From Promethearchaeota archaeon (GTDB lineage Archaea; Asgardarchaeota; Lokiarchaeia; Sigyniarchaeales; SOKP01): a stretch of DNA of 44,573 nt. The notes below the pieces were generated by a model, which was not told the DNA's origin, ran no database searches, and was given only the letters and a program-made list of their open reading frames with translations. Below, piece after piece: positions 1 through 44,573 of the stretch. Both the position numbers and the translations under genes were made by a program. The DNA is taken from the NCBI GenBank assembly GCA_004524535.1, contig SDNY01000015.1, positions 1 through 44,573 on the forward strand, given 5' to 3'. The stretch's first letter is position 1, and the number at the start of each line of letters is the position of its first letter.

Positions 1-210
1 GCTACGGAAGCAAGAACCTATCTTGAAGAACATTATAAAGAAGATATAAGTGATGAGGAATTAAAATTATTACCCCTAAGGACATTAAAGGAGTTAATGG
101 GCGATAACTTAAATAAGGATAATTGTGATGTAGCCTTTATTTTAAAAGAGGATGTAAAATTTAGATTGTTAAGTATAGATGAGAAACAAGAATTATTAGA
201 AAAATTATAG
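1..210 (+). CDS. psmA: Proteasome subunit alpha, C-terminal part (5' truncated by window edge)
   Basis: Frame 1 reads ATEARTYLEEHYKEDISDEELKLLPLRTLKELMGDNLNKDNCDVAFILKEDVKFRLLSIDEKQELLEKL*; resembles archaeal proteasome alpha C-terminus and lies directly upstream of SBDS as in the known archaeal superoperon. Confidence 0.8.
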   Translation, partial: ATEARTYLEEHYKEDISDEELKLLPLRTLKELMGDNLNKDNCDVAFILKEDVKFRLLSIDEKQELLEKL

Positions 211-346
211 AAGAAAGTACAAAAGAAATTATAAATATTTAAATCACGGTTATTACCTTATTTTTTTTATCTTTCAATACCGTATTGAAATCAAAAAGAT
301 GGGATTGAGTGGGAATAACCAATTTAAAATTTTGTGAAATTATATA

Positions 347-1138
347 ATGATCGATCGGGCAAGAATAAATCTCGGTAATTACATCATTGGTCGCTTAGAA
401 AAAGGGGGCAGAACTTTCGAGATGTTAATAGATCCGGAGCAAGCATGGGAAGCTAAAAAAATTATTCGTGAAGAAATCAATAAAAGGCTAAAATCGGGTA
501 ATAAAAAATCTCGTTTAACTGTAGATGAAGTATTAAATTCTCCACAAATTAATTTAGAATTAATTTTTGAAAGCTTTATCGTATTTGAAGATTTAAAACG
601 AGGAAAAAAAGCCACAGATGGTGATATGGAAGCGATATTTGACACTACGGACGGAAAAAGAATTAGTGGACACATTTTATTAGACGGAGAAATTCAATGG
701 ACTAAATCCCAAAGAGAAGAAGAAAGAAATAAGAAACTAAAGCAAATAATAACTATTATAAGTAAAAACGCAATAAATCCTCAAAATAAAAAACCACATC
801 CTTATCAAAGGATTGAAAAAGCCATTGAAGAGGCAAAAGTAAATATCGATGTTATGAAAAGCGCTGAAGAACAAGTAGACGATATAATTAAAAAGATTCA
901 GGCAATTATCCCAATTCGGATGGAACAAGTTGAATTAGCAATTAAAATACCTTCTTCTTTTACAGCTAAAGGCTATGGTATTGTTGCTCACCTAGCGCAA
1001 ATTAAAAAAGAAGAATGGCAGTCTGATGGTTCTTGGGTTTCAGTCGTTAGTTTACCGGCCGGTTTTCAAATGGAATTAATTGAGAAGTTGAATCATTTAA
1101 CCCATGGAAGAGTTCAAACTAAACTATTAAAATCTTAA
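347..1138 (+). CDS. sdo1: Ribosome maturation protein SBDS/SDO1 homolog
   Basis: 263 aa; N-terminal MIDRARINLGNYIIGRLEKGGRTFEMLIDPEQAWEAK and C-terminal features typical of SBDS; exosome-operon context. Confidence 0.93.
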   Translation: MIDRARINLGNYIIGRLEKGGRTFEMLIDPEQAWEAKKIIREEINKRLKSGNKKSRLTVDEVLNSPQINLELIFESFIVFEDLKRGKKATDGDMEAIFDTTDGKRISGHILLDGEIQWTKSQREEERNKKLKQIITIISKNAINPQNKKPHPYQRIEKAIEEAKVNIDVMKSAEEQVDDIIKKIQAIIPIRMEQVELAIKIPSSFTAKGYGIVAHLAQIKKEEWQSDGSWVSVVSLPAGFQMELIEKLNHLTHGRVQTKLLKS

Positions 1139-1233
1139 AATCCTAAACAGATATTTTTAATTTTCTTCTATTACATTATTTTTTTTAGGTTAGAATAGAG
1201 TGGATTTAATATAGAGAATAAGAGGTGATATAA

Positions 1234-2007
1234 ATGGAAGAGGAAGAACAAATAACCCAAGAAGATGACGAATTTGAGGATGAAGAAACATCTCGTGAAC
1301 TTGTTGTACCTGGTGAAGTTTTAACCGAAGAGGTCCAAGATTTTATACCCGGAAGAGGTACAATTTTCAATAAAGACAAAACAAAAATTATTTCGTTGCA
1401 TATAGGTTTAAAAAACATTAATAAAAATTATATTAATGTTATCCCGCTAAGAGGGATTTATACTCCTCAACCAGGAGATAAAATTATTGCTATCGTAGTC
1501 GATAAAAATCCTGTAAAATACAAATGTGATATAAACGCAAAAGATTTTGCTCAACTTAAGCCAAGAAATACGGTTAAAAGAATGAAGTCGCGAATGGGAA
1601 AACGAAATTATGAACAAGATGATTTGAGCACTGAAAAATTTGATATTGGAGATATTTTAATTGTAAAAGTTCTTTCAGCAGATCGCCTGAACAAGCCCGA
1701 ATTAACTACAATTGGAAAATATCTTGGAAAAAAAAATGGAGGTATTGTGATTTCAATAGATCCTCCCAAAATACCAAGATTAATAGGGAGAAATGGGAGC
1801 ATGATTAAGATGTTAAAGAACCTGACTAAATGCAATATTTTCGTAACTCAAAATGGGCGTGTTTGGATAAAAGGTGATAATATCGCATATGAGCGACTTC
1901 TTATTGAAGCAATATATAAAATTGAGAGGGAAGCACATACAACGGGATTGACTGATAGAATGCAATTATTTATAGAAAATGAAAAAAAAAATAGAGGTAT
2001 TGAATAA
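1234..2007 (+). CDS. rrp4: Exosome complex RNA-binding protein Rrp4
   Basis: VVPGEVL...IPGRGT N-terminal motif, S1 and KH (PRLIGRNGSMIKMLKNLTKCNIFVTQNGRVWIKG) domains; upstream of rrp41. Confidence 0.95.
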   Translation: MEEEEQITQEDDEFEDEETSRELVVPGEVLTEEVQDFIPGRGTIFNKDKTKIISLHIGLKNINKNYINVIPLRGIYTPQPGDKIIAIVVDKNPVKYKCDINAKDFAQLKPRNTVKRMKSRMGKRNYEQDDLSTEKFDIGDILIVKVLSADRLNKPELTTIGKYLGKKNGGIVISIDPPKIPRLIGRNGSMIKMLKNLTKCNIFVTQNGRVWIKGDNIAYERLLIEAIYKIEREAHTTGLTDRMQLFIENEKKNRGIE

Positions 2008-2009
2008 TT

Positions 2010-2780
2010 ATGGTGTTATTGATTAAAGATGAATATCCCGAGAAGCTATTTCAAGAAAATGGCAAGCGGCTTGATGGAAGGGATAAAAAAGAGTTAAGAC
2101 CTATTAAAATGGAAGTTGATGTATTAAAGAATGCGGATGGTAGCGCATATATCGAATGGGGTAATAATAAAATATTTGCCGCTGTTTTTGGCCCAAGAGA
2201 AGTGCATCCTCATCATTTATCAAAACCTGATAAAGGGATCTTGCGTGTTTTCTACAGAATGGCAACTTATTCTGTTTTTGATAGAAAGAGACCTGCTCCT
2301 GGTCGCCGAGAAAAGGAAATTTCAATGATTATTGCAGATTGTTTGGAACCTGTTTTATTTCTCGAACTCTATCCGGGAACTGCGTTTGAAATATTTATTC
2401 AAGTAATAGACGCTGATGGTGGAACAAGATGCGCAAGTACGACTGTTGCTTCCTTAGCGTTAGCTGATGCGGGTATACCAATGAAAAGTCTGGTAACTGC
2501 CCTTGCTGTTGGAAAAATTGATGGTGAATTAGTTGTTGATCTCTCGGGAATAGAAGATAAAGCAGGAGAAGCAGATCTTCCCATTGCAATTACATGGTTT
2601 AATGATGAGATTTCATTATTACAATTTGATGGAGAAATGGATTTATCAGAATTAGATACAGTATTAAAAGATGCTAAAGAAGCCGCAAAGAAAATATATG
2701 AGATTCAAGTAAATACTTTGAAGAATAAATATATTTCAATTCAGAATAATATTGAAAAAGAAAAAGGAGGGGAAGATTGA
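2010..2780 (+). CDS. rrp41: Exosome complex exonuclease Rrp41
   Basis: RLDGRDKKELRPIKMEVDVLKNADGSAYIEWGNNKIFAAVFGPREVHPHH; RNase PH fold signature. Confidence 0.96.
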   Translation: MVLLIKDEYPEKLFQENGKRLDGRDKKELRPIKMEVDVLKNADGSAYIEWGNNKIFAAVFGPREVHPHHLSKPDKGILRVFYRMATYSVFDRKRPAPGRREKEISMIIADCLEPVLFLELYPGTAFEIFIQVIDADGGTRCASTTVASLALADAGIPMKSLVTALAVGKIDGELVVDLSGIEDKAGEADLPIAITWFNDEISLLQFDGEMDLSELDTVLKDAKEAAKKIYEIQVNTLKNKYISIQNNIEKEKGGED

Positions 2781-3610
2781 AGATGATGGATGTAAAACGG
2801 GTAATATCTACAATTGAACGCAAATATATAAAGAATAATTTAAAAAAGGAAGAACGACTTGATGGTCGAGGGCTATGGGATTATCGTGAATTCAAAATTA
2901 CCCCCAATTTTGTTGCAGCAGCAGAAGGGTCAGCTGATGTCTCATTAGGTGAAACTAGAATTATAACTGGATTAAAATACGATATAGGGACGCCTTTTCC
3001 TGATTTACCTGATGAAGGTGTTTGTACAATTATGGCAGAGTTAATACCCTTGGCATCTCCTTTATTTGAGAGAGGGCCTCCAGATGAACAATCAATTGAA
3101 TTAGCTCGTGTGGTAGATCGGGGAATTCGACATGCAGATTGTGTTCAGACAAAAAAACTGTGCATAGAAGCAGAAAAAGCAGTTTACATTTTATTTGTTG
3201 ATATGTATGTAATAAATTATGAAGGAAATTTAATCGATTGTGGAGGCGTAAGCGCTTTAACTACGTTAATTTCAGCCCAACTTCCTGAAGGAAAATGGAA
3301 TGGCGAAGATGTTGAATGGACAGGTGGATATTTTACTGGAAAAGATATAGTTAATGAATTACCTTTGGTAATTACTTATGGAAAAATTGATGATATCATT
3401 TTTCTTGATCCAGATTTGCCAGAAGAATTAGTTTGTGATGGTCGGATATCCATATCCTCTACTGAAGAAAAAATAACCAGTATACAAAAAAGTGGAGTAG
3501 CAACGTTCTCTTTTGATGAAATCAAAATGTTATGTAGTAAATCACTGGAAATAGGCAAAAAATTAAGAAAGGATTTAAATCTTTGGCAATACAAAGCTAA
3601 TATTGAATAA
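2777..3610 (+). CDS. rrp42: Exosome complex component Rrp42
   Basis: RNase PH family, RLDGRGLWDYREFKITPNFVAAAEGSADVSLGETRIITG; 4-nt overlap with rrp41. Confidence 0.95.
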   Translation: MKMMDVKRVISTIERKYIKNNLKKEERLDGRGLWDYREFKITPNFVAAAEGSADVSLGETRIITGLKYDIGTPFPDLPDEGVCTIMAELIPLASPLFERGPPDEQSIELARVVDRGIRHADCVQTKKLCIEAEKAVYILFVDMYVINYEGNLIDCGGVSALTTLISAQLPEGKWNGEDVEWTGGYFTGKDIVNELPLVITYGKIDDIIFLDPDLPEELVCDGRISISSTEEKITSIQKSGVATFSFDEIKMLCSKSLEIGKKLRKDLNLWQYKANIE

Positions 3611-3660
3611 TTTTTTTTTTATTTTATTTATTTTTTAATATTTCTAATATTTTCCTCAAA
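3608..3660 (+). terminator. Possible T-rich transcription terminator after rrp42
   Basis: Long T-rich tract (taatttttttttttattttatttatttttt) immediately after the rrp42 stop; archaeal oligo-T termination is established, but whether this tract is used is not shown. Confidence 0.35.
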
Positions 3661-3722
3661 ATTTTTATTTTATTGTGATTTTAATAGATTATTAACAGTC
3701 TTAATTTAAACTTGATGCATAA

Positions 3723-4010
3723 ATGGGGAAAACTAAAAAAGTTGGGATCAGTGGAAAATTTCAAGCCCGTTATGGTTCGGTGGTCAGGAAGAGATATCGC
3801 CAAATCATGGAAAAAATGAAAGATAAAATTAAATGCCCTCGATGTCAAACAAAAGGTTCTGTCCATAGAATTTCTACGGGTATCTGGCATTGTAAAAAAT
3901 GCGACGCCACATTTACCGGAGGTGCGTATTACATAGAAACTCCTCGAGGAGTAGAGTCATACAGGATTGCAAAGAGAAAACAAAGAGAATTAGAAGTTAT
4001 TGAAGAATAA
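3723..4010 (+). CDS. rpl37ae: 50S ribosomal protein L37Ae
   Basis: 95 aa with KCPRCQTKGSVHRISTGIWHCKKCDATFTGGAY zinc ribbon. Confidence 0.95.
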   Translation: MGKTKKVGISGKFQARYGSVVRKRYRQIMEKMKDKIKCPRCQTKGSVHRISTGIWHCKKCDATFTGGAYYIETPRGVESYRIAKRKQRELEVIEE

Positions 4011-4279
4011 TGAATCAACTCAACCAATTTACCATAAAAGCAACTGTTGAACTAAATTTTGCAAATTCTAAAACTCGGGACATTTCTTATAACTCATTTT
4101 TACCCGAATTAGAAAAATTAAATACTAAACGATCTAAAATAAAGATTGAAAAAAAAGAGAATCTCTTAATTTTTCATATAGAAAGCAGTGATATCACTGC
4201 ATTTCGAGCCTCAATAAGCGATATCATAGGTTTTGGTAGAATCGTAGAAAATACATTAACACTCACACTTTGCGAGTAA
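4010..4279 (+). CDS. pcc1: KEOPS complex subunit Pcc1
   Basis: 89 aa, size and pattern of Pcc1 (KIEKKENLLIFHIESSDITAFRASISDIIGFGRIVENTL); known position between L37Ae and prefoldin beta. Confidence 0.82.
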   Translation: MNQLNQFTIKATVELNFANSKTRDISYNSFLPELEKLNTKRSKIKIEKKENLLIFHIESSDITAFRASISDIIGFGRIVENTLTLTLCE

Positions 4280-4347
4280 CTTTAAAGTAAAGAATATATA
4301 ACTTATCGTGTTAAATTTATTATAAAAAATATAAATATTGAAAAATT

Positions 4348-4710
4348 ATGAGCATAAATCTTGATGACCTTGACGAAGAAGTTAAGAAAAAAGTCATGAA
4401 TTTACAAAATTTATCGACGACAATGGAATTTTTAACAAATCAAAAAATACAGCTCGAGAGTGCTTCTAGAGAGGCAGAAGTAGCTATAGAAGAACTCGAA
4501 AAAATCAATCCTGACGAGGTCGTTTACAAATCAATAGGCGGGATTTTAGTAAAAAGTGAAAAAAATAGGCTTCTTGAAGAAAAAAAGTCGCTAAAGACAA
4601 CCCTGGAAATGAGGCTCAAAACTATAGAGTCTAAAGTCCAGAGGACTAAAGGGCAAATCGAATCGCTTCGTAAATCTATTCAATCAGATTTGCAAAATAA
4701 GGCCGCTTAA
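4348..4710 (+). CDS. pfdB: Prefoldin subunit beta
   Basis: 120 aa coiled coil with VYKSIGGILVKSEKNRLLEEKKSLKTTLEMRLKTIESK; conserved context. Confidence 0.9.
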   Translation: MSINLDDLDEEVKKKVMNLQNLSTTMEFLTNQKIQLESASREAEVAIEELEKINPDEVVYKSIGGILVKSEKNRLLEEKKSLKTTLEMRLKTIESKVQRTKGQIESLRKSIQSDLQNKAA

Positions 4711-4714
4711 GTAT

Positions 4715-5716
4715 ATGTTAAATTCCAAATTTGAAGATTTAAAACTTTTTTTGAAAGGTAAAAAAATTTTAATAACAACTCACGATTTAGTAGACATTGA
4801 CGGATTAGCATCCTGCGTGGTTTTAAAATTCTTTCTCAATCGATTTATTGATTCTTCCGATATTCATTTATTTTTACCAGAAATCTCAAAATCTACAAAA
4901 GATTTTATTCAAAAATACACAGAAAAATTTCCTGATATTACAATCCCCTTAGAAATTGAGTTTAAAACTTTAAAAATTGACATATTTTTAATTTTAGATA
5001 CAAATAATCTAGACCAAGTGGCAATTCCAGATATTAATAGTTCGGAAATTCCAATTATCTTTATTGACCATCATTTAAATTTGAAAAAGAATAATAAAAG
5101 GAATATATCTTTGAAAATTATAGACGATCAATATAGTTCAACTGCAGAAATTATATATGAATTATGTGAATATTTTAATTTAGAATTAACGCTACCCTAC
5201 AAATATCTTCTCATTGCTGCAATTTTAACTGATTCTGGGTTTTTTAAGCATGGAAATAATGATACAATATTGCGAATTTCAAAATTATTAAGTAATCAAC
5301 TAGATTATCAAGAAATCCTATCAACATTAAAGAATGATAAAACAATTCCCGAAAAAATAGCAAAAATAAAAGCATTACAAAGAGTTAAGTTAATTCAGGA
5401 AGGGAATTGGTTAATAGGAATAACTAATGTTGGAAGTTTTGAGGCAAGCGTAGCTTCTTCATTAATTAAAATAGGTTTTGATGTAAGTGTTGCATATTCA
5501 GAGAAAAAATCGGGGTATAGAATCAGTACGAGAGCAAAAAAATATGTTTGTTTGAAAACTGGCTTACATTTAGGGAAAATTTTAAAAGAAGTCTCTGAAG
5601 AGTGCGGAGCAAGTGGTGGAGGACACGACGGTGCTGCCGCATTAAATGGTATATTGGATTTAGAAATAATTATAGAGAAAATCCTTGATAGAATAAAACA
5701 AGTTTTAAATAAATAA
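4715..5716 (+). CDS. DHH/DHHA1-family phosphoesterase (RecJ/nanoRNase-like)
   Basis: TTHDLVDIDGLAS, IFIDHHLN (DHH) and C-terminal GASGGGHDGAAALNG (DHHA1). Confidence 0.88.
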   Translation: MLNSKFEDLKLFLKGKKILITTHDLVDIDGLASCVVLKFFLNRFIDSSDIHLFLPEISKSTKDFIQKYTEKFPDITIPLEIEFKTLKIDIFLILDTNNLDQVAIPDINSSEIPIIFIDHHLNLKKNNKRNISLKIIDDQYSSTAEIIYELCEYFNLELTLPYKYLLIAAILTDSGFFKHGNNDTILRISKLLSNQLDYQEILSTLKNDKTIPEKIAKIKALQRVKLIQEGNWLIGITNVGSFEASVASSLIKIGFDVSVAYSEKKSGYRISTRAKKYVCLKTGLHLGKILKEVSEECGASGGGHDGAAALNGILDLEIIIEKILDRIKQVLNK

Positions 5717-5756
5717 TAATTCTTATAAAACAAGGTTTTTAAGGTTTATAATTAAA

Positions 5757-6596
5757 ATGTGTTTAATAAAATATAATAATTTTTCATTTCGGTACAAAAA
5801 AAACGAGACTTATCAGTTAAATAATATTAATTTAAAGATTGAACAAAATAAATTCATTCTTCTAGCAGGAGCTACTGGTTCAGGTAAAACCACTTTAATT
5901 AGAAGTATGAATGGGCTAATTCCACAATTTTATGCCGGATTTTACAAAGGAAGTGTAGAAGTAAATGGAAAAGATACAGTTGAAACACCTATACCTGATT
6001 TATCTACGGAAGTAGGGATTGTGTTTCAAAATCCTGAGAACCAATTAATTTCAATGAATGTAGAACACGAAATTGCATTTGGAATGGAAAATCTAGGAGT
6101 GCCTCGTGGGGCAATGAAAAAAAAAATTAAAGAAGTTATCCAATTAACTGAAATTGAACATCTATTAGATAGAGCTCCTTTTGAATTAAGTGGTGGAGAA
6201 CAACAACGAGTTGCTATTGCATCAATCTTAGTATTAGACCCCAAGGTTCTTATATTGGATGAGCCCTCTTCATTGCTAGATCCTATGATGGCTAAAAAAA
6301 TAATTAATTTATTAAAAAAAATTCAAACTGAGAAAGGAACTACGATAATAATTAGTGAACATCGCATGGATTTAGTTATACCTGTAGCTGATGAAATTAT
6401 CTTAATTTCGGAAGGTAAAATTCTTGAGCATGATACTAAAGATAATATAATCAATAAAGATACCTTTCAAAATCTAATTATAAATAAACCTGTTATATAT
6501 TCAATATTTAACCAATTGAAAAAAGAAAAACTCTATAATGGAAAGATTCCGACTTCAATTCTCGCCACAATAAAATATCTTAAAAGTCTGAATTAA
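5757..6596 (+). CDS. ecfA1: ECF transporter ATP-binding protein (EcfA)
   Basis: Walker A GATGSGKTT, signature LSGGEQQRVAIAS, Walker B VLILDEPSS; cobalt/ECF family pattern VGIVFQNPENQL. Confidence 0.9.
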   Translation: MCLIKYNNFSFRYKKNETYQLNNINLKIEQNKFILLAGATGSGKTTLIRSMNGLIPQFYAGFYKGSVEVNGKDTVETPIPDLSTEVGIVFQNPENQLISMNVEHEIAFGMENLGVPRGAMKKKIKEVIQLTEIEHLLDRAPFELSGGEQQRVAIASILVLDPKVLILDEPSSLLDPMMAKKIINLLKKIQTEKGTTIIISEHRMDLVIPVADEIILISEGKILEHDTKDNIINKDTFQNLIINKPVIYSIFNQLKKEKLYNGKIPTSILATIKYLKSLN

Positions 6597-6614
6597 ATAT
6601 AAACGATGGTCTAG

Positions 6615-7469
6615 ATGTCTGAAGAATTACCAATAATTTTAATAAAAGATGTGGATTACACTTACCCAAATAGAACTGTGGCTTTAAAACACATTAACCT
6701 GAATATTTACAAAGGAGAATTAGTTGGAATTATGGGAATGAATGGAGCTGGTAAAACTACACTAATTAGGACGTTAAATGGTCTTATTAGGCCATTAAAA
6801 GGCAATGTTTATATCGATGGCGAAAATATTAAGTCTAAAAATATAGGTACAGCATCTAAAAAAGTAGGAATAATTTTTCAAAATCCATACCATCAAGTAT
6901 TCTCTAATACTGTTGAAGAAGAAATAAAATTTTCCTTAAAAAGTCTTAATCTAAGTAAAGAAGAAATCCAAAATAGAACTAATGAGGTTTTGAACAGATT
7001 TAATTTAAAAAAATATAAGGAGAGATCACCTCTAAATCTATCAGGTGGAGAAACAAAAAAATTAGCACTAGCATCAATATTTTGTAGGGATCCGGAGATA
7101 CTAGTGTTTGATGAGCCTACTTTAGGTCAAGACGCTAAAGAAATCGACTTCTTTGTTAATTTAATTAATAAAGAAAAAGATAGAGGCAAAACTATTATAA
7201 TAGTCACCCATAATATAGAATTCGCAATAGAATATATCCCTCGGACAATATTAATGGTCGATGGACGTATTGTTGCAGATGGGATAACATCGGCGGTATT
7301 AACCAACGAATTTTTAGTCAATACATCCTCTTTAATATTGCCACAAATACTACAGCTTAATATAGCGTTAAATGAAATGGGAATTCAATGCCCAGAAGAC
7401 ATAAATTCTAAAAGTGAAATGATCCATTTTCTTACAAATTATTTAAAAAACAAATCCACAAAAGTCTAA
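6615..7469 (+). CDS. ecfA2: ECF transporter ATP-binding protein (second EcfA)
   Basis: Walker A GMNGAGKTT, LSGGETKKLALAS, EILVFDEPTLGQD. Confidence 0.9.
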   Translation: MSEELPIILIKDVDYTYPNRTVALKHINLNIYKGELVGIMGMNGAGKTTLIRTLNGLIRPLKGNVYIDGENIKSKNIGTASKKVGIIFQNPYHQVFSNTVEEEIKFSLKSLNLSKEEIQNRTNEVLNRFNLKKYKERSPLNLSGGETKKLALASIFCRDPEILVFDEPTLGQDAKEIDFFVNLINKEKDRGKTIIIVTHNIEFAIEYIPRTILMVDGRIVADGITSAVLTNEFLVNTSSLILPQILQLNIALNEMGIQCPEDINSKSEMIHFLTNYLKNKSTKV

Positions 7470-7484
7470 GGTGAAAATAGCAAA

Positions 7485-8252
7485 ATGTCCTTAGAATTTC
7501 TCCAAGCGTTCAAATTTCAAAAAAAAAATACATTAGTCCATAATTTCGATCCGAGAGCAAAATTATTATGTGCTATTGTGTATTCTATTAGTGGTTTGCT
7601 ATTTGTAGACATCGTACCATTGTTTTTAATATTTTTAAGTTTGATTCCTTTAATCTTTCTAGGCAGAATGGTAAAAGAGTGGATTAAAAGCATTCGTGGG
7701 CTCTCATTTATGATCCTTTTAATCATTGTTCTAAATACTTACTTCTTATCATTGTCTTACGCTATAGCAATGATACTTAGAATATGTATTATGATTACAG
7801 CTTTCTCAATATTTTTTTTAACGACCCATCCTAATGATTTAGCACTTTCTTTAATATCTATGAAAGTACCATATCCATACGCTTTTTCTTTCTCTTTAGC
7901 TTTTAGATTTGTCCCTACCATTGCAATAGAAGCGCAAAATATTATAGATGCTCAACAAAGTAGAGGTTATGAAATGCAACAAAAAGGTCTAATAAATCAA
8001 ATAAAAAACCTTTTCCCTTTATTGGTTCCACTAATAATTTGTTCAATAAAGAGAGCTTTTAATGTGGCCGAAGCTCTAGAATCAAGAGCGTTTGGAAGTA
8101 CTAAAGATCGCTCATATTATTACACGATAAAATATTCAATAAAAGATTGGTTATTTACGATTTATTTATTAATACTTCTAATATTTGTAATATTCATTCG
8201 AATTCAATTTGGAGTAATGCCAGAATGGTTGCATTTTGCCTTACCAGTTTAG
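7485..8252 (+). CDS. ecfT: ECF transporter transmembrane protein EcfT
   Basis: Membrane protein with AQNIIDAQQSRGYEM and VAEALESRAFGS, the paired Ala-Arg-Gly type motifs of EcfT; adjacent to two EcfA. Confidence 0.92.
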   Translation: MSLEFLQAFKFQKKNTLVHNFDPRAKLLCAIVYSISGLLFVDIVPLFLIFLSLIPLIFLGRMVKEWIKSIRGLSFMILLIIVLNTYFLSLSYAIAMILRICIMITAFSIFFLTTHPNDLALSLISMKVPYPYAFSFSLAFRFVPTIAIEAQNIIDAQQSRGYEMQQKGLINQIKNLFPLLVPLIICSIKRAFNVAEALESRAFGSTKDRSYYYTIKYSIKDWLFTIYLLILLIFVIFIRIQFGVMPEWLHFALPV

Positions 8253-8271
8253 ATTTTAAAATTGAGATATT

Positions 8272-8916
8272 ATGATTGTAAAAAATTTCTATATTAGTGA
8301 TTTGGACTTAAAATACTTAGTAGGAATTAATCAAATAAGGATCTTCGATATTACATTAGATTTTATACTTAACTTAACTGAAAAAATTCAAAATGAGCAT
8401 AAAAATTCAATACTACAATTTTTTTCCGATAAGTATATTTTAAACCAGGACCATATTTTTACAGCATGCTATTACACACAAAAGGCTTTTGCTGATAAAA
8501 CTAATATTTCAAAAAGAAAAAATATTGAATTATTATTGTATTTAGCAACTAAAAGGCAAATTAAAAATGCACTTGAAGCATTTGGAATTAATTTAAAGTT
8601 AGATAAGATAATCAGTTATGTCATCATTTCAAACGAGAACAATTTAAATAAAATTAACGAGGGAGTTTTAGAATCATTGGGGGCAAATGAGGTCGAGCTA
8701 ACAATAAATGACCAGAATCTTAAAAAACTTAATCAAATTAAGTCATATTTCGAAATTTCTGATAATCAAATTAATTCTGTGTTAAACTCTTACGGAGTAA
8801 AGGAATTTAATAACGAACTAATAGATAGTAATCTTAATAACTTATTTTTAGCGGTATACGATTTAATTTGTGAAAAAATGGCTTTCTTAAGCTTAGAAAA
8901 AATTAAAACAGATTAG
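8272..8916 (+). CDS. cgi121: KEOPS complex subunit Cgi121-like protein
   Basis: HIFTACYYTQKAFADKTNISKRKNIELLLYLATKRQIKNALEAFGI matches the Cgi121 core pattern (LLYxxxxRQIxxAxxxxGI). Confidence 0.75.
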   Translation: MIVKNFYISDLDLKYLVGINQIRIFDITLDFILNLTEKIQNEHKNSILQFFSDKYILNQDHIFTACYYTQKAFADKTNISKRKNIELLLYLATKRQIKNALEAFGINLKLDKIISYVIISNENNLNKINEGVLESLGANEVELTINDQNLKKLNQIKSYFEISDNQINSVLNSYGVKEFNNELIDSNLNNLFLAVYDLICEKMAFLSLEKIKTD

Positions 8917-8957
8917 TTTGAAGAGATTTCATTTTTAATTTTAAATCTACATGTTTT

Positions 8958-9575
8958 TCAAATTTTTTTATAGATCATGTATGATGCATTAAGTAATGTC
9001 CATAAGATAATCGCAAAAACAGCCAGCCATTCTGCTATTGGAAGTTGTGTAAATAAGTATAAGGCAAAAAATGCACACACTACAAATCCACTATAAGCTA
9101 ATATTTTCAAAAATTTAGGATCTTTTAACATAAACAAACTGTAAACGAAAATAAATATTAATCCGCCTATAAATGCTGTAAAGGCAAAAATTAAATGTAA
9201 AACAAATATTGTATAACTCTCTTGACTTAGGGGAAAAACACCAACAAGTAACAACGAAAAGCTAGAAATAACTGAGATTGCGAATATTAATTTTATTGCT
9301 TTTTCATCAACAAATTCGCGACTAATTATTTTGCATAAATATATATCAAATATAACAGCAAATATACCAGAAAAGATCAATCCAATATTAAATAACAATC
9401 CCACAGGACCAGAAATAATACCTAAAGAACTTACAGAATTCGTATAAATGCTATAACCTGAGATGATAAGACCAATAATGTCAATAGAAATTCCTATAGA
9501 GATAGAAAGTAATCCAAATACTCCCCCCGGTACTATTTTGAAAAGATTATCGAAAAAATTATTTAATTTTTCCAT
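8958..9575 (-). CDS. DUF998-like integral membrane protein
   Basis: About six hydrophobic segments; YSIYTNSVSSLGIISGPVGLLFNIGLIFSG resembles the DUF998 N-terminal pattern. Confidence 0.65.
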   Translation of the reverse strand: MEKLNNFFDNLFKIVPGGVFGLLSISIGISIDIIGLIISGYSIYTNSVSSLGIISGPVGLLFNIGLIFSGIFAVIFDIYLCKIISREFVDEKAIKLIFAISVISSFSLLLVGVFPLSQESYTIFVLHLIFAFTAFIGGLIFIFVYSLFMLKDPKFLKILAYSGFVVCAFFALYLFTQLPIAEWLAVFAIILWTLLNASYMIYKKI

Positions 9576-9586
9576 AATTTCTAATT

Positions 9587-10117
9587 CTAATCCAAAGATG
9601 TTTTACATTTAAATTTTAAGATATCGTTAGGTTTTAGAAAAGTAATTCCGCAACTATTTCCTAAAATTTCTATATTTATTATTTTATTTGGATTCTCAAG
9701 GTCGACTTTATTATTAATATTTTCTGCGATAATTCTGATAAATTGAACTCTATCAATTAACTCATGTTTTCGACGTTTTAAAGTTATCCTAAAAGAATCA
9801 TTTTTATTTATATATTCTTTATAATGATTTTTTATAATTTCCTTTATAATATTTACATTAGTTTCACAAATATAATCAATAGGAACAATCTTTAAAATGT
9901 ATTGAAAAAAGTTTGGATCATTTTTCAAAATATTTTTTATTTTTTGAATTATCTCTTTCGCATTTAAACTTGTTAAAGCTGTGATTAATCCAGAAAATTC
10001 TAAATCTAAAATTATAGGATATTTATCTCCACAAATTAATAAAGTAAACCATAACTCTGCCTTAGCATTTGTTTCATTATATCTCGAAGATGACACTAAT
10101 AGATTAAAATTTTTCAC
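9587..10117 (-). CDS. THUMP-domain protein (Tan1-like, predicted tRNA-modification factor)
   Basis: FNLLVSSSRYNETNAKAELWFTLL, SGLITALTSLNAKEI, NDSFRITLKRRKHEL, IAENINNKVDLENPNKIINIEILG: typical THUMP/NFLD pattern. Confidence 0.75.
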   Translation of the reverse strand: MKNFNLLVSSSRYNETNAKAELWFTLLICGDKYPIILDLEFSGLITALTSLNAKEIIQKIKNILKNDPNFFQYILKIVPIDYICETNVNIIKEIIKNHYKEYINKNDSFRITLKRRKHELIDRVQFIRIIAENINNKVDLENPNKIINIEILGNSCGITFLKPNDILKFKCKTSLD

Positions 10118-10141
10118 TTAAATTCAACTCTATCTCTGATT

Positions 10142-10804
10142 TTAATCATTTGATAATTTATTTTTTATTTCCTCTTCAGATAATTTTCCAATTCTTAAAA
10201 ATTTTAATGTTTCAGTTGTACAATCCACGATAGTAGTAGGAACCTTAGATTCAGACTTACCTCCATCAATTATGAAGTCAATAGACATTAAAAACTTTTT
10301 AGCTATTTCTTCACCACTTATAGAAGGGGGCTCTCCTGAGTAATTTGCGGAAGTTCCAATAATTCCTCCAAAGTGACCTTTAGATTTTAAAATTTGTAAA
10401 ATTTTTAAGAGAATTTCATTCTCTGGTACACGTAATCCTATTGTATTTCGATTTGCAGATACTTCTAATGGTATAATATTTGGCTCTTTTCTGTTTAAAA
10501 TCAATGTTAATTGCCCTGGCCAAAATTTTTCAGCTAGTTTTTTAGCAGTTTCATTGAATTCCACGATTTTATGTGCTTCTTCAATATCAGAAACCAATAA
10601 TAAAAATCCTTTATCCCGATCCCGAAATTTTATATTATATAACCTTTCAATTAACTCTAAATTTAAAGGATCTCCACCAAGACCATAAACACTATTTGTT
10701 GGGAATCCTACAAGACCTCCAGATATAATACTATCAGCAGCTTCTTCAAGAAATATCTGAATATCCTCTAATCTCTTACCTGAAAGCTTTACTAAAAATC
10801 CCAT
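10142..10804 (-). CDS. sua5: Threonylcarbamoyl-AMP synthase (Sua5/YrdC/YciO family)
   Basis: GGLVGFPTNSVYGLGGDPLN, WPGQLTLIL, IGLRVPEN, GTSANYSGEPP: YrdC-family signature. Confidence 0.92.
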   Translation of the reverse strand: MGFLVKLSGKRLEDIQIFLEEAADSIISGGLVGFPTNSVYGLGGDPLNLELIERLYNIKFRDRDKGFLLLVSDIEEAHKIVEFNETAKKLAEKFWPGQLTLILNRKEPNIIPLEVSANRNTIGLRVPENEILLKILQILKSKGHFGGIIGTSANYSGEPPSISGEEIAKKFLMSIDFIIDGGKSESKVPTTIVDCTTETLKFLRIGKLSEEEIKNKLSND

Positions 10805-10845
10805 ATAATTAAATTAAGGTAAATTAAAAATAAAAAAATTTTAAA

Positions 10846-11784
10846 TTATTTAGATTGACATTCTAATTGATCTACAATTTTTTCCCAATCACGGTCTATG
10901 CGCTCTTGAATTTCTATTAAAGTTTTTTCGGAAATTCCTGCGAATCGCTTTTGTTTTGAAACATATTCAATGATAGGGAGTCTTTTTGAAGGATCAACTA
11001 ATGATTTACTTTTATTTGAGAGTGTCAAAACTCCATTTTCAATCTCATATAAAATCCAAAATCCCGTCTTTACTGCTAATCTAGCCATTTCAATGCTATC
11101 CTCTGCTAAATATCCCCATCCAGGTGGACATGGAGCAAAGATTTGTATATATTTACATCCTTCAATCGATTTTGCCTTTTTGAACTTTTCATATATATCT
11201 AAAGGCTCACTTATAGAGCAAGTTGCCACATAGGGAATTTCATGGGCTGCCATTATAGCGGGTACATTCTTCTTAAATCTTTCTTTACCAAAGGGAGTTG
11301 TAGTTGTTAATGCACCATGGGGCGTTGAAGATGACCTTTGAATTCCCGTATTCATATAAGCTTCATTATCATAACACACATATATGATATTTGAATTTCT
11401 TTCGGCAGCTCCACTTAATCCTTGAATCCCAATATCTGTAGTGCCTCCATCTCCTGCAAAACAAATAGAAACCATTTCATTCCATCCCTGTCCTGGAAAC
11501 TTATAATCTTTTGCTTTAAAAGCAGCAGCAACTCCTGTAGCTGCTGCAGCTCCTGCTGCAAATGCCATATTAAACTGAGAAAATTTAGGTGCTGTTTTTG
11601 GCCATAACCCTATTACTACGTTTAAGCAACTTGCGGGGGTTATCATAGCAGTTTTTGGTCCTAAAGCTTTCATCGCCCATCGAAGTGCAATTTCAAGTCC
11701 ACATCCTGCGCAACAAGAATTGCCGGGTAAAAACCATTCTTGACGAGCTATCTCATCATCAATTACATTTTTCAAAGCTACCAT
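10846..11784 (-). CDS. porB: 2-oxoacid (pyruvate-type) ferredoxin oxidoreductase subunit beta
   Basis: TPP-binding protein: GNSCCAGCGLEIALRW, CFAGDGGTTDIG, YVCYDNEAYMNTGIQRSSSTPHGA. ORF track extends to 11814 from an upstream TTG, but the ATG at 11784 fits better. Confidence 0.92.
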   Translation of the reverse strand: MVALKNVIDDEIARQEWFLPGNSCCAGCGLEIALRWAMKALGPKTAMITPASCLNVVIGLWPKTAPKFSQFNMAFAAGAAAATGVAAAFKAKDYKFPGQGWNEMVSICFAGDGGTTDIGIQGLSGAAERNSNIIYVCYDNEAYMNTGIQRSSSTPHGALTTTTPFGKERFKKNVPAIMAAHEIPYVATCSISEPLDIYEKFKKAKSIEGCKYIQIFAPCPPGWGYLAEDSIEMARLAVKTGFWILYEIENGVLTLSNKSKSLVDPSKRLPIIEYVSKQKRFAGISEKTLIEIQERIDRDWEKIVDQLECQSK

Positions 11785-11786
11785 TT

Positions 11787-13046
11787 TTACTTCACCTCCA
11801 ATAAACCATCCCAATATGTTCCATGAATCATATCCTTTGGGAGCTCTCCAGTCTCGTTATATTTAACCAAAAGCTTTAATTGATTCTTTTGCTGTTCAAG
11901 GGATACTTCTCTTCCTCCAATTCCATTCATCATGGGGAACACTTTTGCAGTTCCTTCAATATCATGTAATGCAGTTTTAACTTCACAAGAAACTGGACCT
12001 CCTGTCTGAGAACCAAATGCTATACCTCGATCAACCACTCCGAGGACTTTTACCTTTTTACCGAGCTTTATAATCTCTTCTGTGGGAAAGGGTCTAAAAT
12101 GCCTCAATTTAACCATTCCAACTTTATATCCTTCTTCTCTAACTTGATCTACAGCTTCTTCCATTTGTAGGGCTAAATCTCCATAGGTCAGCATTGCTAC
12201 TTCAGCATTATCCATATTATATTCTTGAATTAACCCATTTCCATAGCTTCTCCCGAAAACTTTTTCAAATTCCTTTGTAGCGTTTTTAATTTTCTCTTTA
12301 GCTTCCAATAGAGCAATATGCAATTTCATCCGAAATTCAGAATAAAAACCGGAAGGCATTATGAGATTTCCATGCATAATAGGTCTTTCAGGATCTACCC
12401 AAATGTGGGGCCAACCTTTCTCATCCGGAAGATCAGGTAAAAAACTATCGACCTTATCTTGATCTTCAATTATAACTGGTTTAGATGTATGAGATAATAT
12501 GAAACCTCCATAAGCAACAAATTTGGGTAAGAGAACATCATAATCTTCACATACTTTATAGGACATCAGGATCTCATCATATATTTCTTGATGAGTGGCA
12601 CAGAAAGAACTCATCCATCCAGTATCTCGACAACTAATAACATCTGAAAAATCTGCCCAGATATTCCAAGGTGGTGCTGTTCCTCTCGAAACAATTGCTG
12701 TTACGATTGGCAACCTAACTCCTGCTGCCCAATGAATCATTTCATACATATAAAAAAGTCCTTGACCACATGTAGCTGTGAAAGTCCGAGTTCCTGCCAT
12801 ACTAGCGCCAATTGTAGCTGCCATTACAGAATGCTCACTTTCCATTTTAATATATTGTGTTCCTGGCATGTATCCTCCATCAACAAATTCAGATAGTTTT
12901 TCTACTACTGTTGTTTGAGGTGTAATCGGGTAAGCAGAAATAACTTGGACTCTTGCAGATTTTGCAGCATTTGCAGCCGCAACATTTCCTTTAATAATCT
13001 GTGTTTCCTTATTCTGTACAAAATCAGTTAATTCAACTTTAGTCAT
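11787..13046 (-). CDS. porA: 2-oxoacid (pyruvate-type) ferredoxin oxidoreductase subunit alpha
   Basis: AYPITPQTTVVEKLSEFVDGG, ESEHSVMAATIGASMAGTRTFTATCGQGL. Confidence 0.93.
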   Translation of the reverse strand: MTKVELTDFVQNKETQIIKGNVAAANAAKSARVQVISAYPITPQTTVVEKLSEFVDGGYMPGTQYIKMESEHSVMAATIGASMAGTRTFTATCGQGLFYMYEMIHWAAGVRLPIVTAIVSRGTAPPWNIWADFSDVISCRDTGWMSSFCATHQEIYDEILMSYKVCEDYDVLLPKFVAYGGFILSHTSKPVIIEDQDKVDSFLPDLPDEKGWPHIWVDPERPIMHGNLIMPSGFYSEFRMKLHIALLEAKEKIKNATKEFEKVFGRSYGNGLIQEYNMDNAEVAMLTYGDLALQMEEAVDQVREEGYKVGMVKLRHFRPFPTEEIIKLGKKVKVLGVVDRGIAFGSQTGGPVSCEVKTALHDIEGTAKVFPMMNGIGGREVSLEQQKNQLKLLVKYNETGELPKDMIHGTYWDGLLEVK

Positions 13047-13390
13047 TTTTTAATATCACTCTCCCTTACCATTTTAATGTTATTTGTAGGACATTCCTTT
13101 GCACATATCCCACAACCTTTACAATATATTAAATCAATTTGAAAAGAACCATCCTCTTGTTTTGAGATTGTTCCTTCAGGACAATACATCCAACAGAATC
13201 CACATTTATTACACCCTTCTTGATCAATTACAGGTCTAAATGTTCTCCAATCACCTGTAGTACCTATTGAACCGTCTATAGGTAGTGATATAGGGATTGG
13301 AGGTAATTCTTCCCAACAAGAATATTCTTGTACCTTTGGGCGTTCTTCTCTTGATTTATTAATATTTTTCCATTTTTTAGTATCCGCCAT
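13043..13390 (-). CDS. porD: 2-oxoacid ferredoxin oxidoreductase subunit delta (2x[4Fe-4S] ferredoxin)
   Basis: Two CxxCxxCxxxCP motifs: CNKCGFCWMYCPEG and CKGCGICAKECPTN. Confidence 0.93.
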   Translation of the reverse strand: MADTKKWKNINKSREERPKVQEYSCWEELPPIPISLPIDGSIGTTGDWRTFRPVIDQEGCNKCGFCWMYCPEGTISKQEDGSFQIDLIYCKGCGICAKECPTNNIKMVRESDIKK

Positions 13391-13393
13391 TTT

Positions 13394-13975
13394 TTAACCC
13401 TCCTTAACAGATTCGTAAGCATCACGGGCAACTCTCATATTTTTTTCCAATCTATTTTCCCCAAAATTCTTCTTTAATACTTTTTCCATAACGTCTAAAC
13501 CATAATATCCTGAAACTTTTCCAAATGCTCCTAACATCGGAATATTCAAAATTGGTCCGCTAGAATGCATAAAACTTCTCTTAATGCAGATACCCGTAGC
13601 ATCAACAATAAAGACTTTCACATTATCAGGGAATTTACTTTTATCTAATGGAGCCACACTATCAGCTATAACAATAACTCCCTCTTTTATCGTGGCTAAG
13701 ACTCGTGGAATATCTAAAAGAGAAATATCAAAGATTAACATATAATCTGGATCCTTAACACTATCATAAGTCCTAATTGGTTTGTTTTTAGAAATTTTAG
13801 TAAACGCTAAAATAGGAGCACCCCTTCTTTCCGCTCCTATTATAGGAATTGCTATCGTATCTTTAAATCCTTCTTCATAGGCACACTCTGCTAATAATTG
13901 GCTTCCAGTAACAGATGTCTGTCCACCTCGCCCATGAAAAGTTATTTCCACGATATCCTTTTCAACTTTCTCCAT
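13394..13975 (-). CDS. porG: 2-oxoacid ferredoxin oxidoreductase subunit gamma
   Basis: VEITFHGRGGQTSVTGSQLLAECAYEEGF...IPIIGAERRGAPILAF; first gene of the por cluster. Confidence 0.93.
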   Translation of the reverse strand: MEKVEKDIVEITFHGRGGQTSVTGSQLLAECAYEEGFKDTIAIPIIGAERRGAPILAFTKISKNKPIRTYDSVKDPDYMLIFDISLLDIPRVLATIKEGVIVIADSVAPLDKSKFPDNVKVFIVDATGICIKRSFMHSSGPILNIPMLGAFGKVSGYYGLDVMEKVLKKNFGENRLEKNMRVARDAYESVKEG

Positions 13976-14392
13976 GTTTCATCAATTTTTCATTCTTTTT
14001 TGATTTTTGTTTATTTAATCACCATTGCAACCAACAAAAACGCAGAGAAGAAGTTTTTATTGTTTGCGTTATAAAATTAAGACTACTAATACTACTAATA
14101 GTAAAATGAATAACGATAATATAGAGTTTGGAATTAATAAATAATTTTTTTTTTTCATATCTCGCATAATTTCCCAACTTTATATTATTTCTTTAGAAAA
14201 GTATTAATGCAGTATTATCTATGTTAAAAAGCGGATACTATTAAAAATTTTCGGATAAAGTTATTAATTTAGTACTTTAAAAACTTTATAGATATTAAAT
14301 TAACTTTAAAAAAATAAATTTTTTTGATTATTAAAAAAAAAATAATAACATATTATCCTTTGATTACATAACTAAGACTTTAATTTTTCACA

Positions 14393-14971
14393 ATGCAAGA
14401 AAAGAATAGAAATACAGAGGAAAAACTTACGAATTTTAAATGTCCAGCATGTAAAGACGGCGACATTGTAATTAAGAAGATTATCTACGACCTTCCAGAT
14501 AAGGATAAAATGCTAATTTTAAAATTTAAATGTAATAGATGTGATTTTGAAAATAATGATATTATCCCTTTAACCACTAGAATGGATGCTGGTATTATAA
14601 CTTTAAAAATCACTGAAGAAAACGATCTTAAATCTAAAATATATCGTTCTCCGACAGGAAATTTAGAAATCCCTGAATTGGAGTTAAAAGTAGAACCTGG
14701 GCCGAGTGCTGAATTTTATTATACTAATGTAGAAGGAATATTACTCAGATTTGAGCGAGCTGTTTCAATCTATCTAGATAATCTTGAAGATGCTAATCCA
14801 GAAAAAAGCGAAATAAAAGATACTTTAAAAGATTTACAAAAAGCCATGAAAGGACAACTTGAATTTACTTTAAAAATTGCAGATCCTAGCGGAGGGAGTT
14901 ATATAATCCCCGAAGATAGGTCAAAATATACTTTTAAAAAAATTGAAAATTTTGAAATAAATAAAGAATAA
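14393..14971 (+). CDS. ZPR1-like zinc finger protein
   Basis: FKCPACKDGDIVIKKIIYDLPDKDKMLILKFKCNRCDFENNDIIPL zinc finger followed by the ZPR1 beta domain (SPTGNLEIPELELKVEPGPSAEFYYTNVEGILLRFE). Confidence 0.85.
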   Translation: MQEKNRNTEEKLTNFKCPACKDGDIVIKKIIYDLPDKDKMLILKFKCNRCDFENNDIIPLTTRMDAGIITLKITEENDLKSKIYRSPTGNLEIPELELKVEPGPSAEFYYTNVEGILLRFERAVSIYLDNLEDANPEKSEIKDTLKDLQKAMKGQLEFTLKIADPSGGSYIIPEDRSKYTFKKIENFEINKE

Positions 14972-15051
14972 AATAAGACTTTTTCAAAATATTTTTAATC
15001 GAAAATGGTTAATCAATCTATATTGAATAATTGTTAAAAAGTGAAATTTAA

Positions 15052-16228
15052 ATGACAATTAAAAAAGTTGGAATTTTAACGGGCGGCGGAGCCATATTCA
15101 AGATTCTCCTTGATTGCCGTATACTGCCCTGGCTTAAATTCTGTATTATATGGTATCATGCTTAAAGCTTTTGATGCCGGTGTTGAATGCGTTGGAATTC
15201 TTAAAGGATGGAAAGGATTTTTAGAAAATCTGACAATACCACTTAATATTGCTGAACATGATGACCTTCATACCATAGGTGGTACTATTCTCTATACAAG
15301 CAGAACTAATCCTTTTAAAGGCGTTGAATCAAAAGAAGAAAAAGCAAAAGAAATTGCTGCTAAATTTGATGAGTTAGGTATCGATGCTCTAATATGTATA
15401 GGAGGAGATGATACATTAGGAGTGGCAGATTTGATGTATAAGCATGCAAATGCGAAGGTTGTTGGCTGCCCAAAAACGATTGATAATGATCTAGCGGGCA
15501 CCCATTACACTTTTGGATTTTGGAGCGCAGTTCAATTAGCATCGGATGCAATGGATAATTTAACAACCACCGCACGATCACATCAAAGAGTTTTTATTGT
15601 AGAAGTTATGGGACGTGATGCTGGATTTCTTACGATTTATAGTGGAATTTCGAGTGGTGCAGATATCATCTTAATCCCAGAGACCCCATTCAGTTTAGAA
15701 AGAGATGTTATCGAAGTTCTTAAAAAGAGAGTTAAAGCAGGGTATAAATATCACATTATTGCGTGCTCTGAAGGTGCTTATCCGGATAAAGATTCGCTTA
15801 AACGAGACTTTAAGACAATTACCCAAGAGACAATTGATAAATTACCAAAAGATACGTTTGGAAATCCTGTATTGCCTGCCCTAAATATGTCTCAAGTCCT
15901 TGTCGATGAATTGAATCTAAGAGATGATTTAAAAGAGGAATTTCAAGAGAATGGTGTGGATTTTGAAATACGAAGCGTTGTATTAGGACATACAATGAGA
16001 GCAGGACACCCGATTTCATTTGATCGAATTTTAGGATTACGATTTGGTTTAGCAGCTATGAAACTCGTGTTGAAAGAGGATTTCGGTAAAATGGTTTCCC
16101 TCCAAGGGAATCAAATTACTACCTTCCCACTCGATGAAGGTGTTAAAAAGAAATATTTAACTCCTGATAATGATAAAATGGAACTCCGGGATTTATTGGT
16201 AAAAATTCGCTATTTATCAAAGCAATAA
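15052..16228 (+). CDS. pfkA: 6-phosphofructokinase (PFKA fold), reading frame interrupted by a 31-nt insert at 15092-15122
   Basis: Frame from ATG 15052 reads MTIKKVGILTGGG; frame downstream reads CPGLNSVLYGIMLKAFDAGVECVGILKGWKGF...GGDDTLG...PKTIDND. Removing 15092-15122 joins them as GGGDCPGLNS, the PFK loop (381 aa product). Calling the gene from TTG 15110 would lose the phosphate-binding loop. Confidence 0.85.
15092..15122 (+). other. Candidate archaeal-type (bulge-helix-bulge) 31-nt intron in the phosphofructokinase gene
   Basis: Coding-inferred junctions GGAG^CC and UAU^ACUG fall inside bulges of a foldable structure: h GGGCG(15081-85)/UGCCC(15125-29), central helix GCGG(15086-89)/CCGU(15117-20), 5' bulge AG^C, 3' bulge AU^AC, inner stem with UCAAG(15098-102)/CUUGA(15109-13). 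Confidence 0.7.
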
Positions 16229-16307
16229 TTTGCTTTTTTCTAATCTTATTTATTTTATTTTTTTAAATCTCATTTTCATTCCTCCTTAAATTTCTTATTA
16301 GGAATGA

Positions 16308-16646
16308 TTAATCTGTCCAAGAATGGACTAAATTTTTCATTTTTTTTAATAAATTTCCAAGTTCTATACCTTTTTTAGTTAAAGAATACGATACCTTTAC
16401 AGGACTATCAGTTTCAACAGATCTATTTAATAATTCTAAATTTTCGGCTTCTTTTAATCTGGTGGAGAGACTTTTCGGTCCCAATTTCTGCATGTATTTG
16501 AGGAACTCATTAAATCGGAGCTGTTGAATTTCCATTAAATGCATTATTATATACACACTCCATTTCTTCCCTAAAAAGGTTAAAATCTCACATCCACATC
16601 CAGGGAAGCAGTCATTCATTCCACAATCACAATTAACTTCATTCAT
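16308..16646 (-). CDS. HxlR-family winged-helix transcriptional regulator with Cys-rich N-terminus
   Basis: CGCEILTFLGKKWSVYIIMHLME...LRFNEFLKYMQKLGPKSLSTRLKEAENLELL: HxlR pattern; N-terminal CDCGMNDCFPGCGCE. Confidence 0.88.
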   Translation of the reverse strand: MNEVNCDCGMNDCFPGCGCEILTFLGKKWSVYIIMHLMEIQQLRFNEFLKYMQKLGPKSLSTRLKEAENLELLNRSVETDSPVKVSYSLTKKGIELGNLLKKMKNLVHSWTD

Positions 16647-16666
16647 TTAGATCAACTTTCCAATTG

Positions 16667-16737
16667 TATAGTTACTTCTCTTTTTTGTACTGGTTAATTT
16701 ATATTTTATAGTTGATATATATCTTATAGTTAATATA
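16667..16737. promoter_or_regulatory. Candidate operator: repeated TATAGTTR motifs between the divergent HxlR regulator and ZIP transporter genes
   Basis: TATAGTTACTT (from 16667), TTATAGTTGATATA (16706-16719) and TTATAGTTAATATA (16724-16737); the last two are near-identical with 18-bp start-to-start spacing. Confidence 0.45.
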
Positions 16738-16792
16738 CTTTATTATAAATTAAAATTCTTTTATATCAATCTAAAAAAGAGAAATTGAAGAG

Positions 16793-17557
16793 TTGGTTAT
16801 TATTCTCATCTGGATCATTTTGTTTAGTTTTCTAGGAAGTATTGGAGCAATAATTATAGCTATGTGTTTCATTTCGTTGGGTAAGAATCACCAAGAGAAA
16901 CTTATTCCATGTTTAGTATCGTATGCTACTGGAACGTTGTTAGCCGCAGCCCTATTAGGCATGATTCCTACTGCAATAATAAAATCAGGATATAATTTGA
17001 ATATGGTTTTATCGATTGTCCTCGGGGGTATCTTATTTTTCTTTATTTTAGAGAAATTAGTTATATGGCGCCATTGCCATCAAATAGAATGTGAAGTTAC
17101 GGAATCTGCGGCAGGACCAATTATTATTTTTGGAGACGCTTTTCATAATCTAGTTGATGGCATTGTCATTGCTGCTGCGTTTTTAATTGATTTCACGATT
17201 GGCATTGCCGTAAGTCTTTCTGTAATTGCACATGAACTTCCACAAGAAGTAGGAGATATTGGAATCTTAATTGATAAAAACTATCCAAGAAAAAAAGCAT
17301 TTATATATAATGCTTTATCGGGATCAACAACAATTCCCGCTGCTATTATAGGTTATTTCATATTAGATCAAATTTCTCTCGCAATCCCTTATGTGTTAGC
17401 GATTTCTGCAGCAAGCTTCTTGTATATAGCATTATCTGATTTGACTCCTGAATTACATCGGAAAGTGGGATTTAGGTTTAGCTTTAGGCAAATAATTTTA
17501 ATATTTGCTGGCATCTTGACAATGATATTAATTTTTGCTTTAAAAGAAATGATATAA
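16793..17557 (+). CDS. ZIP-family metal transporter
   Basis: TM4/TM5 motifs HNLVDGIVIAAAFLID and HELPQEVGDIGILID diagnostic for ZIP. Confidence 0.92.
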   Translation: MVIILIWIILFSFLGSIGAIIIAMCFISLGKNHQEKLIPCLVSYATGTLLAAALLGMIPTAIIKSGYNLNMVLSIVLGGILFFFILEKLVIWRHCHQIECEVTESAAGPIIIFGDAFHNLVDGIVIAAAFLIDFTIGIAVSLSVIAHELPQEVGDIGILIDKNYPRKKAFIYNALSGSTTIPAAIIGYFILDQISLAIPYVLAISAASFLYIALSDLTPELHRKVGFRFSFRQIILIFAGILTMILIFALKEMI

Positions 17558-17584
17558 TAAACTAGATTATGATTCCCTTAATAC

Positions 17585-17884
17585 TTGAAAATTTTTGTTA
17601 TGAAAAAGATAACTATTTATGATTATAGAAGGGGAAAAGATGAACACCATGCTTTAACCGCAGAAATAAATGAGAAGGGGGATTTAGTATTTAGCGGTTA
17701 TGACTGCGGCGAATATCTTAAAGATTTATATGGAGATTTTGATTATGAATATTGGTTAACTATTAAAGCGGAAGATATCTCCACCATTTTATTAAATTTG
17801 ATTAAAGAACAGTTTAAAACAGATGTTGAGTTTAAGCAATGGTTAGAAAAAAATGACATTCCCTATGATACGATGAGTTTTTGA
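17585..17884 (+). CDS. Hypothetical protein (small, acidic)
   Basis: 99 aa ORF with normal codon pattern; start may be ATG at 17600 (MKKITIYDYRRGKDEHHALTAEINEKGDLVFSGYDCGEYLKDLYGDFDYEYWLTI). Confidence 0.6.
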   Translation: MKIFVMKKITIYDYRRGKDEHHALTAEINEKGDLVFSGYDCGEYLKDLYGDFDYEYWLTIKAEDISTILLNLIKEQFKTDVEFKQWLEKNDIPYDTMSF

Positions 17885-17935
17885 ATATTCTCATATTGAC
17901 ATATATACAGTCATTTTTTAAGATTTATATTTCCG

Positions 17936-18919
17936 TCATAATTTTTTACTTGGCTTAGCACTAGGATTAAAGGTTCCCGTGGCAGTCATTATAGTATTTC
18001 TCTTTGCTTTATTCGTTGTACCCACATAAATCAGATGCCATGTTTTGTCAATCCGGATCATGGTCGGTTCAGCTGCTTCTTCATCATCTGGTAGCTCCAA
18101 AGTATTTTCAGGAAAGATTTCACGACTTTCCCGAGTAAGAGTCTTGCCATCACCCGCAAGAAATATTTCAAAGAGTTTCACTATTCTAGCTTTTCCTCCA
18201 GATGCTCGATTACCTCCAGCTGAAATAAGAATATATTCATCATCTCCAATCTTTTCAACCGCATTTGGATTGATCTCATGCCAGATCATTATTAGATTCT
18301 TATCTTTCATGGCAAAACCCTCTCTTGGCGTGAAAATATGGAGCTTGTCCCACTTTTTTGCATCATTTGAACCCCACATAGCAGAGTGATAATTGTCTCC
18401 GCCGCCATGTAGCGAATAACCGATGTATTTATATTCCACCCTATGAAAAGGATTGGGTGCCCAGCGAAAATAACCCGTATGCCCACCATTCCCTCTGGCT
18501 TTAAGGATAACAGAATCATTACGACCTTTTATCCGTTCGAAATTTATTCCATCTGGAGAGGTTGCCAGCAGAGTCGGCTGCAGTCCCAGCCTACTACTGT
18601 GATGATATGTCATATAAACCAGTCCATCGATAATATTTACATGTGGAGTTTCAGTATGATGTTTTCCCTGTATCCTGTCTACGAAAATGGGATTATTCTT
18701 TGGTTTATCAACCAAATAATCGAAATCACCATCCACTCTAGCTTGGTTATATGATTTCCAATTCTCACCTTCTGAAGGTATTCCATTACAGAGATAAAGC
18801 CATATCCCGCCTCGACCTCTGTGATGGTCAGTTGAGAAATAAAGAGCATAGTCAAAGGGAAAATCCTTTAAACCATTCATTGGGACTAAACAAGGGTAAT
18901 AGGGTCCTGAACCTGGCAT
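17936..18919 (-). CDS. Predicted five-bladed beta-propeller, glycosyl-hydrolase-43/32-like protein; N-terminus probably extends upstream
   Basis: PGSGPYYPCLVP...YALYFSTDHHRGRGGIWLYLCNG...PHVNIIDGLVYMTYHHSS...ATSPDGINFERIKG; repeating propeller-like blades. In-frame open codons continue upstream to a TAG at 18992. Confidence 0.6.
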   Translation of the reverse strand: MPGSGPYYPCLVPMNGLKDFPFDYALYFSTDHHRGRGGIWLYLCNGIPSEGENWKSYNQARVDGDFDYLVDKPKNNPIFVDRIQGKHHTETPHVNIIDGLVYMTYHHSSRLGLQPTLLATSPDGINFERIKGRNDSVILKARGNGGHTGYFRWAPNPFHRVEYKYIGYSLHGGGDNYHSAMWGSNDAKKWDKLHIFTPREGFAMKDKNLIMIWHEINPNAVEKIGDDEYILISAGGNRASGGKARIVKLFEIFLAGDGKTLTRESREIFPENTLELPDDEEAAEPTMIRIDKTWHLIYVGTTNKAKRNTIMTATGTFNPSAKPSKKL

Positions 18920-18991
18920 ATTCAGGGGTTTTTCAAATAATACTCCCTTTTTCTTAAACTCAAAAAAGTTTTTAGATATAGTATCGCGCCT

Positions 18992-19291
18992 CTAATCGAG
19001 ATGATTAATAAAATACTTATACTCAAGATTCATGTCCATAAATCTTTTCTTAAATTTTGCTCCATCTACTTTCTCTTTAAACTTTTCGTTCACTTCTAGT
19101 TTCTTAGGTTTAAAAACTTTCGTTACTGATGCTATGAGCACGTTATCATCCATAATGTCAACTTTGAATTCCCATTTGGAACCTATTTCATTTTCTTCAA
19201 ATTTCATAGGAGCAATTCCTTGTACCAGAACATAATCCTTCTTAAAATTGCGATCAAGGCTTATATCAGGATCCTGTATAAATTTCGCCAA
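18992..19291 (-). CDS. Hypothetical protein, 99 aa
   Basis: Open frame MAKFIQDPDISLDRNFKKDYVLVQGIAPMKFEENEIGSKWEFKVDIMDDNVL...; ends with TAG in the same frame as the downstream propeller ORF. Confidence 0.6.
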   Translation of the reverse strand: MAKFIQDPDISLDRNFKKDYVLVQGIAPMKFEENEIGSKWEFKVDIMDDNVLIASVTKVFKPKKLEVNEKFKEKVDGAKFKKRFMDMNLEYKYFINHLD

Positions 19292-19374
19292 ATTTTTTCC
19301 TCTTTTTCCTTTTATTAAATTAATTTTTGATATTAATTATATTAGAAATATAATAAAAAAACATTTTTTTTTTT

Positions 19375-20001
19375 TTATATAATTCCTAATCCAATAAGTA
19401 GAAATAAAGGTATTAGGGTAATCATAGCAAGTAACAATAAAACTTTCCTTTTTTTATTAATATCTTCAATATCATATACCCAGTATGCTATTAGAAAAAA
19501 GCTAAAATAACCAAAGATGACTAATGGACAACTCGCACTCCACCACCAATAGTCCCATGTTAAAGCTCCAATAAGATTTAGACAAATTTCAAAAACCAAA
19601 CTTATTACTGCAAAGATTCCCGCCATAAGGATTCGATTATTTAAACCGAAAAATTTTTTCTCTTTATCCTCGGGAAGAAACTTCGATGTCGCAAGTCCAA
19701 TTAGACAAAACATAAATAATAACTCAATATTTAGCCCGATAAGGAACAAATATGCTGTTCCACCAGGTGCCGCCCAGAGAGGGGCATGCTGTGTTGCAAC
19801 AAAGAATATAGAATTGATAACTTCAGCAAATGTGTTTAACATCAAATAAGTTAACCCAGCAGCGATTCCATTCCAATTCTTCTTTTCATATTCACTAGCA
19901 TAGATATAGAAGACAATTAGGAAAATTGCAATAATATACCATTGAAAATTAGAAAAATCTCTAAGAATTGCTAATGCTTGCTTTGTATTTGATGTAACCA
20001 T
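19375..20001 (-). CDS. Hypothetical multi-pass membrane protein
   Basis: 208 aa, about six hydrophobic helices; no family recognised. Confidence 0.65.
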   Translation of the reverse strand: MVTSNTKQALAILRDFSNFQWYIIAIFLIVFYIYASEYEKKNWNGIAAGLTYLMLNTFAEVINSIFFVATQHAPLWAAPGGTAYLFLIGLNIELLFMFCLIGLATSKFLPEDKEKKFFGLNNRILMAGIFAVISLVFEICLNLIGALTWDYWWWSASCPLVIFGYFSFFLIAYWVYDIEDINKKRKVLLLLAMITLIPLFLLIGLGII

Positions 20002-20526
20002 GGTATATTAAAAATAAAATCTAATAATAAATTTTTTATTTTTTAAAATTAGCTTTATTTTCGAGGATACACACTTTATTGTTAAATTTGATTTTGATTC
20101 TTTCCGGTATTCTATTAGCTGTACAATAATCACTCTCAATTTATTATTTTAAAAATTAAAAATATTATTTAATTTCTTATCTGAAAGATAACATGGATTT
20201 ATTTTTAATAAAAACATTAATCAAGACTTCTTTCTTTAGAAATCTCCAAATTTTATCATTATCATATTATACATTAGAGTAAAAGCTTAAATATTTGGAA
20301 ATTAATAGATTATTTAAAGCCATTAGAATTTCTATAAATTCTTGTGATATTTATAGAAAAAATGTAAATTAAAGTGATACTTAATAAAGATTAGTAAGAA
20401 AAAAAAAAAATTTATAAAAGGAAAACAACCAATATTAAACTAATCTCATTAGATATTAAAATAGGAAAATTGAAATTTATAAAATCACTACAACTATAAC
20501 TGATAGAAAAATATGAGGAAGTTTAT

Positions 20527-20730
20527 ATGCAAATAACAAAAAAAAAGTTAAAAGAAGAAATTCTCAAAGTTCTAGCAGAGGTAGCTGATGATTTAAAAAA
20601 AGCACCCGATATGGAAGGTTTTATGAACAATTATAAAGATGCAATAAAAAAAAATGAAGAACTTGATGAAAAAATAAAACAGACTCAATTAATTAGCGAT
20701 CAGTTTTTGCTTCGTCGTTTTACAATTTAG
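20527..20730 (+). CDS. Small predicted helical protein (67 aa)
   Basis: MQITKKKLKEEILKVLAEVADDLKKAPDMEGFMNNYKDAIKKNEELDEKIKQTQLI...; ends 14 nt before the peptidase ORF, suggesting co-transcription. Confidence 0.55.
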   Translation: MQITKKKLKEEILKVLAEVADDLKKAPDMEGFMNNYKDAIKKNEELDEKIKQTQLISDQFLLRRFTI

Positions 20731-20744
20731 TTTTTTAAGGAAAT

Positions 20745-22304
20745 ATGGACCAAATTGCTAATCCAGATTCGTTTTTTAAAATTTTTAATTTTGAGAATTA
20801 TTCTGAAGTTTTAAAATTTGAATCCTTAACTTATGATGATTTAACAAATAACTCGAACATTAAAAACATTTATACATTTTTAGAAAATCAAAATTGTAAA
20901 GAAATTATTATCGAAGCCCATTACAATGATAAATTCTATCTAGATGATTATTTGCATTTTTATGGTTCCTGTTTTCAATCGTATAAACGATTTTGTAAAA
21001 GATTGCATTTTTTCACAGCATCAGTGAAAAATTTAATTATTGAAATTATTGATAATTACGAGGAGGATAATACAGAAAAACTAAACGAACTCCAGAATAA
21101 TTATTTAGGATTCCTGATAGTAAGACCTTTAAACACAATAATTGGAAGAACTGCTATTACATTTTCATCCGCGAATAATAATATAGATATAGGACATAGA
21201 TCTAATTTTGCCCATATTTTTACACTAAAGACTTATAATGTTAACCTCTTAGGCATTCCACTTGTTGTAAAGAGTCTAGGATTTCAAGAACAAGATCAGA
21301 CTATTTCTGCATGTGCCACTAGTGCTTTATGGACTATTTTAGAGAAAACAAATCCAAGGTTTGGCTATTATACTCCAACACCTTATGAAATCACTCAAAA
21401 AGCAAGTGAATTTATTTCTATTTCTCGAGCAATCCCATCTTCTGGTTTAACGGGGATGCAAGTAATGAATTCAATAAAAAAATTTGGGCTTGAAGCAGAA
21501 TTTATGTCTATCTCTGAGGAGAATACATTAGGTATAAAGATTGATAGAAATGCGGTCCTTTCTTTATGCTATGCTTATTTAAAAGGAGGATTTCCATTAT
21601 TTTTAGCATTAAAAATAAACGATTCAGATTATCATGCTACTGCTATATTAGGTTATCATCTCAAGGATGTTATCCCTCCAAATCAGGATTTTAATACAAT
21701 TGCCAATCGTATTGATTGTTTTTTTGTTCATGATGACATTGTTGGGCCATTCACTCGTTATTATGTAAAAGATGATCTATCTCTTTATTTAAATAAGGAA
21801 GAATCTCATCATAATTATGTAAAAGTAGATCCCCTGTATATAGTTATACCAGTATATCATAAAGTAAGATATCCCTATAGTAAAGTATATTCAATTCTAG
21901 GTAAGCTAATGAGAATGATGAATATGATTGATCGTGATAAAAAATATTCCCTTGAATGGGATTGCTATTTAACAACCGTTAATCAATATAAAAAATCTCT
22001 TATTAGCCCATCTTTTATAATAGATGAAAAATTAAAAAGAGATTTATTATTTAAATCATTTCCTCGATTTTTTTGGAAATGTACTCTTTTTATAAATAAA
22101 ATTGTTGCTCAAATTGAGCTGTTAGTAGATGCAACGGAAGGTCCCAACTCAATGCCCTTTTTTAAAATGTACCCTATAAATGATAATATATATTGGCAAA
22201 AAATTAAAACATTCATAAATGAGGCTGAAAACCATACTTTAATCCAATATTTGAAATCTCCTAGATTAGTTCAATTTCTTCAAGATGAAATTAATAAATT
22301 TTAA
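20745..22304 (+). CDS. Predicted papain-like (C39-like) cysteine peptidase domain protein
   Basis: 519 aa; FQEQDQTISACATSALWTILE (putative nucleophile Cys), DYHATAILGYH (His) and FVHDDIVGPFTRY (Asp), in the order expected for papain-fold peptidases. Confidence 0.6.
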   Translation: MDQIANPDSFFKIFNFENYSEVLKFESLTYDDLTNNSNIKNIYTFLENQNCKEIIIEAHYNDKFYLDDYLHFYGSCFQSYKRFCKRLHFFTASVKNLIIEIIDNYEEDNTEKLNELQNNYLGFLIVRPLNTIIGRTAITFSSANNNIDIGHRSNFAHIFTLKTYNVNLLGIPLVVKSLGFQEQDQTISACATSALWTILEKTNPRFGYYTPTPYEITQKASEFISISRAIPSSGLTGMQVMNSIKKFGLEAEFMSISEENTLGIKIDRNAVLSLCYAYLKGGFPLFLALKINDSDYHATAILGYHLKDVIPPNQDFNTIANRIDCFFVHDDIVGPFTRYYVKDDLSLYLNKEESHHNYVKVDPLYIVIPVYHKVRYPYSKVYSILGKLMRMMNMIDRDKKYSLEWDCYLTTVNQYKKSLISPSFIIDEKLKRDLLFKSFPRFFWKCTLFINKIVAQIELLVDATEGPNSMPFFKMYPINDNIYWQKIKTFINEAENHTLIQYLKSPRLVQFLQDEINKF

Positions 22305-22401
22305 ATTATAGATATTGAAAGATTTATATTTCAATTTCAAAAATTATAATAATTTTTTAAAAAAACAATAAATATTTTTATTAAAAACCTTAATCACATT
22401 A

Positions 22402-23082
22402 ATGAGTCAATTTTTTACACTATATACATATACACCTTGGGATGGCCTTAAAACAAACGAATTGTCTCAAGTTAGATTATTATCATTGAAAAGTATACTT
22501 AAAAGTTTCCCAGTAATAGAAAAAGAATTTTTCGACGATTTAAAATCAAAAATTAATGATTACGTTCATTATTCAATTACATCATGTATTAGAAGGATTG
22601 TTGGACCAAATAATGAAGATTACGATATTTCAAGTTTTAACTTTATTTGGGCATTGGACGACCAAAATCGGATGTATCAATTTTTATTTCAAAATATTAA
22701 GAAAAAGGACAATTTACAATCAATTTTAGTCGCACTAGCGCCCCCAGAACTGGGAAAATTATTTTCTGAATATAAGGAAGAAATTATTCACCGTATTTTT
22801 TCTCTCTTAAATAAACCTTCAAAAATTAAATTTTTAATGATTCTAATTCATAAGGGAAAATCCTTAGCTCAAGAGCACCAAACACTCCAGTATTATAAAG
22901 AAAATATGGAAAAATTTAAATTTATTAATAAATTAGAAAATATGCCCAATATTCGAGGGCAGTGGTACCCGAGTTATCACCCACGCTGTCCAGTGTGTAA
23001 TACTTATATGACGGAATTAGATGGATACAAAGTGGGTCTTGGGAGGCTTATCTGTCCTAAATGTGGTTTTGAAAAAGAATAA
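22402..23082 (+). CDS. Hypothetical protein with C-terminal zinc ribbon
   Basis: HPRCPVCNTYMTELDGYKVGLGRLICPKCGFEKE; N-terminal domain not recognised. Confidence 0.6.
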   Translation: MSQFFTLYTYTPWDGLKTNELSQVRLLSLKSILKSFPVIEKEFFDDLKSKINDYVHYSITSCIRRIVGPNNEDYDISSFNFIWALDDQNRMYQFLFQNIKKKDNLQSILVALAPPELGKLFSEYKEEIIHRIFSLLNKPSKIKFLMILIHKGKSLAQEHQTLQYYKENMEKFKFINKLENMPNIRGQWYPSYHPRCPVCNTYMTELDGYKVGLGRLICPKCGFEKE

Positions 23083-23110
23083 TAGTATTTTTAAGATTTA
23101 TGAGGATATC

Positions 23111-23560
23111 ATGATAGCCAAGGAAGAGAATGAAAAATTAATAATTGAAAAATTAATGGGTATCGAGGACTTTCACGAACTAGCGGTTCGAGTTGATGAC
23201 ACTGATCTAATGAGCATTGTACATGCGAATAAATATCTAAACTATTTTGACGATGGATTTATAAGTTTTACATCAAAGATGGGAAAAAATTGTGGAGTTC
23301 TCTATAAACAGGGAATCGTATTTCCTGTAAGAAAAATAGAAGTGGAATATATTAATTCTGCTACATTTGGGGATAATATTTTAATTCATACACGCGTGAT
23401 TAATGTTGGAAATACATCTATGACACTTGCGATGGATTGTTACAAAAACACAAAATCAAAAGATACTTTATTGGTTAAGGGAATAATAGTTCGTTTAATT
23501 ATGGACTTAAAGGAGAATAAGTTGATTAGAATTACAGATTTTTTCAGAGATATAATTTAA
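23111..23560 (+). CDS. Hotdog-fold acyl-CoA thioesterase (YbgC/4HBT-like)
   Basis: VRVDDTDLMSIVHANKYLNYFDDGF...GIVFPVRKIEVEYINSATFGDNILIHTRV: 4HBT pattern. ATG at 23111 preferred to the upstream start at 23021 in the ORF track. Confidence 0.8.
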   Translation: MIAKEENEKLIIEKLMGIEDFHELAVRVDDTDLMSIVHANKYLNYFDDGFISFTSKMGKNCGVLYKQGIVFPVRKIEVEYINSATFGDNILIHTRVINVGNTSMTLAMDCYKNTKSKDTLLVKGIIVRLIMDLKENKLIRITDFFRDII

Positions 23561-23625
23561 TATTTCAAGCAGCAAATTTAAAATTTAAAAACCTTTTGAA
23601 CCACGATGTCCTATCTGTAATGAAT

Positions 23626-24834
23626 TTATGAATTCGATTTAATCCTCTTTATTTTCGTCTTAAATATATTACCAAAATAGATCTTTTTAAGGGTTTTGAT
23701 TGATTTCGGGGATGACTTTCTCTTTTTCTTCTCAACCATTAAAGTTAAAATCATACTTATAACACCTATTAGAGTCTTTAACGCAACTCTACCCTTATAT
23801 CTTTTATAGAGCATTCTAAGAATAAGACCCATAATGACGTAAATCGGTATAAAAAAGAACCAAAAAGTTATCAAGTTTAATCGCTGATGTAATGGAATGA
23901 AATATGTTAGATAATGGGCTAAGTAGATTGTTAAAGAATAATAAGAGAAATAGAATAGAAATCGATAACTTTTTTCAAATTTAATCTTTTCTTCAAGATA
24001 TATACCAGTTGAGAATAATACTAGTTGTACTCCACAAGAAGAAATTGCCCAAAAGAAATTCGTGGGGTGAATTAAAACCTTTACATCATAATTTGGATGC
24101 CAGAACCACATTCCAAAGATTATAAGAATTGATCCTATAGCTAATAAAGGTATAAAAAGTTTATTTTTGAGTTCCCTCTTCCTTTCAATTGGATTTTCCG
24201 TATTACTTATTTCTAATAATATATCTCCCACAACAGTTCCATAGAGAAGAAATGGAAAAAATCCTAATATTACATCTTGATCGGGAGAATGATAAAAAAC
24301 ATGATACAAGAATCCAAAAAAATTTGGCTGTCCATCATATACGGTTAAGAATGAGAATAATAAAGAATTTACAATCCATACAGCTCCTGAAACACAGATT
24401 CTCGTAATTTTTGAAGTATTTAATAATGGAACTACAAGTAATAAAGATACACCTATTGTTAACAAAACAAACCATGTCCAAATATATAATGGATTCATTA
24501 AAGCTATGGCGATGCACGTATTGAAGATTAAAGCGATTAAAATTATTAAAAACGCACGGAAGATAAAATTATTCTTTACCATTTGTACTGTATAGTTATC
24601 TAATTTTTCCGCCATAATTATTCCTTTTCTATATGAGATAATACCACTTATTCCTGAAATAAATAAAAATCCTGCTGCCCCTATCCATGAAAAAAGAAAA
24701 ACTATTAAATACCAAAACCAACGGCCATCTGGCTGAATCCACCAGTCCATAAGATGTCCACCAATCATATAGAAAATGGCAAATCCGCGGAATATATCAA
24801 TGGTCTTGAATCTTTTATTCTCCATAGAAATCAT
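23626..24834 (-). CDS. Membrane acyltransferase, heparan-alpha-glucosaminide N-acetyltransferase-like (DUF1624-type)
   Basis: KRFKTIDIFRGFAIFYMIGGHLMDWW...FLFISGISGIISYRKG...GFFPFLLYGTVVGDIL; multi-pass. Confidence 0.65.
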   Translation of the reverse strand: MISMENKRFKTIDIFRGFAIFYMIGGHLMDWWIQPDGRWFWYLIVFLFSWIGAAGFLFISGISGIISYRKGIIMAEKLDNYTVQMVKNNFIFRAFLIILIALIFNTCIAIALMNPLYIWTWFVLLTIGVSLLLVVPLLNTSKITRICVSGAVWIVNSLLFSFLTVYDGQPNFFGFLYHVFYHSPDQDVILGFFPFLLYGTVVGDILLEISNTENPIERKRELKNKLFIPLLAIGSILIIFGMWFWHPNYDVKVLIHPTNFFWAISSCGVQLVLFSTGIYLEEKIKFEKSYRFLFYFSYYSLTIYLAHYLTYFIPLHQRLNLITFWFFFIPIYVIMGLILRMLYKRYKGRVALKTLIGVISMILTLMVEKKKRKSSPKSIKTLKKIYFGNIFKTKIKRIKSNS

Positions 24835-25054
24835 TTAAATTTAGTCATTAAAAAATATAAAAGAAATGATAATTAATAGAAAAAAGATCTATTAATATTA
24901 TGTTTATCTATTCCAAAAAAGAAAAAATCCTCCTCATCTAGGAAATTTTTTAAAAGTAGTAATAAGAATTTTTATAAAATAATATGATATTATAACTTAT
25001 ATAGAGAATATAAATCATAATAATAAACGCAATTACATTAAAGAGATTAACTAA

Positions 25055-26590
25055 ATGTTTGTTGCCGCCTTGGATTTAGGAACCACTGGATGTAGAACAT
25101 ATATTTTTGATTTGGGAGGTGTTATAATCGCAAGCGATTACCAAGAATGGGAAAGTTTTTATCCAACACCTTCATACGTAGAACAAGATGCGAATGTATG
25201 GTGGGAATCAATTAAAAAGACAATTGAAACCGCAATTAAAAAAAGTGGAATTGATAAAACCGAAATCGTAAGTCTTAGTGTTACAAATCAACGTGAAACT
25301 ATCGTTCCAGTGGATAAAGAAGGTAATCCTCTTCATAATGCGTTAGTGTGGCAAGATAGACGCACAACAGATCAAGTAGAATTTATTAAAAATAAAATTG
25401 GAATTGATAAAATATATAAAACAACAGGTTTAACAATCGATCCATACTTTTCAGCTACGAAAATACTTTGGTTTAAGGATAACAAGCCGAAAATTTATCA
25501 AAAAACTCATAAGTTTTTACTAGTCTCTGATTTTATTATTTGCAAATTAACTGGACAGTATATTACTGATTATTCTAATGCTTCACGAACAATGTTATTT
25601 GATATTAATAAATTAAGATATGCTGACAATTTAGCTTCTGAAATGGATTTAGATTTAGACAAAATGCCAGACCCAGTTAAAAGTGGAGTAGACATTGGGG
25701 AAATAGTTACAGACGAAACAGATTTTGATAAAAAAACATTAGTAATTACTGGTGCTGGAGATCAGCAATCCGCTGCTTTAGGCGTAGGTGTAGTTTCTCC
25801 CGGTGAAATTAAATGTACTACTGGTACAGGAAGTTTCATTCTTGCTTATTTAAAGGAACCTAATTTCGATCCAAAAAAGAGGGTTTTATGTAGTTGCCAT
25901 GCTATCCCTGGTGCGTGGGTTCAAGAAGCTAGTATATTTACCTCAGGGGCGAGCCTTCGATGGTTTAGAGATGAAATTGGTCATGCAGAAGTTATAAACG
26001 CTGAAGAAGGACAAGATCCTTATGAGTTAATAGATATTGAAGCCCAAAAATCTCCAATGGGAGCAAATGGGCTCCTATTTATTCCACATTTGGTTGGTGC
26101 TGGGGCCCCGTACTGGAATCCTTATGCTAAGGGAGTTCTATTTGGGTTATCGCTAGGTCATGAAAGGAAGGATATTTATAGAGCAGTATTAGAAGGCGTG
26201 GCATATGAAGTAAAGAAAAATATTGAAGTTTTTAAAGAATTAGGAATTGAGCCTAAGGAATTGTTGCTTACTGGTGGAGGGGCTCGATCGGATATCTGGA
26301 ATCAGATTTACGCTGATGTATTAGGAGTTACTTGTGTAAGAAATATAATTGAGGAAGCAACTTCCTTGGGAGCTGCAATATTAGCGGCTTCAGGAGCAGG
26401 ATTATTTCCAGATATATCAAAAGCAGCAGAAAGTTTATGTAAAGTTGATAAAAAATGGCTTCCTAATGAAAATCGACACGCATATTACAGTAAGATTTAT
26501 AATTTTTCATCTAATTTTTATAACTTATTAAAAAGCCAAAATTTGTATAAAAGTTATGATGATTTAACCAAGATTATAGATTCTGATTAA
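25055..26590 (+). CDS. glpK: Glycerol kinase-like FGGY carbohydrate kinase
   Basis: AALDLGTTGCRTYIFD, VTNQRETIVPVDKEGNPLHNALVWQDRRT, DYSNASRTMLFDI, TGTGSFILA, LLLTGGGARSDIWNQIYADVLG. Confidence 0.85.
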   Translation: MFVAALDLGTTGCRTYIFDLGGVIIASDYQEWESFYPTPSYVEQDANVWWESIKKTIETAIKKSGIDKTEIVSLSVTNQRETIVPVDKEGNPLHNALVWQDRRTTDQVEFIKNKIGIDKIYKTTGLTIDPYFSATKILWFKDNKPKIYQKTHKFLLVSDFIICKLTGQYITDYSNASRTMLFDINKLRYADNLASEMDLDLDKMPDPVKSGVDIGEIVTDETDFDKKTLVITGAGDQQSAALGVGVVSPGEIKCTTGTGSFILAYLKEPNFDPKKRVLCSCHAIPGAWVQEASIFTSGASLRWFRDEIGHAEVINAEEGQDPYELIDIEAQKSPMGANGLLFIPHLVGAGAPYWNPYAKGVLFGLSLGHERKDIYRAVLEGVAYEVKKNIEVFKELGIEPKELLLTGGGARSDIWNQIYADVLGVTCVRNIIEEATSLGAAILAASGAGLFPDISKAAESLCKVDKKWLPNENRHAYYSKIYNFSSNFYNLLKSQNLYKSYDDLTKIIDSD

Positions 26591-26681
26591 TAGCTCCATT
26601 TTTTTTTAAAATTATACAACAATTTTAAATATCTTAAAAGTTAATTTTTCAATAATAAAATAATATTTTAGTTGGAAAAAT

Positions 26682-27284
26682 ATGACTGATATAAAACAAT
26701 ACACACAACCACAAAAATTAATAGGCACAATTATTTATGTAAGTTTTGTAATATCATTTATTATGATCATTGGATCGGCAATTTGGGCTCTACTAGATGT
26801 TATAATGGCACGCGGTAAAACGGAGCTCTTTTTAAGGCTTAGTCTTGGGTTTCAAATTGCTATTATTGGGGGGATTTTGGCGGCACTTTTTTTCCTATTG
26901 ATTTTATTCTATGGTTTATTTAGAAGAGGTGTGACTGTTATATTAAATATAATTTTTAGACCAATAGAGCTAGAAGAAAAATTCAAGAATAGAAAAACTG
27001 TAAAACTTGCAGCCGGAGCTTTAATGGTAAGTTTATTTGCGATAATAGTAGGAATCGTAATATCTATTTTTTATGAAATTTTTCGTGCGATAGCTGGGGG
27101 TACTGAGGTATCTATAGCAGGTATCGCAGAAAATCTAAGCGGCGGGCAGATAGCTTTGATAATTAGTATCTTAGTTCTTATAATTACCATATTAACACTT
27201 GCACTCTTCTATATGTGGTTCAATGGCTATGGTCTTATCATTAGACTGTTATATACGCTTGAAGAAGAAGAAGAAGGAAAGTAA
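26682..27284 (+). CDS. Hypothetical four-TM membrane protein, paralog A of a tandem pair
   Basis: Hydrophobic segments; ends LALFYMWFNGYGLIIRLLYTLEEEEEGK, shared with the next gene. Confidence 0.65.
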   Translation: MTDIKQYTQPQKLIGTIIYVSFVISFIMIIGSAIWALLDVIMARGKTELFLRLSLGFQIAIIGGILAALFFLLILFYGLFRRGVTVILNIIFRPIELEEKFKNRKTVKLAAGALMVSLFAIIVGIVISIFYEIFRAIAGGTEVSIAGIAENLSGGQIALIISILVLIITILTLALFYMWFNGYGLIIRLLYTLEEEEEGK

Positions 27285-27328
27285 AGGAATTATATTAAAT
27301 AAAAAGGATAATTTAAAGGAAAAAATAT

Positions 27329-27922
27329 ATGAATGAGACAGTTACCTATTCAAAAACCCAGAAAATCATCGCTACTATCCTTTATATATCTATGGTTATA
27401 ATAAGCATTATAACCATAGGAGGATTCGTTTATACAATTGCTGACCTAATTATGGCAGAAGGAAAGTTGGAATTATTCCAAGAACAAAATCTAGGAATTC
27501 AGATTGCAATAATTGGCGCTCTTTTTGCTGGGTTATTTATTTTAATAGTGTTAGGTATTGGTTTAAGTACAAAAGGGAGGTTATTTTTTTTAAGAACAAT
27601 TTTTCGGGAGCGTAAATTACACTCTAAATATAAAAATAACCGTATAGTACAAAGTATTACCATTTCATTGTTGGTAAGTATACTTGCTATTATTATTGGG
27701 ATAGTTGTTGCCTTCTTTTATGAACTCTTTATCGAAGTTTCTTTTACCTTCTTACAGGATTTTTCAGATGGGCAGATCCTATTATTTGTTGCACTTCTTA
27801 TATTGATGGTTTTTGGATTAATTGTTGGATTCTTCTATTTTTGGTTCAATGGCTACGCTCTCATTATTAAACTGATATATACGCTGGAGGAAGAAGAAGA
27901 AGATACATTCAAAACAATATAG
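27329..27922 (+). CDS. Hypothetical four-TM membrane protein, paralog B of a tandem pair
   Basis: Same architecture; ends GFFYFWFNGYALIIKLIYTLEEEEEDTFKTI. Confidence 0.65.
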   Translation: MNETVTYSKTQKIIATILYISMVIISIITIGGFVYTIADLIMAEGKLELFQEQNLGIQIAIIGALFAGLFILIVLGIGLSTKGRLFFLRTIFRERKLHSKYKNNRIVQSITISLLVSILAIIIGIVVAFFYELFIEVSFTFLQDFSDGQILLFVALLILMVFGLIVGFFYFWFNGYALIIKLIYTLEEEEEDTFKTI

Positions 27923-28138
27923 ACATTCAAAAATTGAAGATTTATTTAATTTTATCCTTTTTTTTTAATGCTAGAAAAATCTCCAAAAGAAGAAGATAAC
28001 TAGAATTAAAATTTTTTATTCTTTTTTAATTTCAATTATAAGTCAGAAAATTACTACTCTTATTTTCTTTAAATTCAATCGTCTTTATAATTAAAGTCAA
28101 GTACATAAAATAACTTAAATTTCTTTACTAAAAAAATA

Positions 28139-29665
28139 ATGCCATTCAAAGTTGGAATTGTATTTAATTATCTCCAATTACCAGATGTTTCCAAATTCCC
28201 TTTTGTTATCAATAAAAGAAGAGATGGAATATTAGTAAAGAAGGGTTTATTTGTTTATACAAAATCCACTGAAGGCTTCTTGATTGGGATTGTTGAAGAA
28301 ATTATATTGCTAAATGAGTATTTCTCCGATCCTCTTACTATAAGATCATATAATTCTAATTCTAATCCTAATATTTTAAAAGGACTTTTTCCCAGTGAAG
28401 ATTTTGAGTTTGCGATTGCTATTGTTAAATGTTTAGGTATAATTGAATTCGAAAATGAGCAACAGAAAAAGATTAAAAAGATTCAAAGAATGACCTTTCC
28501 AGCCAGTCCAGGAGCAGAAGTATATTTAGTAGAGGAAGATATTCTAAATATTTTCGTTGGATTTGATATGGTTAAGGGATTGAATATAGGGAAAGTTAAA
28601 ACTTCAAATTTCGAAGCTAAAATCAATATGAATCGTCTATTTAATAAACACTTTGCAGTTCTTTCTATTTCTGGAGGTGGAAAAAGTTATTTAATATCAG
28701 TAATAATTGAGGAATTATTAACTCGAAATGAAGAAATGGGTACACCAGCAATAATTTTAATTGATGTACATGGAGAATACACATATCTGAATGAAATAAA
28801 TGAATTAAAGGATAAAGTTAAAGTACAGAATATTTCATACATGCAGGTTGGAGTTCCAAAATTAAACCCTTGGTCATTTAAGAAATATCAAGAACAAATT
28901 TCTAATGTTCAAATTCGCGAACTCTCTAATTATATTCAAAAACTAAAAAATGATAATAAGAAAAAAGGGGGGTTCACTTTACATGATTTAATTGATATTA
29001 TTGATAATGATACACAAGTAGGTAAAAATACAAAACAAGCATTATTAGGATGGTTAACAGAATTAAATCGGTTAAATTTATTCGGCCCTAAAGAGAATCC
29101 TATAATCAATAACATTGTAAAACAAGGAGAATTGTCCATTTTTAATTTAGCAAATGAAACCAATATTAGAAAAAAACAAATTGTTGTTGATTATTTATGT
29201 AATAGATTATTTTATCTAAGGAGACTCAATAAAATACCTCCATTCTTATTAATTATAGAGGAAGCTCATCAATTTTGTCCTGAGGCATCACATTCGAGAG
29301 CTATATCAAAATCAATAATAGAAACCATCGCACGAGAAGGTAGAAAGTTTATGGCATGCTTATGCCTCATTAGTCAGAGACCTAAAAGATTGAGCTCTAC
29401 TGCCCTTTCTCAATTAAATTCAAAAATGATATTAAATATAAAAAATCCTTACGATTTAAAACATCTTATGGACAGTTCAGAAGCAATTTCTAAAGGATAT
29501 GCTCATATGATCTCCAGTTTAGGAGTCGGGGAAATGTTATTAACGGGGAATGCTGTTAATTATCCGATTTTTATTGATATAAGAGAAAGAGAATATAAAT
29601 CGAAAATTGAGGATGTAACATTGTCTCAAGTATGTTTAAATTGGCAGAATAAACAAGCCAATTAG
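28139..29665 (+). CDS. HerA-like ATPase (DUF87 / FtsK-HerA superfamily)
   Basis: FAVLSISGGGKSYLISVIIEELL (P-loop), IILIDVHGEYTYL, PPFLLIIEEAHQFCPEA (Walker B), TIAREGRKFMACLCLISQRPKRLSSTALSQLNSKMIL. Confidence 0.88.
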   Translation: MPFKVGIVFNYLQLPDVSKFPFVINKRRDGILVKKGLFVYTKSTEGFLIGIVEEIILLNEYFSDPLTIRSYNSNSNPNILKGLFPSEDFEFAIAIVKCLGIIEFENEQQKKIKKIQRMTFPASPGAEVYLVEEDILNIFVGFDMVKGLNIGKVKTSNFEAKINMNRLFNKHFAVLSISGGGKSYLISVIIEELLTRNEEMGTPAIILIDVHGEYTYLNEINELKDKVKVQNISYMQVGVPKLNPWSFKKYQEQISNVQIRELSNYIQKLKNDNKKKGGFTLHDLIDIIDNDTQVGKNTKQALLGWLTELNRLNLFGPKENPIINNIVKQGELSIFNLANETNIRKKQIVVDYLCNRLFYLRRLNKIPPFLLIIEEAHQFCPEASHSRAISKSIIETIAREGRKFMACLCLISQRPKRLSSTALSQLNSKMILNIKNPYDLKHLMDSSEAISKGYAHMISSLGVGEMLLTGNAVNYPIFIDIREREYKSKIEDVTLSQVCLNWQNKQAN

Positions 29666-29905
29666 TTAAAACAGTTCGCGCATCAAGGGCTCGTTTATTT
29701 TATCGTTATTTTTATTGAGAACAATCATTTTTTTCGTCTTTGAAACTCGGAAAACATTAATTATATTCATGGTTTCCAGCTTCATGAAAATTTCTTCCAA
29801 GACTAATGTGTTAATGAATGGGAATTCTTTTTTAAGTAATTCTTCCATTCTTTTATCTAACATCTCTCCTTTATTTTTTAGAAGCAACTCAATAATTATA
29901 TTCAA
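29666..29905 (-). CDS. Small predicted winged-helix protein
   Basis: 79 aa MNIIIELLLKNKGEMLDKRMEELLKKEFPFINTLVLEEIFMKLETMNIINVFRVSKTKKMIVLNK; wHTH-like; tail-to-tail with the HerA-like gene. Confidence 0.5.
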   Translation of the reverse strand: MNIIIELLLKNKGEMLDKRMEELLKKEFPFINTLVLEEIFMKLETMNIINVFRVSKTKKMIVLNKNNDKINEPLMRELF

Positions 29906-30053
29906 AATTGGTTTTTGGTTCCAACGATATGATTCGATAAAATTTCACCATAGGTGTTTTATTTTTAGATCTATTTAGATAATATAAAAAATTGAGGAAT
30001 AGATTTAAGTAATAAATTTAAAAAGAATAGCTTTTTAATTAAATTTTTTAATT

Positions 30054-32282
30054 TTATACAAATAATCTATCTTCTTTTGAATCATCTAATTGCCGTCTTT
30101 TTAATCGTTCTCCGAAATTTGTGTACCAATCAATTATTTCTTGAGTAATGCTTGGATTAACTAATTTTCTTGCTTCTCTAAAATGATCTTCAGAGATTTT
30201 TCGCGCTCGGATGTTCTCTCTGAGGGCTATCATGGCAGCTTCACGACAAAAAGTTTCTATATCGGCACCAGAAAAACCTTTAACCATTTGATTTAAAGTA
30301 GTAAGTTTTAAATTGCTTGTTAAGGGCATATCCTTAGTAAAGATTTTCAAGATTTCTAACGTTCCTCTCTCATTTGGGGGTGGAACTAATAAAATTCGGT
30401 CAATTCTTCCTGGTCTAATCAGAGCAGGGTCTAAAATATCGGGACGATTTGATGCTGCTATAACTACAATATCTTTATTTACTTCCAATCCGTCTAATTC
30501 AGTTAGAAATTGAGATAAAACTTTTTCAGACACACCCGAATCTGATGTGTGTCGACCTCGAGAAGGAGCAATAGAATCAAATTCATCAAAAAAGATAATG
30601 CATGGTGCTGCCATTTTAGCTTTTCTAAAAACCTCTCTTATTGCTTTTTCACTTTCTCCAACCCATTTTGACAATAATTCTGGCCCTTTGATAGAGATAA
30701 AATTTGCTTTGCTTTCCGTAGCTACCGCTCTTGCTAATAAGGTTTTACCGCATCCGGGAGGGCCATAAAGTAAAATTCCTTTTGGAGGAGTAATACCCAT
30801 CCTGATAAATATTTTTGGATGAGATAAAGGCCAATCTACCGCTTCTACTAATAATTGCTTCAAATCATCTAATCCACCTATTTGTTCCCATGTTACATTT
30901 GGTACCTCTACAAATACTTCTCTTATTCCAGAAGGCATTACTTCCTTTAACGCTTCGTCAAAATCGTTTTTAGTAACTTGAATTTGCTCTAACAATTCGG
31001 GATCAATATATTCTGATTCTAAGTCTATTTTGGGTAAATATCTTCTTAGAGCTGACATAGCCGCTTCTCGGCATACTGCTGAAATATCAGCCCCTACAAA
31101 CCCATGGGTTATTTGAGAGTAATCTTTTATTGAAAATTTTTTATCCAGCGGCATATTTCTAGTGTGTATCTGAAAGATTTCTCGACGACCTTTTTCATTA
31201 GGAACTTTTATTTCAATTTCACGATCGAACCGTCCAGGACGGCGTAAAGCTTCATCTAAGCTGTTAGGTCTATTCGTAGCACCTATAACAATAGTTTTTC
31301 CTCTACTATGTAATCCATCCATTAAAGCTAATAATTGTGCTACAACTCTTCGCTCAACTTCTCCAGTAACAGTCTCCCTTTTAGGAGCAATAGCGTCAAT
31401 TTCGTCAATAAAAATTATTGAAGGACTTTTTTCTTCCGCTTCGATAAAGAGTTTCCGCAGTTTTTTTTCAGATTCTCCGTAAAATTTACTCATAATCTCT
31501 GGTCCATTTATAGATATAAAATGAGCTTCACTTTCATTAGCAACTGCTCTAGCTAATAAAGTTTTTCCACAACCCGGTGGCCCTCTTAATAATACCCCTT
31601 TTGGAGGATCTATACCTAAGCGCTTAAATAAAGAAGGATGACGTAAGGGCAATTCAACCATTTCTCGCACTCTTTGTATCTCTCTATCTAAACCACCAAC
31701 ATCTTCATACGTAATATAATTAGTACCCCTTTCTTCGTCTTCTGTTACATGTTCGCTGATATGTAAAGACGACTCAGGTTTTATAACACATATTCCCTTT
31801 GGTCTCAAGCTAATAACTTTAAAAGTTATTTCCCTACTTATCCCTATTGAAATGAGAATAATATCATCAATCGTAACTGGATAATTATTTAATTTTCTTT
31901 TTACAAAAGATTCAAACCTTGGATTTGTTCTAATTTTAACACTGGCAGGTGCGATTACGATATTTTGTGCAACTTTAGCATCTACTTTCCTAATTTCAAT
32001 AGAATCATCAATACTAGTACCTGTATTTTTCCTTAATCTAGAATCGACTCGAACAATTCCCAAACCATTATCTTGAGGATAACTGGGCCACGCAATACCG
32101 GCACTTTCTTTTTTACCATTTAACGCGATAACATCCCCTGTCTGAATCTCTAGTTTTTCCATTGTTTCAGGGTCTATTCGAATAATATTCCTTCCAATAT
32201 CACGTTTCTTGGCCTTTTGCACTCTGAGTGTAAATTTTGGGTGCGAAACATCGGTATCATCGGCTTTATCTCCTTCAGTCAT
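30054..32282 (-). CDS. cdc48: CDC48/VCP-type AAA+ ATPase with two AAA domains
   Basis: N-domain plus two AAA modules (GPPGCGKTLLARAVANE / GPPGCGKTLLARAVATE; IIFIDEIDAIAPKR / IIFFDEFDSIAPSRG). Confidence 0.96.
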   Translation of the reverse strand: MTEGDKADDTDVSHPKFTLRVQKAKKRDIGRNIIRIDPETMEKLEIQTGDVIALNGKKESAGIAWPSYPQDNGLGIVRVDSRLRKNTGTSIDDSIEIRKVDAKVAQNIVIAPASVKIRTNPRFESFVKRKLNNYPVTIDDIILISIGISREITFKVISLRPKGICVIKPESSLHISEHVTEDEERGTNYITYEDVGGLDREIQRVREMVELPLRHPSLFKRLGIDPPKGVLLRGPPGCGKTLLARAVANESEAHFISINGPEIMSKFYGESEKKLRKLFIEAEEKSPSIIFIDEIDAIAPKRETVTGEVERRVVAQLLALMDGLHSRGKTIVIGATNRPNSLDEALRRPGRFDREIEIKVPNEKGRREIFQIHTRNMPLDKKFSIKDYSQITHGFVGADISAVCREAAMSALRRYLPKIDLESEYIDPELLEQIQVTKNDFDEALKEVMPSGIREVFVEVPNVTWEQIGGLDDLKQLLVEAVDWPLSHPKIFIRMGITPPKGILLYGPPGCGKTLLARAVATESKANFISIKGPELLSKWVGESEKAIREVFRKAKMAAPCIIFFDEFDSIAPSRGRHTSDSGVSEKVLSQFLTELDGLEVNKDIVVIAASNRPDILDPALIRPGRIDRILLVPPPNERGTLEILKIFTKDMPLTSNLKLTTLNQMVKGFSGADIETFCREAAMIALRENIRARKISEDHFREARKLVNPSITQEIIDWYTNFGERLKRRQLDDSKEDRLFV

Positions 32283-32375
32283 AAATATTCAATTATTATT
32301 AGAATTTATATGGTATATATATTAAATAATTAAATTCTGTAAAAATTTTTGCTTTTTAAAATATAAATGAAATTC

Positions 32376-33416
32376 TTATTTTTTAAAATATCTATCAAGC
32401 GAAACTTGAGTTTTAGAAGAATCTTTTTTCCTTAAACGTTCCAAAGCGTTTTTAATTCTAGATTCTGAAAAATTATGTTGCTCAATCATCAGCTCTTCGA
32501 TTTTTTCGTAATCTATTTTATTCCAGATTAATTTGGGATATTCTTTTTTAATATCGGGATTTAAAAAAATATCTTTTATTTGATTAACCACATCTAAATC
32601 TATTTCAATTCCTTTAACCTTATTTTTTATAATATTTTCTATTGATTTATGTTCTTTTATTAACTCCAATGCTTTATGCTGTCCAATTCCTTTAATACCT
32701 GGGAAAAAATCTGTCCCTATTAAAACTCCCATACCAATTAGTTGTTCCCGAGTTATCCCCAGATTATTTAAGAATTTTGATAATGAAACATATTCGATAT
32801 CTAGAGTGACTGTAGTATCCTTAACCTTTTTGCTTCGACTCACGGCAAAATTTCTTATTAATCTTTCTCCTCCAAACAATAAAGTATCATAATCTTGAGA
32901 AGCACAAGCCCAAGCATCCCCTCTTTCTACCATATATGCAGATTGAGATTCCCCTTCTGAGCTAGCCTCAACGAGTGGGATGCCCATAAATGTAATTAAT
33001 TTTTTACTCTCTTCAATCATATCAGAATCGAGCTTGGATGTCATTTGAGCAAATTTTTTCGCCTCTTTAAAATCCTCTTTTTCCTGTGCCTCAACCATTT
33101 TGACTTTAGCTTCTTCTTTTACCTTCCTTCTTTCTTTAATTGTCTTTAACTTTAATTCAGATGGTTTTCCATCAAAAATGTAAATAGGTTTGATATTATG
33201 TTCTATGAAATTTATTGTTCTATAAAATAATCCTGAAAGATGCGAGGTAATGTTACCCTCGTAATCTTTCAATGGCGTTCCATCTCTCTGACGAATAATT
33301 GCTAAGAATTGATAAATAGTATTGAACGCATCAATTGCAATTTTTTTTGAGAATAAGTTCTCGAAGGTAATTGATCTCTTTACTTCTCCCACTAATTCAT
33401 TAATTTTTATTCCCAT
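32376..33416 (-). CDS. fen: Flap endonuclease 1
   Basis: MGIKINELV, IYIFDGKPSELK, VEASSEGESQSAYM, CASQDYDTLLFG, GTDFFPGIKGIG; C-terminal PIP box QVSLDRYF. Confidence 0.96.
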   Translation of the reverse strand: MGIKINELVGEVKRSITFENLFSKKIAIDAFNTIYQFLAIIRQRDGTPLKDYEGNITSHLSGLFYRTINFIEHNIKPIYIFDGKPSELKLKTIKERRKVKEEAKVKMVEAQEKEDFKEAKKFAQMTSKLDSDMIEESKKLITFMGIPLVEASSEGESQSAYMVERGDAWACASQDYDTLLFGGERLIRNFAVSRSKKVKDTTVTLDIEYVSLSKFLNNLGITREQLIGMGVLIGTDFFPGIKGIGQHKALELIKEHKSIENIIKNKVKGIEIDLDVVNQIKDIFLNPDIKKEYPKLIWNKIDYEKIEELMIEQHNFSESRIKNALERLRKKDSSKTQVSLDRYFKK

Positions 33417-33494
33417 TATAATTTCTCATTGCACTTTGTCTTTATCTAATAATAATTGGATATTCTCATATATAATTTCCACTATAACCTTATT

Positions 33495-34046
33495 TTATTT
33501 TTTTGGTCGTCGCTTTAGTTTTAATCCGCATTTTTCACAGTTTTTATTTAAATTTTCAGCTTTTATTTCTTTACAATAAGGACAATAAACTTCCCAGATA
33601 ATTTTTGATTTAATTCCTTTTTTAAATAGAGGAGCGAATGGAATGTCTAATTCTGAACATAAATTTTCCATTGAATAATCGTTAGTATAAATCATTATAT
33701 TAATTGATACCGTCTCTTTCAACTCTAATGTTAACGCGATTAATTCTTTATCTGTGTTTGATAAAGCGTTATAATCTCCCGTTAATTCTGATTTTTTATC
33801 TACCTCCTCAATATATTTATTTGAAGGTGTTTTTAAAATCAACTTCTTGCTATCAATGGCTGCTTGAATTTTATTTAAGATATTTCTATTTTTATTAATA
33901 TATTTGTCTATTTTAATTTCTTCAATGACATTTGGCGTAGTGTAAATTTCACTTTTCAATAAATTGAAATCTATCCCCGTGAGAAAAATATTTGTATCAA
34001 AAATTAAAATTTCATTATTCTTCTTATTATCCTTCTGAAGAGTCAA
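33495..34046 (-). CDS. nob1: Nob1-like rRNA maturation endonuclease (PIN domain plus zinc ribbon)
   Basis: N-terminal PIN (ILIFDTNIFLTGID) and C-terminal CPYCKEIKAENLNKNCEKCG ribbon. Confidence 0.85.
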   Translation of the reverse strand: MTLQKDNKKNNEILIFDTNIFLTGIDFNLLKSEIYTTPNVIEEIKIDKYINKNRNILNKIQAAIDSKKLILKTPSNKYIEEVDKKSELTGDYNALSNTDKELIALTLELKETVSINIMIYTNDYSMENLCSELDIPFAPLFKKGIKSKIIWEVYCPYCKEIKAENLNKNCEKCGLKLKRRPKK

Positions 34047-34048
34047 GT

Positions 34049-34960
34049 TTATTCCTCAGGACTATCGTTTATCGGTAGAAAACGACCCGTACCGATAATT
34101 TTTTTTCTTAATCTCTTAAAATAATTCTCGTATAGATTTTTAGATAAACGGATAAGATGTGTCTCAGAATTTGCTTTCCGAATTCTTATTAATGTGTTCG
34201 GCTGAATATCTTTTATTACTTGTTGACCATCTACCACAATCTTAGCATTCAATCGAGGTCTTAAAAGCTCAATCTCTATTTCTGATTCAATAGGAAGAAC
34301 CATAGGTCTTAATCCAGAACGAGCAAAACTATTTAGGGGAGTTAATTGCATAATTTCTGTGTTTGGTGTAATTATTGACCCCCCAGCACTTAGGTTATAA
34401 GCTGTGGACCCAGTTGAGGTCGAGATAATTACTCCGTCTAAATAGCTTCGATTGAGGAAAACTCCATTAACTCTTACTGACACTTGTAAAACTTTTGAAT
34501 GTTTGGAGGAAACGATTAGTATCTCGTTTAACGCATTTTTGAGTTTAATTTCTTCATTATCTTTAACTATATAAGGAGTAATTTTAGAACATTTTTCGAT
34601 AATATACTCTCCATTTAATAACGGATTTAAATCTTTAAATACAATTCTTTCATTAGATTCGTCTAAAAATCCTATAGAACCAATGTTTACGCCAAATATT
34701 GGAGGGGGATCATTTTGAGGTAAACGATTTGCTACTCTGAGAAGGGTTCCATCACCACCAATCGAAATTAAAAACTTTATCTCGCTGGCATTCATTTCAT
34801 TTAAATCTTTACCACTATGGGGAAGAATTTTTGGTGCTATTCTAGTTTCTGGGTAAACAACTTCACCCTTCTTGATTAGAAATTCAAAAATCCTTTTAGC
34901 TAACTTAATTGCTCTTTCCGAATCCATTCGGCAAGCTATTGCGATCCCTTTTTTCTCCAT
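34049..34960 (-). CDS. nadK: NAD kinase
   Basis: SIGGDGTLLRVANRL, GVNIGSIGFLDE, DGVIISTSTGSTAYNLSAGGSI: ATP-NAD kinase signature. Confidence 0.95.
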   Translation of the reverse strand: MEKKGIAIACRMDSERAIKLAKRIFEFLIKKGEVVYPETRIAPKILPHSGKDLNEMNASEIKFLISIGGDGTLLRVANRLPQNDPPPIFGVNIGSIGFLDESNERIVFKDLNPLLNGEYIIEKCSKITPYIVKDNEEIKLKNALNEILIVSSKHSKVLQVSVRVNGVFLNRSYLDGVIISTSTGSTAYNLSAGGSIITPNTEIMQLTPLNSFARSGLRPMVLPIESEIEIELLRPRLNAKIVVDGQQVIKDIQPNTLIRIRKANSETHLIRLSKNLYENYFKRLRKKIIGTGRFLPINDSPEE

Positions 34961-35059
34961 AAAAACACAAAATCTCTTAATTGGAATTAATAAATTTTTA
35001 AAGCTGATTTTAAAAATACAATTAATTAAGAAAGATTGAATTAACTTATGTGAAAATAT

Positions 35060-35500
35060 TTATGTAGTAAATACCCTATTGATAAGCGTTTTTCCAGCTA
35101 ATTGCCAATAATCTACTTGTGAGGACGACATTTTACTAGGATCGGCTTGTAGTTCTTTTAATTTTTTTATTAAATCTTCATCTTTAGGCCAATCTATATC
35201 CACGGAGTCATAACTTTCTAAATCCATGACATTAATGAGTTTGTCCTCAATATAGTTAATCTGGGCATTGCCCTTTATAATTTCTGGAACCTCCACCATT
35301 TGACCACTCGGAAAAGTTAAAGATCTCTTGTTATTATCAAACATTCCAATACAAGACACCCGGACTTTTGCATGTCCATGTTTGCCACTTTTCGAACGTT
35401 CAGTACTTTTTATAACGCAAGGTTCATCATCAACCATGATAAAATTTCCAGTCTTAAGCTTCTGAATTTCAGTTCGACGTATGCTAATTTTAAACACCAA
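35060..35500 (-). CDS. eif5a: Translation initiation factor 5A (aIF5A)
   Basis: NFIMVDDEPCVIKSTERSKSGKHGHAKVRV, including the hypusination-loop pattern GKHGHAK. Confidence 0.93.
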   Translation of the reverse strand: MVFKISIRRTEIQKLKTGNFIMVDDEPCVIKSTERSKSGKHGHAKVRVSCIGMFDNNKRSLTFPSGQMVEVPEIIKGNAQINYIEDKLINVMDLESYDSVDIDWPKDEDLIKKLKELQADPSKMSSSQVDYWQLAGKTLINRVFTT

Positions 35501-35636
35501 TCTTAGTTAATTTTTGAATATTTTTATTTTTAACATTTCATTCTTTTTAATTTATTAATATTTTTATTAAAAAAAAAATATTAGGTTTTGAATATTAAAT
35601 AAAATAGGTAAAAAAAAAGTAGAGATTACTTGATTT

Positions 35637-37013
35637 ATGGTTTTAGAAAATCTCGGTCGTAATTTAGATAACGCTATTAGAAAATTACGTCGACTTCCCA
35701 GAGTAGATAAGGATGCCATCAATGCTCTAATTCAAGATTTGCAACGAGCACTTCTAAGTGCGGATGTAAAAGTCGAATTAGTGTTTGAGATGACAGAGAA
35801 TATTAAAAAAGAGGCAATGAATACTAAACTTCAGAAGGCAAAAAGAAAGGATTTCGTTATTTCGTTAATCCACGATGAATTAGTGCGTGTTTTAGGAGGG
35901 AAACAAGCTCCTATAAGGATAAAACCGGGGAAAAAAAATGTAATTCTACTTGTAGGAATCCAAGGTTCAGGTAAAACCACAACGATTGGAAAATTGGCAA
36001 AATTTTACAATAGCAAGGGTTATAAAGTCGCTACAATCACGACGGACACTTATCGCCCCGGAGCTTACGAACAACTGGTTCAATTAACTAAACAAATTCC
36101 TGTAAAATGTTATGGTAATCCGAACGAAAAAAATGCTTTAAAAATCGCTGTTAAAGAAACTAAAAAAGCGTTAGCAGATGGACATGACATAATTTTAGCC
36201 GATACAGCAGGTAGACATAAAGAGGAAAAAGAATTAATGACAGAAATGCAGAAGATTGAAAATGTCTTAAAGCCAAACGAAACTATCCTTGTGATTGACG
36301 GAACACTTGGCCAACAGGCTTACCCTCAAGCTGAAGAGTTTGGCAAAGCAACAAATCTCGGAAGCATTATAGTTACAAAATTAGACGGTACAGCAAAAGG
36401 GGGTGGTGCCTTATCTGCTTGTGCTGCTACCAATGTTCCTATTCGTTTTATTGGTGTTGGCGAGAAAATAGATGCCTTTGAAGAATTTGAAGCGACTAGT
36501 TTTGTAGGTACCCTTTTAGGTATTCCAAATCTCGAAGCTCTTATACAAAGAGTTCAAGAAGCAGAAGTTGTCCCAGATCCAGAAACGGTTAAAAGAATGA
36601 TGCATGGAAAATTTACACTCGAAGATTTATATCATCAGATCAAAAATATAAAAAAGGTCGGCAAAATGCGGGAAATTCTTGCGATGATGGGGGGAGGGAA
36701 CATTCCCGACGCCTTAAAAGATGATGCAGAAAGAAATATTGAAAAGTGGCGTGTTGTATTAGATTCTATGACGCAGGAGGAGAAGAACGAGCCAAAAATT
36801 ATTAAAAAGACAAGGAAAAGACGAATAGCAATCGGTTCGGGTACAGAATATGCCGTAATTAATAAAATGTTAGACCAATATAACCAAATGAAGAAAATGA
36901 TGAAACGATTTTTACAGGCTCGCAAAAAGGGAAAAGGAATGCCGGGAATGCCAGGAATGGGAAAAGGTGCTGCAGCATTTATGGATAAATTAAGTAAAAA
37001 TTTTAAATTTTAG
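35637..37013 (+). CDS. srp54: Signal recognition particle 54 kDa protein
   Basis: VGIQGSGKTTTIGKLAKFY, TTDTYRPGAYEQL, DTAGRH, TKLDGTAKGGGALSA, Met-rich M domain. Confidence 0.97.
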   Translation: MVLENLGRNLDNAIRKLRRLPRVDKDAINALIQDLQRALLSADVKVELVFEMTENIKKEAMNTKLQKAKRKDFVISLIHDELVRVLGGKQAPIRIKPGKKNVILLVGIQGSGKTTTIGKLAKFYNSKGYKVATITTDTYRPGAYEQLVQLTKQIPVKCYGNPNEKNALKIAVKETKKALADGHDIILADTAGRHKEEKELMTEMQKIENVLKPNETILVIDGTLGQQAYPQAEEFGKATNLGSIIVTKLDGTAKGGGALSACAATNVPIRFIGVGEKIDAFEEFEATSFVGTLLGIPNLEALIQRVQEAEVVPDPETVKRMMHGKFTLEDLYHQIKNIKKVGKMREILAMMGGGNIPDALKDDAERNIEKWRVVLDSMTQEEKNEPKIIKKTRKRRIAIGSGTEYAVINKMLDQYNQMKKMMKRFLQARKKGKGMPGMPGMGKGAAAFMDKLSKNFKF

Positions 37014-37028
37014 ATATTCTTACTTTTC

Positions 37029-37688
37029 TTGATTAGATTGGTAAATTTCTTATTATTAGTTAAAAAACTCACCAACTATAATAAAAAGGATATTGATATA
37101 GGAAAAACACCTCTTGAAATTTACAAAATTTGCTCTTGTCTTCGGGAAACTTTCTGTCTATCCTATGCGATTAGAAAAGAGAATAACTTATTTTTATATT
37201 TTCAAAATGAAGGGGTATTAATTAAATTTGAAGGGAATAGATTAAAATATTTAGGTCCGGACGAGCGTTCGCAAGCTTTATTATTAAGAAAAGCCATAGA
37301 CAAAATAAACTTAGTTAATTCTTCAGATATTGAAAAATGGAGAAAATCAACCCCCGGTATTTATATAAGGAATTTTTCCAATAACGAATCGTTTATTAAA
37401 TATTTTAAATCTTTTCCATCTTTCAATCCTATTTTTCTAATTAATGATAATGATGTAGAAAAAGTAAATTCATATCTTACAGTTAATGAATTTGAAACTT
37501 TAAATACTATATCTGACTTTTTCTACATTATTCCCGCATATAATATAATAATTGAAGATTCCAACTTTTTTCAACTGTTTAAAGAGTTGAAAGATATAAA
37601 ATTTTTAACGCTTTCAAAAATTAATAGTATAGAAGATAAATTTTTGTATGTTAATTTTCGATTAGATTTATTGAAAAAACAAGATTAA
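37029..37688 (+). CDS. TrmY-like SPOUT protein (tRNA pseudouridine-54 N1-methyltransferase family), divergent C-terminus
   Basis: FQNEGVLIKFEGNRLKYLGPDERSQALLLRKAIDKIN...STPGIYIRNFS matches the TrmY signature (RFEGxxxRYLxPDERSxAxLIRKAL ... SPGIYV). Confidence 0.68.
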   Translation: MIRLVNFLLLVKKLTNYNKKDIDIGKTPLEIYKICSCLRETFCLSYAIRKENNLFLYFQNEGVLIKFEGNRLKYLGPDERSQALLLRKAIDKINLVNSSDIEKWRKSTPGIYIRNFSNNESFIKYFKSFPSFNPIFLINDNDVEKVNSYLTVNEFETLNTISDFFYIIPAYNIIIEDSNFFQLFKELKDIKFLTLSKINSIEDKFLYVNFRLDLLKKQD

Positions 37689-37689
37689 T

Positions 37690-39081
37690 ATGATTTTACA
37701 GAATGCTAAGATTTATTCTGATGGCATAATACGTAAAGGCGCACTTCTTATCAACAAGGGAATTATTCAATCAATTTGTTTTGATCCTTCTGTAGAAGAT
37801 TATAATTTTATCACTAAAAATAATGATGATGGAAAAGAAATTAATTGCGAAAATAAATTAATTATCCCGGGAATTATCGATATTCATTCTCATTTACGTG
37901 ATATGGATCAATCCCAAAAAGAAACATTTTTAACAGGAACGAAAGCAGCTGCGTTTTCTGGAATAACAACTGTTTTTAATATGCCTAATACAAAACCTCC
38001 CGCAATCTCCGCCAAACAAGTTAAGAAATGGATGGATAAGGCTCAAAAAAATATTCATGTAGATGTCGGATTTATTGCAGGAGTCCCTAAAGGAATCAAT
38101 TTTGAAGAAATTATTAAAATTATAGATTTAGGTGTAATTGGGTTTAAGATATACCCACTTAGTTCTTTGAATGAAGTTGATTGGACTGACTGGTTAAATA
38201 TTCAAAAACTTCTTCATATCTCATCAAAATTCCAAATTCCTATTTTTATTCACCCCGATTGGGTGATAACTGAGGATAAAAAAGAGGAAATTCTTCAAAA
38301 AAACACATTAGAAAATTACAATGCACTAGAATTACATAATATGCTTTATCCATGTCAAATGGAAGCAAAATATGTGAATTTTATTCTTGAAAATTATTAT
38401 AAAATTATTGCTGATAATGATTTAGATTCTAAAAATTATCCAATCATTCATTTCTGTCATATAAGTTGTAGAGACAGTTATTCTCTAATAAAAAAAGCAA
38501 TAAATAAATATAATAACTTAAAAATAACATTTGAAATTACACCTCACCACATACTTTTGTCAAATAAGATTAAACTAAGTAATGATAATTATGGTAAAGT
38601 TTTGCCTCCTTTAAGAGATGAGAATCATTCACAGTTTTTATTAAATGAATTAAAAGATGGAAAAATACAATTAATTGGAACTGATCACGCCCCACATACA
38701 CTAAAAGAAAAATCAGAAGATTTTTCTGATGCACCTTCAGGATTTCCGGGATTTGAAACCTATCCACTTTTATTACTTAATAAAGTATGCCATTTTGAAT
38801 TATCATTAGAAAATTTTGTAAAGGCAGCGTCAGAACAGCCAGCAAAACAATTTAAATTAAAAAATAAAGGATTTATAAAAGTAGGCTATGTTGCTGATTT
38901 ATTGATTATTGATAAAATTCCACAATTTAAAATTAATTGTCAAAATTTTAAAACTAAGGCAAAATTTTCACCATTCGAAAACTTTGAAACAAACATCCAA
39001 ATTTGGAAAGTATTTTTAAGAGGAGTAGAAATTAATATTGAAAATTCCAAACCAATGGGATCGATAATAAAATTCCTATAA
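37690..39081 (+). CDS. pyrC: Dihydroorotase / cyclic amidohydrolase
   Basis: IPGIIDIHSHLRDMDQSQKETFLTGTKAAAFSGITTVFNMPNTKPP, EITPHHILL, IGTDHAPHTLKEK. Confidence 0.9.
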   Translation: MILQNAKIYSDGIIRKGALLINKGIIQSICFDPSVEDYNFITKNNDDGKEINCENKLIIPGIIDIHSHLRDMDQSQKETFLTGTKAAAFSGITTVFNMPNTKPPAISAKQVKKWMDKAQKNIHVDVGFIAGVPKGINFEEIIKIIDLGVIGFKIYPLSSLNEVDWTDWLNIQKLLHISSKFQIPIFIHPDWVITEDKKEEILQKNTLENYNALELHNMLYPCQMEAKYVNFILENYYKIIADNDLDSKNYPIIHFCHISCRDSYSLIKKAINKYNNLKITFEITPHHILLSNKIKLSNDNYGKVLPPLRDENHSQFLLNELKDGKIQLIGTDHAPHTLKEKSEDFSDAPSGFPGFETYPLLLLNKVCHFELSLENFVKAASEQPAKQFKLKNKGFIKVGYVADLLIIDKIPQFKINCQNFKTKAKFSPFENFETNIQIWKVFLRGVEINIENSKPMGSIIKFL

Positions 39082-39139
39082 AATATAAAATATCAAGCAA
39101 CTTAATTATACATGTTAAGAAATTTTTTAGGAGAAGATT

Positions 39140-39769
39140 ATGTCAAACGAGGAGAAATTTAGTGTAGAAGAGGGAAAGATGCTTATCAATTTTGCGAGGG
39201 AAAATATAGAAAATTACCTAAAAAATAATAAAAGAATAGGTGTTCCCGACGAAATTAAACAAAAGTTCGCAAACAAATATGGAGCATTTGTAACTTTAAA
39301 TAAGTTCAATGTAGAAGGCAATCCTTTAAGAGGATGCATTGGTTATATTGAACCTACTTATCCTTTATATGAGGTGATTCATAGAGTTTCAATTAGTTCA
39401 GCTACAGAAGATCCTCGTTTCCGTTCAGTTAGATTAGAAGATATGGACAATATTGTAATCGAAATATCTTTATTAACTCCGCCTAAACAAATTGAAGTAA
39501 ACAATCCTAAAGAGTATCTCGAAAAAATCGTTATTGGAAGGGATGGACTTATAGCAGAGAAGGGAATGCGACGCGGTTTATTACTTCCCCAGGTTCCAGT
39601 CGATCACGATCGGAACTGGGATGTTGAAACCTTTCTCAACCATACTTGTCAAAAAGCATGGCTTCCCCAAGATGCTTGGAAAGATTTAGATACTAAAATT
39701 TATTCATTTCAAGCTATCTTGTTTGAAGAAAAAACGCCAAGAGGCGAAGTTGAGAGAAAATATATATAA
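39140..39769 (+). CDS. AMMECR1-domain protein
   Basis: GAFVTLNK...LRGCIGYIEPTYPLYEVIHRVSISSATEDPRF...EISLLTPP: AMMECR1 signature. Confidence 0.93.
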   Translation: MSNEEKFSVEEGKMLINFARENIENYLKNNKRIGVPDEIKQKFANKYGAFVTLNKFNVEGNPLRGCIGYIEPTYPLYEVIHRVSISSATEDPRFRSVRLEDMDNIVIEISLLTPPKQIEVNNPKEYLEKIVIGRDGLIAEKGMRRGLLLPQVPVDHDRNWDVETFLNHTCQKAWLPQDAWKDLDTKIYSFQAILFEEKTPRGEVERKYI

Positions 39770-39807
39770 CAAAATAAAAAAAATTAAAATTCAAGAAGTG
39801 AAAAAAT

Positions 39808-41280
39808 TTGAAAGCTGAATTAATTGAGTATGACGCTACTAGTTTAGGAGAAATGGTCCGAGAACGAAAAGTTAAATCATCCGAATTAGTAGAGATGACT
39901 ATCGAGCGAATTGAGCGAGTTAATCCTAAACTCAATTCTGTAATTTATAAAATGTATGATGAGGCACGTAAAAATGCAGAAAAATGGGATAAGGAAATTA
40001 GTACAGGTAAAAAAATTGATGCTCTTTTTAGTGGGATACCATTCCTTTTAAAAGATATTTGTGCAGAATATGAAGGAACACCTTACTGTTCAGGCGCTAA
40101 ACTCCTCAAAGGAAATATTTCAAAATGGGATACAGAGCTAGTGAAACGTCATAAAGCTGCTGGATTAATTGTAGTTGGTAAAACTAATACTCCTGAATTT
40201 GGTATTCTTCCCACTACAGAACCCGTCTTATTTGGACCGACAAGAAACCCTTGGGATCTAAATATAACATCAGGAGGGTCGAGTGGTGGTTCAGCCGCAG
40301 CTGTAGCCGCTGGAATCGTCCCAATGACCCATGGAAACGATGGAGGGGGCTCAATTCGTATCCCCGCCTCTTGTTGTGGAGTCTTTGGTCTGAAGCCTAC
40401 TCGCGCTCGGAACCCTCTCGGTCCACGTTATGGTGATATTGGCAGCGGAATAGTCTCAGAACACGCACTTACTCGCACAGTAAGAGATTCAGCAGCATTA
40501 TTGGATGCAACATCAGGACCAGACATAGGAGATCCTTACTTTGCGCCGCCAAAAAAACGCCCTTATTTAGAAGAAATTCGTCATGAAGTGGGGCGTTTAA
40601 AAATTGGATATTTAACTTCCGTTCCTAAGGGATGGAGTTCCAATACTAAAGTTCATCCAGATTGCGAGAAAGCAGTAAAAGATGTCGCTCAACTATGTGA
40701 AAGTTTAGGACATAATGTTGTAGATGTAAATCCAGAGGAATTAAGTTATACAAATCTTTTCACGGCTTTTAGTGTTATGTATATTTCCATTACTGGTTCG
40801 AGTTTAACATATATAGAAAAAGAATTAGGGACCAAGATTACAGAAGACCAAATGGAACCTTTGACTTGGTTATTTTATCAAAATGCGGTAAGACGAACTG
40901 CTTCTGATTATTTACTAGCATTAGAAGAATGCCAGCTCTTTTCACGGAAAATAGCACAATGGTTTCATAAAGGTGGATATGATTTATTACTCACTCCGAC
41001 AATGTCCATTCCTCCAGTAAAGATTGGATCCTTTACGGCAGAGAATATAGGTAAATCTTTCCAGTTAATGAGTCAAATGAGTGCTTTTACTAGTATCTTT
41101 AATATAACAGGTCAACCAGCCATGTCCGTTCCATTATATTGGAATGCTGATAATTTACCAATAGGCCTTCAATTCGCAGGTCGTTTTGGTGATGAAGCCA
41201 CTCTTTTCCGTTTAGCAGCTCAATTAGAGCAAGAAAGACCTTGGATTGATCGAAAACCTTCGATCTACTGTAGCCATTAA
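39808..41280 (+). CDS. Amidase (amidase-signature family, GatA/FAAH-like)
   Basis: [69 protein letters not shown] start. Confidence 0.92.
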
Positions 41281-41389
41281 TTTTAACTCCAATTGAGACT
41301 GATTTTGGATTTTCAAAATCTATAACATTAGGCACCAGTTTCTATAAAAACACTATTTTCTCTTTTTATTTTTATTAGGATAAATTTGG

Positions 41390-41986
41390 TTATTTACTTA
41401 ATGCTTCTAAAGCTATTTTTGTTGATATCTCTGCTTCTTCTGTTGTAACCATTCCTATAGTAACAGCACTAATATTATGTTTTGAGATGTATTCGTATGC
41501 TTTTTTTGGATCCAATTTTCCCGCAGCTAGAGTTTTCATACCAACAAACGAGCAATTTTTAGTATTGTTGACAATCTCTTCTAAATTCCTTTTATTGCCC
41601 ATTAACATTCCTCTTTTATTAAATGGAATTAAAAAAACTCTCACATCTGGTAGATTCTCAAGAGCATATTCTAAAGTAGAAACAGGATTATGAGCAGCAA
41701 TGCCTGGAATAACTCCTCGAGATTTAATCTCATCAACCATTTTAACGAGTTTATCATCCTTTTTATCTGAAACAATACCATGAGCAAAAATTATTTTTGC
41801 CTCAATATCAATTAAATCTTCAATTAATGGATCGGGGCCTGGAAAAGTAGACCCAGTTACTACGAAATCGTTGTGTGTTTCTTTCATTATTTTAGTTGCT
41901 TCACTTATCTTACCTACAGGCACTATTTCTATTCCCCGCCCTCCTGCTTTATAACATGCTTCTAAAATTTCAAGCATAGCATCCAC
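41390..41986 (-). CDS. Predicted TIM-barrel protein; coding appears to continue upstream to about 42094-42117
   Basis: Regular beta/alpha pattern (KIIFAHGIV, GVIPGIAAHNPVSTLEYAL, SFVGMKTLAAG, ISAVTIGMVTTEE). Upstream in-frame codons read KIEGVDIPLVSTGTSPFLGAGQFGKNARIYRKKFINN without a canonical start. Confidence 0.6.
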   Translation of the reverse strand: MDAMLEILEACYKAGGRGIEIVPVGKISEATKIMKETHNDFVVTGSTFPGPDPLIEDLIDIEAKIIFAHGIVSDKKDDKLVKMVDEIKSRGVIPGIAAHNPVSTLEYALENLPDVRVFLIPFNKRGMLMGNKRNLEEIVNNTKNCSFVGMKTLAAGKLDPKKAYEYISKHNISAVTIGMVTTEEAEISTKIALEALSK

Positions 41987-42320
41987 ATTGTTTATGAATT
42001 TCTTACGGTAAATGCGCGCATTTTTTCCAAACTGACCCGCTCCCAGAAAAGGAGAAGTTCCTGTAGAAACGAGAGGAATATCAACTCCTTCAATTTTACA
42101 AAAAATTCAGTATACACCTTATATAAATTTAATACAATCTAAATTGATTCCTATTAATATAACATTCTAATTTTGTGTATATATAATTAATAGTCTTAAA
42201 AATAAAATATTAATATTTAGAAATATTCTAAAAACTTACTGATAATTAAACTCGTTCTTTCTAATTATATTAGAAATCTAATTTAACTTTTTATTATTAT
42301 AAATAACGAAGTAAACTAAT

Positions 42321-44330
42321 ATGTCACAGATAAATGGTGTTATTGTCCCTTCAATCATATTTTTTGATGAAAACTCTCAAATAGATTTTGAATTAAATTC
42401 AGTTTTATTTAAGCATATTTTCTTAAATGGGGCTAATGCAATTTTAATTTTTAATACTATAGATGAATATTTTAAAGATAATATCGATCAACAAATAAAA
42501 CTCATTAAAAAAGCATATAAATCTACAGAAAATAAAATTCCACTAATGTTAGGGATTAATGGAGAAGAATTGGATGATATAATTGAACAAGTCGAAGTTT
42601 TAGGTAAAAAATTCAATGAGCTTAATTTTATTTTTACACCACAATTCTCGGAAAAAAGGAACTCTAGTGAATTAAAATCGTATTTTGAAAATATTTTAAG
42701 TTCTTTAACACTTGAGAATCCTATTTTTTTATATAATAATCCCCTTCAGTTTGCTCGCAACGAAATTGAACCCGAGATTTTGAGAAATTTAGTAGAATTT
42801 CCAAATCTTAAAGGTATAATTGATGCATCTGATAAAATTAATTTTTATAAAGCTAATATTAATCTTTTAAATGAGAATTTTTCAGTTTTTTGCAGTAATC
42901 CTGCTAAATTTTCTACTTTTCTTCAATTAATTCCTAAAGATAAACGAAAATATTCTGGGATTGTACCTAGTGTTGGTAATTTAGTAAATTTAGGTGCAAA
43001 ATTATTTAAAGCGGCACTCGAGGATAATATTTTAGAAATAATTCAAATACAAGAGTTAATCAATGATATTAGAGATAAAATTTATTTTAAATCTGAAAAA
43101 GGACAAAGATTTTTTGGATTAAAATACGCTTTTCTTTATTTATATAGGGATTTATTATCCATTAATTTAGACGATTATCATTTTGACCTTGATAATACAA
43201 GTAAAGATGTAATTGAAGCAACGGTCAATTATTTGATAAACCAAAAGCATATATATCAATTATATTCCGTAAATAAAGAAGAAATTTATCGATTAGACGA
43301 AGTAATTAAACTTTTTTCAGATATTCCGATTTTAAATGAACAGGGTAAAATTAAGAAGATTAAGGGTCCACTTCATGGTACATTTAATACAAATTATAGA
43401 GTAAATTTCGAAGATTCACAATTTCTTTTCAGATTTCGAACTTCAGAATCATTCCCGTATGAGAATATAGTAAAAGAAAAACTATTATTTCCCTTTTTAG
43501 GAGATCTTAATCCTAACTCTTTTAAAAAAATTGATCAAATTATAAAATCACAAAAAGGAAGTTATATTTTTAATAAACAAAAACCACCTAAAGTTCCTAT
43601 AGGAAATTTGATTTATTATGATGAGACTAAACAAAAAATCCCATATATCTTCACAATAATTGATTATATACATGGAAAACCAATGAATCAAATAATAAAG
43701 CAATATTTAGAAAAAAATCAAAGCATTACAACTACAAAATTTTTAAATTTATTTAGTAATTTAGGAGAAAATTTGGCTAAATTACACGATATTAAATTCG
43801 ATTCGTTCTATGAAAAAATTACAGATATAGGATCTAAAAGAAAAAAAACTTGGTTTGAGATAATTAATGCGGAATTAGAATATGAGATTCAAGAGGCGAA
43901 AAAGAGTAAATTGGAAAATATTAAAGAAATTGAAGATTATTTTATGGATAATATGGCGCTAATTGAAGAGGAGATCGAAGCTGTGGTAGTACATAACGAT
44001 TATCAAGCCCAAAACATAATCGTAAAAGATGAATCAGGAATTATTCGAATAAATGGACTAATTGATTTCGACGATTGGCGGATAGGGGTTCGTACTCTGG
44101 ATTTTGTAAAGTTTAATCTTCAAACTTTGAAACAACTGGGAGAAATAAAATTAAAGGAAGCATTTTTCGATAGCTATGCTCGATATTGGAACCATACAAT
44201 AGATAAAAAATTTGAAAAAAAAATTGAAATCTATACCCTTTTATGGCTTCTAAAGGTTTATAATAGCTCTGAGGATACCAAATATAAACCTTACTTATTT
44301 GAAATAAAAAAAATTTTAGACATCAATTAG
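42321..44330 (+). CDS. Fusion: N-terminal DapA/NAL-like TIM barrel + C-terminal aminoglycoside-phosphotransferase/choline-kinase-like kinase
   Basis: N-part: GVIVPSIIFFDENSQIDFE, FLYNNPLQFARNEIEPEIL, FPNLKGIIDASD (DHDPS/NAL pattern). C-part: VVHNDYQAQNIIV and LIDFDDWRIG (APH Brenner and DFG-equivalent motifs). Confidence 0.78.
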   Translation: MSQINGVIVPSIIFFDENSQIDFELNSVLFKHIFLNGANAILIFNTIDEYFKDNIDQQIKLIKKAYKSTENKIPLMLGINGEELDDIIEQVEVLGKKFNELNFIFTPQFSEKRNSSELKSYFENILSSLTLENPIFLYNNPLQFARNEIEPEILRNLVEFPNLKGIIDASDKINFYKANINLLNENFSVFCSNPAKFSTFLQLIPKDKRKYSGIVPSVGNLVNLGAKLFKAALEDNILEIIQIQELINDIRDKIYFKSEKGQRFFGLKYAFLYLYRDLLSINLDDYHFDLDNTSKDVIEATVNYLINQKHIYQLYSVNKEEIYRLDEVIKLFSDIPILNEQGKIKKIKGPLHGTFNTNYRVNFEDSQFLFRFRTSESFPYENIVKEKLLFPFLGDLNPNSFKKIDQIIKSQKGSYIFNKQKPPKVPIGNLIYYDETKQKIPYIFTIIDYIHGKPMNQIIKQYLEKNQSITTTKFLNLFSNLGENLAKLHDIKFDSFYEKITDIGSKRKKTWFEIINAELEYEIQEAKKSKLENIKEIEDYFMDNMALIEEEIEAVVVHNDYQAQNIIVKDESGIIRINGLIDFDDWRIGVRTLDFVKFNLQTLKQLGEIKLKEAFFDSYARYWNHTIDKKFEKKIEIYTLLWLLKVYNSSEDTKYKPYLFEIKKILDIN

Positions 44331-44573
44331 ATTTTTAAGATCACTAATTAACTTGTTAATCTCTTCTTTATCCATATCAAAACTTACCTTTCCTCCTCCT
44401 GGATGTTTAAAAGTAAGTTCATATTTATAATTCTTCTTAGATACCATCCATTTTTTCCCTTTCTCCATTACGTCTGAAGGAGCAAGCCAATCATCAGGGT
44501 TAAATTCTGCAATTTGGATTAATACACCAAATGCGTCTCTGGGATGGATAAAAAGCTCTTTCCAAGCGTCACC
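44316..44573 (-). CDS. Methylmalonyl-CoA epimerase-like VOC protein, C-terminal part (truncated by window edge)
   Basis: Minus strand reads GDAWKELFIHPRDAFGVLIQIAEFNPDDWLAPSDVMEKGKKWMVSKKNYKYELTFKHPGGGKVSFDMDKEEINKLISDLKNLIDV*; FIHPRDAFGVLIQIAE is the epimerase metal-ligand strand pattern. Confidence 0.68.
   Translation of the reverse strand, partial: GDAWKELFIHPRDAFGVLIQIAEFNPDDWLAPSDVMEKGKKWMVSKKNYKYELTFKHPGGGKVSFDMDKEEINKLISDLKNLIDV

Follow-up and report, generated by a model that had tools for sequence, protein, structure and literature searches.

A 31-nt insert interrupts the PFK gene of a Lokiarchaeota genome

The window that we analyzed (44,573 nucleotides; positions 1 to 44,573 of contig SDNY01000015.1, forward strand) comes from a Lokiarchaeota genome of 3.66 Mb and 99% completeness, hereafter G000, and contains the single-copy phosphofructokinase (PFK) gene of that genome. 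Upstream of PFK lies a gene for a ZPR1-like protein (14393-14971, + strand), and downstream, on the opposite strand, one for a HxlR-type regulator (16308-16646, - strand). The PFK reading frame opens at ATG 15052, encodes MTIKKVGILTGGG and is then broken; from the residues CPGLN on, PFK continues in a different frame to 16228. An initial annotation, made from this sequence alone, had reported the same start, the loss of frame and an unspliced stop at 15163-15165, all of which are present, and had proposed that deletion of exactly 31 nt restores the gene. Our analysis confirms that proposal, as removal of exactly 15092-15122 yields GGA GAC TGC CCT GGC TTA AAT, encoding the conserved PFK loop GGGDCPGLN. 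The Pfam PFK match, which covers profile positions 11-276 (279.9 bits) in the unspliced ORF, extends to profile position 1 in the spliced sequence (positions 1-276, 297.9 bits).

Table 1. PFK of G000 and the elements of the bulge-helix-bulge (BHB) predicted around its insert (window positions)
Feature	Position	Strand	Remarks
PFK exon 1	15052..15091	+	MTIKKVGILTGGG plus first base of Asp codon; conserved in relatives
31-nt intron, EndA-type, predicted BHB	15092..15122	+	coding-exact deletion; same site in 12 genomes; covariation
PFK exon 2, remainder of gene including stop	15123..16228	+	intact coding sequence, Pfam PFK match
Exon-exon helix, 5' arm	15081..15085	+	pairs with 15125-15129; 100% paired in nine alleles
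Exon-exon helix, 3' arm	15125..15129	+	pairs with 15081-15085
Central helix, exon 1 arm	15086..15089	+	pairs with 15117-15120; 100% paired in nine alleles
Central helix, intron arm	15117..15120	+	pairs with 15086-15089
5' bulge AG^C	15090..15092	+	inferred cut after 15091
3' bulge AU^AC	15121..15124	+	inferred cut after 15122; 3 nt if C15124-G15085 pair
Inner intron hairpin	15093..15116	+	15093-94, 15096, 15098-15102 with 15109-15114, 15115-16; two pairs with two-sided changes

The insert and its flanking exons are predicted to form a BHB

The helices that the initial annotation had assigned to a near-canonical BHB are all found in the sequence (Table 1), and this assignment is supported by covariation as well as by eight more sites in other genes or loops. 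Its 4-nt 3' bulge is one of two readings: pairing of G15085 with U15125 leaves 4 nt, but pairing of C15124 with G15085, with U15125 bulged, gives the canonical 3 nt. C15124 is the third base of the Asp codon, which is GAC in every intron-bearing allele and GAT in most intronless alleles, and this fits pairing of C15124.

We scored the exon-exon, central and inner helices at coding-inferred junctions and compared the scores with those at 40,000 random positions; where several equivalent junctions gave the same spliced sequence, the best one was used in data and null alike. The PFK cut-site geometry of G000 reached p = 3e-4 in this test and ranked second among 169 nearby cut pairs in a grid test. 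Folded alone, the G000 element has a minimum free energy no better than that of shuffled sequences (z = -0.75), so we dropped thermodynamic stability as evidence, and the case rests on comparison with relatives. In the nine 31-nt alleles compared, the BHB and inner hairpin are paired in 97.4% of cells, versus 33-64% when the structure is slid, and the number of pairs with two-sided (compensatory) changes, two, was reached in 6 of 500 shuffles. The allele of G004 shows a register slip that retains the inner stem. What goes beyond chance at this site is the cut geometry and, most of all, how the element is conserved and covaries among relatives.

PFK introns are patchily distributed among relatives

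We compared Candidatus Lokiarchaeota MAGs produced by independent projects; the family comprises 66 species genomes, and 63 of them contain a PFK match. The initial annotation had called for alignment with the pfk genes of relatives, and this alignment places an intron at the same site (site 1) in 12 of the 66 genomes, spanning five genera (G000, G001, G002, G004, G011, G013, G014, G019, G045, G047, G049 and G052). Its length is 31 nt in ten genomes and 32 nt in G013 and G014. With the G029 gene, whose sequence reads N at the loop, left out of the scoring, the remaining full PFK copies are uninterrupted in the GGGD-PGLN loop, including that of G003, from the same genus as G000; such intronless sister genes are what is expected for a patchily gained or lost intron.

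Eight genomes (G004, G019, G043, G045, G046, G047, G049 and G057) carry a second PFK insert, 30 nt long and containing in-frame stops, in the other conserved loop, IGGDDT (site 2), where covariation taken alone is weak. The intron-bearing PFKs have dN/dS values of 0.05-0.10 and are under purifying selection. Two of them (loci L042 of G045 and L039 of G011) have ATA in place of the relatives' ATG start with unchanged upstream spacing, reflecting either a weak start or a mis-assigned one.

Inserts of similar size occur in other conserved genes

We screened ~2.2 Mb from G000, G002 and G003 by searching every ORF against the others. Clean 30/31-nt inserts were found at two sites in the RNA polymerase A' gene (rpoA1) of G000 (L172), in a CdhD-like gene (L163) and a gene adjoining rtcB (L064) of G000, in a POR-family (IorB-like) gene of G002 (L249) and in an alpha/beta hydrolase gene of G003 (L193). 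The lokiactin gene of G002 (L249; Pfam Actin E=6e-128) has an insert of this size between HR and MWVTRRE. The intron proposed by the initial annotation at PFK site 1 is supported, but that annotation had missed how general such introns are, with a second PFK intron in relatives and others in RNA polymerase A', lokiactin and further genes. Split codons at the junctions rebuild the conserved residue. In the CdhD-like gene and at the first RNA polymerase site (L172a), the coding-exact junctions coincide with canonical EndA cuts: each lies two bases inside a 3-nt bulge, and the two bulges flank a 4-bp helix. At some other sites the exon-exon or central helices are weak, and the motif is relaxed.

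The first RNA polymerase A' site holds 30-nt alleles in G001 and G025 and the second site in G033 and G034, while the first also holds longer inserts of about 65 nt in G023 (L306) and about 50 nt in G016 (L307). Three alleles of the first site contain five compensated pairs, one of which joins the third base of a glycine codon to an intron base. The G023 insert resembles two introns back to back, and the G023 and G016 inserts have a common 3' hairpin that differs between them by compensatory changes. A search of 232 genomes of the phylum shows, among the listed matches inspected (all but a few lower-scoring ones), stop-containing or split copies of this RNA polymerase region in this Lokiarchaeota family only; among the close copies of lokiactin listed, only that of G002 is broken at the insert position. 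A divergent actin paralogue in G003 (G003:C10:653504-653878) has two in-frame TAA codons and is a candidate for a further intron. All in-frame 30-nt introns (the PFK site 2 alleles, L064, L163, L172a, L193 and each such rpoA1 intron of G001, G025, G033 and G034) contain an in-frame stop, which may stem from a bias in detection or from selection against reading through unspliced messages.

In the junction test, p was at most 3.2e-4 at seven of nine independent sites, 0.007 at one and 0.11 at one; the second RNA polymerase A' site (site B) scored poorly under this rigid test (p 0.11-0.5). The combined p for EndA BHB geometry over the nine sites was ~2e-21 against random positions, a value to be read knowing that at a few sites the coding-equivalent junction was picked with the BHB in mind and that the score was designed after PFK had been seen. 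Most coding-inferred junctions ranked 1-3 of 169 in the grid test. Among 65 stop-free inserts of 8-12 residues from the same screen, none scored >24 and none had an intron-like BHB score. A covariance model of site 1, run on 82 genomes of the order, matched PFK site 1 only, plus the intronless junction of G057 at 25 bits, and so shows that other genes hold no family of copies similar to it in sequence. We abandoned a homology-free pattern scan for the AG^-hairpin-BHB arrangement, whose matches were mostly due to chance, in favor of homology-based detection. From the screen we dropped UTR alignments, antisense shadows of PFK and likely errors on inspection, L110 (a 14-nt split), L092 and L095 being among the discarded loci.

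G000 encodes a splicing endonuclease and a ligase

G000 encodes two subunits of the splicing endonuclease EndA. The alpha subunit aligns to the Aeropyrum pernix (A. pernix) catalytic subunit (3p1z, 3ajv) and keeps both the catalytic His and, as in A. pernix, the lysine in the loop specific to Crenarchaea; that loop is reported to allow relaxed motifs to be cleaved and to give a broad substrate range (PMC6379350). The other subunit appears to lack the catalytic His. An RtcB gene is also present, and ARAGORN predicts introns in 9 of the 15 tRNAs in the sampled DNA. Pre-mRNA splicing has been linked to heteromeric EndA (Yoshinari 2006, as cited in later work). We infer that these mRNAs would be cut by EndA and ligated by RtcB in vivo.

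PFK introns probably move together with flanking exon sequence

The PFK genes of G043 and G045 are about 99% identical on either side of one sharply bounded co-conversion tract of about 0.2 kb, which comprises the 5' UTR and about 25 codons from the start of the gene. Codons within it are just about 75-80% identical, intron 1 is present in only the G045 copy of the two, and the leader of G045 is similar to the one in G004, a member of another genus. Local identity dips likewise near the introns when G052 is compared with G038 and G049 with G059, and the PFKs of G047 and G057 are mosaics. Comparisons of G011 and G000 with intronless relatives are without a local dip, as expected if these introns are older. 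We read these patterns as recombination or gene conversion that probably carries the PFK intron together with its flanks.

A search for a homing endonuclease found none in the intron and no linked gene; elsewhere in the genus, the only matches to LAGLIDADG_1 were weak. Those matches, possible homing endonucleases that are not PFK-linked, lie in L316 (G000:C26:42188-42445) and L315 (G001:C41:3042-3260). That a trans-acting endonuclease moves the PFK intron is speculative.

The sampled sequence contains five introns in 128 testable intervals in G000 (a count that includes PFK, the starting case, and the rtcB locus, fetched for another reason), three in 269 in G002 (PFK included) and one in 237 in G003. 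As a rough figure, these sampled intervals suggest about 10-100 mRNA introns per genome. We lean toward a broader reading, in which genomes of the family would each hold tens of ~30-nt EndA-spliced mRNA introns. These would form a dynamic, genome-wide population in conserved genes, those for RNA polymerase and actin among them, and would spread horizontally into the same conserved codons, in a homing-like manner or by recombination, without a self-encoded endonuclease.

Proposed mechanism and alternative explanations

We consider it very probable that the 31-nt insert is an intron of tRNA type (EndA/RtcB) in the PFK pre-mRNA, one of a population of ~30-nt mRNA introns coming and going in this Lokiarchaeota family. 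Exon 1, the intron and exon 2 would form the near-canonical BHB, the heteromeric endonuclease would cut both bulges, and RtcB would ligate the exons and rebuild the Asp codon (G/AC) of the GGGDCPGLN loop. Introns of ~30 nt would be gained and lost between lineages and, at least in PFK, would have moved with flanking exon by recombination. The sequence-level hallmarks of a BHB pre-mRNA intron are found here: deletion restores the exact conserved reading frame, two bulges surround a ~4-bp helix with the inferred cuts two bases into the bulges (near-canonical at PFK site 1), the helices carry compensatory changes (at PFK site 1 and in RNA polymerase A'), and the host encodes a splicing endonuclease and the RtcB ligase.

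Programmed translational bypassing occurs in phage T4 gene 60 and in mitochondrial byp elements, and the inserts described here are likewise short, with hairpins and stops, inside coding genes. That ribosomes hop over them and the RNA is never spliced is nevertheless very improbable, since at phase-1 and phase-2 junctions the conserved residue needs bases from both sides; in 10 of 11 PFK site-1 alleles, hopping would put Tyr or His where the conserved Asp belongs. In addition, exon bases pair and covary with intron bases, and the cut geometry fits EndA. There is a small chance that the inserts are removed from RNA by another nuclease or ligase, a route favored by the irregular central helices at RNA polymerase A' site B and in the POR/IorB-like gene. 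Against such a route, most sites are near-canonical BHBs and the encoded EndA is of the broad-specificity type; nor was any signature of a group I or group II intron found, Rfam giving no match anywhere in the window, and a ribozyme needs far more than about 30 nt.

The broken frame and the use of MAG data would also be compatible with a pseudogene, a sequencing error or an assembly artefact, and the initial annotation had named an artefact, or a second intact PFK with this copy silent, as grounds against an intron. These readings are scarcely credible, given that 12 independently assembled species genomes have an insert at this site and that its sequence has diverged among them, that dN/dS of about 0.1 contradicts decay, and that the affected genes include single-copy, essential-type ones (PFK, RNA polymerase A'); G000 has no second PFK.

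Relation to known introns

To our knowledge, archaeal mRNA splicing has been documented for essentially one gene, cbf5. We found no report of an Asgard mRNA intron in the open full-text literature, preprints and most subscription journals being outside this search. The kind of element is already known, as a cbf5-type archaeal pre-mRNA intron; as far as the searched literature goes, what is new is the Asgard lineage, the number of genes, the reuse of the same conserved sites and the transfer with co-converted flanks. From these sequences, archaeal mRNA splicing looks far commoner than the textbook single case.

Lokiarchaeota are Asgard archaea, a microbial group related to the ancestor from which complex cells arose. 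If our reading is true, these archaeal relatives of eukaryotes use the tRNA machinery to splice several mRNAs in each genome, including those of RNA polymerase and a eukaryote-like actin, and the entry, spread and tolerance of introns in coding genes without a spliceosome become testable. On the practical side, genes of this kind (PFK, rpoA1, lokiactin) would be absent from Loki gene predictions or appear there in truncated form.

The cbf5 pre-mRNA introns of Crenarchaeota are of BHB type and 16-44 nt long (Watanabe 2002; Yokobori 2009, PMC2738675), and have been described in that single gene as ancestral and lost in some lineages (PMC2738675). The Loki introns resemble them as short BHB introns in protein genes with lineage-specific presence and absence and a heteromeric EndA, but lie in many unrelated genes per lineage, at two sites per gene and in Asgard archaea, and in PFK have probably been transferred between genera with co-converted flanks. 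They have the motif and the predicted enzymes (EndA, RtcB) of archaeal tRNA and rRNA introns, but sit in mRNAs, keep tightly to a length of about 30 nt and have junctions that restore a reading frame. Like mobile rRNA and group I introns with homing endonucleases, they occupy the most conserved motifs with co-converted flanking exon, but are far too short to encode an endonuclease. As in byp elements and T4 gene 60, the inserts are short, hairpin-bearing and within coding sequence; unlike those elements, they have junctions that split codons and follow EndA geometry, and PFK site 1 is without matched take-off and landing codons.
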